The translations under genes and the position numbers were made by a program. A stretch of DNA of 64,000 nt from contig NZ_CP097160.1 of assembly GCF_023370115.1 (NCBI RefSeq), positions 1,364,001 through 1,428,000 of the forward strand. Reading direction: 5' to 3'. This document shows, in pieces, positions 1 to 64,000 of this stretch. The notes below the pieces were generated by a model. It saw only the letters and a program-made list of their open reading frames with translations, was not told where the DNA came from and did no database searches. This DNA is from Gulosibacter sediminis (GTDB lineage Bacteria > Actinomycetota > Actinomycetes > Actinomycetales > Microbacteriaceae). Position 1 is the stretch's first letter. Each line of letters starts with the position of its first letter.

Positions 1-1226
1 CGCGCGAGGTGGTCGTCGACGATGTCGTAGCAGATGAACACGCCGTAGTTCGTGCCGTCGATGTCGAGCACGTTCGATCGCGTGCCAGGCGTGTACTCGC
101 GCTGAATCAGCCCGATGAGATCGGGCGCGAGCGCCTCATAGAATTCCCGATCGGGTACATACTCCCCGAACGGAATCGGGTGCGCCTTGTCGTACTGCTC
201 CCCCGCCTCGCCGTGCTGCCAGACGATCTGCGAGTTGAAATACTCGGTGTCGGGGTCATCCCAGTCACCGGTCATCGTCACGGTATTCATGAGCACGGGC
301 GCCCCGGCGCGCGACTCGATATAACTGATGAGCTCGGCCGAATACGAGTTCAGCAGCGGGCTCACGTCCACCGACCCCTCGGGCCAGAGCACGAGATCGA
401 CGTCGCCCGCCTCCTCGAGGGCATCGAGCGTCACCTGGGCGTGCGACTCGAGGATTTCGCCCGGGTCGGAGGGAATGAAGTAGCTCGCGCCGGGTGTGTC
501 GCCCTGCACGGCAAGGATGCGCACGGTCTCGCCTTGCTGCGTCGGCCACAGCGGCCACACCAGCAGCGCGGCCCCCGCCGCGGCCACGCCGGTGAACTGG
601 GCCGCGCGCCGAAGCGCGTGCCCGGCCTTCGGGCGCGGCGCAAGCTGCGCATCCCGCGGGAGCAAGACGACCTCGATCGTGAACGCGACGAACCACACGA
701 CGAGAAACGCGACGCCGGCGAAGCCGACCCACGACACCAGCTCGAGCAGGGGCGAGTTCGACTGCGATTGCGCGATCCGGCCCCACGCGAAGCCGCCATA
801 CGGCACGTTCGACGCGAGTGTCTCGCGCAGGGTCCACAGGCTCGCCACGGCAACGGGTAGCGCGCCAAGCGACCGCGTGCGGCCGCTATGCAGCGGAAGG
901 CGCCGGTACGCGACGGCGATCGCGATCGACCCGAGCATCCACCACAGCGCCATGAGCGCCGAGAGCGCGGCCCACGGCACGGGCCCGAGGAACAGCGACG
1001 TCCACGAGACGTGCATGAGGTAGAACGCGAGGCCGCCGAGGAAACCCAGGTACGCCGCGATGCCCGGGCGTTGCCCGCGGATCGCGAGCAAGTTCAACGC
1101 CACGCCGATCGGCGCGGCCCACCACCAGGCGCGCTCGGGGAACGAGAGTGTCAGCGCGAACGCGCCCGCGAACATTGCGGCGAGCGCGGCGATGAACGGG
1201 AGCGGCTGGGGAGCTGCGGGCCTCAC
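1..1226 (-). CDS. lnt: apolipoprotein N-acyltransferase (partial, C-terminus beyond window)
   Basis: Lnt transfers a third acyl chain to the N-terminal cysteine of lipoproteins in the cytoplasmic membrane. About 408 residues are visible. The first ~210 are hydrophobic and form several membrane helices; the rest is a nitrilase-like domain. The catalytic triad can be placed: Glu283 in LVLWPEGSVD, Lys347 in YDKAHPIPFGEY and Cys399 in GVFICYDIVDD, with nearly the same spacing as E. coli Lnt (Glu267, Lys335, Cys387). The start is GTG at 1226, sharing GTGA with the stop of the helicase upstream, so translation is probably coupled. The gene ends a long co-directional set that also encodes two lipoproteins. 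The reading frame runs off the window at base 1. Confidence 0.9.
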   Translation of the reverse strand, partial: MRPAAPQPLPFIAALAAMFAGAFALTLSFPERAWWWAAPIGVALNLLAIRGQRPGIAAYLGFLGGLAFYLMHVSWTSLFLGPVPWAALSALMALWWMLGSIAIAVAYRRLPLHSGRTRSLGALPVAVASLWTLRETLASNVPYGGFAWGRIAQSQSNSPLLELVSWVGFAGVAFLVVWFVAFTIEVVLLPRDAQLAPRPKAGHALRRAAQFTGVAAAGAALLVWPLWPTQQGETVRILAVQGDTPGASYFIPSDPGEILESHAQVTLDALEEAGDVDLVLWPEGSVDVSPLLNSYSAELISYIESRAGAPVLMNTVTMTGDWDDPDTEYFNSQIVWQHGEAGEQYDKAHPIPFGEYVPDREFYEALAPDLIGLIQREYTPGTRSNVLDIDGTNYGVFICYDIVDDHLA

Positions 1227-3634
1227 GACTCGTTGCCCGAGTAGGCGACGATTCCGCGGTGGATGAGCTGGCGGGCTTGATCGGCGTTCGTCGCGATGCG
1301 ACCGCCGGCCGCCTTGCCGATCTGGTCGAGCACGTCGAGCACCTGACGCACCTGCCGCACGAAGTCACCCGCGGCGAGATCGGTGCGCTCGAGCACGCGG
1401 TCGAGCGGCACGCCACTCGCCCAGCGGTACATCGCGGGCGCGAGGCCCGTCGAGAGTTCTGACGTGCGCGGCACGTGGTGCAGCTCTTCGAGCTCGTCGA
1501 GTTCGATCCAGAGCTCCTGCATCCGCTCCAGCGCGGGGCGGAACTCGCCCTTCGGCATGCGACCCATCTGCGGGTTCTCTTCTTCTCGGCGCGGTTCGTA
1601 GGTAAGGCAACTCGCCATCGCGGCGAGCTGGGCCGGGTCGAGACCGAGCCAGACCTCGCGGCGCAGACACTCGGCCGTGAGCAGGTCGCGCTCGCCGTAG
1701 ATGCGCTGCAGCGTGCGGCCGCTGCCGGTCACCTCGAGCTGATCGCCCTCCCCCGCGCGCAGGTAGCCGCGGTGCAGCAGCAGCTCGGTGAGGCGATCGA
1801 AGGTGCGGGCGACCGCACCGGTGCGGTGTTCGATGTCGCGCACGAGGCGGTCGGTCTCGCGCTCGAGGCGCCAGTAACGCTCGGCCCAGCGCGCGTGGTC
1901 CTCTCGCTCGCGGCAGTCGTGGCAGGGGTGTTGCTGGAGTTCCTTGCGGAGCTCATCGAGTCGCTTCCGACGCTCCTCGCGTGCCCCGTGGCTGCCCGGG
2001 TCCTGCGCATGAATCTTCTGCTTCTCAACGTCGCTGAGCTGTCTACGCAGCGACGAGTACTCAAGAAAGTCGCCCTTGTCGCAGTGCATCGCCTCGAGGT
2101 AGCCCTCGAGCGCCTCGCGCTGCTGCCGCACGGTGCGCGCGATATCGACGACCGAGCGGTCTGCTTGGAACTGCGCGAACGAGGTTTCGAGCAGCTGGCG
2201 CGTGCGCTCGCGGCCGAAGCGGTCGAGCAGGTTCACGGTCATGTTGTAGGTCGGGCGGAACGACGAGTTGAGCGGATACGAGCGGCGGGATGCGAGGGCC
2301 GCGATCGCCTCCGGCTGCACGCCATCGCGCCAGAGCACCACAGCATGGCCCTCGTGGTCGATGCCGCGGCGCCCAGCGCGGCCGGTGAGCTGCGTGTACT
2401 CCCCCGGCGTGATCGGCACACGCGAAACGCCGTTGAACTTCTCGAGCCGCTCGAGCACGACGGTGCGCGCGGGCATGTTGATGCCGAGTGCGAGCGTCTC
2501 AGTCGCGAAGACCACTTTCAGCAGGCGGCGCTGGAACAGCTCCTCGACAATCTCCTTCCACGCCGGCAGCAATCCAGCGTGGTGCGCGGCGACACCGCGT
2601 TCGAGCCCGTCGCGCCACTTCCAAAACCCAAGCACGGCGAGGTCTTCGTCGAGCATGTTGCGCGTGCGTTCCTCAACGATCTCGCGAATCTCCTCGCGCT
2701 CGGCGCGGGTGTTGAGGTTGATGCCCCAGCCAGTCACTTGGTTGACCGCGTCGTCGCAGCCCGCGCGCGAGAAGATGAAGAAGATCGCGGGCAGCAGCGC
2801 GGCCTCGTCGAGCATGTCGACGACGGCACCGCGATCGACCCGCACGTTCCGCGGCCCGCGGCCACCCTTCCCGCGCCCGCCGCGGCCCTGACGCTCCCCC
2901 TGGGTCACGCGGACGAGCTCGGGGTTGACCTGGTCGGTGATGCGATCGTTCTTCGTGCGGAAGAGGTCGAATAACCTCGACCCCACGAGCACGTGCTGAT
3001 AGAGCGGCGTCGGCCGCACCTCCGACACAATCACCTCGGTGTCGCCGCGCACGGCCTGCAACCAGTCGCCGAACTCCTCGGCGTTCGAGACCGTGGCCGA
3101 CAGCGAGATCATGCGCACCTCGCTGGGCAGGTGAATGATCACCTCTTCCCACACCGCGCCGCGGAAGCGGTCGGCGAGGTAGTGCACCTCGTCCATCACG
3201 ACGAACGCGAGGTCATCGAGCAGCTCACTGCCCGCGTAGATCATGTTGCGCAGTACCTCGGTAGTCATCACCACGATGCGGGCACGCGAGTTGATGTTGA
3301 CGTCACCCGTCAGCAGGCCGACCTCGCTCGCGCCGTAATCGGCGACGAGCTCCTGAAACTTCTGGTTCGAGAGCGCCTTAATCGGCGTCGTGTAAAAGAT
3401 CTTCGCGTTGGGGTCACGCATCGCGAGAAACACCGCGAACTCGGCGACCACGGTCTTGCCGGCGCCGGTCGGCGCGGCGACAAGCACCGAGTTGCCCCGG
3501 TCGAGAGCCTCGCACGCCGAGAGCTGGAACGCGTCGAGATCAAACCGCTGCAGGTCTCGAAAGAGCTCGAGATTCGGATGCGCGGCTCGCGCGGTTGCGC
3601 GGGCGTACCGCTCGGCAGGGCTCGAATCGGTCAT
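1223..3634 (-). CDS. helY: Ski2/Mtr4-like DEVH-box RNA helicase (HelY type)
   Basis: An 803-residue superfamily 2 helicase of the Ski2-like group, probably an ATP-dependent RNA helicase. Walker A is AAPTGAGKT at residues 53-61, Walker B is DEVH at 148-151, followed by motif III SLSAT and motif VI QLTGRAGRRGID. The C-terminal third resembles the DSHCT domain of this family and carries a Cys-rich patch (HPCHDCREREDH) of a kind I would expect to bind metal, which is inference. The ATG overlaps the TGA of tatC by four bases. The order pafB-pafC-tatA-tatC-helicase matches the mycobacterial arrangement with HelY (Rv2092c). Confidence 0.9.
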   Translation of the reverse strand: MTDSSPAERYARATARAAHPNLELFRDLQRFDLDAFQLSACEALDRGNSVLVAAPTGAGKTVVAEFAVFLAMRDPNAKIFYTTPIKALSNQKFQELVADYGASEVGLLTGDVNINSRARIVVMTTEVLRNMIYAGSELLDDLAFVVMDEVHYLADRFRGAVWEEVIIHLPSEVRMISLSATVSNAEEFGDWLQAVRGDTEVIVSEVRPTPLYQHVLVGSRLFDLFRTKNDRITDQVNPELVRVTQGERQGRGGRGKGGRGPRNVRVDRGAVVDMLDEAALLPAIFFIFSRAGCDDAVNQVTGWGINLNTRAEREEIREIVEERTRNMLDEDLAVLGFWKWRDGLERGVAAHHAGLLPAWKEIVEELFQRRLLKVVFATETLALGINMPARTVVLERLEKFNGVSRVPITPGEYTQLTGRAGRRGIDHEGHAVVLWRDGVQPEAIAALASRRSYPLNSSFRPTYNMTVNLLDRFGRERTRQLLETSFAQFQADRSVVDIARTVRQQREALEGYLEAMHCDKGDFLEYSSLRRQLSDVEKQKIHAQDPGSHGAREERRKRLDELRKELQQHPCHDCREREDHARWAERYWRLERETDRLVRDIEHRTGAVARTFDRLTELLLHRGYLRAGEGDQLEVTGSGRTLQRIYGERDLLTAECLRREVWLGLDPAQLAAMASCLTYEPRREEENPQMGRMPKGEFRPALERMQELWIELDELEELHHVPRTSELSTGLAPAMYRWASGVPLDRVLERTDLAAGDFVRQVRQVLDVLDQIGKAAGGRIATNADQARQLIHRGIVAYSGNES

Positions 3635-4455
3635 GCCTCCAGCGTAGCCGTCGCTTCCACAGCATCCCGCTTACGACGCCGACGATCGTTCAATATCGAG
3701 ATGCCGACCGCGAGGAAGTAGAGCACGATCATCGGCACCATGAGCAGGAACATCGAGAGCACGTCGGCGGCCGGCGTTGCAATCGCGCCGAAGAGCGCGC
3801 AGATCAGCACGGCCACTCGCCAGGCCTTGAGGATCGCGCGGCCCTCGAGCACGCCCGCGAAGTTGAGCATGACGAGCACCACCGGCACGACGAACGCGAT
3901 GCCCACGGCGAGGCAGAGCGTGAGCACGAACGAGTAGTAGGTCTTCGCGTCGTACCAGATCGTGTCTTCGGTCGGGGCGAACGTCGCCATGACCTCGATG
4001 ATGCGGGGCATGATGATGATGCCGAGCACGACGCCCCCGAGAAACAGCGGGATCGCCGCGCCGAGGAACCCGAGCACGTACTTGCGCTCGCCCTTGCGCA
4101 GGCCCGGCATGAGGAACATCCAGGCCTGATAGAGCCACACGGGCGAGGCGATGACGACGCCGAGCGTCAACGCCATCTGCAGGCGCAGGTCGAACGCGGT
4201 GGTGACATTGCCGAAGTTGATCGACACTCCCCCGCCGCGCGATTCGTTCAGGGCATCAATCGGCTGGCGCAGCACCTCGAAGGCGGCGTCGGTGAGCAGG
4301 AAACCGCCAACCATCGCCACGATGATGGCGACGGCAGAGATGAGGAAGCGATTTCGAAACTCGATCAGGTGGTCCGCAAGGCGCATGCGGCCCTGCGGAT
4401 TCACCTTCCGCGAGTACTTCTCCCGCTTCCGCTTTTGTTTTTGCGGAGCGGTCAT
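3631..4455 (-). CDS. tatC: Sec-independent protein translocase TatC
   Basis: A 274-residue polytopic membrane protein with six predicted helices, the receptor for twin-arginine signal peptides of folded exported proteins. The basic N-terminus leads into the family motif region RMRLADHLIEFRNRF, and TatC-type segments follow throughout (for example the helix around PGLRKGERKYVLGFLG). It lies three bases downstream of tatA and overlaps the helicase start by four. No tatB is seen beside it, as is common in actinobacteria, where tatB is usually unlinked. Confidence 0.95.
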   Translation of the reverse strand: MTAPQKQKRKREKYSRKVNPQGRMRLADHLIEFRNRFLISAVAIIVAMVGGFLLTDAAFEVLRQPIDALNESRGGGVSINFGNVTTAFDLRLQMALTLGVVIASPVWLYQAWMFLMPGLRKGERKYVLGFLGAAIPLFLGGVVLGIIIMPRIIEVMATFAPTEDTIWYDAKTYYSFVLTLCLAVGIAFVVPVVLVMLNFAGVLEGRAILKAWRVAVLICALFGAIATPAADVLSMFLLMVPMIVLYFLAVGISILNDRRRRKRDAVEATATLEA

Positions 4456-4458
4456 GGG

Positions 4459-4731
4459 TTATCTTGGCGACCCGCCCGTAGTGTCGGTGTCGTCGGTGCG
4501 CGGCGCCTGACTCGTGTTGTCGACGGTGCCGGACTGCGCGTCGGCGGCCGGCGTCTCGGCGTTCTTGGCCTTCGAGTCCTTGTCTTCGTCGTTCATCGTG
4601 CGCACTTCACCACGGAAGATTCGCATCGACTCGCCCAGGCTGCGGGCAAGCTTCGGCAGGCGCGGTGCGCCGAAGAGCAGCAGGATGATGACCAGGATGA
4701 TGACCAGGTGCCATCCGGAGAGGTTTGGCAT
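4459..4731 (-). CDS. tatA: Sec-independent protein translocase TatA
   Basis: A 90-residue protein with one N-terminal membrane helix (residues ~7-21), the conserved FG hinge in LLLFGAPRLPKLARSLGES, an amphipathic helix and an acidic polar tail. TatA multimers form the export pore of the Tat pathway. The extended hydrophilic tail (NDEDKDSKAKNAET onwards) is typical of actinobacterial TatA. It sits directly before tatC. Confidence 0.93.
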   Translation of the reverse strand: MPNLSGWHLVIILVIILLLFGAPRLPKLARSLGESMRIFRGEVRTMNDEDKDSKAKNAETPAADAQSGTVDNTSQAPRTDDTDTTGGSPR

Positions 4732-4736
4732 AGGGG

Positions 4737-5120
4737 CTATCCCTTCTTGGGGTGGTGAATCAGGTGGGCGTACTGCAGGGGGTCGGCGTGGGTGAGGGCG
4801 CGGCCGCGGGCGACTCGCTCCTCCCGTCGCTCGAGCGCACGCGCTCGGCGCAGTTCCCGTTGCTGTTCGTGGTGTTCGCGGACCTCGTCGCTGTGCCGGC
4901 CGAATGCAATCGGCTGTCGTGCGGCGAGCGCTTCGTGCTCGCGCAGGCTCACGGCTTCCTCCGCCAGGCGGGCCGCCTCCTGCTGCACGAGTTCGAGGCG
5001 GTCAAGCTCATGAAACGCGGCGCGCGCCTTCCGGAAGAGCCAAATCGCACCGACCGCGAGCACACCAATGAGTAGGGCGACGAGCCCTACCCAAATCACT
5101 ACCCACGACCACCACGGCAT
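4737..5120 (-). CDS. small single-pass membrane protein of unknown function
   Basis: A 127-residue protein I do not recognise. Residues ~5-29 form one membrane helix (WVVIWVGLVALLIGVLAVGA). After it comes a long charged, probably helical cytoplasmic segment rich in Glu, Arg and Ala (EAARLAEEAVSLREHEALAAR), ending in a His-rich tail. It lies between pafC and tatA with short gaps on both sides, so it is probably co-transcribed with both. No strong ribosome binding site precedes the ATG. A structural role at the membrane is possible but unproven. Confidence 0.6.
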   Translation of the reverse strand: MPWWSWVVIWVGLVALLIGVLAVGAIWLFRKARAAFHELDRLELVQQEAARLAEEAVSLREHEALAARQPIAFGRHSDEVREHHEQQRELRRARALERREERVARGRALTHADPLQYAHLIHHPKKG

Positions 5121-5126
5121 AGTGAG

Positions 5127-6101
5127 CTAGCTTACGTTGTCAGCCTGATCACCCGCGGCGATCAGGGCGCCGCGAAGCCACTCGGCGACGAGTTCGCGAA
5201 CCTCGGGCGGCCCCGTGACGACAAATCCGCCGGCGTGCTCGGCCGCGAGTCGCGCGGCGACTTCGGGGCTGCGTAGCCGAAGATCCGCGCGAATCCAACC
5301 ATCGGGGCCGATCTTGGGCACCTTGGCGGTGCCGAAATAGGGCCTGATCGCCGCGACCGCGCCGGCGCGAATCGCGACGCTGACAGTCAGCAGCGATTTG
5401 CCCGTGACCTGTAACGCGCGGTTACGTTGCGCCGGAGTGTGCGGCTCGGCCGCGGTGTCGAGCACCTCGAGGTCGAAGATGCGGTCGCTGCGGAACCAAC
5501 GCAGCGCCTGCCGAAGGTGGCAATACGCGTTGAGGTAGATGAGACCGCTGCGCGACTCAAGCCGGAGCGGGTCCACTGTGCGTTCCTCGGGTGCCGACGA
5601 GGCCTCCCCGCTGTAGCGCAAGCGCAGCTGCCGGCCCGAATCGATGGCCTGGCGGATGAGCGCAAGCCGCGGGTCCTTGTTGGCCGGGGCCTCGGTTGTC
5701 GTGGCGCCGCGGAGCTTCACCTGAAGTTCGTCGATGCGGTTTGCTTCGCTGCTCGTCGCGGACTCGCGCAGCACGTCGAGTCCGGTGAGCACGAGGGCGA
5801 GTTCGTCGGCATCGAAGCTCTTCGGGGCACCCTCGACGGGCACATTCGTGAGCTTGACCCACGGTTCATCGGCCTCGAGCCCGTCCGCGTCGAAGTCAAA
5901 CATGCGGGACGGATCGACCTGACCGTCGCTGTCATACAGTTCGAGCGACCAGACGTAGTCGATCACGGCACGCATGTTGGCCGGCGTCTGCGAAAACGTC
6001 GCGGCGAGCTCGCCGAGGTCGACGCCGTAGGGATGCTTGCGGAGCCAGTCGACGAGCGACGAGATCAGGAGCACATCGGTGGCTTTCGCGGCCGCGGTCA
6101 T
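5127..6101 (-). CDS. pafC: WYL-domain transcriptional regulator PafC
   Basis: A 324-residue protein with an N-terminal winged-helix region and a WYL domain in the second half (residues ~150-230, including GLIYLNAYCHLRQALRWFR). In mycobacteria PafB and PafC form a heterodimeric activator of the LexA-independent DNA damage response. The ATG overlaps the stop of pafB by four bases (ATGA at 6098-6101), which fits equimolar synthesis of the two subunits. Assignment as C rather than B rests on gene order. Confidence 0.85.
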   Translation of the reverse strand: MTAAAKATDVLLISSLVDWLRKHPYGVDLGELAATFSQTPANMRAVIDYVWSLELYDSDGQVDPSRMFDFDADGLEADEPWVKLTNVPVEGAPKSFDADELALVLTGLDVLRESATSSEANRIDELQVKLRGATTTEAPANKDPRLALIRQAIDSGRQLRLRYSGEASSAPEERTVDPLRLESRSGLIYLNAYCHLRQALRWFRSDRIFDLEVLDTAAEPHTPAQRNRALQVTGKSLLTVSVAIRAGAVAAIRPYFGTAKVPKIGPDGWIRADLRLRSPEVAARLAAEHAGGFVVTGPPEVRELVAEWLRGALIAAGDQADNVS

Positions 6102-7102
6102 ACTGCTGCCCCCTCATGCAGCTCAAGGGCGCGCTGGAGGCGATCCTCCACGCCCTCTCGGGTCGACTCTGGCGACTCGACGACGAGCAAGTGGGCAAGC
6201 CCCGCGAATTCATCGGTCAACACCCCGTGGTCCCAGTCGAAGACCTCGAACGACACCCATTCGTCGGTGCGGCCGAGCTCGGTGCCGCGGCCGCGCATCC
6301 GCGCTTCGGCCTCAGTGCCAGCTCGCGCGCGGACGCGCACGGGGTGTGCGGCGGCGAGCGCGTCGAGCTTCGCCTCGAGCCCGGGTTCGGCGGTGTGGGC
6401 GGGGTCGGCCACACCCTCGATGCGAATCTCCGAGACGATGCGGTTGACGAGATAGGTGCGGTGGGCGTCGCGCTCGACGTCCCAAGCGTGCAGCAGCCAT
6501 CGACCCGACTTCACGATGAGCCGCAGCGGATCCACGGTGCGCGGCCAGGGGTCACGGCTGTCCTGGTTGACGTAGTCGAAACCGATGCGCTTGCGGCCAG
6601 CGATCGCCGAACGCAGCTGGGCGAACACGGGGTGCGTCGAGACCTTCGCCGTGGGTTGTGAGGCGGTCGACTCGGCGCCGCTCTCGCCGCTCGGCAGGAG
6701 CTTGAGGTAGCTGCGCCGGGCATCCTCGTCGAGGCTGCGGTCGAGCCAGACTTTCGTCGCCGAGTCGATGAGCAGGGTCTCCTGGGCATCGAGCCCCACG
6801 ACGCCGACCGACTCGGTGCTGCTCTCAAGCTGGTAGCGCCACTGAGCACGGTCGCCGGGTGCCTCCGGGTCGGGGACGGTGACGATGTGGAAGCCACTCT
6901 CGTGGAGGTCAGCACGATCTCGCTCGAGCTTCTTCTCGAGCGCGTCGCTGCGCTCACCGCCGTTGCGCTCGAGCTGCGCTCGATAATCGGGCACAAGCCC
7001 GAACAACTCGTCGCTCGTCAGCGGCCGCGTGCTGCTCATCAGCGCGAGCAGCAGGTGGATCTGTCGAGCGTGGTGGGGTTTCAGCGGAGCTGCCATTTTC
7101 AC
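6098..7102 (-). CDS. pafB: WYL-domain transcriptional regulator PafB
   Basis: A 334-residue paralogue and partner of PafC, with an N-terminal helix-turn-helix (HARQIHLLLALMSSTRPLTSD) and a WYL domain around residues 175-245 (GRKRIGFDYVNQD, then KSGRWLLHAWDVERDAHRTY). I place the start at GTG 7102, which shares GTGA with the stop of the preceding FKBP gene; an ATG two codons later (7096) is equally possible. The pair would control DNA repair genes, judging from the mycobacterial system. The pupylation genes that usually neighbour pafBC are absent. Confidence 0.85.
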   Translation of the reverse strand: MKMAAPLKPHHARQIHLLLALMSSTRPLTSDELFGLVPDYRAQLERNGGERSDALEKKLERDRADLHESGFHIVTVPDPEAPGDRAQWRYQLESSTESVGVVGLDAQETLLIDSATKVWLDRSLDEDARRSYLKLLPSGESGAESTASQPTAKVSTHPVFAQLRSAIAGRKRIGFDYVNQDSRDPWPRTVDPLRLIVKSGRWLLHAWDVERDAHRTYLVNRIVSEIRIEGVADPAHTAEPGLEAKLDALAAAHPVRVRARAGTEAEARMRGRGTELGRTDEWVSFEVFDWDHGVLTDEFAGLAHLLVVESPESTREGVEDRLQRALELHEGAAV

Positions 7103-8058
7103 ACCAGGGCAATGATGTCGGCGACGAACACGAGCGTGCTGCCACCGGGAATCGGACCGTATGTTTCGTCACCGTAGCCGAGGTCGGACGGGAACACCGT
7201 GACGACGCGCGAGCCGACCTGCTGGCCGACCAGCGCATCCCGGAAGCCCGCCACGACCATCGAGGTCGGGAACGCGGGCGGCAAGCCGGTCTCCCAGCTC
7301 GTATCGAACATCGAGCCATCGCTGAGCAGGTAGCCCGAGTACTGCACGATCACCGTGTCGCCGTCGGCCACGGTCTCGCCGTCGCCCTGCAGGATGACCG
7401 CGGTCTGCTGCTCGCTCGGGTCTTCGGCGTCGGTGTTGATGGTGACGTCGGGTTCGCCCTCGCCGTCGGAGACGTCGGCGTAGTCGAAGGTCTCGCCGGT
7501 CGGCGTGCCGGTGGCGGATGCGCCGGGCGTCACCTTGACGACGTCGGCCACCATGAGCACGGGGTCGCCCGAGTTGCCCTCGCCCGCGACGAGGCTGATG
7601 GGCACGGATGCGACGACTCGCGAGCCCGCCTTGACGCCGACGAAGAGCGGCTCGACAAAGGCCGGCAGCTCGGTGTTTGACAGTTGCGTCGCGGGGCCGA
7701 GCGAGCCATACGCGCTGAGGGCGTCGCCGTCCTCGGCGTAGTAGCTGCCGACGACGACCACGACGGTATCGTCGGCGGTGAGCGGCGCGCCGTCGCCCTC
7801 GGTCACCACGGTCCGCTGAATATCGGTCTCGTCGCCGGTCAGCTCGGCCGGTGCTGTGATGGAGACGACGGGCTCTTGCCCGGTCTCGCCCGATACCTCG
7901 ACACCGTCGAGGCGGTCGCCGCCGTCGACGACCGTCACGGGCGCGGCCGAGTCGCTCGAGGCAGACTCGCTCGGCGTCGGGTCGGATGCGCCGGCACAGC
8001 CGGTGAGGCCGAGCGCGACGACGACGGCGAGCGAGAGGGTGCGGATGGGCCGGCGCAT
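7099..8058 (-). CDS. lipoprotein with C-terminal FKBP-type peptidyl-prolyl isomerase domain
   Basis: A 319-residue protein. The N-terminus is a lipoprotein signal with lipobox LTGC (cysteine ~21), then a Ser/Thr/Pro-rich linker. The last ~90 residues are a classical FKBP domain (GDTVIVQYSGYLLSDGSMFD ... PGGSTLVFVADIIAL). The middle of the protein looks like a degenerate second FKBP fold (DDTVVVVVGSYYAEDG ... VLMVADVVKV). It should assist folding of exported proteins on the outer face of the membrane. The ATG overlaps the TAA of the preceding gene (TAATG), and the end overlaps pafB. Confidence 0.87.
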   Translation of the reverse strand: MRRPIRTLSLAVVVALGLTGCAGASDPTPSESASSDSAAPVTVVDGGDRLDGVEVSGETGQEPVVSITAPAELTGDETDIQRTVVTEGDGAPLTADDTVVVVVGSYYAEDGDALSAYGSLGPATQLSNTELPAFVEPLFVGVKAGSRVVASVPISLVAGEGNSGDPVLMVADVVKVTPGASATGTPTGETFDYADVSDGEGEPDVTINTDAEDPSEQQTAVILQGDGETVADGDTVIVQYSGYLLSDGSMFDTSWETGLPPAFPTSMVVAGFRDALVGQQVGSRVVTVFPSDLGYGDETYGPIPGGSTLVFVADIIALV

Positions 8059-8978
8059 TACTGCGCTGCCGGGGTGGAACCGAGCACGTCCATGACCACG
8101 ACGATCGCGTCGCCGCTTCCGACGGGCAGCTGCCCGTCGGCGGTGTAGGCCGCGACGGTCGACGCCGGCAGCACGACGACGCGCTGCGAACCGACCTCGA
8201 TGCCCTGCAGCTCCGCCGTCGCACCGAACATGCCGTCGTCGGTATCGCCGACCGTGGTCTGGATCGGCCCCTGGCTGCCCCACGTCGTGCTGATGGTCGA
8301 ACCCGACGTCCATTCGAACGCCGAGAAGTTCATGGTGACCGTGTCGCCCGCGGCGAGCTTCGGCCCGTTGCCCTGGATCGTCGTCGCGCTGCGCAGTTCG
8401 CTCGGCGCGGCCTCGCTCGGCATGGTCACGCCGGGCGTGCCGTCGGGCGCCGTGACGACGGCCGGGATGCCGTTGTGTTGGGGCGCGATGCTGCCGGTCG
8501 CTGCCGAGTGGTAGACGCGGTTCACCTTCAGGGTGACCGTGGCCTCCTCCTGCATCTGGGCCTCGGTCAGCTGGAACTGCTCGGGCGAGAAGATCTGCTG
8601 CATCTGCATCGTCGCGGTGATCGTTTCGCCGCCCTGCGCGCACTGGAGGGCGTCCTTGATGCCCACCATGCCGTAGTCGTCGAGGATCCCGACGTTGACC
8701 GGCGCGGGGTTGCCCTGCGCATCCTGCTGCAGCGAGGTCTCTGGGTAGATCTCGGTGCCATCGGTCGTCGTGATCGCGAAGGTGAACTCAGCGACGCCGT
8801 CTCCGTTGATGACCGGGCCGCTTCCGCCGCCCTCGCGCTGCGTCTGCACGGTGTCGGCGGGCTCGCACGCGCTCACGTTCTCGCTGGCCGGAACCTGCGC
8901 GCAACCAGCGAGCACGGTGCCGGCAAAGATGGTGACGCCCGCGAGCAGAGCGCGGGTGGGGCGGCGGCGAGCAATCAC
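8058..8978 (-). CDS. FKBP-like lipoprotein, probably catalytically degenerate
   Basis: A 306-residue lipoprotein (signal peptide with lipobox LAGC near residue 25). Two FKBP-like modules can be traced: residues ~55-150 and ~195-300 (LAAGDTVTMNFSAFEWTSGS ... GSGDAIVVVMDVL). Several positions that are aromatic in active FKBPs appear replaced, so it may be a chaperone or binding protein rather than an isomerase (inference). It starts with GTG at 8978, overlapping the trmI stop (GTGA). It is probably a paralogue of the FKBP lipoprotein just downstream. Confidence 0.75.
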   Translation of the reverse strand: MIARRRPTRALLAGVTIFAGTVLAGCAQVPASENVSACEPADTVQTQREGGGSGPVINGDGVAEFTFAITTTDGTEIYPETSLQQDAQGNPAPVNVGILDDYGMVGIKDALQCAQGGETITATMQMQQIFSPEQFQLTEAQMQEEATVTLKVNRVYHSAATGSIAPQHNGIPAVVTAPDGTPGVTMPSEAAPSELRSATTIQGNGPKLAAGDTVTMNFSAFEWTSGSTISTTWGSQGPIQTTVGDTDDGMFGATAELQGIEVGSQRVVVLPASTVAAYTADGQLPVGSGDAIVVVMDVLGSTPAAQ

Positions 8979-10021
8979 AGGGAGTCCTGTCCTTCCGTGG
9001 CAGTTGGGTCAATTATCTCTTGCGAATCGCGGGTCGCGTGCGCGGCGCCGCGCTGGGCATCGCGGCCGCGCTTGCGAAGCACCTTGTCGCTCACGGTGCG
9101 CTCGCCAACGGTCGCCTCGGTCCAGGCCTCGGGGTCGCTCGGCGTCCACGCCTCGCGGTCGGCGTCGGTGCCCGCCACCTTCGAGGTCTTGCGCTTCTCG
9201 GGCAGCGTGGTGCCCGGGGCAAGCCGGCGTGCGGTGAGGAGGAAACCGGTGTGCGCCACCATGCGGTGGTCTGGGCGCACGGCGAGCCCCTCGACGTGCC
9301 AGCCGCGCACCATCGTCTCGTCTGCCTCGGGCTCGGTGAAGCCGCCGTGTTCGCGGATCGCCTCGGCGACGCGCGACAGCTGCGTCGCGGTGGCGACATA
9401 GCAAACCAGCACGCCACCGGGAATCATCGCCTCCGCGACCGCGGGCAGGCACTCCCACGGCGCGAGCATGTCGAGGATCACCCGGTCGACGGTGCCGGGC
9501 TCGAACTCGCGCGGCAGCGCATCCTGCAGGTCGCCGATCGCGATGCGCCAGTTCTCGGGCTCGCCGCCGTAGACGCTGGCGACGTTGCCGCGGGCAACCT
9601 CCGCGAACTCCTCACGACGCTCGAAGCTCACGAGCTCGCCCTGCCCCGCGAGCATCCGCAGCAGCCAGAGCGACAGTGCGCCCGAGCCGACGCCGGCCTC
9701 GACCACGCGCGCGCCCGGGCGGATATCGGCCTTCGCGAGGATCATCGCGGAGTCCTTCGGATAGATAATCGCGGCGCCGCGCGGCATCGACATGATCACG
9801 TCGGTGAGCAGCGGCCGCAGCGCGAGGTATTCCATGCCACCGGTCGAGGTGACCACCGAGCCGTCGGGAATTCCGATGATCGCAGCGTGGTCGATCGTGC
9901 CGTACTGCGAGTGGACCTGTCCGCCCTCGGTGAGCCAGGTGGTCGTCAGGCGACCCTTTGGATCGGTGAGCTGCACGCGTTCGCCGGCGCGGAAGGGGCC
10001 GGACGGGGGCGACTGGATCAT
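8975..10021 (-). CDS. trmI: tRNA (adenine(58)-N1)-methyltransferase TrmI
   Basis: A 348-residue class I SAM-dependent methylase that makes m1A58 in the T-loop of tRNA. The SAM site is VVEAGVGSGALSLWL (residues ~104-118), with the family motif ILDMLAPWECLPAVAEAM further on. The first ~70 residues form the small N-terminal domain of the family. The last ~50 residues are a polar extension. The ATG at 10021 shares ATGA with the HAD gene stop. In mycobacteria this gene (Rv2118c) stands near the Pup-proteasome locus. Confidence 0.92.
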   Translation of the reverse strand: MIQSPPSGPFRAGERVQLTDPKGRLTTTWLTEGGQVHSQYGTIDHAAIIGIPDGSVVTSTGGMEYLALRPLLTDVIMSMPRGAAIIYPKDSAMILAKADIRPGARVVEAGVGSGALSLWLLRMLAGQGELVSFERREEFAEVARGNVASVYGGEPENWRIAIGDLQDALPREFEPGTVDRVILDMLAPWECLPAVAEAMIPGGVLVCYVATATQLSRVAEAIREHGGFTEPEADETMVRGWHVEGLAVRPDHRMVAHTGFLLTARRLAPGTTLPEKRKTSKVAGTDADREAWTPSDPEAWTEATVGERTVSDKVLRKRGRDAQRGAAHATRDSQEIIDPTATEGQDSL

Positions 10022-10704
10022 TCGGTGGGGACTCCTCGTGTTCGGAAGGTGGTGTAGAGCGCGCGAACCTGCGGCCAATCGAGCCCGACGAGGCTCTCGC
10101 GCAGGATGTACTCGGGGCTCGGCGGAATCTCGACGCCGTGCGGCACCGCGATGGTGACGCAATCAGCGGCGAGCGCGCCACGGATGCCGTTCATCGAGTC
10201 CTCGATGACGACGCAGTCGGTGGCGGCGACGCCAAGCTTCTCAGCCGCGTAATAGAAGGGGTCGGGTTCCGGCTTACCGGGTCGCACGTCCGAGCTCGTG
10301 ACCGTCAGCGTGAACTCGCAGCCGGGCAGGTGCCGGAGCACCGCATCCGCCAGCGCGCGATTCGAATTGGTGACGAGCGCGGTCCGCACGCCATGTCGGT
10401 TGAGATCCGCGAGCAGTTCGACGGCGCCCGGGCGCCATTGGATGTTGTCGGCGACGCTGTCGCAGACATCGGCGAACACCTCGTCGACGATCTCTTCGAA
10501 GTCGTCGATGACGCCGAGCGATTGGAAGAGCGTCACGACCTGTTCCGAGGATGCCCCGACCAGGTCGATCTCTTGCTGCCGGGTCAGTTCGGGCAGACCT
10601 CGACGTGTCAACAGCGCCGACTGCGCCCGAATCCAATGCGGTTCGGTGTCGGCAAGCGTGCCATCCATGTCCCAGAGGACGGCTGCGGGTGCGCGCTCGC
10701 TCAT
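10018..10704 (-). CDS. HAD superfamily hydrolase (phosphatase/phosphomutase-like)
   Basis: A 228-residue HAD subfamily IA protein with motif I LWDMDGTLADTE (nucleophile Asp ~12), motif II TNSN and motif III KPEPDPFYYAAEKLGV followed by IEDSMNGI. Proteins of this type dephosphorylate small phosphorylated metabolites; the substrate cannot be read from the sequence. It heads the minus-strand set and diverges from the PAC2 gene across a 76-bp gap. Confidence 0.85.
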   Translation of the reverse strand: MSERAPAAVLWDMDGTLADTEPHWIRAQSALLTRRGLPELTRQQEIDLVGASSEQVVTLFQSLGVIDDFEEIVDEVFADVCDSVADNIQWRPGAVELLADLNRHGVRTALVTNSNRALADAVLRHLPGCEFTLTVTSSDVRPGKPEPDPFYYAAEKLGVAATDCVVIEDSMNGIRGALAADCVTIAVPHGVEIPPSPEYILRESLVGLDWPQVRALYTTFRTRGVPTE

Positions 10705-10743
10705 AGGAGACCATCCTACCGGCGACCGCTATCGCAACGTCGT

Positions 10744-10749
10744 AGGCTA
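10744..10749 (+). promoter_or_regulatory. -10 element TAGGCT upstream of the PAC2 gene
   Basis: A TAnnnT-type -10 hexamer lies 31 bp before the GTG start at 10781. A transcript would begin near 10756 and leave a short leader with a GGAG ribosome binding site around 10770. No clear -35 is seen. Confidence 0.4.
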
Positions 10750-10780
10750 GGGAGAACCCCATTTCCTACGGAGAAACCGC

Positions 10781-11821
10781 GTGACCTCACAGCTTCCCCT
10801 GCCGAACTTCGACTCGCACACCCCCTTTGCAGCCGGCAACACCCTCGTGGTCGCGCTGCAGGGCTGGAACGACGCCGGTGAGGCGGCGAGCTCGGCGGCG
10901 ACGGAACTCCAGGAGCAGCTCAACATCGACCTGCTCGTCGAGCGCTTCGAGTCGGAGGACTTCTTCGACTACAGCGTGGCGCGCCCGCGCGTCGAGTTCG
11001 CGGGCGATGGGCGCAAGGTGATTCGCTGGCCTGGCGCGACCCTCGCCGGGCCCGTGCGCGGCGGCCGCATCTACACGCTGACCGGCGTCGAGCCGAACTT
11101 CCGGTGGCGCCGCTACGCGAGCGAGGTCGTCGCAGCGAGTGAGCGCATCGACATCTCGAGCATTGTGCTCGTTGGCGCGCTGCTTGCCGACGCGCCGCAC
11201 ACGCGCGACATCCAGGTGTCGCTGAGCAGCGACGACGAGGGCCCGCAGCACGAGCTCGGAATCGAGGCGTCGGCCTACGAGGGCCCGACCGGGGTGCTTT
11301 CGGCCATCGCCGAGGAAGCACACGGCGCTGGCATTCAGATCGTCTCGATGTGGGCGTCGGTACCCCACTACGCGCAGACCCCCGAGCTGCCGAACCCGAA
11401 GGCGACGCTGTCGCTCGTGAACGAGCTCGCGAAGCTGCTCAAGGTGGAGCTGAAGTCAGACCACCTGCGCGAGGAAGCCACCACGTGGGAAGAGCGCGTC
11501 TCGGAGGCGGTCGAGGCCGACGACGAGCTGCGCGGCTACGTGGAGTACCTCGAGCAGACCCGCGACGTGGTCGACTCCGAGGAGGCAACCGGCGACGCCA
11601 TCGCCGCCGAGTTCGAACGCTTCCTCGCCGACGGGCGCGACACGCAGAACCGGGCCGGAGGGCACGCGACGCGCAGTGACAGTGGCTCGCTTCCCCGACC
11701 GAACACCGGCGACTCGACCTCGGCCAGTGACGAAAGCGACGTCGCCGACTCGTCCGAAGACCGCGAGGGCGAGGGCGACGACGCCGACAACGACAGCGAC
11801 AGCGACAGCGACACGAAGTAG
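10781..11821 (+). CDS. PAC2 family protein
   Basis: A 346-residue protein of the PAC2 (proteasome assembly chaperone 2-like) family: VVALQGWNDAGEAAS near the start, then a purine phosphorylase-like core (IVLVGALLADAPHT, SMWASVPHYAQTPELPNPKA). Its biochemical role in bacteria is not established. The last ~60 residues are an acidic low-complexity tail of Asp, Ser and Glu. GTG start with GGAG upstream. It stands beside trmI and pafBC although no proteasome genes are in the window. Confidence 0.85.
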   Translation: MTSQLPLPNFDSHTPFAAGNTLVVALQGWNDAGEAASSAATELQEQLNIDLLVERFESEDFFDYSVARPRVEFAGDGRKVIRWPGATLAGPVRGGRIYTLTGVEPNFRWRRYASEVVAASERIDISSIVLVGALLADAPHTRDIQVSLSSDDEGPQHELGIEASAYEGPTGVLSAIAEEAHGAGIQIVSMWASVPHYAQTPELPNPKATLSLVNELAKLLKVELKSDHLREEATTWEERVSEAVEADDELRGYVEYLEQTRDVVDSEEATGDAIAAEFERFLADGRDTQNRAGGHATRSDSGSLPRPNTGDSTSASDESDVADSSEDREGEGDDADNDSDSDSDTK

Positions 11822-11830
11822 GCGGATGCG

Positions 11831-11846
11831 GCTCGCGCCGGCGAGC
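11831..11846. terminator. possible bidirectional hairpin between the PAC2 gene and mshC
   Basis: Six bases GCTCGC pair with GCGAGC around a GCCG loop in the 48-bp gap between two convergent genes. There is no U-run on either side, so this is a weak candidate. Confidence 0.25.
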
Positions 11847-11869
11847 AGCCGGTCGCCGAGCTGACGGGC

Positions 11870-13123
11870 CTAGCTCGCGAGCAGGTCGATGCCGAGCAGT
11901 GCGTCGACGGCCGTGACGACCTCGGTGCCGGGGTTGGCCGTGCTTGCCCAGGCGTCGACGGCGGCGATGGCGCCGGCCGTGTCGAGGTCGTCAGCGATGC
12001 GCGCGCGCATCTCGGCGACGGTTTCGGTGCCACCCGCCGTTGCACGGTGCGCGGCCTCGCGCCAGCGCGCGAGACGAGCTTCGTTGTCGTCGAGCTCGCC
12101 GGCGTACCACTCCCAGTCACTGCGGTAGTGGTGCCCGAGCACGGTGAGACGCACCGCGGCCGCGTCGTGGCCCGCCTGCGTGAGCTTTGAGACGAGCACG
12201 AGGTTGCCGAGCGACTTCGACATCTTCGTTCCCTCGTAGGCCACAAGGCCAGCGTGCGCGAAGTGGCGCGCGAAGGGTTCGCCTGTGAGCGCCGTGGCGT
12301 GGGCGCAGGTCATCTCGTGGTGCGGGAAGCGCAGGTCGCGACCGCCCGCCTGCACGGTCACTTGGGGCCCGAGTTCGCGCGTGGCGATGACGGCGCACTC
12401 GACGTGCCACCCCGGGCGGCCCGGGCCGACCCCGGCGTCCCAGCTCGGCTCGCCCTCGCGGTGAGCGCGCCAGAGCAGCGGGTCGAACGGCGAGCGCTTG
12501 CCGGGGCGATCGGGGTCGCCGCCGAATTCGACGAACGCGCTCGCAAGCTTGTCGGGCGAGAAGTGGCTCATCTCGCCGAGCCCGTACCGGCCCGTCGCCT
12601 GCACCGCCGCGACGTCGAAGTAGATGTCCTCGCCCTCGGCGTCGTCGGTGGGCACGGCGTAACCGAAGCCGTCCGCGACCAGCCGGTCAACCGCATCCGC
12701 AATCTCGTCGACGACGTCCTTGACCCGCACGTAGGCGTTCGGTGGAATCACCCGCAGCGCGGCCATGTCGCCGCGGAAGAGGTCGGTCTGCGACTCAGCG
12801 AGGTCTTCCCAGTGAACGCCGGTCTTCGCCGCCCGCTCGAGCAGCGGGTCGTCGACGTCGGTGACGTTCTGCGCGTACTCGACCTCGACGCCCGCCTGCG
12901 AGAGGGCGCGGATGAGCGTGTCGAACGCGAGGTAGGTGGCCGCGTGGCCGAGGTGCGTCGCGTCGTAGGGCGTGATGCCGCAGACGTAGAGGCGCACGCG
13001 ACCATCCGCATCCGCCTCGAGCGGGAGCACGGCCTCAGCGGCCGTGTCGAACAGCCGAACCGGGGCCGCCTCGCCTTCCAGCTGTGGAACTGCAGGACGC
13101 GGCCAAGAGTCGATTCGCTTCAC
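11870..13123 (-). CDS. mshC: cysteine--1-D-myo-inosityl 2-amino-2-deoxy-alpha-D-glucopyranoside ligase (mycothiol biosynthesis)
   Basis: MshC joins cysteine to GlcN-Ins with ATP in mycothiol synthesis. It is a 417-residue relative of class I cysteinyl-tRNA synthetase. The zinc-binding cysteine lies in YVCGITPYDATHLGHA, which also holds the HIGH-type motif (HLGH); KMSKS is near residue 300, and the other zinc ligands are in WHVECAVI and FPHHEMTCAHATAL. Length and the missing tRNA-binding C-terminus distinguish it from CysS. It shows that the organism uses mycothiol. It lies just downstream of uppP on the same strand. Confidence 0.93.
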   Translation of the reverse strand: MKRIDSWPRPAVPQLEGEAAPVRLFDTAAEAVLPLEADADGRVRLYVCGITPYDATHLGHAATYLAFDTLIRALSQAGVEVEYAQNVTDVDDPLLERAAKTGVHWEDLAESQTDLFRGDMAALRVIPPNAYVRVKDVVDEIADAVDRLVADGFGYAVPTDDAEGEDIYFDVAAVQATGRYGLGEMSHFSPDKLASAFVEFGGDPDRPGKRSPFDPLLWRAHREGEPSWDAGVGPGRPGWHVECAVIATRELGPQVTVQAGGRDLRFPHHEMTCAHATALTGEPFARHFAHAGLVAYEGTKMSKSLGNLVLVSKLTQAGHDAAAVRLTVLGHHYRSDWEWYAGELDDNEARLARWREAAHRATAGGTETVAEMRARIADDLDTAGAIAAVDAWASTANPGTEVVTAVDALLGIDLLAS

Positions 13124-13150
13124 CCCGACAGTCTACCGGGGTGCGGCGGG

Positions 13151-13999
13151 TTACGCGCTTCCGGCCAGCGGGTCGACGACGCCGGTGATGAGCAGGATGA
13201 TGAGCAGCGTGCCGAGCGCGATGCGGTAGATGACGAACGGCATGAAGCTGCGGGTCTCGACCCACTTCATGAGGAACTTGATGACGACCCAGCCAACGAC
13301 GAACGAGATGACGGTCGCGAGCAGCGTCGCGCCCCAGTTGAGCGGCGCGCCGGTGGTCTGGTCTTCGGTGAGCGCACCGAGCAGCTCGTAGCCGCCCGAG
13401 CCGAGCACCGCCGGGATCGCGAGCAGGAACGCATAGCGCGCGGCCGAAGGGCGGTCGTAGCCCATGAGGCGACCGGCTGTGATGGTGCCGCCCGAGCGCG
13501 AGACGCCGGGGATCAGCGCGAGCGCCTGCGCGAGGCCGTAGAGCAGGCCGTCTTTCCAGTTGAGGTGCTCGAGCGTCTTCGCGCGGCGCGAGAGCACGTC
13601 GGCGAGGCCGAGGATGATGCCGAAGACGATGAGCGAGATCGCGATGATCCACAGCGAGCGGAACTGGCTTCGGATGAGGTCCTGCAGCAGCACGCCGAGC
13701 AGCACGATCGGCACCGAGCCGATGATGATCAGCCAGCCCATGCGCGCGTCGGGGTCGTTGCGCGGCACTTTGCCGGTGAGCGATTGCACCCACTTCGTGA
13801 TGATGCGCACGATGTCGCGCCAGAAGTAGACGACGACCGCGAGCTCGGTGCCGATCTGGATGATGGCGGTGAAGGTCGCTCCCGGGTCGTCCATGCCCAT
13901 CGCGAGCCCCGCAACGCGGATGTGCGCGCTCGAGGAGATCGGCAGAAACTCAGTGAGCCCCTGCACGATGGCGAGAACGATCGCCTCCAACCAGCCCAT
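13151..13999 (-). CDS. uppP: undecaprenyl-diphosphatase UppP (BacA)
   Basis: A 282-residue integral membrane phosphatase that recycles undecaprenyl diphosphate for cell wall synthesis. Both family signatures are present: [16 protein letters not shown] at residues ~12-27 and [10 protein letters not shown] at ~165-174. About eight hydrophobic helices are predicted. It precedes mshC by 27 bp on the same strand, an association often seen in actinobacteria. Confidence 0.95.
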
Positions 14000-14083
14000 G
14001 TGCGTTGATCCTTTCGGTCGCCTAATGCCAGCCGTTGATCTTACGCCCAGGCTCCCCGAGAAGCTGTGGGAGACGCGCGGCGG

Positions 14084-15400
14084 CTAGTAGGTGCGCAAGA
14101 AGTGTTCGAGCACCTGGCGGCCGAACACGAGCGACTCGAGCGGCACTCGCTCGTCAACGCCGTGGAACATGGCCGGGAAGTTGAGTTCAGCCGGAAGCTG
14201 CAGCGGGGCGAAGCCGTAGCCGTTGATGCCGAGGCGCGCGAGCGATTTGTTGTCGGTACCGGCGGGCAGCAGGTACGGGATGATCTTCGCCTCGGGGTCG
14301 TACTCGCGCAGGGATGCGAGGCTCGCGTCCACGAGCGGGCCCGTCGAGGGCGCCTGGGCGCCGATCGCCTGCCAGTCAATCTCGACGTCGATGCCGTCGC
14401 CGACGATCTCGCGGATCTGCTCGAGCACCGCATCCTCTTCGCCCGGCAGTGGGCGCACGTCAATCGCAACTGACGCCGTCTCGGGAATCACGTTGTGCTT
14501 GTAGCCGCCATCGAGCATGGTCGGGTTCGCGGTGGTGCGCAGGGATGCGCGCAGCCAGGCCGCCGCGAAGCCACCGCGGAGGGCGAGTTCATCTGGCGAA
14601 ACCTGTTCTGCATCCGCGCCGGTGAGCTCGCACAGCGCGTCAATCATCTCGGTCGAAGTCTCGTTGAGCTGCACCGGCCACTCGTGCTCGGTGAGGCGCA
14701 CGATGGCACGGGCGAGCTCGGAAATCGAGTTGTCGCTCGTCGGCACGACCTTCGAGCCGTGGCCGGAGGGGCGGCGCGCACGCAGGCGCAACCAGATCAT
14801 GGCCTTTTCGCCGGTCTGCAGGAGGTAGGCGCGCTGACCGTCGATGTTGATTGAGTAGCCGCCGACCTCGCTGATCGCTTCGGTCGCACCCGCGAAGAGC
14901 TCGGGCTTGTTGTCGACCGCCCAGTGGGCGCCGAGCTTGCCGCCGTCTTCCTCGTCGGCAAAGAACGCGACGATGAGTTCGCGCTCGGGCAACTCGCCCG
15001 AAGCGATGATGTTGTCGAGTGCCGTGACGATCATGGCGTCCATGTTCTTCATGTCGACGGCGCCACGCCCCCAGATGCAGCCATCTCGCACCTCGGCAGC
15101 GAACGGGTCGACGCTCCAGTTGGAGGCGTCGGCCGGCACCACGTCGGTGTGGCCGTGCACGACGAGCGCGGGCTTGTCCGGGTTTCGGCCAGGGATGCGC
15201 GCCACGACGCTCGTGCGGTTCGTCTCAGACTCGAACAACACCGGCTCGGTGTTCAGCGCGCGGAGGCGCTCAGCGAGGTACTCCGCGGCCTCCCGCTCCC
15301 CCGAGCTCTTGCCATTGCCCCAGTTCTGCGTGTCAATACGGATGAGCTCGCGCGTGAGGCTGACGGTCGGATCGGAAGTAAGCGGGTGTTCCTCAGTCAT
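14084..15400 (-). CDS. M20/M28-family metallopeptidase (dipeptidase-like)
   Basis: A 438-residue zinc peptidase. Metal ligands are recognisable: HGHTDVVPAD, GRGAVDMKN, the catalytic FADEEDGG and a C-terminal MFHGVDE. The dimerisation domain is between residues ~220 and 350. The family removes amino acids from dipeptides or acylated amino acids; the substrate is unclear. The ATG at 15400 is chosen because the family-like N-terminus (SLTRELIRIDTQN) begins soon after it, while longer readings upstream look like noise. Confidence 0.88.
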   Translation of the reverse strand: MTEEHPLTSDPTVSLTRELIRIDTQNWGNGKSSGEREAAEYLAERLRALNTEPVLFESETNRTSVVARIPGRNPDKPALVVHGHTDVVPADASNWSVDPFAAEVRDGCIWGRGAVDMKNMDAMIVTALDNIIASGELPERELIVAFFADEEDGGKLGAHWAVDNKPELFAGATEAISEVGGYSINIDGQRAYLLQTGEKAMIWLRLRARRPSGHGSKVVPTSDNSISELARAIVRLTEHEWPVQLNETSTEMIDALCELTGADAEQVSPDELALRGGFAAAWLRASLRTTANPTMLDGGYKHNVIPETASVAIDVRPLPGEEDAVLEQIREIVGDGIDVEIDWQAIGAQAPSTGPLVDASLASLREYDPEAKIIPYLLPAGTDNKSLARLGINGYGFAPLQLPAELNFPAMFHGVDERVPLESLVFGRQVLEHFLRTY

Positions 15401-15526
15401 GAAATCAAGCCTAAGCCGGTGGATACGAGAGCGGGGCGCGCTTGACGCTGTTTGACGGTGCGGCTGGGAAGTCAGTCGTTCGTAAGCCAGCGGAACAGGC
15501 GCGCGAGGAGCAGCGTCGGGCAAGTC

Positions 15527-16013
15527 ATGGGTTCTGCGCTAGTTCTGGATCAGTTCGGTGACACCAATCACCTGAGACTCGCGCGCATCGAGACGCGACC
15601 ATTACTGGCAACGGAGGTCCGCATCAGCATCGCCGTTGCGACCTCGATCGTCCTCGATGAAAACCACCCGAGCCTGCACCGCCAACCGCCGACAGTTTCC
15701 AAACTCAAGGCTGGGGTGCTGGGCATCGCGGGGACGGACGGCTCAGATTGCGATCCGTTCGGGCGTCCCGCCACACCGCGTGGTCACCATCGAGGTGCAA
15801 GATGCGCCCGTCGGCGTCGTTCAGGTCAATGGTGTCAACGCAGCTCCCGATGCGCTCGACCGAGTCCTGGAATTGATCTCTGCCAAGCCCTTGCGCAGCC
15901 CCGTCGCCGCAACGTACACCCTCGACCAGTTCCATCACGCGATCTCACACCAGCGCAGCCGCCACGTCCACGGCAAGATCGCGATCAGTACTCCATTGAG
16001 CAACGCGACCTAG
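15527..16013 (+). pseudogene. gutted NADP-dependent quinone oxidoreductase (zinc-type alcohol dehydrogenase family)
   Basis: Two pieces of one enzyme lie in different frames. The first, from ATG 15527, reads SALVLDQFGDTNHLRLARIE and then EVRISIAVA, the N-terminus of MDR-type quinone oxidoreductases. The second, from about 15745 to 16013, reads GVPPHRVVTI and then SPVAATYTLDQFHHAI and HVHGKIAI, the usual C-terminus. About half of a normal ~310-residue protein, including the Rossmann NADP-binding core, is missing, and the frame changes. Together with spacer this fills most of the 856-base gap 15401-16256; I see no intact gene in the rest of it. Confidence 0.7.
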
Positions 16014-16163
16014 GTCGAGGCCGACGAAGTAGCCCGAGCACCAATCGTCACCACGCGAGTCACTCAAACGGCCCGTTGATGTCGGGGGCTCGTGCGAGAG
16101 TGAACCTAGGTCGAAAACCGGCCCGTGGATGCTCGAAACCTCGAACATCGACGCCGGCAACAT

Positions 16164-16179
16164 TAGAACGTATGTTCGC
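16164..16179. promoter_or_regulatory. putative LexA (SOS) box
   Basis: AGAACGTATGTTCGC carries the palindromic core GAAC-N4-GTTC of the actinobacterial SOS box (consensus TCGAAC-N4-GTTCGA). It lies directly upstream of a -35/-10 pair and 78 bp before the DUF222/HNH start. Mycobacterial 13E12-family genes also carry LexA boxes. The left half-site is imperfect. Confidence 0.6.
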
Positions 16180-16208
16180 TTTCAATTTTGCCTACATGCG
16201 TATATATT
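16180..16208 (+). promoter_or_regulatory. promoter of the DUF222/HNH gene
   Basis: TTTCAA (16180-16185) and TATATT (16203-16208) are separated by 17 bp in an AT-rich patch unusual for this genome. The LexA box abuts the -35, so bound LexA should block RNA polymerase. Confidence 0.5.
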
Positions 16209-16256
16209 TGCTACGACGGTTCCCCCATTGACGCACCTTCGAGGAGGTGACGCCCG

Positions 16257-17810
16257 ATGACCGCAACGACTCCCCCACCGAACTCCAACCCTGATGCTGA
16301 TGAGCCGATTCGTCGCGCACCGAAGCACCGGCCAGACGGCACCAGCCCTCCACCCAGCCCAAACGCAGCGCCCGACAAGCCGAGCCGTCGCGCACCGAAG
16401 CACCGGCCAGACGGCACCACCCCGCCACCCGAAACCGACGGACTCAACGACGCGCTCGCCGCGATCGAAGGCATGGTGCTCAACGGGGCGAAACTCGAAC
16501 AAGTCGGCGCGTTCATGAAGATGATGGGCCTCGCGCAGGCCTACACCGTCACCGAGCACCGCACCTACACGCAACTTCAGGAACGTTCTTCGGTCGCGAG
16601 CCCCGACGATCTGCTGCGGTTGAACCTGCGGTCGATCGTGGCCGAGTTCGGGATCCACACGAACGAATCCGACACCGCACTCCTCAACCGCGCATATGAC
16701 GCGCACCGCCTCGGCACCGACTTCGTCGGGTGGCTCGACCCGCTCCGCGAGGCCGAAGTCACCATGCGGCATGCCCGCGCGCTCCTCCGCCACGCGGGGA
16801 TCGTGCCCGACGGGCGCCGCGATGAGTACGCGACCAAGGTGCTCGAATTTGCGAAGGGCGAGACCGTCGCCGCGACCGACGCCTTCGCGCGCAAGCTCGC
16901 CGCCGAACTCGGGGCCGAGGAGTTTGAGGCCGCGTTCGAGCACGAATACCAAGCACGCCACGTCACGATCGAAGACCGCGACTTCGGCATGTCGCGCATC
17001 ACCGCCGACATCCCAACGCTGCAGGCCCACGCGATGTACGACCTCATGCAGCAGCAAGCCAAAGCGCTCCGTGAGGAGCACGTGAACGAGGCCGACGAAC
17101 ACCGGTGCCGCGTCCGCGACGCACAAGCACGCGGGGAAGCGCTCTCCCCTGCAGATGCCGAGTTCATCGAAGACCCACGCACGGTGCGCCAGTTGATGGC
17201 CGACCTGTTCGTCGAGACCTTCCTCACCACGACGCCGCAGAGCATGCGCGAGTACGACGCCAAGGGCCACTCGCGCGTGACCGCGACGGTGAGCATCGTG
17301 ATCCCGGTCCTGAACTTGCTCAACCCGGACGCACCGCGTGATGTCGCGACACTGAACGGGATGATGCCGGTCAGCATGACCGAGGCCCGCGACATGGCCT
17401 CAAAGGCGAAATGCTTCCAACGAATCCTCACCGACCCCATCACCGGGCACGTCGTAACGGTTGATTCCCGCACCCCGACCCCATCGATGCGCAGATTCCT
17501 GCAAGCCAGGGACCAAGTGTGTTTATTCCCGAGCTGCCGCAGACCCGCCCATCAAAGCGAGTTAGATCACACGAAACCCTGGGCCGCGGGCGGCAACACC
17601 GACGTCGAAAACCTGGGACACCTCTGCCCAAAACACCACACCCTCAAACATCAGCGTCCGTGGGAATGCGAACAACTCGGCAATGGCAAAGTCAGGTGGC
17701 GAACCCCACGCGGCGAATGGGTCACCGTCGAACCAAGACCAGTCGGACCGATCTTCAAACCCGTCGACGACCAGAGCTATGACGCGATCAACGACCCCGC
17801 GCCCTTCTAG
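16257..17810 (+). CDS. DUF222 / HNH endonuclease domain protein (13E12-repeat type)
   Basis: A 517-residue protein. Residues ~1-60 are Pro-rich and contain a duplicated RRAPKHRPDGT segment; the centre is the DUF222 domain. The C-terminus is an HNH nuclease domain: CLFPSCRRPAHQSELDHTKP, then NTDVENLGHLCPKHHTLKH, with paired Cys/His zinc ligands and the catalytic His in LDHTKP. The family is found in many copies in actinobacteria, often within or beside mobile elements; its biological role is unknown. A strong GAGGAGG ribosome binding site precedes the ATG. The likely LexA box and promoter suggest induction by DNA damage. Decayed genes on both sides and the nearby tRNA mark this as an accessory locus. 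Confidence 0.9.
   Translation: MTATTPPPNSNPDADEPIRRAPKHRPDGTSPPPSPNAAPDKPSRRAPKHRPDGTTPPPETDGLNDALAAIEGMVLNGAKLEQVGAFMKMMGLAQAYTVTEHRTYTQLQERSSVASPDDLLRLNLRSIVAEFGIHTNESDTALLNRAYDAHRLGTDFVGWLDPLREAEVTMRHARALLRHAGIVPDGRRDEYATKVLEFAKGETVAATDAFARKLAAELGAEEFEAAFEHEYQARHVTIEDRDFGMSRITADIPTLQAHAMYDLMQQQAKALREEHVNEADEHRCRVRDAQARGEALSPADAEFIEDPRTVRQLMADLFVETFLTTTPQSMREYDAKGHSRVTATVSIVIPVLNLLNPDAPRDVATLNGMMPVSMTEARDMASKAKCFQRILTDPITGHVVTVDSRTPTPSMRRFLQARDQVCLFPSCRRPAHQSELDHTKPWAAGGNTDVENLGHLCPKHHTLKHQRPWECEQLGNGKVRWRTPRGEWVTVEPRPVGPIFKPVDDQSYDAINDPAPF
16311..16419 (+). repeat. 34-bp perfect direct repeat, period 75 bp, inside the DUF222/HNH gene
   Basis: The same 34 bases occur at 16311-16344 and 16386-16419, beginning CGTCGCGCACCGAAG. 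The period is 25 codons, so copy number change would keep the frame. It encodes RRAPKHRPDGT twice. Confidence 0.9.
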
Positions 17811-17871
17811 CGCGGCGGGACTCCGTCTGCACGCGACAAAGTGAGCAGATCGGTTGCTCAACTGGGCCGAT

Positions 17872-17900
17872 TTGCGCTGCACCGAATGAAGCAGTAAAGT
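17872..17900 (+). promoter_or_regulatory. promoter of tRNA-Leu
   Basis: TTGCGC (17872-17877) and TAAAGT (17895-17900) are 17 bp apart, 31 bp before the mature tRNA. Confidence 0.55.
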
Positions 17901-17931
17901 AGTCATTCGTGCCCACGAGCACAAAACACCC

Positions 17932-18017
17932 GCGCGGGTGGCGGAATTGGTAGACGCGCTAGCTTGAGGTGCTAGTGACCGTATTAGGTCGTGGGGGTTC
18001 AAGTCCCCCCTCGCGCA
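17932..18017 (+). tRNA. tRNA-Leu(GAG)
   Basis: A class II tRNA with a long variable arm. The acceptor stem pairs GCGCGGG (17932-17938) with CTCGCGC (18010-18016), including one G-U. The anticodon stem CTAGC/GCTAG encloses loop TTGAGGT, giving anticodon GAG at 17966-17968. The T arm reads GGGGGTTCAAGTCCCCC. The discriminator is A and CCA is not encoded. Confidence 0.95.
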
Positions 18018-18027
18018 CAGTAACGAT

Positions 18028-18066
18028 AAGGCCCCTGACCTGGAATTCAATCCGGTCAGGGGCCTT
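18028..18066 (+). terminator. intrinsic terminator after tRNA-Leu
   Basis: A perfect 13-bp stem, AAGGCCCCTGACC with GGTCAGGGGCCTT, surrounds a 13-base loop just 10 bases past the tRNA. Confidence 0.8.
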
Positions 18067-18134
18067 TCGCGTTGGTGCTCAGCCTAGAATTGAACGTCAA
18101 TCAATTCTTCCAATTCCGGCGAGGAGGCTGCCGC

Positions 18135-18545
18135 ATGCACGATCTCTCAGACCGCGCTGACGTTGAGCAGTTGGTATCTACCTTCTACTTGTCGGCGTTC
18201 GAGGATCCTTTGATCGGCCCGATCTTCACTGACGTGGCCAAGCTCGACCTCGGCCACCACTTGCCGATCATGTCCGACTTCTGGGAGACGGTGCTGTGGA
18301 ATGCCGGCAAGTATCGTCGCAACGCGCTCCAACTCCACTTTGCGCTGCACACCAAGCATCCGCTCGGCTCGGAACACTTCGAACGCTGGCTCGACATCTG
18401 GACTAGTAACCTCGACGCCCAGTTCAGCGGGCCGATCGCCGACCGCGCAAAGCTCCAGGCCACCCGGATCGCAGGCTCTCTGCAGCGACGACTCGCCGGC
18501 CGCTCCGGCAGCGGCTTCGAAACGATCCGCCGCAGAGAGCTCTAG
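18135..18545 (+). CDS. group III truncated haemoglobin-like protein
   Basis: A 136-residue globin of the truncated group III type: DVEQLVSTFYLSAFEDPLIG at the start, the FWETVLWNAGKYRRN helix, and LQLHFALHTKHPLGSEHFERW holding the likely haem-binding histidine. These proteins bind O2 or NO; the exact role is unknown. I start at ATG 18135, which has GAGGAGG seven bases upstream, rather than at earlier in-frame codons. The last residues (FETIRRREL) run into decayed sequence. Confidence 0.85.
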   Translation: MHDLSDRADVEQLVSTFYLSAFEDPLIGPIFTDVAKLDLGHHLPIMSDFWETVLWNAGKYRRNALQLHFALHTKHPLGSEHFERWLDIWTSNLDAQFSGPIADRAKLQATRIAGSLQRRLAGRSGSGFETIRRREL

Positions 18546-18547
18546 GG

Positions 18548-18668
18548 TGCGGCCCCACGACGGTGAGTAGGACGGCCGCATCCTCCAGCGCCAGCAGGCC
18601 GTGACGCTGCTCCGCGATCACGATGTGTTTGTTCGCGCTCAGATCACAGCGCTCATCGCTTCGGACAT
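18548..18668 (-). pseudogene. remnant of a small cupin-like protein
   Basis: ATG at 18668 follows a good GGAGG site but reads only MSEAMSAVI before TGA. In another frame the next ~35 codons read NKHIVIAEQRHGLLALEDAA and then VLLTVV, which looks like the C-terminal strands of small cupin proteins. The middle of such a gene is missing. Identification is by motif only. Confidence 0.4.
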
Positions 18669-18680
18669 GGTGTGGCCTCC

Positions 18681-18997
18681 TCAGCTGCTCGTTCTGGCCC
18701 AGTAGTCGAGCAGCTGGGCATACAGCTCGATCAGCGCCGAGTAGAACGGCTGGAGCGTCTCGTCCGAATACTTGAACGTCGCCGCAAGCAGGGCCAGGGG
18801 CGAGCCGAACCGAGGCGAGACGCGGTTCACATCCGCTCAATGCTCGATCAGCCGCGCAGCAAGGACCGCCTCCGGCTCGTAGTCGTGCGGCCATGGCTTC
18901 GCCACGACTTCGCGTCGTCCGGACCAAGCCAGGCGAGGAACTCGGGCAGGGTGCCTTCCCTCAGCGTCTTGAGTTGCTCTTGAACTTCGCTCGCCAT
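18681..18997 (-). pseudogene. broken gene of unknown function (frameshift and internal stop)
   Basis: ATG 18997 starts MASEVQEQLKTLREGTLPEF and continues to about 18905, where the frame must shift to continue VAKPWPHDYEPEAVLAARLI. A TGA at 18837-18839 interrupts this frame, after which it reads FGSPLALLAATFKYSDETLQ to the stop at 18681. Repairing one frameshift and one nonsense codon would give ~105 residues. I do not recognise the family. A 15-base G tract lies just upstream of its ribosome binding site. This and the cupin remnant account for the 554-base gap 18546-19099, where no intact gene is seen. Confidence 0.5.
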
Positions 18998-19005
18998 GTG
19001 CTCCG

Positions 19006-19020
19006 CCCCCCCCCCCCCCC
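19006..19020. repeat. 15-base C homopolymer (G15 on the minus strand)
   Basis: An uninterrupted run of 15 C lies 8 bases upstream, on the minus strand, of the ATG of the broken gene. Such tracts slip in replication and can vary promoter or leader length. It may also be misread by sequencing. Confidence 0.9.
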
Positions 19021-19099
19021 GGAATCGGCATTGGCAGGACAAAACACCAACAGCCTACGGTTGAACCCAGCAATCCCACTCACAACGCGATGGAGCGAA

Positions 19100-19501
19100 A
19101 TGAGCACCACAGCCGACCACGCCGCCCTCCAAAAGAAACTGCAACTCAAGCCAGGCACCCGCCTCTGGGTCTGGCCCGAGACGCAGCCGCACCCGCCGGA
19201 GCTCACCGCCGACACGATCGAGGCCACCGACCTCGCCGACGCCGACGTGGCGGTGCTCTTCACCAACTCCCTCGCCGACGTCGACGCCGCGCTCGACCAG
19301 CACATCCAGGCACTCGCACCGCTGCGCGCCGTGTGGTTCATCTACCCCAAGGGCAACGCCACCGATTTCAACCGCGACACGCTCTGGAACCGGCTGCTGC
19401 GCGACGACTGGCGCGCAAACTCGAACGTGTCGTACAACGAGACTCTGTCGGCCATCCGAGTTCGACCACTCAAGCCAGGCGAGACGGTGCGACAGGCCTA
19501 A
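19100..19501 (+). CDS. DUF3052-like small protein
   Basis: A 133-residue protein. Its layout resembles the DUF3052 family: an opening KLQLKPGTRLWVW strand, a central VAVLFTNSLADVDAAL helix, and AVWFIYPKGNATDFNRDTLW near the end. No catalytic residues are apparent and the function is unknown. Start at ATG 19100, preceded by GGAG at 19092. A possible promoter is TTGGCA at 19031 with TACGGT at 19056. Confidence 0.65.
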   Translation: MSTTADHAALQKKLQLKPGTRLWVWPETQPHPPELTADTIEATDLADADVAVLFTNSLADVDAALDQHIQALAPLRAVWFIYPKGNATDFNRDTLWNRLLRDDWRANSNVSYNETLSAIRVRPLKPGETVRQA

Positions 19502-19605
19502 ACGTTCAAGCCACGGGCCGAGACACAGCCCGAGTTCAGTGCCACTTTCTACGCTCATGCCAGTGCCCGTCGACCAGCGCGGGCCGCATTACCAAGGAGC
19601 AAGTC

Positions 19606-20037
19606 ATGGCTACTGGTCTTCACCCCTACCTCAACTTCCCCGGCAACACGCGCGAGGTTATGGAGTTCTACGGGCAGGTGTTCGGCGTCGAACCCCGCCT
19701 CTCGACCTTCGGCGAGTTCAACGCAGTACCCGCCGACAGCGAGCACGCCGACAAGGTGATGCACTCGAGCCTCGAGGTGACCGACCTCATCCAGCTCTTC
19801 GCCGCCGACCACCTCGAGGGCATGGCGCCGTATGAGTTCCAGCCCGGCAACAACATCAACCTGGCGCTCATGGGCGACGAAGAGGACCGCATCCGCGGCT
19901 ACTTCGACGGACTTGCCGAGGGCGGCAACGTGATCATGCCGCTCGAACGTCAGGTCTGGGGCGACCTCTACGGCGCTCTGATCGACAAGTTCGGCATCTC
20001 CTGGATGTTCAACATCGGCCAGAGCGAGGGCGCCTAG
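19606..20037 (+). CDS. VOC/glyoxalase superfamily protein (PhnB-like)
   Basis: A 143-residue protein with the vicinal-oxygen-chelate fold of the PhnB/YjdN group: LHPYLNFPGNTREVMEFYGQ at the start, DLIQLFAADHLEG in the middle and WGDLYGALIDKFGISWMFNI at the end. The last segment matches the conserved end of this group. The substrate is unknown. AAGGAG lies seven bases before the ATG. A -10 like TACGCT is at 19550. Confidence 0.85.
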   Translation: MATGLHPYLNFPGNTREVMEFYGQVFGVEPRLSTFGEFNAVPADSEHADKVMHSSLEVTDLIQLFAADHLEGMAPYEFQPGNNINLALMGDEEDRIRGYFDGLAEGGNVIMPLERQVWGDLYGALIDKFGISWMFNIGQSEGA

Positions 20038-20073
20038 TCCGGCTCCCCTCGGGTCGCGCTTGCCCGCCTCAAG

Positions 20074-20079
20074 TAGGCT
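20074..20079 (+). promoter_or_regulatory. -10 element of a likely leaderless DedA transcript
   Basis: TAGGCT ends seven bases before the GTG start at 20086 and no ribosome binding site is present, so transcription should begin at the start codon. Confidence 0.5.
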
Positions 20080-20085
20080 GGGCGG

Positions 20086-20790
20086 GTGCGACCCGATCTA
20101 CTTTTCCCATTGCAACAGGCCGCTACAGACTCCGGCAGCGCCTTCGGCGTGATCGGCGACTGGGCCGTCGCCGTCATGAACTTCCTCGGTGCCTTTGGCG
20201 TCGGGCTGCTCGTGCTCGCCGAGAATCTCTTCCCACCCATCCCGTCCGAGGTGATTCTGCCGCTCGCCGGCTTTAGCGCCGCCTCGGCCGACGGCACCTT
20301 CACCTGGGTCGAGGCCCTCATCTGGGCCACGGTCGGCTCGGTCGTGGGTGCCTACTGCCTCTACGGGCTCGGCGCGTGGCTCGGCCACGACCGCACCGTG
20401 AAGCTGCTCTCGTACCTGCCCCTCGTCGACCGCGACGAGATCGACGCGACAATCAAGTGGTTCAACAAGTACGGCTACTGGACCGTCTTCTTTGGCCGCA
20501 TGATCCCAATCTTCCGCTCACTCATCTCGCTGCCGGCGGGCGTCGAGCGCATGTCGTGGTGGCGCTTCGGCATCTTCACGCTGCTCGGCTCGGCCATCTG
20601 GAACACGATCTTCGTCTACGGCGGCTACCTGCTCGGCAACAACTGGCACATCCTCGAAGAGGCGGCCGGCTGGTTCCAGTACATCGTCATCGCGGTCGTA
20701 CTCATCCTCATTGCGCTCTACGTCGTCTACAAGCTCCGCAAGCAGGCGCGCCAGCGCCGCGCTAGTGCAGGCGACGACGCAGCTCATTAA
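20086..20790 (+). CDS. DedA family membrane protein
   Basis: A 234-residue polytopic membrane protein of the DedA/SNARE-associated family, which includes lipid-carrier flippases needed for envelope maintenance. Family features are PPIPSEVILPLAGFSA and FFGRMIPIFRSLISLPAGVE, with hydrophobic helices on either side. The likely start is GTG 20086 on a leaderless message. The 3' end overlaps the convergent helicase gene by 29 bp. Confidence 0.88.
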   Translation: MRPDLLFPLQQAATDSGSAFGVIGDWAVAVMNFLGAFGVGLLVLAENLFPPIPSEVILPLAGFSAASADGTFTWVEALIWATVGSVVGAYCLYGLGAWLGHDRTVKLLSYLPLVDRDEIDATIKWFNKYGYWTVFFGRMIPIFRSLISLPAGVERMSWWRFGIFTLLGSAIWNTIFVYGGYLLGNNWHILEEAAGWFQYIVIAVVLILIALYVVYKLRKQARQRRASAGDDAAH

Positions 20791-22576
20791 TGCGCTGCTG
20801 AATCTGGTGCGAGGTGGCCTGGCCCACGGCCGGGCCACCGCAGATGCGCCGCAGCTCTCCGTGCACCTTGCCGTGCGGCATGTGTGATTGCCGGGCATAG
20901 AGCCCGACGAGCGAGTTAAGCAGCGTGCGTTGCTCCTTGAGGCTGCGGTGCAGCGGCTGCACGGTCTGGTGACCGTCGTGCACCTCATTGCGGGCCCGCG
21001 CATCCTGAATGCGCGTCTGCTTCTGCGCGCGCGACTCGAGCACCTGGGCGACCTCGTCGTGGTTGAGGATGCCCGGCAGCCCGAGGTACTCGAGTTCCTC
21101 GAGCGACCCCACCTCGGCGCTGTAGCCGTAGTCGCCGCCGTCGTAGACGACGCGCTCAAACTGCGCCTCCGACGAGATCGCCGTGAACTTGTACTTGGTG
21201 AGCTCCTCGCTCGCGCGATCTTCGGCCTCGGCCGCTGCGAGCTCGCGTTCCTCCTCGGTCATGCCGTCGACCTCGGAATCGCCATTGCCGTCGCGCCGGT
21301 CGAGCGCGTGGTCGCGCTCGAGCTCGAGCGCTTCGGCGAGCGACGCGAGCTTCGGCACCGAGGGGATGAACACGCTCGCGGTCTCGCCGCGGCGCCGGGC
21401 GCGCACGAAGCGGCCAATGGCCTGCGCGAAGAACAGCGGCGTCGACGAGCTCGTCGCATAGACACCGACCGACAGCCGGGGCACATCGACGCCCTCCGAC
21501 ACCATGCGCACGGCGACCATCCAGCGCTCGTCCGAGTCAGAAAACGACTCGATGCGAGCGGATGCGCCCGGGTCGTCACTCAGGATGACCGCGGGCTTCT
21601 GGCCGGTGATGTGCTCGAGCAGCGCCGCGTAACCTCGGGCCGCCTGGTGGTCGGTCGCGATGACGAGCCCGCCGGCGTCGGGCACCTCGAGCCGGACCTC
21701 GCTAAGCCGCTGGTCGGCCGCCTTGAGCACCTGCTGCATCCAGTCACCCTCGGGGTCGAGGGCCGTGCGCCAGGCCTGCGAGACGATGTCCTTCGTGTTG
21801 TCGTCGGCGAGCCCGGCCGACATCTCCTCGCCCGAGGTGTCACGCCAGCGCATGCTGCCGGCGTAAGTCATGAACAGCACTGGACGCACGACGCCGTCAC
21901 GCAGGGCCCGGCCGTAGCCGTAGGTGTAGTCGGCCTTCGAGACGCGGATGCCGTCGTCGTCGCGCACATAGCGCACGAACGGAATCGGCGCGGTGTCGGA
22001 GCGGAACGGCGTTCCCGTCAGCGAGAGGCGCCGCTCGGCGTGTTCGAAGGCATCACGCAGGCCGTCACCCCACGACAGATTGTCGCCGCCGTGGTGTACC
22101 TCGTCGAGAATCACGAGTGTGCGCGCCGACGAGCAGAGATACTCGTGCACGTACGGCTTCATCGACACCTGCGCGTAGGTGACCGCGATGCCGTGGTATT
22201 CGCGCGAGTAAGTGCGCTGGTTGTTCGAAAACTTCGGGTCGAGGCGAATACCCGCTCGTGCCGCCGACGCGGCCCACTGCGTCTTCAGGTGGTCGGTCGG
22301 GGCGACGACGATGATGCGGTTGACGGTGCCCGCGTGCAGCAGCTCGGCCGCGAGGCGGAGCGCGAAGGTCGTCTTGCCTGCGCCCGGCGTTGCCGACGCG
22401 AGGAAGTCCTTCGGTTGCTTCTCGAAGTAGGTCTCCAGCGCTTCCTGCTGCCAGGCACGCAGGTTGCCCGCCGTGCCCCAGGGCGCGCGCTGCGGGTACG
22501 ACGGCGACAGGTGCTCAGCCGCATACAGGCCCACCTGTGCTCCAGCACGCTGTGATTCAGACATCTGATCCACCAT
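20762..22576 (-). CDS. DEAD/DEAH-box helicase (type III restriction-like SF2 ATPase)
   Basis: A 604-residue SF2 helicase. Walker A is SATPGAGKTTFA, motif II is ILDEVHHGGDN, motif III is LTGTPFRSD, and the second RecA domain ends in FAQAIGRFVRARRRGE. No nuclease domain or methylase partner is present, so a restriction role is not supported. The C-terminus is charged and helical. I start at ATG 22576 because GGAGGTG lies eight bases before it; the ATG at 22594 lacks such a site. It lies just downstream of the SpoU methylase on the same strand. Confidence 0.85.
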   Translation of the reverse strand: MVDQMSESQRAGAQVGLYAAEHLSPSYPQRAPWGTAGNLRAWQQEALETYFEKQPKDFLASATPGAGKTTFALRLAAELLHAGTVNRIIVVAPTDHLKTQWAASAARAGIRLDPKFSNNQRTYSREYHGIAVTYAQVSMKPYVHEYLCSSARTLVILDEVHHGGDNLSWGDGLRDAFEHAERRLSLTGTPFRSDTAPIPFVRYVRDDDGIRVSKADYTYGYGRALRDGVVRPVLFMTYAGSMRWRDTSGEEMSAGLADDNTKDIVSQAWRTALDPEGDWMQQVLKAADQRLSEVRLEVPDAGGLVIATDHQAARGYAALLEHITGQKPAVILSDDPGASARIESFSDSDERWMVAVRMVSEGVDVPRLSVGVYATSSSTPLFFAQAIGRFVRARRRGETASVFIPSVPKLASLAEALELERDHALDRRDGNGDSEVDGMTEEERELAAAEAEDRASEELTKYKFTAISSEAQFERVVYDGGDYGYSAEVGSLEELEYLGLPGILNHDEVAQVLESRAQKQTRIQDARARNEVHDGHQTVQPLHRSLKEQRTLLNSLVGLYARQSHMPHGKVHGELRRICGGPAVGQATSHQIQQRINELRRRLH

Positions 22577-22597
22577 ACGACTCACCTCCGACATGGC

Positions 22598-23404
22598 TTA
22601 GTTGTTCAGTAACGCGTAGAGCGCAACGGCGCTCGTCGCGGCGACGTTGAGCGAGTCGACGCCGTGCAGCATCGGGATGATCACGGTGCGGTCGGCCGCC
22701 TCGAGGGCGCGCCGAGTGAGTCCGTCGCCCTCCGTGCCAAGCAGCAGTGCGACGCGCTCGGGCCGCTGCCGCGCATAGTCCTGCAGCGGCACGGCGTGCT
22801 CGTCGAGCGCCAGGCCGGCGACCTCGAAACTGTGCTCGTGAAACAGCTCGCGACTCTCCTGCCAGCTCGGCAACCGTGTCCACGGCACCTGCAGCACGGT
22901 GCCCATCGACACGCGCACGCTGCGCCGGTAGAGCGGGTCGGCGCAGCGCTCGGTTACGAGCACCGCATCGGCGCCAAGGCCGGCCGCGTTCCGAAACGCG
23001 GCGCCCACGTTCGTGTGGTCGACGATGTCTTCGAGCACGAGCACCGTCTTGGCGTTCGCAAGCACCGATGCCGCCGACGGCAGCTCCGGCCGGTGCATGG
23101 CGGCCAGCACGCCCCGGTGCATCCGATAGCCCGTCAATTGCTCGAGCAGCTCCTCGCTGCCGACGAACACGGGCGTATCAGGGTGATCGATGAGCAGGCG
23201 CTCCGCCTGCGGCAGAAACTTCTCCTGCAAGAGCATCGACCGCGGCACGTGGCCGGCTGCGATCGCGCGCGCCACGACCTTCTCCGACTCCGCCATGTAC
23301 AGCCCACCGGCAGGCTCGAGCTTGCGGCGCAGGGCAACATCAGTGAGACGCGAATAATCTTGCAGTTCCGGATGTTCGAGAGAAGTGATGGGGAGAATGC
23401 GCAC
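22598..23404 (-). CDS. SpoU-family (SPOUT) RNA 2'-O-methyltransferase
   Basis: A 268-residue RNA methylase. The N-terminal substrate-binding part (LEPAGGLYMAESEKVVARAI) is followed by a SPOUT domain with the knot motifs DIVDHTNVGAAFRNAAGLGA (~130-150), LLLGTEGDGL and IPMLHGVDSLNVAATSAVAL at the end. It modifies rRNA or tRNA; the site is unknown. GTG start at 23404, divergent from the sirtuin gene. Confidence 0.9.
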   Translation of the reverse strand: MRILPITSLEHPELQDYSRLTDVALRRKLEPAGGLYMAESEKVVARAIAAGHVPRSMLLQEKFLPQAERLLIDHPDTPVFVGSEELLEQLTGYRMHRGVLAAMHRPELPSAASVLANAKTVLVLEDIVDHTNVGAAFRNAAGLGADAVLVTERCADPLYRRSVRVSMGTVLQVPWTRLPSWQESRELFHEHSFEVAGLALDEHAVPLQDYARQRPERVALLLGTEGDGLTRRALEAADRTVIIPMLHGVDSLNVAATSAVALYALLNN

Positions 23405-23461
23405 CGAGCAAGTTTGCCACTTTCCGCGGGCAGAGGCGTCGAGCGACCGCGGCGGTGTCCG

Positions 23462-24310
23462 GTGATCGCACCCTATGAGGCCGCCGGCGCCGAAGAGATC
23501 GCGGAGGTGCTCGCGACGCAGCCCGCCGCCGTGCTCACGGGCGCTGGCATCTCAACCGACTCGGGCATCCCTGACTATCGCTCCCCCGGCGCGCCGAAGC
23601 GAAACCCGATGACCTGGCAGCAGTTCCTCGAATCCGAGGCGGCCCAGCGGCGCTACTGGTCGGGCGCGGCGCAGGGCTGGCAGCGGATGGGTCGCTTCAA
23701 ACCGAACGCCGGTCACCTCGCGCTCGCGGCGCTCGAGGCCGGCGGCTTCGTCGTCGGCCTCGCGACGCAGAACGTCGACAGCCTCCACCGGCGCGCCGGT
23801 TCCAAGAACGTGATCGAGCTGCACGGGCATCTGCGCACGGTGCACTGCCTGCCCCACGGCCATGTCGAGACCGCCGACTCGCTGCTCTCGCGCATCCGCG
23901 CCGAGAACCCGTGGCTCGCCGACGAGCGCGTCACGGAGGGGCCCGACGGCGACGCCGCGATCGCCGACGAGCTCGTCGACACCTTCGTCCTACCGCGCTG
24001 CCTTGAGTGTGGCGGGGCGATGGCGCCCGATGTCGTCATGTTCGGCAACTTCGTCAGCGCCGAGAACAACCACGCGGCGACGCACCTCATGAACCAGGCC
24101 GACGCGTTGCTCGTGGTCGGCACCTCGCTCGTCGTGAACACGGGAGTCAAGATGGTGCACCGCGCCCGCCGCCAGGGCAAGCCCGTCATGCTCGTGAATC
24201 GCGGCGCGACGCCCGTGGATGCACTGGCCCAGTTCCGCGTCGACGGCAGCACCTCGGCGGTGCTCGAGCGCGTCGCGGAGCTGCTCGGAGTCGCTAGGCC
24301 TGCGGAGTAG
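23462..24310 (+). CDS. NAD-dependent protein deacetylase (sirtuin) with a variant zinc site
   Basis: A 282-residue class II-like sirtuin that removes acyl groups from lysine using NAD. Motifs are GAGISTDSGIPDYRSPG, TQNVDSLHRRAG, catalytic His121 in ELHGHL, and VVGTSLVVNTG. The structural zinc site is odd: the first pair is Cys129-X2-His132 instead of Cys-X2-Cys, while the second is a normal Cys180-X2-Cys183. GTG 23462 is chosen as the last start before the conserved region; the upstream reading is antisense to the methylase. The end overlaps the convergent NAD(P)-binding gene by 17 bp. Confidence 0.9.
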   Translation: MIAPYEAAGAEEIAEVLATQPAAVLTGAGISTDSGIPDYRSPGAPKRNPMTWQQFLESEAAQRRYWSGAAQGWQRMGRFKPNAGHLALAALEAGGFVVGLATQNVDSLHRRAGSKNVIELHGHLRTVHCLPHGHVETADSLLSRIRAENPWLADERVTEGPDGDAAIADELVDTFVLPRCLECGGAMAPDVVMFGNFVSAENNHAATHLMNQADALLVVGTSLVVNTGVKMVHRARRQGKPVMLVNRGATPVDALAQFRVDGSTSAVLERVAELLGVARPAE

Positions 24311-24998
24311 CCGCCGCGACGGCCGCGTCGATTGCATCGGCAAGCGGGGCGTCGCCCTCGGCGAGGCAGATGTCCTTCCACACCGTGCGGCTGTCGGCGA
24401 GGGCGAGGCGAATGAACGCCGCGACATCGGCCCGTCGCGTCGTCACGCCGCGTTCGATCGGCGCGAATGAGACGAGGCCCCGGCCCGTCGCCGGGTCGTC
24501 GGTGAGGCCACCGGGCTTCACGATGGTCCAGTCGAGCGCAACGCGGCGAAGCGCCTCGTCGGCCTCCCGCTTCGCGTCCCAGTACGCGGCGAACACCTCG
24601 TCGTCGGTCTGGCTCGGCTGCTCGGCGCCGATGAAGCTGATCTGCACGAAGCGCATGGCGCCCGCGAGAATCGCCGCCTCGGCCGATTTGATCGACCCGT
24701 CCCGGTCGACGGTCCACTTCCGCTCGGCGCCCGAGCCGGGGCCCGCGCCCGCGGCAAACACCACCGCATCCGAGTGGCCAAACGCGTCGGCGAGCTCGTT
24801 CGCCGATGCCGACTCGATGTCGCACACGACCGGGATCGCTCCAAGCGCCTCGAGCTCGGCCGCGTGGTCAGCGTTGCGCACGAGCGACCGCACCTCGACG
24901 CCATCGGCGACGAGCAGCTCGGCGAGGGCCAGCGCAATCTTGCCGTGGCCGCCGACGATGGCGATACGTTCGGGCAACGACAGGGTGGACTCAGGCAT
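24294..24998 (-). CDS. NAD(P)-binding atypical short-chain dehydrogenase
   Basis: A 234-residue NAD(P)-binding Rossmann protein with the glycine motif IAIVGGHGKIALALAELL near residue 12. It continues AVVFAAGAGPGSG and DWTIVKPGGLTDDPATGRG, like proteins of the NmrA/YwnB group. It may be a redox sensor or epimerase; the substrate is unknown. The ATG at 24998 overlaps the stop of the hydrolase by eight bases. Confidence 0.85.
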   Translation of the reverse strand: MPESTLSLPERIAIVGGHGKIALALAELLVADGVEVRSLVRNADHAAELEALGAIPVVCDIESASANELADAFGHSDAVVFAAGAGPGSGAERKWTVDRDGSIKSAEAAILAGAMRFVQISFIGAEQPSQTDDEVFAAYWDAKREADEALRRVALDWTIVKPGGLTDDPATGRGLVSFAPIERGVTTRRADVAAFIRLALADSRTVWKDICLAEGDAPLADAIDAAVAAATPQA

Positions 24999-25890
24999 GC
25001 TGGGCACCTTTCTCGGCAAGGAAGCCGGCGAGGATCCGCGCGAGCGCGGTTGGAGTTTCGTAGTGAACAAGGTGGCCGACGCCCTCGATGACGTGCAGGG
25101 TCGAGCCCGGCATCGCCTCGTGGAGCCGCTCGCTTCCGGCTAGTGGCGCGATGCGGTCGCACTCGCCGACGACGAGATGCACGCCCTTGGGGAACTCCGC
25201 AGCGTGGCTCAGCACGTCGTCGCTCACCGAGGCACGGAAGGCCTCGAGCAGAGCCCTTCGGCTCGTGAAGTCAGAGAAGTGTCGCTCGTGTTCGTCGTGA
25301 ATCCAGGTGCGCAGGGCTCGCGACCGCGTCACGGCCATCACCTCGCTCATCACGCGCGTGATGAGCGGCGACTTGAGCAGCACGTTGCCCGCGGCGTCGG
25401 GCAACGCGGCGCCGAGTCGGTAGTAGCCCACGGCGACGGCGGTGGGGATGCGCTCGGGCCCCGAGAGCGCGTTTTCCGAGATCGGGTTCACGAGCACGAT
25501 GCGACGGTCGCCGAGCCCGGCCACGTCACGGGCGACGACCATCGAGCCAAACGAGTGCCCGAGCATCACGGCGCGTGACTCGGCGTCGACGACCTCGAGG
25601 AACTCGGCGAGCCACGCCGCGTAGGCGTCGAGCGTGTGCTCGCCCTCGAACTCCCTCGATTCGCCAAACCCCGGAAGATCGGGCGCGATGAACCGCACGT
25701 CCGGCAGCAGCGCCACGAGGTTGAGCAAGCCGTGGTGGGTGCCGCGAAAGCCGTGCACGAGCACGACCGTGTCGTCGGCGTCGGGGGGTCCGTACAACCA
25801 GACGGCGGTGCGGGTGCCCGCAACATCGACATCGATCCGGCGAGTTCGGATCTGCTCAAGCTTGTATTCCAGGGGGTTATTCGGCCGCAT
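24991..25890 (-). CDS. alpha/beta hydrolase
   Basis: A 299-residue alpha/beta-hydrolase fold enzyme. The nucleophile Ser is in VMLGHSFGSMV, the acid Asp in GECDRIAPLAG and the base His in EGVGHLVHYE; the oxyanion-hole region is VLVHGFRGTHHG. The substrate is unknown. I use ATG 25890, since sequence further upstream is antisense to the exonuclease gene. Probably an operon with the NAD(P)-binding protein. Confidence 0.88.
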   Translation of the reverse strand: MRPNNPLEYKLEQIRTRRIDVDVAGTRTAVWLYGPPDADDTVVLVHGFRGTHHGLLNLVALLPDVRFIAPDLPGFGESREFEGEHTLDAYAAWLAEFLEVVDAESRAVMLGHSFGSMVVARDVAGLGDRRIVLVNPISENALSGPERIPTAVAVGYYRLGAALPDAAGNVLLKSPLITRVMSEVMAVTRSRALRTWIHDEHERHFSDFTSRRALLEAFRASVSDDVLSHAAEFPKGVHLVVGECDRIAPLAGSERLHEAMPGSTLHVIEGVGHLVHYETPTALARILAGFLAEKGAQHA

Positions 25891-25941
25891 CGTGGAAGAG
25901 TGTAGGCGACCCACATCCCTCCGATCTGAAGCCGAGGCACC

Positions 25942-26628
25942 ATGAGCTGGACGAATCGCGTCGCCGTGTTCGATACCGAGACCACCGGAACGAACCCACT
26001 CGAGGCGCGAATCGTGACCGCCTTCGTTGGCATGCTCGACGCCGAGGGCGAGCTCGAGCGGGGCACCGACTGGCTCGCGAACCCCGGCGTCGAGATTCCG
26101 GAGCCAGCGGTGGCCGTGCACGGCATCACGACCGAGATGGCGCAGGCCGAAGGCGAGCCGGCGCCCGAGGTGCTGCAGAAGATCATCGCGTCGCTCGAGT
26201 GGATCGTGCGCAACAACATCCCACTCGTCGTCTACAACGCGCCGTACGACCTCTCACTGCTCGCCGCCGAGTGCGCCCGCCATCAGCTCGCGATGCCCGA
26301 CCTCGGCAAGGTCGTCGTCGACCCCCTCATTATCGACAAGCAGGTCGATCGCTACCGCAAGGGCGGTCGCAAGCTCGGCACCACCGCTGAAGCTTATGGC
26401 GTCGAGCTGTTCGACGCGCACGACGCGTCGGCCGACGCGGTGGCCGCGGGCCGGGTCGCGATCGCGATCGCCCGCAAGTTCCCGCAGGAGGTGGATGTGC
26501 CCCTGGCCGAACTCTTCGACGCGCAGGTGCGCTGGCACGACGAACAGGCTGCCGACTTCGAGTCGTACATGCGCCGCCAGCGCGACCCGAACTTCACGGC
26601 CGATCGCGGCTGGCCCGTGCGGGCATAA
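25942..26628 (+). CDS. DnaQ-like 3'-5' exonuclease (DEDDh)
   Basis: A 228-residue stand-alone exonuclease with ExoI VFDTETTGTN (Asp10, Glu12), ExoII VYNAPYDLSLL and ExoIII HDASADAVAAGRVA, the DEDDh pattern of the polymerase III epsilon family. It is not the replicative subunit itself by context. ATG 25942 is close to the start of the hydrolase on the other strand, so the two share a short divergent promoter region. Confidence 0.9.
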   Translation: MSWTNRVAVFDTETTGTNPLEARIVTAFVGMLDAEGELERGTDWLANPGVEIPEPAVAVHGITTEMAQAEGEPAPEVLQKIIASLEWIVRNNIPLVVYNAPYDLSLLAAECARHQLAMPDLGKVVVDPLIIDKQVDRYRKGGRKLGTTAEAYGVELFDAHDASADAVAAGRVAIAIARKFPQEVDVPLAELFDAQVRWHDEQAADFESYMRRQRDPNFTADRGWPVRA

Positions 26629-26647
26629 CGCGAAACGGAAACGCGAA

Positions 26648-26681
26648 CGAGGCGGATGCTCCGAAAGGAGCATCCGCCTCG
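26648..26681. terminator. strong intrinsic terminator between exonuclease and rpmE2
   Basis: A perfect 15-bp stem, CGAGGCGGATGCTCC with its complement, closes on a GAAA tetraloop between two convergent genes and can serve both strands. Confidence 0.8.
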
Positions 26682-26701
26682 TTGCCAGTTGGCGTCGGGC
26701 C

Positions 26702-26959
26702 TTAGGCCTTCTTGCCGAACTTGGCGTAGCGGCTCTTGAACTTCTCGACGCGACCGGCCGAGTCCATGATGCGCTGCTTACCGGTGTAGAACGGGTGCGA
26801 GGCGCTCGAGATTTCGACGTCAACGACCGGGTAGGTGTTGCCGTCTTCCCACTCGATGGTCTTTTCGCTGGTCACCGTCGAGCGGGTGATGAACTTCTCA
26901 CCCGAAGCGAGGTCGTTGAACACCACGTAGTGGTAGTCCGGGTGGATGTCTGTCTTCAT
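26702..26959 (-). CDS. rpmE2: 50S ribosomal protein L31 type B
   Basis: An 85-residue type B L31: [40 protein letters not shown] and a basic end. It has no cysteines, so it is the zinc-independent form that usually replaces the CxxC form when zinc is scarce. Start at ATG 26959 with GAAGGA upstream. I see no obvious Zur box in the ~100 bases before it, and no zinc-form copy is in the window. Confidence 0.95.
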
Positions 26960-27056
26960 CGCGTTTCCTTCTTCGACAAGTGGATATGCAAGATTAAGTG
27001 CCCGCAACCGACAGGGCGGGCAAGCCAAGCAGCAAGCCTAGCATGCAGTTCGCAGA

Positions 27057-27842
27057 TTACGCGATGGCGCGCGCGTTAAATCGGCCGTGTTGCTGCTCAA
27101 GTTCGAGCGGGAGGCCGAACGTCGCTTCAAGATTCGCCGAGGTCAGGGTCTCGGCGATCGGCCCAGCCGCGACGATGCCGCCGTCGCGCAGCAGCAGCGC
27201 GTGCGTCACGCCAGTGGGGATCTCCTCGACGTGGTGCGTGACCATGATGATCGCCGGCGCGAACTCGCTCTGGGCATACTCCGAGAGCGAGGCGAGCAGG
27301 CGCTCGCGCGCGCCGAGGTCGAGCGCCGCGCTCGGCTCGTCGAGCAGCAGCAGCTCAGGGTCGCTCATGACGGCGCGCGCAATCAGCGTGCGCTTGCGCT
27401 CGCCATCCGACAACGTGCCGAACTCGCGGTCGGCAAGCTCCTCGAGCTGCCACTGCGCGAGCACGTCGTTCGCCTGCGCGTCGTCGATCTCGTCATACTG
27501 CTCGTTCCAGCGGCCGGTCACGGCGTAGATGGCCGTCATGACCGCGTTGCGCACGGTCTCGTTGTCGGGGATGCGCTTCGCCATCTCCGAGCCGGCAATG
27601 CCGATGCGCGGGCGCAGCTCGAACACGTCGGTGCGACCAAGCCGCTCCCCCAGCACCTCGACGGTGCCCGTCGTGGGGTGCAGGTTCGACGAGGCGAGGC
27701 CGAGCAGCGTCGACTTGCCGGCGCCGTTCGGGCCGAGCACCACCCATCGGTCGGTTTCACCGACGCGCCATTCGGCGATATCTAGGATGTTGCGGCCACC
27801 GCGGCGCACGCGGACGTTCTCGAATTTCACGACGTCGGTCAT
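27057..27842 (-). CDS. ABC transporter ATP-binding protein
   Basis: A 261-residue ATPase subunit with Walker A LGPNGAGKSTLL, signature LSDGERKRTLIARAV (D in place of the second G), Walker B LLLLDEPSAALDL and switch His in MVTHHVEEI. It resembles the YlmA/ModF group. No permease gene is next to it, so its partner is unlinked or it acts alone. It lies 18 bp downstream of nothing on its own strand and ends before L31; glgM follows 18 bp further on. Confidence 0.85.
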   Translation of the reverse strand: MTDVVKFENVRVRRGGRNILDIAEWRVGETDRWVVLGPNGAGKSTLLGLASSNLHPTTGTVEVLGERLGRTDVFELRPRIGIAGSEMAKRIPDNETVRNAVMTAIYAVTGRWNEQYDEIDDAQANDVLAQWQLEELADREFGTLSDGERKRTLIARAVMSDPELLLLDEPSAALDLGARERLLASLSEYAQSEFAPAIIMVTHHVEEIPTGVTHALLLRDGGIVAAGPIAETLTSANLEATFGLPLELEQQHGRFNARAIA

Positions 27843-27860
27843 GACATTCAGCGTATCGGC

Positions 27861-29048
27861 TCAGTCAGCCAGGATGCTGCGGTACAGCTCGAGTGTCTGC
27901 GCACCAATCTGCGTCCAGGTAAATTCGCGCTCGACACGCTCGCGGCCGGCTTCGCCATACTGCTTGGCGAGTTCGGGGTTGCCGAGGAGTTCGGTGAGAG
28001 CCGCGGCGAGGTCGGCGACATACTTTTCGGCGTCCTTCGGTGTGCCGGTGCCGTCCTGCTCCTGATCGATCGGCACGATCGTGCCGGTCACGCCGTGCTG
28101 GACGACCTCGGGGATGCCGCCGGTACCCGAGCCGACGACCGCGGTGCCGCAGGCCATCGCCTCGAGATTGACGATGCCGAGCGGCTCGTAGATCGAGGGG
28201 CACACGAACACGTCGGCCGAGGTGAGCAGGGCCTGCAGCTTCGGGCGCGGCAGGTGCTCTTCGATCCAGTGGACACCCGTGCGCTCAGTCTGCAGCTCAC
28301 CTACCAGGTCACGAACTTCGCGCTCGATATCCGGCGTGTCGGGTGCGCCGGCGCAGAGCACCACCTGCACCTCGGCGGGCAGCTCGCGAATCGCCCGCAG
28401 CAGGTACGGCAGACCCTTCTGCCGGGTGATGCGGCCGACAAAGATCAGCGTTGGCGCGTCGGGGTCGACGCCGAGCTCGCGCACGACCGCCTCATCGTGA
28501 ACCGGCTGCCACTGCTCCGTGTCGATGCCGTTGTAGATGGTGACGACCTTTTCGGGGTCGAGCTGCGGGTAACTGCGGAGAATGTCCGCGCGCATCCCGT
28601 TCGATACCGCAATGATGCGGTCGGCATTCGCATACGCGTCGCGCTCCATCCAACTCGAGAGGCGGTAGCCTCCACCGAGCTGTTCTGCCTTCCACGGCCG
28701 AAGGGGCTCGAGCGAGTGTGCCGAGATGACGTGCGGGATGCCGTGGAGCAGCTTCGCGATATTGCCAGCTTGGTTCGCGTACCAGGTGTGCGAGTGCACG
28801 ACGTCGGCGCCCTCGGTGTCGTTCGCGATGCGCAGGTCACCCGCGAGGAAGCCGAGCGCGGCGTTCGCCTTCGCGAGGTCGACGGGTACCTCGTATCCGG
28901 TCGTGCCCGGCTCCTCGACCGGCTCGCCGAAGCAGCGGACGCGGACATCGGCGTCCGTTCGCATGGCTCGGACGAGCTCGGTGACGTGCACCCCCGCTCC
29001 GCCGTAGACGTGCGGTGGGTATTCACGAGTGATGACATCGACGCGCAT
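27861..29048 (-). CDS. glgM: glycogen synthase, actinobacterial GT4 type (GlgM/GlgA)
   Basis: A 395-residue GT-B glycosyltransferase of family GT4. In actinobacteria such enzymes make maltose-1-phosphate or elongate glycogen from ADP-glucose. Features: TREYPPHVYGGAGVHVTELV at the N-terminus, the glycine loop, FVGRITRQKGLPYLLRAI, and CPSIYEPLGIVNLEAMACGT with the catalytic E-X7-E. It diverges from glgC, which makes its substrate, across a 62-bp gap. Confidence 0.92.
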   Translation of the reverse strand: MRVDVITREYPPHVYGGAGVHVTELVRAMRTDADVRVRCFGEPVEEPGTTGYEVPVDLAKANAALGFLAGDLRIANDTEGADVVHSHTWYANQAGNIAKLLHGIPHVISAHSLEPLRPWKAEQLGGGYRLSSWMERDAYANADRIIAVSNGMRADILRSYPQLDPEKVVTIYNGIDTEQWQPVHDEAVVRELGVDPDAPTLIFVGRITRQKGLPYLLRAIRELPAEVQVVLCAGAPDTPDIEREVRDLVGELQTERTGVHWIEEHLPRPKLQALLTSADVFVCPSIYEPLGIVNLEAMACGTAVVGSGTGGIPEVVQHGVTGTIVPIDQEQDGTGTPKDAEKYVADLAAALTELLGNPELAKQYGEAGRERVEREFTWTQIGAQTLELYRSILAD

Positions 29049-29097
29049 GGTTACACATTAGATAGCGAAAGGTACAACTTCATTAATCTGTTCGCCC

Positions 29098-29103
29098 TAG
29101 AGT
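29098..29103 (+). promoter_or_regulatory. -10 element of a likely leaderless glgC transcript
   Basis: TAGAGT ends seven bases before the ATG at 29111. There is no ribosome binding site between them, so the message probably starts at or next to the ATG. Confidence 0.5.
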
Positions 29104-29110
29104 GTGAAAC

Positions 29111-30358
29111 ATGGCAAAGGGGCAGAAAAAAGTATTCGGAATTGTGCTCGCTGGTGGCGAAGGCAAGCGGTTGATGCCGCTCACGGCCGACCGCGCCAAG
29201 CCAGCGGTGCCGTTCGCCGGACAGTATCGACTCATCGACTTCGCCATCTCCAACCTGGTGAATTCCGGGCTGCAACAGATCGTGGTGCTGACGCAGTACA
29301 AGTCGCATTCGCTTGACCGCCACATGTCGCAAACCTGGCGCCTGCCCGCGATCCTCGGCTCGTATGTCTCGAGTGTTCCCGCGCAGCAGCGCCGAGGAAA
29401 GCACTGGTTCTCGGGCTCGGCCGACGCCATTTATCAGTCGCTCAACCTGATCCAGGATGAGAAGCCCGACATCGTCGTCGTCGTCGGCGCCGACCACGTG
29501 TACCGCATGGACTTCTCGCAGATGATCGACCAGCACATCGAGTCGGGCCTCGGAGCCACCGTGGCCGCCATCCGCCAGCCCATCGAAATGTCCTCCGCCT
29601 TCGGCGTGATCGATGTCGACCCCGACAACCCCGCCCACATCCGCGAGTTCCTCGAGAAGCCGGAATCGACGAACGGCCTTCCCGACAGCCCCGGGGAGAT
29701 CCTCGCGTCGATGGGCAACTACGTGTTCGACGCCGACAAGCTTGTCGAGGCCGTCATGTCTGACGCGAACCTCGACGCCTCGAAGCACGACATGGGCGGC
29801 GACATCATCCCCGCCTTCGTCGCGCAGAACGATTGCGGCGTCTACGACTTCATCCGGAACGACGTGCCGGGCTCGACCCCGCGCGACCGCGACTACTGGC
29901 GCGACGTCGGTACCATCGACTCCTTCTATGACGCGCACATGGATCTCATCCAGACGCTGCCGGTCTTCAACCTCTACAACGAGGAATGGCCGATCATCTC
30001 CCAGACGCTCAACTCGCCGCCGGCGAAGTTCGTGCGGGATGCGCGGGGCTCAACCGGCACGATGATCGACTCGATCATCTCGCTCGGCTCGGTCATCTCG
30101 GGCGCGCACGTCGAGCGCTCGGTGCTCGGCGCCTGGACCAAGGTGCAGTCGGGTGCGCTCGTCGTCGATTCGATCACCTTCGACCGCGTCACCATCGAGC
30201 CGGGTGCGCAGGTGCGCTCCGCGATCCTCGACAAGAACGTGGTCGTGCGGGCCGGCGCAACGATCGGTATCGACCGCGAACACGACCGCGCCCGCGGATT
30301 CACCGTCACCGAGTCCGGCCTGACCGTCGTGCCGAAGAACGGTATCGTCGAACGATGA
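29111..30358 (+). CDS. glgC: glucose-1-phosphate adenylyltransferase
   Basis: A 415-residue ADP-glucose pyrophosphorylase, the committed step to glycogen. Signatures: [20 protein letters not shown] (nucleotide loop), [32 protein letters not shown] and a C-terminal left-handed beta-helix ([20 protein letters not shown]). The ATGA at 30355 couples it to serB. Confidence 0.96.
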
Positions 30359-31053
30359 GCATCTCCGACCTCACCCTCACCCCCGTCCACGGCTCGGGCC
30401 GCGTCACCGCGGGCGCCCGCTTCCTCGTCGTCTTCGACGTGGATTCGACGCTGATCGAGGATGAGGTCATCGAACTCATCGCCGACTACGCGCAGGTGCG
30501 CGAGCAGGTGGCCGAGGTCACCGAGCGCGCCATGCGCGGCGAGCTCGATTTCGACGGCAGCCTGCGCGAACGCGTCGCCCTGCTGCGCGGCATCTCGCTC
30601 GACCAGATCTCGCGGGTGCGGGAGCGCATCCGGGTCACCCGGGGCGTACCCGAGACCATCTCAGCCATCCACGCGGCAGGCGGTCGCGTCGGCGCCGTCT
30701 CGGGCGGCTTCCACGAGGTGCTCGACCCCTTAGCCGAGGAGCTCGACCTCGATCTATGGCGGGCAAACCGCTTCGAGGTCACCGAGGAGGGCGAGCTCAC
30801 GGGTGAGGTGTCGGGCACGATCATCGGCCGCCAGTCGAAACAGCACACGGTGCGCAGCTGGGCGCAGTCGCTCGACGTGCCGATCGACCGAGTGATCACC
30901 GTCGGCGACGGTGCGAACGACCTCGGCATGATGGAGATCGCGGGCCTCTCGGTCGCGTTTGACGCGAAGCCGATCGTGCGCCAGGAGGCGGCGGTGTCGC
31001 TGCCCAGCCGCGACATGACCCAGCTGCTGTCGCTGCTGGGCCTGCGCGGCTGA
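30355..31053 (+). CDS. serB: phosphoserine phosphatase
   Basis: A 232-residue HAD phosphatase for the last step of serine synthesis. Motif I is [12 protein letters not shown] with DXDST; the conserved [18 protein letters not shown] and [10 protein letters not shown] are typical of SerB. There is no N-terminal ACT domain. It starts inside the glgC stop codon (ATGA). Confidence 0.92.
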
Positions 31054-31066
31054 GCTGCGCCCGGGC

Positions 31067-31780
31067 CTAGTGGCCCATACCGAGACCGCCGTCGACGGGA
31101 ATCACGGCGCCGGAAATGTAACCGGCGTCGTCGCCCGCGAGCCACCGCACGGTCTTCGCGATTTCGCTCACCTCGCCGAATCGGCCCGCGGGGATCGTCG
31201 AGAGGTACTGTTTCTGCGTTGCCTCGGGCAGCACCGCCGTCATCTCGGTCTCGATGAAGCCGGGGGCCACGACGTTTGCGGTGATGCCGCGGCTGCCAAG
31301 CTCGCGGGTGAGCGATCGGGCGATGCCGACGAGACCCGACTTCGAGGCCGCGTAGTTGATCTGGCCGGGTGAGCCGTAGAGGCCGACGACCGATGAGATG
31401 AGCACGACGCGCCCCCACTTCGCACGCAGCAGCCCCTTCGTCGCGCGCTTGATGACCCGGAAGGCACCCGTGAGGTTCGTGTCGATGACGTCGGCGAAGT
31501 CGTCCTCGCTCATGCGCAGCAGCAGGGTGTCCTTGGTGATGCCAGCGTTGGCAACGAGCACCTCGACGGGGCCGTACTCGGCCTCGACCTTCGTGAAGGC
31601 CTCGTCAATCGAGGCCGCATCGGTCACGTCGGCGGCCACGGTGAGCGCGCCCTCGGGCCCACCCTCGCCGGAGCGCGACGTCACGGCGACCCTGTGCCCG
31701 GCGGCAAGAAACTCCTCGGCGATCGCACGGCCGATGCCGCGGTTTCCGCCGGTCACGAGAACGGTGCGCTGGGTCGTCAT
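31067..31780 (-). CDS. fabG: 3-oxoacyl-[acyl-carrier-protein] reductase-like SDR
   Basis: A 237-residue classical SDR with TGGNRGIGRAIA, the NAG motif VLVANAGITKD, and catalytic Ser-Tyr-Lys in LISSVVGLYGS and NYAASKSGL. The ending (SGAVIPVDGGLGMGH) is FabG-like. It acts in fatty acid elongation, though this copy stands alone, convergent to serB. Confidence 0.88.
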   Translation of the reverse strand: MTTQRTVLVTGGNRGIGRAIAEEFLAAGHRVAVTSRSGEGGPEGALTVAADVTDAASIDEAFTKVEAEYGPVEVLVANAGITKDTLLLRMSEDDFADVIDTNLTGAFRVIKRATKGLLRAKWGRVVLISSVVGLYGSPGQINYAASKSGLVGIARSLTRELGSRGITANVVAPGFIETEMTAVLPEATQKQYLSTIPAGRFGEVSEIAKTVRWLAGDDAGYISGAVIPVDGGLGMGH

Positions 31781-31897
31781 TTTGCTCCTCAGAAATGTTT
31801 CGGAATATCGGCGTCACAGACACGCCCCGTTGCCCCATCCTACGTTCGCCGCGGGGGTACGCTTGGAGCAGCCACTGCGATACGAATCTTGGGAACC

Positions 31898-32182
31898 ATG
31901 AACGCCAAAGTCACCAACGTCACCTCGATGACGATGAGTGAGGAAGAAGAGCGCAAGGCGCGCCTGCGCCAGTACATGCTCACCATGGCGATTCGCACGG
32001 CCTGCTTCTTACTCATGATCGTCGTGCGGGGCCCGATGCTCTGGGTGCTCGCGCTCGGCGCGATCTTCCTGCCAATGATCGCCGTCGCGCTCGCGAACCA
32101 TGTTCGCGCCCGGCGGCAGCGAGCGGTAGAATCGCCTGATGCGGGGGCGATTATTCTCCGTTCGGCAAAGGAGGCGGAATGA
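31898..32182 (+). CDS. DUF3099 family membrane protein
   Basis: A 94-residue protein with two membrane helices (IRTACFLLMIVVRGPMLWVL and ALGAIFLPMIAVALANHV) and charged ends, matching actinobacterial DUF3099. Function unknown. ATG 31898 shows no strong ribosome binding site. The end overlaps the next gene by four bases (ATGA at 32179). Confidence 0.82.
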   Translation: MNAKVTNVTSMTMSEEEERKARLRQYMLTMAIRTACFLLMIVVRGPMLWVLALGAIFLPMIAVALANHVRARRQRAVESPDAGAIILRSAKEAE

Positions 32183-32451
32183 GCGGCGGTGAGTTTGACC
32201 TGCGCAGCCGCCTTCGTGGCTTCCTCGCGTCGAAGGATGAACGACCCCAGTGCTCCCGCGCTCAGTGCGAGGCGCAGGCGGTGCACCGCATCGAGTGGCG
32301 CAACCCGCGCATTCACGATGCCGACCGCGTGAAGATCTGGCTTGCCTGCGACGAACACCTCGATTTCCTGCTCGGATTCCTCGAGTCGCGTCGCTTCCCC
32401 GTGCGCCTCGCGCGCATCGACGACCCCGTGAATGAGGAGCCCATCGAGTGA
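32179..32451 (+). CDS. small putative zinc-binding protein of unknown function
   Basis: A 90-residue protein I do not recognise. It holds CSRAQCEAQAVHRIEW and then KIWLACDEHLDFLLGFLESR; the Cys/His pattern looks like a small zinc ribbon (inference). It overlaps DUF3099 and SURF1 by four bases each, so the three form a tightly coupled operon. Confidence 0.7.
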   Translation: MSGGEFDLRSRLRGFLASKDERPQCSRAQCEAQAVHRIEWRNPRIHDADRVKIWLACDEHLDFLLGFLESRRFPVRLARIDDPVNEEPIE

Positions 32452-33350
32452 CCCAAACCGGCACTCGACCCTCGAATTCGAACACGCGGCAGGGATGGAA
32501 GTTTTTGCTGAGCCGGCGCTGGCTCAGCTATTTCATTCTGCTCGTCGTGTTCGCCATCGCCTGCGGTTTCCTCTCGCACTGGCAGTTCGAACGCCGCGAC
32601 GAGAAGGTCGCCGAGAACGAGCTCGTCACCGCGCACTTCGACGCCGACCCCCAACCCCTCGACGAGGTGCTGCCGACGCTCGACGCCTACGACCCGAATC
32701 AGGAGTGGACGGTCGTCGAAATGACCGGGCACTACCTCACCGAAGACCAGCTGCTCGCCCGCGCCCGCCCCTTCGACGGGCAGCCTGGCTTTGAGATCCT
32801 CACGCCATTCGAAACGACTTCGGGCGAGGTCTTCATCGTTAATCGTGGTTGGATCCCCACCGGCAACGAGCAAGACTCCCCCGATTCCGTGCCCGAGGCG
32901 CCGTCGGGCGAACTCACCGTGACGGCTCGGCTGAAGCCCGGGGAGCGCGAGATTCCCGGCCGCACCGCGCCAGCCGGGCAGATCGCGACCATCTATCTCC
33001 CCACCTTCGCCGAGGAGCTCGGCACCGATCGCACCTACACCGGTGCCTACGGGCTGCTGCGCAGCGAGTCGGTCGACGCGGAAACGGGCGAGCTCACACC
33101 GAAGCCCGAACTCACCGAGGGCAACCACCTCAGCTACGCGTTCCAGTGGATCATCTTCGCCGTGATCGCCGCGGTCGGCCTCATCTACGGGCTGCGCGAG
33201 GAGTTCAAGGAACGCAATGAGGACGACCCCCGCGTGCTCGCCGCCAGTGCGCGCGCCGAGGAGCGGCGCCGCAACCGCGGCCGAAAGACCGACGCCGAGA
33301 TCGAGGACGAACTGCTCGACGACTCGGCAGCGCCTAGTTCATCTCGATGA
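32448..33350 (+). CDS. SURF1 family protein (cytochrome oxidase assembly)
   Basis: A 300-residue protein with the SURF1 layout: a membrane helix near residues 22-42, HWQFERRDEK, an extracytoplasmic domain with WTVVEMTGHYL and IVNRGWIPTG, and a second helix near 225-245. SURF1 helps insert haem a into cytochrome oxidase, which fits the ctaA/ctaB genes later in the window. The end overlaps the convergent ABC-F gene by 17 bp. Confidence 0.88.
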   Translation: MTQTGTRPSNSNTRQGWKFLLSRRWLSYFILLVVFAIACGFLSHWQFERRDEKVAENELVTAHFDADPQPLDEVLPTLDAYDPNQEWTVVEMTGHYLTEDQLLARARPFDGQPGFEILTPFETTSGEVFIVNRGWIPTGNEQDSPDSVPEAPSGELTVTARLKPGEREIPGRTAPAGQIATIYLPTFAEELGTDRTYTGAYGLLRSESVDAETGELTPKPELTEGNHLSYAFQWIIFAVIAAVGLIYGLREEFKERNEDDPRVLAASARAEERRRNRGRKTDAEIEDELLDDSAAPSSSR

Positions 33351-34935
33351 GCTCGAAGTACTCCGGGGTCCAGTGGTCTTCGATCGCCTCCGGCATGATG
33401 AGCACACGCTCAGGGCTGAGCGCCTCGACGGCGCCCTCATCGTGCGACACGAGCACGACCGAGCCCTCGTAGTGCGCGAGCGCGTCGAGAATCTGCTCGC
33501 GCGAGGCCGGGTCGAGGTTGTTTGTCGGCTCGTCGAGCAGCAGCACGTTGGCACTCGAGACCACGAGCATGGCAAGGGCAAGCCGGGTCTTCTCACCACC
33601 CGAGAGTACGCCGGCGGGCTTGTGCACGTCGTCACCCGAGAACAGGAACGAACCGAGCACCTTGCGCGCCTCGGTTTCGGTGAGGTGCTGCGACACCGAC
33701 ACCATGTTCTGCAGCACCGAGCGTTCGACGTCGAGCGTCTCGTGCTCCTGCGCGTAGTAGCCGACCCGCAGGCCGTGGCCGGCGATGATCTCGCCGGTGT
33801 CGGCCGGGTCGACGCCAGCGAGGATGCGCAGCAGCGTCGTCTTACCGGCACCGTTGAGGCCGAGCACGACGACGCGGGAGCCGCGGTCGATCGCCAGGTC
33901 CACTCCGGTGAAGATCTCGAGCGAGCCGTACGACTTCGAGAGCCCCTCGGCCTTGATCGGCGTCTTGCCGACGGGCGCGGGCGTCGGGAAGCGCAGCTTG
34001 GCCACGCGATCGACCTGGCGCACCTCTTCGAGCGAGCCGAGCATCCGTTCGGCGCGACGCTGCATCTGGTGCGCCGCGGCGGCCTTCGTCGCCTTCGCAC
34101 CGAAGCGGGCGGCCTGCTGCTGCAGCACGGACGCCTTCTTCTCGATGTTCGCGCGCTCCTTCTTACGACGCTCCTCGTCGGCCTCGCGCTGGCGTAGATA
34201 TTGCTTCCAGCCCATGTTGTAGATGTCGATCATCTGGCGGTTCGCGTCGAGGTAGAACACGCGGTTCACCGTCTCGCCGACGAGCTCGACGTCGTGCGAG
34301 ATCACGATGAGCCCGCCGCGGTAGGTCTTGAGGAAGTCGCGCAGCCAGACGACCGAATCGAGGTCGAGGTGGTTCGTGGGCTCGTCGAGAATCATCGTCT
34401 CGGCGTCAGAAAAGAGAATGCGCGCGAGTTCGATGCGTCGGCGCTGGCCACCCGAAAGCGTGTCAAGTTGCTGGTCGAGGATGCGGTCGGGCAGGTTGAG
34501 ATTCGAGGCGATCGCCGCAGCCTCGCTCTCGGCCGCGTAGCCACCGAGCGTTACGAATTCGTCGTCGAGGCGTGAGTAGCGACGCATCGCCTTGTCGCGC
34601 TCGGCGTCGGTCGCCGCCTCAGCCATCGCGGTCGCGGCCTCGGCGAGGCGCTGGCGCACCGAGCCGAGCCCGCGGGCATCCAGGATGCGATTGCGCGCCA
34701 GCTGAGTCGGGTCGCCCGCGCGCGGGTCCTGCGGCAGATAGCCGAGCTCGCCGGAGCGGTCAACCTTGCCGTCGCTCGGCAACGTCCACCCCGCAAGCAC
34801 CTTCGTGAGGGTTGTCTTGCCAGCACCGTTGCGCCCGACGAGACCGATCTTGTCGCCCGGCTGCACGCGGAAATTGACGTCGCTCATGAGCGTCCGCGCC
34901 CCCACGGTGATCTCGAGATCCTGAACGGCAAGCAC
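33334..34935 (-). CDS. ABC-F family ATP-binding protein
   Basis: A 533-residue soluble protein with two ABC domains: GRNGAGKTTLTKVL with LSGGQRRRIELARI, and GLNGAGKTTLLRIL with LSGGEKTRLALAMLV. A charged coiled linker (QREADEERRKKERANIEKKA) separates them and no membrane part is present. ABC-F proteins act on the ribosome; some protect against antibiotics. GTG start overlaps the stop of the EamA gene (TAGTG). Confidence 0.9.
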   Translation of the reverse strand: MLAVQDLEITVGARTLMSDVNFRVQPGDKIGLVGRNGAGKTTLTKVLAGWTLPSDGKVDRSGELGYLPQDPRAGDPTQLARNRILDARGLGSVRQRLAEAATAMAEAATDAERDKAMRRYSRLDDEFVTLGGYAAESEAAAIASNLNLPDRILDQQLDTLSGGQRRRIELARILFSDAETMILDEPTNHLDLDSVVWLRDFLKTYRGGLIVISHDVELVGETVNRVFYLDANRQMIDIYNMGWKQYLRQREADEERRKKERANIEKKASVLQQQAARFGAKATKAAAAHQMQRRAERMLGSLEEVRQVDRVAKLRFPTPAPVGKTPIKAEGLSKSYGSLEIFTGVDLAIDRGSRVVVLGLNGAGKTTLLRILAGVDPADTGEIIAGHGLRVGYYAQEHETLDVERSVLQNMVSVSQHLTETEARKVLGSFLFSGDDVHKPAGVLSGGEKTRLALAMLVVSSANVLLLDEPTNNLDPASREQILDALAHYEGSVVLVSHDEGAVEALSPERVLIMPEAIEDHWTPEYFELIEMN

Positions 34936-35885
34936 TACTCGGCATCCTCATTTCGCTTCGGCAAGTGTTGTTCGTCGACCTGCGCCGGGGCGATGGGAAG
35001 CTCGATCGTTCCCGTGTGAAGATCGCTCGCCGGCAGGTCAACCTCAACGATCTTACGCGCCCCCATCGTGATTCCCACGCTCGCGATCACCACGAGCGCA
35101 ATCGCGCAGAGCCGCCAGACGCTCGCGGTCTGGTCGAGGATGAGCCAGCCGGTGAAGGTCGCGATCGCCGGCTCAACGCTCATGAGCACGCCGAACACGC
35201 GCTTCGGCACCCGTTTCAGGGCGAGGAACTCGAAGGTGTAAGGAATGATCGCCGCGAGCACGCCGACCAGCAGCGCGAGCCCGAGCAGCTGCACATTGCT
35301 CGCGACGGTCGCGAGGCTGCCGACGCCAAACGGCAGGGCGAGCAGCGCGGTCACCGCGAACGCGACCGCCAGGCCGCCCTGCCCATCAGTGACCTCGCCC
35401 ACGCGCGCCGCGGCGAGAATGTAGAGCGCCCAAAAGACGCCCGCCGTCGCGGCGAGTGCGATGCCCCATGGGTCGAGGTGGTCGGCCGCCAGCGCGGCTT
35501 CGATGCCCATGATCGCAATGCCGCCGAGGGCAACGCCGATCCACACAAAGTCCCACGCGCGCCGCGACAGCAGTGCCGAGAGCAGCAGCGGGCCGAGAAA
35601 CTCGACGGACACCGCGACGCCGATCGGCAGGCGCTCGATCGAGAGGTAGAACGTCGAGGTCATGCCAAAGAGCACAGCGCCGAGCAGCAGCGCGGGGCGA
35701 AGTTGCGCCCAGGTCCATTGCCACGGCTTGGGCCGGACGATGAGGCCCATCGCGACGGCCGCGATGAGGGCGCGAAACAGGTTGGCGGTTGCGGGATCTG
35801 ACGACTCGATGAGCATGCTGGCAAAGGCCGAGCCGAACTGCACCGAGAACGTCGATACGAGCAGGAGGAGTAATCCAGTGCGCAC
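34935..35885 (-). CDS. EamA/RhtA-like metabolite exporter
   Basis: A 316-residue protein with about ten membrane helices and two EamA repeats, most like RhtA-type amino acid or metabolite exporters (FLGPLLLSALLSRRAWDFVW; FLALKRVPKRVFGVLMSVEP). It lies four bases downstream of a TetR regulator and overlaps the ABC-F gene, suggesting a regulated export and protection unit. GTG start. Confidence 0.85.
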   Translation of the reverse strand: MRTGLLLLLVSTFSVQFGSAFASMLIESSDPATANLFRALIAAVAMGLIVRPKPWQWTWAQLRPALLLGAVLFGMTSTFYLSIERLPIGVAVSVEFLGPLLLSALLSRRAWDFVWIGVALGGIAIMGIEAALAADHLDPWGIALAATAGVFWALYILAAARVGEVTDGQGGLAVAFAVTALLALPFGVGSLATVASNVQLLGLALLVGVLAAIIPYTFEFLALKRVPKRVFGVLMSVEPAIATFTGWLILDQTASVWRLCAIALVVIASVGITMGARKIVEVDLPASDLHTGTIELPIAPAQVDEQHLPKRNEDAE

Positions 35886-35888
35886 GGC

Positions 35889-36461
35889 CTATCGCTCCGT
35901 TCCGGGCTCAAGCAGCGCGAGGCCAGCCTCGAAGCTCGCGTCGTCGGCGGCGTGCGGATGCGCCCGCACCTCGACGCCTGCAGCCAGGGCCTGCGCGCGC
36001 TGCTGCTCGTGCGACACGTGGCCGAGCACAAAGTGCAGCGTGGCCCCAGCGAGCGACTGAGCGCGCGCCCGTTCGAGACCCGCATCCTCGCCCGCGAGCT
36101 GCAGGCGCACGAGCGCCGCGTCATCAGCGAGGCCGAGCGAGATCGACGAGAGCAGGATTTCCGCGCCGTCCATGTGCGCGAGCAGCGCATCCCGGAGCGC
36201 CGCAGCCGACTCCGCCAGTGTCTCCCCCGCGGCTCGCTCCGGCATCGACGCGACAATCTCGTCGGCGATCGCCGCGAGCAGCGACTGCTTGTCGGCGAAG
36301 TGCCAGTACAGCGCGCTCGGCTGCACCTCGAGCTCGCGGGCGAGCGCGCGCATGCTGAACGCGGGCAGGCCGCCGCTCGCGAGCATCCGCATCGCCGTCG
36401 ACACCACGTCGTCGCGCGAGTTTCGGGCGCGCGACGACTCAGAAGTTGCGTTCGTGCTCAT
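35889..36461 (-). CDS. TetR family transcriptional regulator
   Basis: A 190-residue repressor. The helix-turn-helix is FSMRALARELEVQPSALYWH followed by FADKQSLLAAIADEIV, closest to the TetR(class)-type with the TetR_C domain. The C-terminal ligand domain holds ARAQSLAGATLHFVLGHVSH. I use ATG 36461; GTG 36467 is a possible longer start. It diverges from bioY across a palindrome and leads the EamA/ABC-F operon. Confidence 0.88.
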   Translation of the reverse strand: MSTNATSESSRARNSRDDVVSTAMRMLASGGLPAFSMRALARELEVQPSALYWHFADKQSLLAAIADEIVASMPERAAGETLAESAAALRDALLAHMDGAEILLSSISLGLADDAALVRLQLAGEDAGLERARAQSLAGATLHFVLGHVSHEQQRAQALAAGVEVRAHPHAADDASFEAGLALLEPGTER

Positions 36462-36477
36462 CCCCACTATCGTATAG

Positions 36478-36494
36478 CCTGAACACCGTTCAGG
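36478..36494. promoter_or_regulatory. palindromic operator between TetR gene and bioY
   Basis: CCTGAAC-ACC-GTTCAGG is a perfect 7-bp inverted repeat with a 3-base spacer, typical of TetR operators. It lies beside a TATAGC -10-like box (36473-36478), so binding would block both divergent promoters. Confidence 0.65.
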
Positions 36495-36515
36495 ACGCGA
36501 TCGACAAGGACCAAC

Positions 36516-37106
36516 ATGACCGAAGTTGCAGTGCGGCAGCCCGCCACTACCACCGCCGACCTCGCGAGGATTGCCGTCGTCGCGGCCCTCATCGCGGTGC
36601 TCGGCTTGCCCGGCACGATCATGCTCGGCGGGGCGGTGCCGATCACGGCGCAGACCCTGGGCGTCATGCTGGCCGGCGCCGTGCTGGGGTCATGGCGGGG
36701 CGCCGCGAGCGTGCTGACGGTGCTTGCGCTCGTCGCGCTCGGCCTGCCGCTGCTCGCGGGCGGCCGCGGAGGTCTCGGGGTGTTCGTGGCACCGTCGGTT
36801 GGCTACCTGCTCGGTTGGGTCGTCGGCGCGTTCCTCGTCGGCGTCATCGTGCGGGCCGGCGCATCGAAGCCGCAGTGGTGGCGCGTCGCGCTCGGCTCAC
36901 TCGTCGGCGGCATGCTCGCCGTCTACGCCGTCGGTATTCCGCTGCAGTCACTCATCACCGGCCTCGGGCTGTGGGAGACCGTGCTCTCGAGCCTCATCTT
37001 CGTACCGGGCGACCTCATCAAGGTCGCGATCGCCACCGTCGTCACCATGGCCCTCTGGCGGGCCTACCCGCGTGCGTTCGCGTGGCCGCAGCGAGACGAC
37101 GCGTGA
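36516..37106 (+). CDS. bioY: biotin transporter BioY (ECF S component)
   Basis: A 196-residue membrane protein that binds biotin. Family features: GGAVPITAQTLGVMLAGAVL, GGRGGLGVFVAPSVGYLLGW and FVPGDLIKVAIATVVTMAL near the end. It is followed by bioM and bioN with GTGA overlaps. Confidence 0.94.
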   Translation: MTEVAVRQPATTTADLARIAVVAALIAVLGLPGTIMLGGAVPITAQTLGVMLAGAVLGSWRGAASVLTVLALVALGLPLLAGGRGGLGVFVAPSVGYLLGWVVGAFLVGVIVRAGASKPQWWRVALGSLVGGMLAVYAVGIPLQSLITGLGLWETVLSSLIFVPGDLIKVAIATVVTMALWRAYPRAFAWPQRDDA

Positions 37107-37795
37107 CCGATCGGGAGCTCAGCTTCGATCGAGTTCGCGTCGTTCGAGAGGGCCGCGTCGCGCTCGACGATGTCACCCTGACGCTCGACGAGCACCGAAT
37201 CGCCGTCGTCGGCGAGAACGGCTCGGGCAAGTCGACGCTCGCGCGACTGCTCAACGGGCTCGTCACCGCGACAAGCGGAGAGGTGCGGGTGCACGGCCGG
37301 AATCCGGCGCGTGAGGGCGCGAAGGTTCGCTCGCAAACCGGCTTCGTCTTCCCGAACCCGTCGGCGCAGGTGATCATGCCGACGGTCCGCGAGGATCTCG
37401 CCTTCTCGTTTCGCGGCCGCAAGCTTTCGCGCGCCGAGATCGCCGCCAAGGTTGAGGCCACGCTTGGCTCGGTCGGGCTGAGCGCGCTCGCGGATGTGCC
37501 CGCCCACTCGCTCTCGAGCGGGCAGCAGCAGCTCCTCGCCGTCGCCGCAGTGCTCGCGGTCGAACCCGGGCTCGTCATAGCCGACGAGCCGACGGCGCTG
37601 CTCGACCTCCGCAATCGATCGCGCATCGCCGAGCTGCTGCTCGACCGCGCGCTCCCCCATCAGCTCGTGCTCGTCACGCACGATCTCGAGTTGGCCGAGC
37701 GCTGCGATGTGGCCGTGTGGGTGCAGGATGCGCGGGTCACGGCAGTCGGTCGGCCCGCCGACATCGTCGCGCGCTACCGGGCGAGCGTCGCGTGA
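37103..37795 (+). CDS. bioM: biotin ECF transporter ATPase BioM
   Basis: A 230-residue ABC ATPase with Walker A GENGSGKSTLARLL, Q-loop FVFPNPSAQVIMPTV, signature LSSGQQQLLAVAAVL and Walker B LVIADEPTALLD. GTG start at 37103 overlaps the bioY stop. With BioY and BioN it forms a biotin importer. Confidence 0.92.
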   Translation: MTDRELSFDRVRVVREGRVALDDVTLTLDEHRIAVVGENGSGKSTLARLLNGLVTATSGEVRVHGRNPAREGAKVRSQTGFVFPNPSAQVIMPTVREDLAFSFRGRKLSRAEIAAKVEATLGSVGLSALADVPAHSLSSGQQQLLAVAAVLAVEPGLVIADEPTALLDLRNRSRIAELLLDRALPHQLVLVTHDLELAERCDVAVWVQDARVTAVGRPADIVARYRASVA

Positions 37796-38385
37796 TCTCG
37801 CTCTATGTTCCCGGCACGAGCCTGCTGCATCGCGCGCCGGCCTGGAGCAAGCTGCTCGGCCTCGTGCTCGCAACGCTCGTGCTGTCGGTGTGGGGCGGCG
37901 AGTGGCCGGTGCTTACGGGGGCCGCCGCGCTCACGATCGCCGCCTTCCTGGCGAGCGTGGGTGTCGCCGAACTGTGGCGCCAATTGTGGGGCCTGCGGTG
38001 GCTCCTCGTGATCATGCTCGTGCCGCAGCTCATCTTCCTGCCCTGGCAGCTCGCCCTCACGAATACCTCGAGGGTGGTGATCGTGGTCGCCCTCGCGGGA
38101 CTCGTTACGAGCACGACCCGCATGACCGAGCTGCTCGACACCCTCGAGGCCGCGCTTCGCCCCCTGCGGCCCCTCGGCGTGCGGCCCGATCGCATCGCGC
38201 TCCTGCTCTCGCTCACCATTTCGACGGTGCCGCTCATCGCCGCGCTCGCCACGCAACTGCGGGAGGCGCTCATCGCACGCGGCCGCCGCGGCACGTCCGT
38301 GCGCATCCTCTTCCCGCTGCTCGTGCTCACGCTGCAGCACGCGGATGAGCTCACCGACGCGCTCCGCGCGCGCGGGCTCGACTAA
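37792..38385 (+). CDS. bioN: biotin ECF transporter transmembrane protein BioN
   Basis: A 197-residue T component with about five membrane helices and the coupling motifs ARGRRGTSVRILFPL and ALRARGLD at the C-terminus, which engage the ATPase. GTG start at 37792 overlaps the bioM stop. Confidence 0.9.
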   Translation: MISLYVPGTSLLHRAPAWSKLLGLVLATLVLSVWGGEWPVLTGAAALTIAAFLASVGVAELWRQLWGLRWLLVIMLVPQLIFLPWQLALTNTSRVVIVVALAGLVTSTTRMTELLDTLEAALRPLRPLGVRPDRIALLLSLTISTVPLIAALATQLREALIARGRRGTSVRILFPLLVLTLQHADELTDALRARGLD

Positions 38386-38389
38386 CGCA

Positions 38390-38423
38390 AGCGGGGCCCG
38401 GCACCGAAGTGCCGAGCCCCGCT
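38390..38423. terminator. bidirectional terminator between bioN and sufT
   Basis: AGCGGGGC pairs with GCCCCGCT, and inside it GGCAC pairs with GTGCC around a CGAA loop, with one mismatch between the two stems. Convergent genes flank it. Confidence 0.65.
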
Positions 38424-38436
38424 CGATCGCGTTTCG

Positions 38437-38769
38437 CTAGATGTTGAACCCGAGGGCCCGCATCATTTCGCGACCGTCGTCGGTAATCTTTTCCGGACCC
38501 CAAGGCGGCATCCAGACCCAGTTGATCTTGAACCGCTCGGCGTGACCGTCGAGTGCCTTCGCGGTCTCGTCTTCGATCACGTCGGTCAGCGGGCAGCCGG
38601 CCGAGGTGAGCGTCATCGAGATCACGAGGGCGTCGAGTTCGTCTTCCCAGTCGAGCCCGTAGATCAGGCCGAGGTCGACGATGTTGACGCCGAGCTCGGG
38701 GTCAACGACCTCCTTGAGCGCCTCTTCGATTTCGTCGTAGCGCGCGGCTTCGAGTGAAACGAGTGCCAT
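38437..38769 (-). CDS. sufT: DUF59/MIP18-family Fe-S assembly protein SufT
   Basis: A 110-residue protein of the DUF59 family: ALKEVVDPELGVNIVDLGLI and TLTSAGCPLTDVIEDE with the conserved Cys, ending GPEKITDDGREMMRALGFNI. It assists Fe-S cluster maturation. It is last in the suf operon. Confidence 0.9.
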   Translation of the reverse strand: MALVSLEAARYDEIEEALKEVVDPELGVNIVDLGLIYGLDWEDELDALVISMTLTSAGCPLTDVIEDETAKALDGHAERFKINWVWMPPWGPEKITDDGREMMRALGFNI

Positions 38770-38789
38770 GGTGGCCCTCCTCCAGGTAG

Positions 38790-39551
38790 TTAGGCCTGCG
38801 CGGCCTGCAGGTAGCTGTCGTAACCCTCGTTCTCGAGCTTCTCAGCGAGCTCGGCGCCGCCCTCGTCGGCCACACGACCGTCGACGAACACGTGCACGAA
38901 GTCGGGCTTGATGTATCGAAGGATACGCGTGTAATGCGTGATGAGCAGGACACCCATGCCGGTGTCGCCCTTGACGCGGTTGACGCCCTCCGAGACGATG
39001 CGCAGCGCATCGACGTCGAGGCCCGAGTCGGTCTCGTCGAGCACGGCGAACTTCGGCTTGAGCAGCTCAAGCTGGAGAATCTCGGCGCGCTTCTTCTCGC
39101 CACCCGAGAAGCCCTCGTTCACGTTGCGCTCAAGAAACTCGTTGCCCATGCGGAGGTTGTCCATCGAACCGCGGACCTCCTTGAGCCAGCCACGGATCGC
39201 GGGCGCTTCGCCGTCGATCGCGGTCTTCGCGGTGCGGAGGAAGTTCGAGAGCGTGACGCCCGGGATCTCGACCGGGTACTGCATCGCGAGGAACAGGCCA
39301 GCCTTCGCGCGCTCGTCGACCGACATCTCGAGCACCTCTTCGCCGTCGAGCTTGACCGAGCCCTCGGTCACCTCGTAGGCGGGGTGGCCGGCGATCGACG
39401 ATGCGAGGGTCGACTTGCCCGAGCCGTTGGGGCCCATAATGGCGTGGATCTCGTCGGAGCTCAGGGTGAGGTCGACACCCTTGAGGATCTCCTTGGGGCC
39501 CTGGTCGGTCTCGACCTGGACGTGAAGGTTGCTGATTTCAAGAACGGACAT
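38790..39551 (-). CDS. sufC: Fe-S cluster assembly ATPase SufC
   Basis: A 253-residue ABC ATPase with GPNGSGKSTLASSIAGHP, signature FSGGEKKRAEILQLEL and LDETDSGLDVDALR, typical of SufC. It powers the SufBCD scaffold. Confidence 0.95.
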   Translation of the reverse strand: MSVLEISNLHVQVETDQGPKEILKGVDLTLSSDEIHAIMGPNGSGKSTLASSIAGHPAYEVTEGSVKLDGEEVLEMSVDERAKAGLFLAMQYPVEIPGVTLSNFLRTAKTAIDGEAPAIRGWLKEVRGSMDNLRMGNEFLERNVNEGFSGGEKKRAEILQLELLKPKFAVLDETDSGLDVDALRIVSEGVNRVKGDTGMGVLLITHYTRILRYIKPDFVHVFVDGRVADEGGAELAEKLENEGYDSYLQAAQA

Positions 39552-39553
39552 TG

Positions 39554-39886
39554 CTAGTTGTTCTCCTTGTAGATCGGAGTCGGGTCAATGAAGATTGCGT
39601 CGTCTTCGACCTTGACGGCGAAGACCGGGACTGGTTCAAACGCGGGCAGCGACTTCGGCCACCCGGTGCAGAGCGAGAATTGCGAGCCGTGCGCCCAGCA
39701 CTCGAGGGTGCCGTCTTCGACGAATCCCTCCGAGAGCGAGATGTCGCCGTGGGTGCAGCGGTCGCCAATTGCGAAGACGTCGCCGGCCGAGTCGCGCACG
39801 AGCGCGATCACCTGGTCGGCGAGTTCGACGCGCATCGGCGAGTCGACCTGGACGTCGTCGACGCCGCAGACTCGTTCGAAGCTCAT
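39554..39886 (-). CDS. Rieske-type ferredoxin of the suf operon
   Basis: A 110-residue Rieske [2Fe-2S] protein with ligands in RCTHGDISLSEG and LECWAHGSQFSL (CxH and CxxH). It probably delivers electrons to cluster assembly (inference from its place between sufD and sufC). It overlaps the sufD stop by four bases. Confidence 0.9.
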   Translation of the reverse strand: MSFERVCGVDDVQVDSPMRVELADQVIALVRDSAGDVFAIGDRCTHGDISLSEGFVEDGTLECWAHGSQFSLCTGWPKSLPAFEPVPVFAVKVEDDAIFIDPTPIYKENN

Positions 39887-41070
39887 ACGGCGCTCGCCGC
39901 CATCATCGCTTCGGTGCTCGCCTCCAGTTCACGCTCGAGGGTTTCGCGCATGCGCTCCTGCACCTCGGGCACGCTGATCGACTGCACGATCTCGTTCAGG
40001 AAGCCGTGCACGACGAGACGACGGGCGGTGAGCTCGTCGATGCCGCGGGCCATGAGGTAGAACAGCTGTTCCTGCTCGAAGCGGCCGGTCGCCGACGCGT
40101 GGCCTGCACCCTCGATGTCGCCCGTCTCGATCTCAAGGTTCGGGATCGAGTCGGCGCGCGCGCCGTTCGAAAGCACGAGGTTGCGGTTCTGCTCGTAGCT
40201 CTGGGTGCCGACCGCGGTCGGGCGGATCAGCACGTCGCCGATCCAGACGGCGCGAGCACCGTCGCCCTGCAGGGCGCCCTTGTAGTTCACGTCGCTCGTG
40301 GTGCGCTCGCCGGCGTGGTCGATGTAGACCTGGTGCTCGAAGTGCTGTCCCGCATCCGAGAAGTAGAGGCCCTTCGCGATGCCCTCGGCGCCGGTTCCGT
40401 TGAGGTGCAGCGACGGGTTCACGCGCACGACGTCGCCACCGAAGGTGACGAGCGTGTGCTTGAGCGACGCATCCTTGCCGATGGCGGCCTGGTGGGCGCC
40501 GGTGTGCACGGCGTCGTCGTCCCATTCGTGGATGGCGATGACGTCGAGGTTCGCGCCGTCTTCGACGAGGATCTCGACGTTCTCACTCACGAGCGCCGAA
40601 CCGGTGTGCTCGACCACGATCGTGGCAGTCGAGTTCGGCTCGGCCTGGAGCACGAGGTGCACGAGGTCGCGGGTCTGCGCGCCAGCGCCGGTCACGCGCA
40701 CGTAGACGGGCGCATCGAGGGAAGCGTCGGCGGGGATCACGACGTGCGTCGCGGTCGCATACTTCGACGCAATGGCCTCGGCGCGGCCCTCGGGCGTGAA
40801 CCCGGTGCCACGGGGCGCCTCGCCGGGGGCGAGAGTGCCGGTGCGCACCTCGCTCGGGCCGGAAACTTCGACCGTGACGCTGCGGTCGCCAGCAGCATCC
40901 TCGAACAGCGGCGCGAGCTTCTTGATCGGCGCGTACTTCCAGTCAACTTCGCGACCGTTCGGCTGGGGGAAGTCCTCGGGCGCGAACGAAGCGGGTCGCT
41001 CCGAACGCGTCTGGACAGGGACGAACTTTCCGGCGCTCTCGGGCAGGCGCGGAGTCTCAGTGATCGTCAT
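39883..41070 (-). CDS. sufD: Fe-S cluster assembly protein SufD
   Basis: A 395-residue beta-helix protein, partner of SufB. The C-terminal core has DIEGAGHASATGRFEQEQLF and YLMARGIDELTARRLVVHGF. The N-terminus is variable as usual. It follows sufB by five bases. Confidence 0.93.
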   Translation of the reverse strand: MTITETPRLPESAGKFVPVQTRSERPASFAPEDFPQPNGREVDWKYAPIKKLAPLFEDAAGDRSVTVEVSGPSEVRTGTLAPGEAPRGTGFTPEGRAEAIASKYATATHVVIPADASLDAPVYVRVTGAGAQTRDLVHLVLQAEPNSTATIVVEHTGSALVSENVEILVEDGANLDVIAIHEWDDDAVHTGAHQAAIGKDASLKHTLVTFGGDVVRVNPSLHLNGTGAEGIAKGLYFSDAGQHFEHQVYIDHAGERTTSDVNYKGALQGDGARAVWIGDVLIRPTAVGTQSYEQNRNLVLSNGARADSIPNLEIETGDIEGAGHASATGRFEQEQLFYLMARGIDELTARRLVVHGFLNEIVQSISVPEVQERMRETLERELEASTEAMMAASAV

Positions 41071-41075
41071 GGTGG

Positions 41076-42494
41076 TTAGCCGACCGATCCTTCCATATTC
41101 ATTTCGATGAGCTTGTTCAGCTCGAGCGCGTACTCCATCGGCAGCTCGCGCGCGATCGGCTCGATAAAGCCGCGCACGATCATGGCCATGGCCTCGGTCT
41201 CTTCGAGGCCGCGGCTCATGAGGTAGAAGAGCTGCTCCGCCGACACCTTCGTGACCGTGGCCTCGTGCCCGAGCTGCACGTCGTCAACGCGGATGTCGAT
41301 GGCGGGGTAGGTGTCGGAGCGGGAGATGTTGTCGACGAGCAGGGCGTCACACACGACCGAGTTGGCCGAGTTGTGCGCGTTCTCGGCGATGCGAACCTCG
41401 CCGCGGTAGCCCGCACGGCCACCGCCGCGGGCGATCGACTTGGAGACGATCGACGACTGCGTGTGCGGCGCCATGTGGATCATCTTGGCGCCCGCATCCT
41501 GGTGCTGACCGGGGCCCGCGAACGCGACCGAGAGGGTCTCGCCCTTGGCGTGCTCGCCCGTCAGGTAGATCGACGGGTACTTCATGGTGACCTTGGAGCC
41601 GATGTTGCCATCGACCCATTCCATGGTCGCGCCCTCTTCAGCGACGGCGCGCTTGGTCACGAGGTTGTACACGTTGTTCGACCAGTTCTGGATCGTCGTG
41701 TAGCGAACGCGCGCGTTCTTCTTCGCGATGATCTCGACGACGGCCGAGTGCAGCGAGTCGCTCTTGTAGATCGGGGCTGTGCAGCCCTCGATGTAGTGCA
41801 CGTAGCTGCCCTCATCCGCGATGATCAGCGTGCGCTCGAACTGGCCCATGTTCTCGGTGTTGATGCGGAAGTAGGCCTGCAGCGGAATCTCGACGTGCAC
41901 GCCCTTCGGCACGTACACGAACGAGCCACCCGACCACACGGCGGTGTTCAGCGCACCGAACTTGTTGTCGCCGGCGGGGATCACCGTGCCGAAGTACTCC
42001 TCGAAGAACTCCGGGTGCTCGCGCAGCGCGGTGTCGGTGTCCATGAAGATGACACCCTGGCGCTCGAGTTCCTCGTTGATCTGGTGGTAGACCACCTCAG
42101 ACTCGTACTGTGCCGCGACGCCCGCAACGAGGCGCTGGCGCTCGGCCTCGGGGATGCCGAGACGCTCGTACGTGTTGCGGATGTCTTCGGGCAGGTCTTC
42201 CCACGTCTGGGCCTGCGCCTCCGACGCGCGCACGAAGTACTTGATGTTGTCGAAGTCGATTCCGCTGAGGTCGGCACCCCACGTCGGCATCGGCTTGCGG
42301 CCGAACATTTGCAGGCCCTTGAGACGACGCTCGAGCATCCATTCTGGCTCGTTCTTGATGCGCGAGATGTCGCGCACTACGTCTTCGCTCAGCCCACGTT
42401 TCGCTGAAGACCCGGCTACGTCAGGGTCGTGCCAGCCAAACTCATACTGACCAAGGTCATTCAGTTCGGGGCGGTCGATGAGCAGATCAGACAT
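41076..42494 (-). CDS. sufB: Fe-S cluster assembly protein SufB
   Basis: A 472-residue scaffold subunit. Signatures: [58 protein letters not shown] and [20 protein letters not shown]. It is first in the operon, so the promoter is in the 201-bp gap to ctaA, which I could not resolve. SufR, SufS and SufU are not adjacent. Confidence 0.96.
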
Positions 42495-42695
42495 CCCTAC
42501 CTCTTTCTTGTCGTCATCGGTTCACATTCGCGCCTGGATCGTGGGGACCCGCATAGAATGAAACAAATTCCAGCGCCGATTCCTTCCCGTGGGTTCTCCG
42601 GGAGGCCAAGATCGCGCGAAGTGAACACCATCCTCGAGTCTAAGCCACCACCCATGGTTCTCGGGCGTGTTCGCCACAAACTGAGAGGTGCCCCT

Positions 42696-43622
42696 GTGCC
42701 ACGGTCCAAATTCCTGCCGCCGGATTCGTTTCTATCGTTCCTGCTGCCGGACTCGGTTACATCGTGGACTCGGTGGCTCGCCTGGGCGAACCTTGTCGTG
42801 AACATCCTCATCGTCGGCACCGGCGGCCTCGTTCGGCTGACGGGCTCGGGCCTCGGCTGCCCGACGTGGCCGCTGTGCACGACCGAGTCGCTCGTGCCGA
42901 CGCAGGAGATGGGCATTCATGGCGTGATCGAGTTCGGCAACCGCACGCTGACCGGCGTGCTCGTGTTTGTCGCGCTGCTGACCTACCTTGCCGTGCGGAA
43001 CGCCCCGAAGCAGCTCGGGCTGCGCATCCCGGCTTTGCTCATCGGCGTGCTCATCATCGTGCAGGCGATCATCGGCGGCATCACCGTTATCTTCCACCTC
43101 GACCCACGCATCGTCGGCGTGCACTTCCTCTTCTCGGCGGCCATCGTCGCCATCGCCGCGCTGCTGCTGCAGCGAGTTCGCTACGCCGAGCCGGTGCCCG
43201 CGGCGGATTCCCCCGGCGCCCCGCGCGGCCTGTGGGTCAGCATCATTGTCGTCACGGTGCTGACGTGGATCACCGAAGTTGTTGGCGTCCTCACCACTGG
43301 CGCCGGACCGCACGCCGGTGACTCGATCGCCGCCCGTAACGGCCTCGACCCGGTGGTCATGCAGCACGTGCACTCGTGGCCGGCCTACGCGCTCGCCGCG
43401 GCCCTCGTCGTGATGATGGTGTTCGTGCTGCGCAGCAAGCTCGCGCGCACCAAGGCGTCGAGCTGGACCCTGCTCATCCTCGTACTCGTGCAGATCGCCT
43501 TCGGCGTCTATCAGTCGCGCGCTGGATTGCCGGTCTGGTCGGTCGGCACCCACATGATCCTCGCGGTCGTCGTCATCGCGGTGCTCACCATCAACCTCGT
43601 GAACGCCCGCCGCGCGAAGTAG
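42696..43622 (+). CDS. ctaA: haem A synthase CtaA
   Basis: A 308-residue membrane protein with about eight helices. It oxidises haem O to haem A. GGLVRLTGSGLGCPTWPLCT near residue 45 and HGVIEFGNRTLTG carry the first haem-ligand His; MQHVHSWPAY and VGTHMILAV carry others. GTG start at 42696, preceded by GAGAGG; a TAGAAT -10 lies at 42554. Confidence 0.92.
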   Translation: MPRSKFLPPDSFLSFLLPDSVTSWTRWLAWANLVVNILIVGTGGLVRLTGSGLGCPTWPLCTTESLVPTQEMGIHGVIEFGNRTLTGVLVFVALLTYLAVRNAPKQLGLRIPALLIGVLIIVQAIIGGITVIFHLDPRIVGVHFLFSAAIVAIAALLLQRVRYAEPVPAADSPGAPRGLWVSIIVVTVLTWITEVVGVLTTGAGPHAGDSIAARNGLDPVVMQHVHSWPAYALAAALVVMMVFVLRSKLARTKASSWTLLILVLVQIAFGVYQSRAGLPVWSVGTHMILAVVVIAVLTINLVNARRAK

Positions 43623-43654
43623 CGAGGGGCGCATCCGCCCTGCCCCGACGCAGT

Positions 43655-43765
43655 TTTCTAGCATCGATGCGAATTTCTACAATCGATGCGGCTGCAAGTG
43701 CAGCGAATCTAGAAAACTGCATCGCGCGTAGAAAACCGCGGCGAACGTAGAAAACCGCGACGACG
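43655..43765. repeat. array of 19-bp units in two opposing orientations
   Basis: Between convergent ctaA and ctaB, three direct 19-bp units start at 43709, 43728 and 43747, each opening with (C/G)TAGAAAAC followed by a CG-rich half. Two units in the opposite orientation, starting TTTCTA at 43655 and 43674, also repeat with a period of 19. In addition GCAGTTTTCTA (43650-43660) is the exact reverse complement of TAGAAAACTGC (43710-43720). Confidence 0.8.
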
Positions 43766-43815
43766 GTCACACGAGACGGCCGGACGGCCAGACGACCAAG
43801 TGGCCGGATGCGCGG

Positions 43816-44787
43816 CTACGGAACCAGCGGCAGGTAAACGAGGGCGTCGACGCCGACCGCGAGGAAGACCACGGTCAGGTAGAGGATCGACAGGTGGAAC
43901 ACGCGCATCGGCTGCGCGAGCCCCGTCTGGCGCACGACGTGGCTGTAGACGCGGTGCGCCTCAACGACGAACCAGGCGCCGGCGGCGAGGGCGGCGATCG
44001 TGTAGATCCAACCCATCGGCGCGACGGGAACGAGCAGCAGGCTGCCGACGACCGTGGCCCACGCGTAGATGACCGACTGCAGCGCGACCGAGCCCTCGCC
44101 CTCGGTGACCGAGAGCATCGGCACGTCGGCGCGGTCGTAATCGGCCGCGTACTTCACCGAGAGCGGCCAGTAGTGCGCCGGAGTCCAGAGGAAGATGAGC
44201 AGGAACAGCAGCAGCGGCTCCCAGCTCAGCGAGTTGGTGACCGACGCCCAGCCGATGAGCACCGGCATGCAGCCGGCAACGCCGCCCCAGACGATGTTCT
44301 GGTCGGTGCGGCGCTTCAAGATGAGCGTGTAGAGCACGACATAGAGCAGGATGGCGCCGACCGAAAGCCCGGCTGTGAGCGGGTTGGCGACGAGCCACAG
44401 CACTGCAGTCGAGACGACGCCGAGCACCCAGGCGAAGACGAGCGCCTCGCGATCGGAGAGCTCGCCCGTGACGAGTGGACGCTTCGCCGTGCGCTTCATG
44501 ACGCGGTCGATGTCGCGATCGAAGTAGCAGTTGAACGCGTTTGCGCTGCCAGCGGACAGCGCGCCACCAACAAGCACGCCGAGCATCAGCCAGACCGAAG
44601 GGATGCCCCGGGCCGCGAGCAGCATGGTCGGCAGCGTCGTGATGAGCAGCAACTCGATGATGCGCGGCTTCGTGAGCGCGACGTACGCGGCGAGTTTGCG
44701 CTTGAACCCAATCGATGTGGCCTTCGACGCGCCGTCACCGGCTGCTGAAACTGCGCTTGACATGCCTGTCAATCGATCGGTTGTCAC
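43816..44787 (-). CDS. ctaB: protohaem IX farnesyltransferase CtaB
   Basis: A 323-residue UbiA-family prenyltransferase with nine or so helices that makes haem O. The first Asp-rich motif is [20 protein letters not shown] and the second is [16 protein letters not shown] 44787 is used; ATG 44763 is a possible shorter start. It diverges from tkt across 158 bp. Confidence 0.94.
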
Positions 44788-44945
44788 AGATACCTGCCCT
44801 TTACTTGCTCAGTAGCTGCAAGTCTACCCGTTGGGCGCCACACTTCGAGGACACAACTAAGGTTTCGCGCGATCGCGCGGCGCTAGTGTGGACACATCGC
44901 CGTTCGGCGTGCCTTGACCTCGTTATTGCTTTCTGGAGGACACCT

Positions 44946-47042
44946 GTGCCCAACGTCAATTGGACCGACCTCGACCAGCGTGCTGCGGACACCGCTCGAC
45001 TCTTGGCGGCTGACGCCGTCGAGAATGCGGGTGGCGGCCACCCCGGCACCCCGATGAGCTTGGCTCCGGTGGCGACCCTCCTCTATCAGCACATCATGCG
45101 GCACGACCCGGCTGACCAGGAATGGCTTGGCCGCGACCGCTTCATCCTGTCGAACGGCCACGCTGGCCTCACGCAATACACCCAGCTCTTCCTCGGCGGC
45201 TTCGGCGTCGAGCTCGACGACTTCAAGCACCTGCGCCAGTGGGGCTCACCGCTCGCGGGCCACCCCGAATACGGCCACCTGGCGCACGTCGAGATGACCA
45301 CCGGTCCGCTCGGCCAGGGCCTCGCCACCGCGGTGGGCTTCGCCTACGCGCAACGCTACGAGCGCGGCCTGTTCGACCCCGAGGCCGAGGACGGCGCGAG
45401 CCCCTTCGACCACTTCACCTACGTGATCGCCGGCGACGGCGACCTGCAGGAGGGCATCACCTCTGAGGCATCGTCGCTCGCGGGCCACCAGGAGCTCGGA
45501 CGCCTCGTCGTCATCTACGACGCGAACCAGATCTCGATCGAGGACGACACCGACATCGCCTTCACCGAAGACGTCGCCGAGCGCTACGAGTCGTACGGCT
45601 GGCAGGTGCTCGAGGTGAACTGGCTCGGCGAAGACGGCAAGGTCACCGAAGACATCGGCGACCTCGCCGACGCGATCGAGACGGCGCAGGGCGAGCTCGG
45701 CCGCCCGACCCTGATCATCCTGAAGAACCACATCGCCTTCCCCGCACCGCACGCGCAGAACACCGGCGCATCTCACGGCTCGGCGCTCGGCGCCGACGAG
45801 ATCCGCGCGACCAAGGAACTCCTCGGCTTCGACCCCGACGCGACCTTCCAGGTCGAGGACGAGGTGCTCGCGCACACCCGCAAGCTCGGCGAGCGGATGC
45901 GTGAGGTGCGGGCCGCGTGGCAGGCCGACTTCGACGCCTGGGCCGAGCGCGAGCCCGAGCGCAAGGCACTGCTCGACCGCCTCCAGGCCGGCGAGCTGCC
46001 CGAGGGCATCGAGGATGCGCTGCCCGACTTCACCGGCACGGCCAAAGTTTCGACCCGCAAGGCTTCGGGCAAGACGATCAACGCCCTCGCGCCGCTGCTG
46101 CCGGAGCTCTGGGGTGGCTCGGCCGACCTCGCTGGCTCAAACAACACGACGATTGACGGCGCGAAGTCGTTCGCACCCGCCGAGCACTCGACGTCGAGCT
46201 GGACCGCCGAGCCCTTCGGGCGCGTCCTCCACTTCGGCATTCGCGAGCACGCGATGGCGGCGATCCTCAACGGCATCGTGCTGCACGGCAAGACGCGGGC
46301 CTTCGGCGGCACGTTCCTCATGTTCAGCGACTACATGCGCCCCTCGGTGCGCCTCGCCGCACTCATGAACATCCCCGCGATCTATGTCTGGACGCACGAC
46401 TCGATCGCCCTCGGCGGCGACGGCCCGACCCACCAGCCGGTCGAGTCGCTCACCGCACTGCGTGCGATCCCGAACCTCAACATCATCCGCCCGAGCGACG
46501 GCGCCGAGACCGCGCAGGCGTGGCTCGCCACGCTGCGGCAGCACGAGGGCCCGATCGGTCTCGTGCTCTCGCGCCAAGACCTCCCCGTGCTCGAGCGCGG
46601 CGACGGCGACGCGAGCGGCGACACGCTCGCCGCGGCAAGCAACCTCGCCAAGGGCGGGTACGTCCTCGCCGAGGCCCGCAACGGCGCCCCAGAGCTGATC
46701 CTCATCGCCACCGGCTCGGAGGTCTCGCTCGCGCTGGATGCTCGTGCCGTGCTCGAAGACGAGGGCACGCCGACCCGCGTGGTCGCCATGCCGTCGCAGG
46801 AGTGGTTCAAGGCACAGCCCGAGGAGTACCGCAACGCAGTGCTCCCGGCCGACGTCACCGCGCGCGTCAGCGTCGAGGCCGGCCTCGCCCTCACCTGGGC
46901 GCCTTTCCTCGGCACCCGCGGTCGCTCGGTTTCGGTCGAAACCTTCGGTGCATCCGCCGACGGCAGCGAGCTGCTTCGCCGCTACGGCATCACGACCGAG
47001 GCCGTCGTCGAGGCCGCCCACGACTCGCTCGCGGCCAACTAA
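44946..47042 (+). CDS. tkt: transketolase
   Basis: A 698-residue TPP enzyme of the non-oxidative pentose phosphate pathway. Features: [18 protein letters not shown], the TPP motif [19 protein letters not shown], then [17 protein letters not shown] and the C-terminal domain. GTG start with GGAGG seven bases upstream. It heads the operon tkt-tal-pgi-zwf-opcA-pgl; TAGTGT at 44884 is a possible -10. Confidence 0.97.
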
Positions 47043-47068
47043 CTTCCGGATCTTCTGAAAGGGACCTC

Positions 47069-48178
47069 ATGCAGAACCCCAACACCCAGCAGCTCTCCGA
47101 CCAGGGCGTCAGCATCTGGCTCGACGACCTCTCGCGCGACCGCCTCGAGTCGGGCTCGCTCCAGGGCCTCATCGACGAGCGCAACATCGTCGGCGTCACC
47201 ACGAACCCCTCGATCTTCGCTGCGGCACTCAAGAACGGCGAGTCGTACGCCCCGCAGGTGAAGGAGCTCGCCGAGCGTGGCGCCACCACCGACGAGGCGA
47301 TCACCGTCATCACAACGACCGATGTGCGCAACGCGTGCGACCTCTTCGCGCCGCTCGCCGACGCGACGGATGGGCAGGACGGCCGCGTCTCGATCGAGGT
47401 TTCGCCGCTACTCGCGAACGACACCGACGCCACGATCGCCGAGGCGAAGCAGCTCTGGGAGCTCGTCGACCGCAAGAACGTGATGATCAAGATTCCCGCC
47501 ACCAAGGAGGGCCTCCCGGCCATCACCGAGGCGATCGCGAACGGCATCTCGGTCAACGTCACGCTGATCTTCTCTCTCCCCCGCTACCGCGAGGTCATCA
47601 ACGCGTACCTCACCGGCCTCGAGCAGGCACGGGCGAACGGCATCGACCTGTCGAGCATCCGCTCGGTCGCGTCGTTCTTCGTGAGCCGCGTCGACGTTGA
47701 GATCGACAAGCGCCTCGACGCCCTCGGCACCCCCGAGGCCACCGACCTCAAGGGCAAGGCCGGCGTCGCGAACGCTCGCCTCGCCTACCAGGTCTTCGAG
47801 GAGTCGTTTGCCTCGGAGCGCGCCAAGCTGCTCCTCGACGAGGGCGCACATGCGCAGCGTCCGTTGTGGGCATCGACGGGTGTCAAGGACCCCTCGCTGC
47901 CCGACACGCTCTACGTGACCGAGCTCGTCGCTGGCCAGACGGTCAACACCATGCCGGAGGCGACCCTCGACGCGCTCGCCGACCACGGCGAGATTCGTGG
48001 CGACACGGTCACCGACACGTACCACGAGTCCAACACGCTGCTCGACGCCATCGATGACCTCGGCATCTCCTACACCGAGGTCGTTGACCTGCTTGAGGTC
48101 GAGGGCGTCGACAAGTTCAAGGTGTCCTGGTCGCAGCTCCAGGACACCGTCACCGAGCAGCTCGAACAGAGCAAGTAG
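47069..48178 (+). CDS. tal: transaldolase
   Basis: A 369-residue transaldolase of the longer actinobacterial type. The N-terminus has [13 protein letters not shown] and [14 protein letters not shown]; the Schiff-base Lys lies in [25 protein letters not shown] site precedes the ATG. Confidence 0.96.
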
Positions 48179-48199
48179 CCCGCCGCGAAGGAGCACCCC

Positions 48200-49801
48200 A
48201 TGAGCATCAAGGTATCTACGTCCGGCGCAGCCACCGAAGCGGTGCAGCGCCACCTCGAGGCGCTCGTCGACTCGAAGTTTGCGAGTCGCCTGTTCGCGAA
48301 GGACCACACCCTCTGGGGTGCCGCGGCCGAGGATGAGTCGTCGAAGCGCCTCGGCTGGGTCGAGGCCGCCGAGGTCTCGGCGCCGCTCGTGCCCGAGATC
48401 GTGCAGCTGCGCGAAGAACTCAACAGCAAGGGCGTCGACCGCATCGTGCTCTGCGGCATGGGCGGCTCCTCGCTCGCGCCCGAGGTCATGACCCGCACCG
48501 CGGGCATCCCGCTCGTCGTGCTCGACTCGACCGACCCCGAGCAGCTGGCCGCGTCGGTCGACACCGACCTCGAACGCACCGCTGTCGTCGTCTCGTCGAA
48601 GTCGGGTTCGACGCTCGAGACCGACTCGCAGCGCCGGGCGTTTGTCACGGCGTTCACCTCGGCGGGCATCGACCCGACCGAACGCATCTTCATCGTGACC
48701 GACCCGGGCTCGCCGCTCGAGGCCGCGTCGAAGGAGGCCGGCTACCGCGTCTTCCTCGCCGACCCCTCCGTCGGCGGCCGCTTCTCGGCCATGACCGCGT
48801 TCGGCCTCGTGCCCGCGGGTCTGGCGGGGCTCGACCTCGACGCGTTCCTCGCGCCCGTCACCACCGTGAAGGACGACCTCGAGACCGACTCGCCGCAGAA
48901 CCCGGGCCTCGTGCTCGGCGCGGCCCTCGCCGGTGCCGAGCCGGTGAAGACCTACATCGGCGTCGTCGAGCAGGGCACCGACATCGTCGGCTTCGGCGAC
49001 TGGGCCGAGCAGCTCATCGCCGAGTCGACCGGTAAGGAGGGCAAGGGCCTGCTGCCCGTCGTGCTCCATCAGGGCGCCCCCGAGGTTGGCCTGCCGATTC
49101 CCGACCTGCAGGTGGTTCGCCTCGTGGCGGATGCCGCTTCCGAGCCCGCGCTCGGCGACGAGATTAACGTCTCGGGTTCGCTCGCCGAGCAGATGCTCCT
49201 CTGGGAGGTCGCGGTCGCGGTCGCCGGTCAGCTCCTCGGCATCAACCCGTTCGACCAGCCTGACGTCGAGTCGGCGAAGGCCGCGGCCCGAGCGCTCCTC
49301 GACGCCACGCCCGCCCCGGTCGACCCCGCGTTCTCGGAGGGTGTCATCGAGGTGCGCGGCTCGGCCGATCTCACCGATGGCCAGACCACCGTGCTCGGCT
49401 CGATCGAGGCCCTGCTCGCGCAGCTGCCCGAGTGCGGCTATGTCGCGATCCAGGCCTATGCCGACCGGCTCGGCCTCGCCGACCTCGCGCAGATCCGCGA
49501 CGCCGTGGCGCACCGGGCTCGCCGCCCGGTGACTTTCGGCTGGGGCCCGCGCTTCCTCCACTCGACCGGCCAGTTCCACAAGGGCGGCCCGCGCGTCGGC
49601 GTGTTCCTGCAGATCACGACCGACTCGGCGACGCAGTTCGCGATCCCCGACCGCCCGTTTAGCTTCGGCGAACTCATCCACGCGCAGGCCGCAGGCGATG
49701 CGTCGGTGCTGGAGGACCACGGTATGCCAGTGCTGCGCCTCAATCTGACCGACGCTCGTGGCGGCGTGCAGCAACTCCTCGGACTCCTCGGAGACATCTA
49801 G
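48200..49801 (+). CDS. pgi: glucose-6-phosphate isomerase
   Basis: A 533-residue sugar isomerase with two SIS domains, phosphate-binding VLCGMGGSSLAPEVM and VVSSKSGSTLETDSQRR. It links the pentose phosphate operon to glycolysis. GAAGGAG precedes the ATG. Confidence 0.92.
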   Translation: MSIKVSTSGAATEAVQRHLEALVDSKFASRLFAKDHTLWGAAAEDESSKRLGWVEAAEVSAPLVPEIVQLREELNSKGVDRIVLCGMGGSSLAPEVMTRTAGIPLVVLDSTDPEQLAASVDTDLERTAVVVSSKSGSTLETDSQRRAFVTAFTSAGIDPTERIFIVTDPGSPLEAASKEAGYRVFLADPSVGGRFSAMTAFGLVPAGLAGLDLDAFLAPVTTVKDDLETDSPQNPGLVLGAALAGAEPVKTYIGVVEQGTDIVGFGDWAEQLIAESTGKEGKGLLPVVLHQGAPEVGLPIPDLQVVRLVADAASEPALGDEINVSGSLAEQMLLWEVAVAVAGQLLGINPFDQPDVESAKAAARALLDATPAPVDPAFSEGVIEVRGSADLTDGQTTVLGSIEALLAQLPECGYVAIQAYADRLGLADLAQIRDAVAHRARRPVTFGWGPRFLHSTGQFHKGGPRVGVFLQITTDSATQFAIPDRPFSFGELIHAQAAGDASVLEDHGMPVLRLNLTDARGGVQQLLGLLGDI

Positions 49802-49804
49802 ATC

Positions 49805-51343
49805 GTGCCCACCTCCTTCACCGCACCAGCAAATCCGCTGCGCCCAGTCGGCGAACGGCGACTCGACCGAATTTCCGGTCCGAGTAACCTCGTGTTCTTC
49901 GGCGTCACGGGTGACCTGAGCCGCAAGAAGCTGCTGCCCGCGGTGTACGACCTCGCGAACCGCGGTCTGCTCTCGCCCTCGTTCGGCATCGTCGGCTTCG
50001 GCCGCCGCGAGTGGAGCGACGACCAATTCCGCGAGTTCATGCGCGAGAGCGTCGTGAACCACGCCCGCACCGAGTGGAACGAGGACGTCTGGCTGCAGCT
50101 CGCGAAGGGCCTGCGCTTTGTCACCGGCGAGTTCAACGACGCGGAGGCGTTCACGCGCCTGCGCGACACGCTCGCCAGGCTCGACCTCGAGCGCGGCACC
50201 CGCGGCAACTACGCGTTCTATCTCTCGATCCCGCCGCGGTCGTTCGCCGAGGTGACCGGGCAGCTGCGCGCATCCGAACTCACCGAGGCGCCGCGCGGTT
50301 CGTGGCGCCGCGTGATCATCGAGAAGCCGTTCGGCCACGACCTCGAGTCGGCTCGCGAGCTCAACGGCATCGTCGAGGGCGTGTTCCCGAGCGACTCGAT
50401 CTTCCGCATCGACCACTACCTCGGTAAGGAGACGGTGCAGAACATCCTCGCGCTGCGCTTCGCGAACACGATGTTCGAGCCGCTGTGGAACTCAAACTGG
50501 GTCGACCACGTGCAGATCACGATGGCCGAGGACATCGGCGTGTCCGGCCGCGCCGGGTACTACGACGGCGTTGGTGCGGCGCGCGACGTGATTCAGAACC
50601 ACCTGCTGCAGTTGCTCGCCCTCACCGCGATGGAAGAGCCGCTGAGCTTCGCGGCAAACCACCTGCGCAACGAAAAAGAGAAGGTGCTGTCGGCCGTACA
50701 CCTCGGCCACGACCTCTCGAAGAGCACCGCCCGCGGCCAGTACTCGGCCGGTTGGCAGGGTGGCCTCTACGTGCCGGCGTTCCGCGACGAGGACGGCATG
50801 AACGCCGAATCGACGACCGAGACCTTTGCCGCGCTGCGCCTCAAGATCGACACCCGCCGCTGGCTCGGCGTGCCGTTCTACCTGCGGACCGGCAAGCGAC
50901 TCGGCCGTCGCGTCACCGAAATCGCGGTGACGTTCAAGGATGCGCCGGGCTACCTGTTCTCACCCACCGACCGCGTCTCGCTCGGCCCGAACGCGCTCGT
51001 GATCCGCGTGCAGCCGGATGAGGGTGTCACGATGCGCTTCGGCTCGAAGGTGCCGGGCTCGGGCCTGCGCGTGCGCGACGTCACGATGGACATGGGCTAC
51101 GGTCACGCGTTCACCGAGTCGAGCCCCGAGGCTTACGAGCGCCTCATCCTCGACGTCCTGCTCGGCGACCCGCCGCTTTTCCCCCGCCACGAGGAGGTCG
51201 AGCTGTCGTGGCAGATCCTCGACCCGGTCGAGGAGTACTGGTCGACGCTCGGCGCGCCAGAGCTCTACGCGCCCGGCTCCTGGGGCCCCGCATCCGCCAC
51301 CGAACTGCTCGCGCGCGACAACCGAACCTGGAGGCGCCCATGA
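49805..51343 (+). CDS. zwf: glucose-6-phosphate 1-dehydrogenase
   Basis: A 512-residue enzyme with NADP motif FFGVTGDLSRKKLLPAVY and substrate/catalytic RIDHYLGKETVQN. GTG start follows the pgi stop by three bases; the end overlaps opcA (ATGA). Confidence 0.96.
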   Translation: MPTSFTAPANPLRPVGERRLDRISGPSNLVFFGVTGDLSRKKLLPAVYDLANRGLLSPSFGIVGFGRREWSDDQFREFMRESVVNHARTEWNEDVWLQLAKGLRFVTGEFNDAEAFTRLRDTLARLDLERGTRGNYAFYLSIPPRSFAEVTGQLRASELTEAPRGSWRRVIIEKPFGHDLESARELNGIVEGVFPSDSIFRIDHYLGKETVQNILALRFANTMFEPLWNSNWVDHVQITMAEDIGVSGRAGYYDGVGAARDVIQNHLLQLLALTAMEEPLSFAANHLRNEKEKVLSAVHLGHDLSKSTARGQYSAGWQGGLYVPAFRDEDGMNAESTTETFAALRLKIDTRRWLGVPFYLRTGKRLGRRVTEIAVTFKDAPGYLFSPTDRVSLGPNALVIRVQPDEGVTMRFGSKVPGSGLRVRDVTMDMGYGHAFTESSPEAYERLILDVLLGDPPLFPRHEEVELSWQILDPVEEYWSTLGAPELYAPGSWGPASATELLARDNRTWRRP

Positions 51344-52293
51344 TCGTCACGCTCGACGACACGAATTCCTCGGCGATCGCTCGCGAACTCATCCGGATGC
51401 GCGAGGAGGGCGGCGCGATCGCCCTCGGCCGCGTGCTCACGCTCATCGTCGTCGCCACGTCGGACGTGAACGAGGACGCGATCGAGGCGGCCAACGAGGC
51501 CTCCGGCGAACACCCGATGCGCGTCATCGTGGTGCACACCTACCCCGACGGCGACGGTGCGCAGCTCGACGCGGAGATCCGCGTCGGCTCCGACGCCGGC
51601 GCGAGCGAGGTCGTGGTGCTCCACGCCTCCGGCCCGGCTTCTGAGGACCCGGCGTCGCTCATCCAGCCCCTGCTGCTCCCCGACACGCCAGTCGTGACGT
51701 GGTGGCCCGACTGCTCCGAGACGCATCCGGCCCAGAACTCGCTCGGCGAACTCGCGCAGCTGCGCATCGTCGACAGTTTCAACGTGTCGGAGCCCTTCGG
51801 CACCCTCGAACAGCTCGCCGAGGGCTACGAGAGCGGCGACACGAACCTCGCCTGGGCCCGCATCACACGCTGGCGTGCCCAGCTCGCCTCCGTGCTCGAC
51901 CAGCCGCCCTACGACCCGATCACGGGCGCCGAGGTGATCTACCGCAAGCTCACGACGAGCACGCTGCTCATGGCGGGCTGGCTGGGCCACTTCCTCCAGG
52001 TTCCGGTCACGCTGCAGTTCTCCGACGATGAGCTCGCTGGAAACCTTCGCGGCGTCCGGCTCTTCCGCCACGACGGGGTAATCGAGCTACGGCGCACAGC
52101 AAAAGACACCTCGATCCTGAGCCAGCCCGACCAGCCCGACCAGATCGTGCCACTGGCGATCCGCAACCGCTTCTCGGTGCTCAACGAGGAGCTTCGTTCC
52201 TTCGCCGCCGATCCGATCTACGCGGCCGTTCTCCTTGAGGGCGTACCCGAGATCGCAGAGTCGAACCAAGACCTCGTGGAGCAGGAACAATGA
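51340..52293 (+). CDS. opcA: glucose-6-phosphate dehydrogenase assembly protein OpcA
   Basis: A 317-residue OpcA, a partner that activates or assembles G6PDH in actinobacteria and cyanobacteria. Recognisable parts are VVWWPDCS-type PVVTWWPDCSETHP and LTTSTLLMAGWLGHFLQVPV. The gene sits directly after zwf with a 4-bp overlap. Confidence 0.92.
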   Translation: MIVTLDDTNSSAIARELIRMREEGGAIALGRVLTLIVVATSDVNEDAIEAANEASGEHPMRVIVVHTYPDGDGAQLDAEIRVGSDAGASEVVVLHASGPASEDPASLIQPLLLPDTPVVTWWPDCSETHPAQNSLGELAQLRIVDSFNVSEPFGTLEQLAEGYESGDTNLAWARITRWRAQLASVLDQPPYDPITGAEVIYRKLTTSTLLMAGWLGHFLQVPVTLQFSDDELAGNLRGVRLFRHDGVIELRRTAKDTSILSQPDQPDQIVPLAIRNRFSVLNEELRSFAADPIYAAVLLEGVPEIAESNQDLVEQEQ

Positions 52294-53048
52294 GCACCTC
52301 GTTGCCTGACGCCGAGCTCATCGTGGGCGCCGATGCCGCCGAGCTGACGAAGACCCTCGCGAGCGATGTGATCGACGTGCTCGCGGGGGCGATCGCCGAG
52401 CACGGCGCGGCGAACCTCGCGGTGTCGGGCGGCTCGCTCGCCACCGTCGTCGTGCCGGCGATGGTCGAACTTGGCAACGCGCGGGGCCTCGACTGGTCGC
52501 ACGTGCACGTTTGGTTCGTCGACGAGCGGTTTGTCGACCGCGGCACCGACGAGCGCAACGCGACCCCGGTGGTCGCGGCAATGCGGCACGCCATTGACTT
52601 CCCGGCCAGCCAGCTCCACATCGCGGCGGCCCGCGACCTTGGCATGTCGCTCACCGAGGCGGCGGCCGAGTACGAACAGCGACTGATTCGCCACGTTCCC
52701 GTTCGCGAGTCGAACGGCGTGCCCAGCCTCGACCTCGCGCTGCTCGGCATGGGGCCAGACGGACACACCGCGTCCCTTTTCCCCGGCCGACTCCCGGCCG
52801 AGACGTCGGCCCTCGCGGTAGCCGTCGACGACTCGCCCAAGCCGCCGCCTATGCGCGTGACGCTCACCTACCGGATGCTCGACGCCGCGGCCCGCTGCTG
52901 GGTGTTTGCGACCGGTGCGGAAAAGCACTCGGCGCTCGCACTCGCCCGGACGGGCAATGCAAGCGCCGAAGAGTCGCCGGTGTCACGCGTACGCGCGCGC
53001 CACGAGGTGCGCGTTTACGCCGACGCCGCCGCTACGCGACAGGCGTGA
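52290..53048 (+). CDS. pgl: 6-phosphogluconolactonase
   Basis: A 252-residue Pgl with LAVSGGSLATVVVPAM, WFVDERFVDRGTDERN and LLGMGPDGHTASLFPG. It hydrolyses the Zwf product. The start overlaps opcA by four bases and the end overlaps the convergent secG by 17. Confidence 0.95.
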   Translation: MSTSLPDAELIVGADAAELTKTLASDVIDVLAGAIAEHGAANLAVSGGSLATVVVPAMVELGNARGLDWSHVHVWFVDERFVDRGTDERNATPVVAAMRHAIDFPASQLHIAAARDLGMSLTEAAAEYEQRLIRHVPVRESNGVPSLDLALLGMGPDGHTASLFPGRLPAETSALAVAVDDSPKPPPMRVTLTYRMLDAAARCWVFATGAEKHSALALARTGNASAEESPVSRVRARHEVRVYADAAATRQA

Positions 53049-53286
53049 CGAACTTCGTCAAGATACCGATCACGACAATCGCGAGGACCCAGATCACCAT
53101 GGTCCAAACGGTGAGGCGATTGAGGTTCTTCTCGGCCACACCGGAGGACTGAGCGCTCGTGGTCACGCCGCCGCCAAACATATCGCTGAGTCCGCCACCC
53201 TTGCCTCGGTGCAGCAGGATGAACAGGATGAGCAGCACGCTCGTGATCGCGAGCACCACCTGCAAAATGACCAGCAGAATGTCCAC
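53032..53286 (-). CDS. secG: protein-export membrane protein SecG
   Basis: An 84-residue Sec translocase subunit with two helices (ILLVILQVVLAITSVLLILF and WTMVIWVLAIVVIGILTKFV) joined by LHRGKGGGLSDMFGGG. GTG start at 53286. It follows tpiA but a terminator stands between them. Confidence 0.92.
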   Translation of the reverse strand: MDILLVILQVVLAITSVLLILFILLHRGKGGGLSDMFGGGVTTSAQSSGVAEKNLNRLTVWTMVIWVLAIVVIGILTKFVTPVA

Positions 53287-53310
53287 GGTGTCCTCTCGAC
53301 AACAATAAAA

Positions 53311-53344
53311 ACTCGGACGGAGCCGATAAAGGCCCCGTCCGAGT
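53311..53344 (-). terminator. intrinsic terminator after tpiA
   Basis: ACTCGGACGG pairs with CCGTCCGAGT, extended inward by GCC/GGC past one mismatch. On the minus strand the stem is followed by TTTTTATTGTTG. It probably lets only part of the glycolytic transcript reach secG. Confidence 0.8.
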
Positions 53345-53362
53345 ATAGGCGACGACGTCTGA

Positions 53363-54154
53363 TTAGATGCCGACGTGGTTGCGATACCGCACGATCGACG
53401 CAAAGTCGTCGATCTTCAGGCTCGCGCCGCCGACGAGGGCGCCATCGATGTCGGGCTCGCGCATGATGCTCGCGACGTTGTCCGGCTTCACAGATCCGCC
53501 GTAGAGGATGCGCGTGGCCGCCGCGCGTTCCTCGCCCAGCTCCTCGACGAGTGCCGCACGCAGCGCGGCGCAGACCTCCTGGGCCTGTTCCGCGGTCGCC
53601 ACCTTGCCGGTGCCGATCGCCCAGACGGGCTCGTATGCGAGGACGATCTCGGCGCCATTCGGCAGCTCAGCCAGGCCCGCGCGCAGCTGGGCAACGGGGA
53701 CGTCCCACGGGGTGTCGGTCGCCTCGCGCTGCTCGAGCGTCTCGCCGACGCAGAGCACCGGCACGAGGCCGTGCTTCAGCGCGGCCTGCACCTTCGCCTG
53801 ACACACGGCGTCGTCTTCACCGTGGATCGTGCGGCGCTCGGAGTGGCCGACGAGTGCGTACTTCGCACCGAGGGCCGCGAGGAACTCGCCTGAGATGTCG
53901 CCCGTGTAGGCGCCCGAATCGTGTTGCGAGAGGTCCTGGCCACCGTAGACGAGCTTGAGCTTGTCGGTGTCGACGAGCGTCTGCACGCTGCGCAGGGCGG
54001 TGAACGGTGGGAAGACCGCGACCTCGACCTGCTCATAGTCGTGGTCGGCGTCCTTGAGCGTCCAGGCGAGCTTCTGCACGAAGGCGATCGCCTGGAGGTG
54101 CGTCATGTTCATCTTCCAGTTGCCCGCCATGAGGGGGGTGCGATTGGCTACCAC
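53363..54154 (-). CDS. tpiA: triosephosphate isomerase
   Basis: A 263-residue TIM barrel with Lys in [12 protein letters not shown], catalytic His in [15 protein letters not shown] and Glu in [16 protein letters not shown]. It overlaps pgk by seven bases. Confidence 0.97.
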
Positions 54155-55359
54155 CCGAGCACCTCCAGACCGGGCAGACGCTTGCCCTCGATGAGCTCGA
54201 GGCTCGCGCCGCCACCCGTCGAGACGTGACCGAACTCGTCGTCGGCGAAGCCCAGCGTGCGGATCGCCGCCGCCGAGTCGCCGCCGCCGACCACCGAGAG
54301 GCCATCGACCTCGGTCAGTGCCTGGGCCACCTGCTGCGTGCCGTCGGCGAAGGCCGGGAACTCGAACACGCCCATCGGACCGTTCCAGAACACGGTCTTC
54401 GACGTGCGGATCGCCTCGGCGTAGGCGCGCGCCGAGTCGGGTCCGATGTCGAGGCCGATTCCGTCGCCGCCAAACTTCGAAGATTCGATCTCAGTCGCCG
54501 CAACGACCTCGTGTTCCGCGTCGGCGGCGAAGGCCGCGGCCACGACGATGTCGCTCGGCAGCAGCAGTTCGACGCCGCGCTCCGCGGCCTGTTCGAGGTA
54601 ACCGCGCACGGTGTCGACCTGCTCGGACTCGAGCAGCGACTTGCCGATCGAGTGGCCCTGCGCCGCGAGGAAGGTGAACAGCATGCCGCCACCGATGACG
54701 AGGCGGTCAACGCGCGGCAGGAGGTTCTCGATGACGCCGAGCTTGTCGGAGACCTTTGAGCCGCCGAGCACCACGGTGAACGGGCGCTCAGGGTCGTTGA
54801 TCACGCGGCTGAGCTTCTCGACCTCGTTCTCGACGAGCAGACCGGCCGCCGAAGGCAGCAGCTCGGCCAGCTCGTAGACCGATGCCTGCTTGCGGTGCAC
54901 GACACCGAAGCCGTCGGAGACGAACGCGTCGCCCAGCGCCGCAAGCTGCTCGGCGAAGGCCCGTCGCACAGCGTCGTCCTTGCTCGTTTCGCCCTCGTTG
55001 AAGCGGAGGTTTTCGAGCACGACGACGCCGCCATCCTCAAGCTCGGAGACGAGCGCGGCGGCGCTCTCGCCCACGGTGTCGGCGGCCAGCGGAACATCCT
55101 GGTCGAGGAGCTTCGCGAGGCGGGCCGCGGCCGGCGCGAGAGAGAACTGCGGGTCCGGCTCGCCCTTCGGGCGGCCGAGGTGCGAGATCACTATGACCTT
55201 CGCGCCCTGCTCGGTGAGTCGTTGGATCGTGGGCAGTGACGCCCGGACGCGACCGTCGTCAGTGATCTCGCCGTCTCGCAGTGGGACGTTGAGATCGCAA
55301 CGGACGAGGACGCGCTTGCCCGCGAGATCGCCGAGCGATTCGAGTGTGCGCAGAGGCAT
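54148..55359 (-). CDS. pgk: phosphoglycerate kinase
   Basis: A 403-residue kinase with [43 protein letters not shown] and [13 protein letters not shown]. Middle gene of gap-pgk-tpiA. Confidence 0.97.
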
Positions 55360-55395
55360 AGTGGTCTCCCTCAGTGTGCGTGGTGGATGCTGCGG

Positions 55396-57491
<2,096 letters not shown>

Positions 57492-57535
57492 GTAGGAATC
57501 CTTTCACTGCGAAAAAACCAATCTTACCCCTCGGC

Positions 57536-58450
57536 TCACTCGCGACCGAGGTCGCGGTGCTTCACTGATACCGCGACGTCGCGGCGCGCCCGCAGCTTCG
57601 ACGCAAGGTACTCGGTCATCGCGACCGAGCGGTGCTTGCCGCCGGTGCAGCCAACCGCGATCATCGCGTGGCGCTTGTTTTCGCGAGCGTAACCCGACAG
57701 CACCGGGTCGATCATGGCGAGGAAATTCTCAGCAAACTCCTTCGCGCCCGGCTGCTCGAGCACGTACTCCGAGACCCGCTTGTCGCGACCGTTGTAGGGC
57801 CGCAGCTCGGCCACCCAGAACGGGTTCGGCAGAAAGCGCATGTCGAGCACGAGGTCGGCGTCGACCGGCAACCCGTACTTGAAACCGAAGCTCATCACCG
57901 TCAGGCGAATCTTGTCTTGATCGGGTGCCCCGAAGCGCTCGCTGATGCGGCGCGCGAGCTCGTGCACGTTGAGTTCGGAGGTGTCGATGACGATGTCCGA
58001 CATGCTGCGAATCTCGCGCAGGCGGGTTCGTTCGCGGTGAATCGCATCGAGGATCGTGTCGCCGTCTTCTTGCAGCGGGTGCGGGCGGCGCGACGACTCG
58101 TAGCGGCGCACGAGCGTGTCGTCGGTCGCGTCGAGGAACAGCACGTGCACCTCGTGCGTCTTGCGCAGCTCGGCCGCGAAGTCCTCAAACTCGTCGATGA
58201 GCCGGCCACCACGAATGTCGACCGCGACCGTCAGCTTGGGCAGCGAGTCGCGCGCCTTGGCGGCCACCTCGATGAGGGGGCGAATCATCTGCGGCGGCAG
58301 GTTATCGACGGCGAACCAGCCCAGGTCTTCAAAGCCCTTGAGCGCGGTCGAGCGCCCCGCCCCGGACATGCCGGTGACGATGGTGATCTCCTGGCGCTCC
58401 TGCGCGCCTGGCACGGTCATCCCAGTTCCTTCAGCTCCACCAAAAGTCAC
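57536..58450 (-). CDS. rapZ: RapZ-like nucleotide-binding protein (YvcJ)
   Basis: A 304-residue P-loop protein of the RapZ/YvcJ family: GMSGAGRSTALKGFEDLGWF with Arg in place of the usual Walker Lys, then VDIRGGRLIDEF, FGFKYGLPVDADLVLDMRFL and CTGGKHRSVAMTEYLA. GTG 58450 and ATG 58420 both have good ribosome binding sites; the longer form is listed. Confidence 0.9.
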   Translation of the reverse strand: MTFGGAEGTGMTVPGAQERQEITIVTGMSGAGRSTALKGFEDLGWFAVDNLPPQMIRPLIEVAAKARDSLPKLTVAVDIRGGRLIDEFEDFAAELRKTHEVHVLFLDATDDTLVRRYESSRRPHPLQEDGDTILDAIHRERTRLREIRSMSDIVIDTSELNVHELARRISERFGAPDQDKIRLTVMSFGFKYGLPVDADLVLDMRFLPNPFWVAELRPYNGRDKRVSEYVLEQPGAKEFAENFLAMIDPVLSGYARENKRHAMIAVGCTGGKHRSVAMTEYLASKLRARRDVAVSVKHRDLGRE

Positions 58451-58504
58451 GCTGTGCTCCTTGCTCGCAAGACGGCTACCACGGCGCCCCCGTCGGCAAC
58501 TAGC

Positions 58505-60366
58505 CTAGCGACCCCCGCCTGAGTTCCCGGCTGACAGCGCAGTGCGGATCGCCGCCGCGGTTGCCTTGCCGATGCCCGACACCTCGAGCAATTCGTCCTC
58601 GCCGGCCGCCCGCAGTCGCTTCACCGAACCGAAGTGTTTGAGCAACTCCCGGATGCGCGCGGGGCCGAGTCCCGGCACATCGGCCAGCTGCGAACGGATG
58701 TCGCGGCTGCGCGACTTGCGCTGCGCCGTGATGGCGAAACGGTGGGCCTCGTCGCGGAGTCGCTGCACGAGAAACAGCGCCTCGGAGGAGCGCGGAAGGA
58801 TCACCGGGAAGTCGTCGTCGGGCAGCCAGAGCTCCTCAAGCCGCTTCGCGATGCCGGTGATGGTGATCTCCCCCACCCCCGCATCGTCAAGCGCCCGCTG
58901 TGCCGCCGCGACCTGGGGCTGGCCGCCGTCGATGAGCAGCAGTTGCGGCCGGTAGGCAAACTTGTCTCCCTCTTTCGGCGCCTCGTCGGTGTCGAGGTAG
59001 GCCAAGCGGCGGGTGAGCACCTGATAGATCGAGTCGGTGTCGTCGGTGGTGTTCGCGATGTTGAAGCGCCGGTAGTCGCGCTTCTTCGGCAGGCCGTCCT
59101 CGAACACGACCATCGACGCCACGACGCCCGTGCCCTGCAGGTGCGAGACGTCATAGCACTCGATGCGCAGCGGCGCCTCGGCCATGCCGAGCGCCTCGCG
59201 CAGGTCGTTCAGCGCGTCGGTGCGCGAGACAAAGTCGGCGGTGCGCTTGAGCTTGTACTGCTTCAGCGCTTCCGCGGCGTTGAACTGGGCGGTCTTCAGC
59301 AGCTCGGCTTTCACCCCGCGCTGGGCGGTGCGCAGCTGCACGCGCGCGCCGCGCACCTTGGTCAGCACTTCCTCGAGCGCCACGTGGTCGTCGGGCAGCG
59401 TGGGCACGATCACCTCGCGGGCCGGATGCTGCTCCTGCGCCCCGTAGACGTCCTGCAGGACCTGCTGCATGAGCGTGGCGGTGTCGACATCGAGCTCCTT
59501 GTCGAGCACCCAGCCGCGCACACCGCGGATGCGGCCCCGGCGCACCGAGAACAGCTGCACCGAAGCGGCGAGCTCATCCTCCGCGAGGCCATAGACGTCA
59601 GCGTCGGCGCTGTCGGGCAGCACGACGGCCGACTTCGCGAGCACCGCCTCGAACGCGCTGATGCGGTCGCGAATCGTGGCCGCATCCTCGTAGCGCATCT
59701 CGGTGGCCGCGAGCTGCATCTGGGCCGTCAGGTCGTCGAGGATCGACCGGTCGTAGGTTTCCATGATGCGCACGAACTCGTCGACGCGAACCCGGTGCTC
59801 CTCGACCGACACCCGCTGCGAGCATGGACCGCCGCAGCGGCCGATCTGGCCCGCGAAGCACGGCTTGCCCGTTTGCATCGCCCGGCGGTAGTTCGTGTCG
59901 TTGCAGGTACGGATCGGCAGCACCCGAATCATGAGGTCGATGGCCTCGTTCACCGCCCAGACCTTCGGGTACGGGCCGAAATAGCGGGCGCCCCTGATGT
60001 GGGGGTTTCGCGTCACCATGACACGAGGCGCCTCGTCGGCGAGCGTGATTGCCATGAACGGGTACGACTTGTCGTCCTTCAACCGCACGTTGAACGGCGG
60101 CGAGTACTCCTGAATCAGGTTGTATTCGAGCTGCAGCGCCTCGATCTCGTTCTGCACGACAGTCCAGCGCACCGTCGCCGCGGTCGTGACCATGCGTCGC
60201 GTGCGCTCCGGCAGCGTCTCGAGCGCCGCAAAGTAGTTCGCGAGGCGCTGGCGCAGTCGCTTCGCCTTGCCGACGTAAAGAATGCGGCCCGACGCGTCGA
60301 GCCAGCGGTACACCCCCGGTTTATCGGGGATGTCCGCTGGCTTCGGGCGCCACTCGAGGTAGGTGC

Positions 60367-60370
<4 letters not shown>
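58505..60370 (-). CDS. uvrC: excinuclease ABC subunit C
   Basis: A 621-residue nuclease of nucleotide excision repair. It has a GIY-YIG domain at the start ([20 protein letters not shown]), four cysteines around [20 protein letters not shown] and CGGPC, a UVR motif, the RNase H-like centre ([20 protein letters not shown]) and C-terminal helix-hairpin-helix repeats. The ATG overlaps the uvrA stop. Confidence 0.97.
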
Positions 60371-63249
<2,879 letters not shown>

Positions 63250-63308
63250 CCGACAAGAGTACGTCCCGCCAGCGACATGGTTCGCTGGATTCGCTGGCGG
63301 CGCAGTAG

Positions 63309-64000
63309 TTAGTCGTTCGCCGCCGCGAGCTGCCCGCAGGCCCCGTCGATCTCTTTGCCGCGGGTGTCGCGCATGGTCGTGGGGATGCCCTTTGCCCGCA
63401 GCCGCTCGACGAATTCGGCGGCCACGTCGGGCTCCGACGAAGTCCAGATCGACCCCGGCGTCGGATTGAGCGGAATCGGATTGACGTGCACCCAACCACG
63501 CCCGCGCTCGTTGAGTTTGTCGGCGAGCAGGTCGGCGCGCCAGGCGTGGTCGTTCATGTCCTTGATGAGCGCGTACTCGATCGACACGCGGCGGCCTGTC
63601 TTGTCGAAGTACTCGCGCGCGGCGTCGAGCGCCTCGTCGACCTTCCAGCGGCTGTTCACCGGAATCAGGTCGTCGCGAAGCTCGTCGTCGGGCGCGTGCA
63701 GCGAGAGCGCGAAGGTGAGCGGCAGCTCCTCGTCGCTGAGCTTGCGGATCGCCGGCACGAGGCCGACCGTCGAAACGGTGATGCCTCGGGCCGACATGCC
63801 GAGGCCCTCGGGCGCCGGGTCGACCATGCGGTGCACGGCGTTCATGAGGCGCTTGTAGTTGGCGAGCGGTTCACCCATGCCCATAAACACGATGTTGTGC
63901 ACGCGCTCGGGCACACCGTCGGGTCGGGTGCCGCCGAGCTCGCCAGCCGCGATCGCCCGGTTCGCCTGCACGATCTGGTCAACGATCTCGGCCGTCGAAA
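63309..64000 (-). CDS. rlmN: 23S rRNA (adenine(2503)-C(2))-methyltransferase RlmN (partial, N-terminus beyond window)
   Basis: About 230 C-terminal residues of a radical SAM methylase that modifies A2503 of 23S rRNA and A37 of some tRNAs. Visible parts are [57 protein letters not shown] and [11 protein letters not shown]; the Cys in DGACGQLAA is the likely methyl-carrying residue. The reading frame is open to base 64000. The radical SAM cysteine cluster is outside the window. Confidence 0.93.

Follow-up and report, generated by a model that had tools for sequence, protein, structure and literature searches.

A putative damage-induced DUF222/HNH nuclease gene of Gulosibacter sediminis with LexA- and PafBC-type upstream signals

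The original SOS-box paper is reportedly that of Davis (2002), and the original paper on the RecA-independent promoter is said to be that of Gamulin (2004). For Mycobacterium tuberculosis, a passage of PMC5005354 states, with reference to earlier work, that LexA controls the 13E12 genes Rv0515, Rv1702c, Rv3074 and Rv3776, and five putative HNH endonucleases are listed in the RecA-dependent mitomycin response (PMC8151990, text); damage control of the 13E12/DUF222 family is therefore already known. The related REP13E12 loci are said in the text of a recent preprint to lack a defined biological function (PMC13061034).

Here we analysed a stretch of 64,000 nucleotides of the Gulosibacter sediminis genome (the window), which contains a gene of this family (Table 1). 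The locus resembles mycobacterial REP13E12 under LexA in its DUF222-HNH architecture (by homology), its SOS-type box upstream, its multicopy state and the occurrence of gene conversion (passages of PMC5005354, PMC4181829 and PMC13061034, from which alone the mycobacterial side of the comparison is drawn), but it belongs to the Microbacteriaceae, and among the loci sampled from that family a PafBC-type motif is the commoner upstream signal. It also resembles the recA promoter region with its LexA box and PafBC (RecA-independent) promoter, both of which precede recA in this genome too; here, in contrast, the two elements would drive a candidate nuclease, and the PafBC-type -10 of the window copy is off consensus. 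New here are the commoner PafBC-type motif, the nearby PafBC pair and the plausible assignment of a DNA-binding fold to the DUF222 region. A link between PafBC and 13E12 genes was not found in the open-licence literature searched; the supplementary regulon tables of PMC8151990 may hold one. On balance, we favour the reading that the gene would encode an HNH endonuclease of the 13E12/DUF222 family that is induced by damage under dual LexA/PafBC control and is probably site-specific.

Table 1. Features of the nuclease locus and the candidate regulator genes (window positions)
Feature	Position	Strand	Remarks
pafC homologue (WYL, WCX), candidate regulator	5127-6101	-	PDB PafBC match E 6.5e-23; PafC HTH 31.9 bits against a cut-off of 32
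pafB homologue (WYL), candidate regulator	6098-7102	-	PDB PafBC match E 1.6e-13
Zinc-binding dehydrogenase remnant (PF13602)	15639-16010		Upstream of the nuclease gene
PafBC-type promoter-like motif TGTCGG-N10-GAGAGT	16080-16101	+	9-mer one mismatch from TGTCGGWGG; -10 departs from TANNNT
LexA (SOS) box TAGAACGTATGTTCGC (16-mer)	16164-16179	+	Core GAACGTATGTTC at 16166-16177; 78-93 bp before the ATG
Probable -10 (TATATT), box-proximal promoter	16203-16208	+	Block CGTATATA[C/T]TT kept in five paralogs
Shine-Dalgarno region GAGGAGGTGACG	16241-16252	+	SD GAGGAGGTG; good ribosome site
DUF222/HNH (13E12-type) nuclease gene	16257-17810	+	Intact ORF, 517 codons / 517 aa
Predicted ParB/Noc-type helix-turn-helix DNA-binding domain	16530-16907	+	Codons ~92-217, inside the DUF222 region
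HNH nuclease domain match	17532-17657	+	Codons 426-467; PF01844
tRNA-Leu(gag)	17932-18018	+	121 bp after the stop codon

Upstream signals of the window copy

The GAAC-N4-GTTC palindrome that a sequence-only reading of this DNA had reported is present about 80 bp before the start codon. Over 16 positions the site differs at two from TCGAAMRYWTGTTCGA, the core of the M. tuberculosis SOS motif as printed in PMC4181829, which qualifies it as an SOS box, and its centre GTAT fits RYWT. It agrees with published mycobacterial SOS boxes. In this genome recA is preceded by TCGAAACATTGTTCGA and lexA by TCGAAAAGATGTTTGA and related sites; these boxes resemble the window site, which is therefore of the right type.

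A single core nevertheless proves little, because GAACN4GTTC occurs 39 times genome-wide against 35 times for the reversed control. The window holds two such cores, a number reached by 26 of 100 shuffles, and one other site as good as the SOS box (18379, inside a globin reading frame). The second exact core in the window, GAACAGCTGTTC, lies at 40060-40071. What lifts the box above chance is its placement and recurrence: an exact core stands within 350 bp upstream of two of the 14 copies of the gene in this genome, where 0.07 would be expected, and similar boxes are enriched before relatives (see below). The three closest copies carry the core with one mismatch only, and a degraded half-site is found in three of five close copies. 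The LexA control proposed in the sequence-only reading gains from the enrichment before relatives and from the likeness to the recA and lexA boxes, and is inferred. Judged from these comparisons, the LexA site is probably real and part of a known pattern.

Less of the proposed promoter stood up. The sequence-only reading had claimed two hexamers 17 bp apart; TATATT lies within a conserved block and is a probable -10, but a -35 near consensus was not found for it, and a promoter scan of 15950-18150 returned no sigma-70 -35/-10 pair.

Further upstream lies a second signal. Set against the PafBC motif consensus TGTCGG-10N-TA-3N-T (text of PMC8151990), TGTCGG is exact in the window copy, whereas the 9-mer TGTCGGGGG has a single mismatch, at its W position, and the -10 reads GAGAGT; both departures weaken the PafBC-type case for this copy. 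Its motif block aligns with those of the four closest copies, all of which carry the exact 9-mer. The recA gene of this genome carries the PafBC-type TGTCGGAGGCGCGACCTAGCCT, and PafBC itself is encoded in the genome, by a pafB-pafC pair in the same window, about 9 kb from the nuclease gene and near tatC. Control of the nuclease gene, as far as its upstream region tells, is thus probably dual, like that of recA. The earlier observation is in the main upheld and its reading as a damage-induced nuclease partly supported; it had missed the PafBC-type motif, which is the commoner second signal, and the PafBC genes.

Upstream signals in the genome and among relatives

A 15-mer read off the copies has 25 sites in the genome at up to one mismatch, 17 of them, some in tandem 66-78 bp apart, before 12 of the 14 copies, a share that is circular because the 15-mer was derived from those very copies; at two mismatches the genome has 52 sites compared with 25 for the control. 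The sites free of this circularity include the motif or its one-mismatch form before uvrB, rmuC, nrdH-nrdI-nrdE and a SprT-like protease gene, the families of these genes being confirmed by search except for NrdH, which was named by eye. The ATG follows 28 bp on for rmuC and 29 bp on for uvrB. The remaining sites are located at 2319197, before an unnamed ORF, and at 1805020, 2049665 and 2388563. A PafBC-like site with two mismatches at 1785296 points away from lexA, an arrangement also reported for M. tuberculosis (text of PMC8151990).

The upstream regions of two sets of loci were compared. For the first, 109 loci were taken from further genomes of the family, 29 as returned by the search and 80 chosen from its best places; 105 of them have enough upstream sequence. 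The second, named set comprised 78 of 80 loci after two duplicates were dropped. These relatives are the best-scoring matches, not randomly drawn, and are not independent; TCGAACATGCATTCGA recurs among the Microbacterium rows. As a LexA-like box we counted any site with at most two of 12 specified positions off and at most one of these in the core. Such boxes were found within 350 bp upstream of 17/105 loci of the first set, compared with 2/108 downstream, 2/109 inside the gene and 4/103 further upstream, and upstream of 23/78 loci of the second, compared with 1/77, 1/78 and 0/78, respectively (upstream versus downstream, one-sided Fisher test: p 2e-4 and 3e-7). Exact cores are rarer, with 6/105 upstream against 1/108 downstream, 2/109 inside and 1/103 further upstream in the first set, and 5/78 against 0/77, 1/78 and 0/78 in the second. 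On a protein tree of 197 loci the 43 box carriers require at least 29 changes (a figure without a shuffled-label control), so the box appears scattered rather than acquired by one inheritance.

The PafBC-type motif is a commoner upstream signal than the LexA-like box in the family as sampled. Exact TGTCGGWGG precedes 49/105 loci of the first set, against 1/105 in antisense, 0/108 downstream, 1/109 inside and 6/103 at 450-800 bp upstream, and 36/78 loci of the second set, against 0/78 in antisense, 0/77 downstream, 1/78 inside and 2/78 further upstream. When the 9-mer is relaxed to up to one mismatch, as the window copy requires, it precedes 72/105 loci of the first set (antisense 6/105, downstream 13/108, inside 22/109, far upstream 23/103). 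Among the 60 exact 9-mer sites of that set the ATG follows exactly 28 bp on in 35 and 27-29 bp on in 45, and this spacing, read from sequence, is the layout of a leaderless promoter. At the -10 positions of the relatives T occupies the sixth position in 87% and the first in only 65%. Upstream of four loci (L058, L059, L057, L053) the TGTCGG motif stands in tandem, two or three times, 66-78 bp apart.

Domains of the encoded protein

The HNH motif described as intact in the sequence-only reading is so: PF01844 matches residues 426-467 of the window protein with 28.7 bits (cut-off 21.4), which places an HNH domain at the C-terminus, and the landmark residues invariant in two alignments of 30 and 40 proteins (C422, C427, D437, H438, N452, C457, H461) are all kept. 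A Pfam search of the window protein for DUF222 (PF02720) gave zero match. Of the 30 aligned proteins, 23 match the same model, and its cut-off is exceeded by four paralogs that share 42-53% identity with the window protein; it is these paralogs that tie the window protein to the DUF222 family. Two Gulosibacter loci, with 37 and 40% identity, are among its best named matches. A scan of a collection of genome contigs with the window protein as single query returned no relative.

Similarity to other nucleases is confined to the HNH end. Structure comparison gives this part weak alignments to modification-dependent restriction enzymes (6ghs, Z 5.3; 6ghc, Z 4.8). The sole PADLOC match, a weak one to a type II restriction enzyme (REase_II, E 0.0018), covers the HNH part, and like all PHROGs matches under E 0.1 it falls within residues 395-474. 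The HNH domains of IscB, Cas9 and McrA are likewise matched weakly and in the HNH part only; a relation to IscB was discarded for this reason. A viral fold search gave nothing at E 0.001, its best match (0.01) being to an unnamed protein.

For the DUF222 region structure prediction points to a DNA-binding fold. An AlphaFold model built with 40 sequences has a mean pLDDT of 77 for the whole protein, and one of residues 56-345 alone reaches 86. When the latter was compared with known folds, the 11 best entries were without exception DNA-binding domains of ParB, Noc or Spo0J, which stand well above unrelated folds (Z 7.8-10.2 versus 5.8 for the next entry). For helical models, the tool cautions, a Z below about 13 may arise by chance. 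The alignments span 94-103 residues at 2.3-3.5 A, except for one entry at 5.2 A. A sequence profile of residues 78-235 has Spo0J of Thermus (1vz0) as its best PDB match at E 0.0063, and Pfam HTH_ParB matches five of 33 members (best E 0.0051), with competing matches to an AsnC-type HTH in two members (0.0041) and to DUF6471 in one (0.0025). Foldseek alone found ParB weakly (best E 0.42), HTH_ParB has no match in the window copy, and hhalign against two phage ParBs, P1 ParB and N15 SopB, gave nothing (Prob 0.2). The DUF222 region thus likely adopts, according to the predicted model, a ParB-type fold. The likeness to ParB/Noc/Spo0J consists of a predicted fold over about 100 residues and a weak but top-ranking profile match; it covers only the DNA-binding part of ParB, which here is joined to an HNH nuclease. 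No ParB-like domain in DUF222 is described in the open-licence literature passages checked.

A domain that may grip DNA together with an HNH domain suggests a site-specific DNA cutter. The ParB/Noc-type helix-turn-helix would hold on to a specific site or structure in the DNA, which the HNH domain at the C-terminus would cut. Expression would be low until DNA damage releases it along two paths like those of recA. In the first, RecA activated by single-stranded DNA would inactivate LexA and free the box-proximal promoter; in the second, PafBC would drive the upstream TGTCGG promoter. We infer binding, induction, cleavage and target alike.

Copies, locus history and possible roles

The genome (2.75 Mb, one contig) contains 14 full-size copies, 11 found with the window protein and three of another subgroup found via the Pfam family; the search with the window protein also lists one fragment and one match at E 0.04. 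The window copy is under purifying selection: dN/dS is 0.10-0.13 relative to its three closest paralogs and 0.36-0.50 relative to the four next ones (52-60% identical, dS 0.8-0.9). Together with the preserved HNH residues, the low ratios contradict the earlier suggestion of a decayed function for this copy. Two pairs of distant copies are identical over 1.1-1.5 kb. The copies at 427700-429244 and 709376-710881 agree at 100% in all eleven 100-bp steps between +369 and about +1468, with promoters that are about 75% similar and flanks that are unrelated, and those at 2329382-2330452 and 2413663-2414733 do so in fifteen steps (1.5 kb); such pairs result either from ectopic gene conversion or from recent copying. 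In the family as sampled, 188 of 299 genomes match the window protein and 111 lack a match at E 0.001, absences that are soft because at most five candidates per genome were scored; within the same genus four of seven genomes match, this one included.

The gene had been placed between two pseudogenised stretches. This applies upstream, where the dehydrogenase remnant lies, and not downstream, where the tRNA gene is followed by an open globin-like frame (group III truncated haemoglobin, PDB sequence match E 7.6e-6; no match in a Pfam search). In eight of ten other genomes of the genus an M20-peptidase gene adjoins tRNA-Leu(gag) without a nuclease gene, whereas here about 2.5 kb separate the two; since these include the dehydrogenase remnant, the insert is not clean. 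In the nearest genome (G301; loci L113 and L133) the nuclease gene is in pieces, for which an assembly fault is possible, and ARAGORN found no tRNA-Leu(gag) on these two loci.

Six of the 14 copies, including the window copy (17810-17932), have a tRNA gene no more than 313 bp from their end, and five of them face its 3' end; computed for 310 bp, this proximity has p 3e-9 under uniform placement and 0.0015 if a tenth of the genome is open. Among 187 loci elsewhere a tRNA lies within 350 bp downstream of three and upstream of two, which rules out tRNA targeting as a rule of the family. The motif GGGGAGAACTCTGCC has 10 genome sites at up to two mismatches against one in the control and occurs, at up to three mismatches, within 60 bp after the stop of five of the 14 copies (L057, L058, L059, L001, L003) and of 0/108 and 0/78 relatives. 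A mobile element with fixed ends was rejected, the left motif being the one shared with uvrB and others and the right motif (GGGGAGAACTCTGCC) being absent after the stops of relatives.

Several other roles are conceivable. A repair nuclease proper, which would process damaged, mismatched or branched DNA within the damage regulon, is a serious candidate that we rate as somewhat improbable. It agrees with the promoter motif shared with recA, uvrB, rmuC, nrdHIE and the SprT-like gene, with the strong constraint relative to the three closest paralogs and with the mismatch-repair role proposed for 13E12 HNH proteins of M. tuberculosis in the text of PMC4181829, but a variable copy number and the many (softly) negative genomes would be odd for a core repair enzyme, and a ParB-type domain suggests recognition of a site over that of a lesion. 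We are more doubtful about a homing-like selfish gene whose nuclease cuts in or close to sibling or empty loci, into which RecA-dependent repair copies the gene, and as doubtful about the associated role of its control, by which damage induction would permit action when recombination proteins are abundant. The 14 full copies, the two pairs of other copies that look gene-converted, the patchy distribution in family and genus, the eight genomes with M20-peptidase gene and tRNA-Leu(gag) side by side, and the rank of REP13E12 among the most recombined loci of M. tuberculosis, with 87 conversion events (PMC13061034, preprint text), all speak for homing; however, passive conversion happens to any long repeat, the insert also holds the dehydrogenase remnant, the candidate element ends failed, and strong purifying selection is unexpected for a gene done homing. 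That DUF222/13E12 genes in general are widespread, damage-induced, free-standing homing-like genes whose ParB-type domain aims the HNH domain at chromosomal sites seems unlikely to us. If true, LexA and PafBC would limit the nuclease to just those times at which recombination is able to copy the gene, and homing would explain the REP13E12 loci as gene-conversion hotspots.

Least probable is a nuclease for defence or suicide that responds to DNA damage caused by phages or plasmids, to which the weak alignments with restriction enzymes and the REase_II match would fit, whereas the confinement of the PADLOC match and of the PHROGs matches under E 0.1 to the HNH end argues against it. A different kind of alternative concerns control: the LexA box might be a chance match and the PafBC-type promoter alone matter for the window copy. 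The near-equal core counts of genome and control, the degraded half-sites of close copies and the commoner PafBC-type motif in both sets of relatives are consistent with this; we consider it improbable given the enrichment of LexA-like boxes before relatives in two sets, the fit of the window site to the RYWT centre, and the imperfect PafBC-type motif of the window copy itself. For a damage-induced, probably site-specific nuclease under dual control, the reading we favour, the candidate DNA-binding domain and the layout of damage control make specific experiments possible where the label was 'function unknown', in a group of genes that is multicopy in many genomes of Microbacteriaceae.

Tandem repeats after the stop codon are not enriched at the preset threshold (23/122 versus 19/123, p 0.5). 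Strong short tandem-repeat arrays do follow the stop at loci L030, L031, L038, L047, L048, L198 and L216, an excess noted post hoc.
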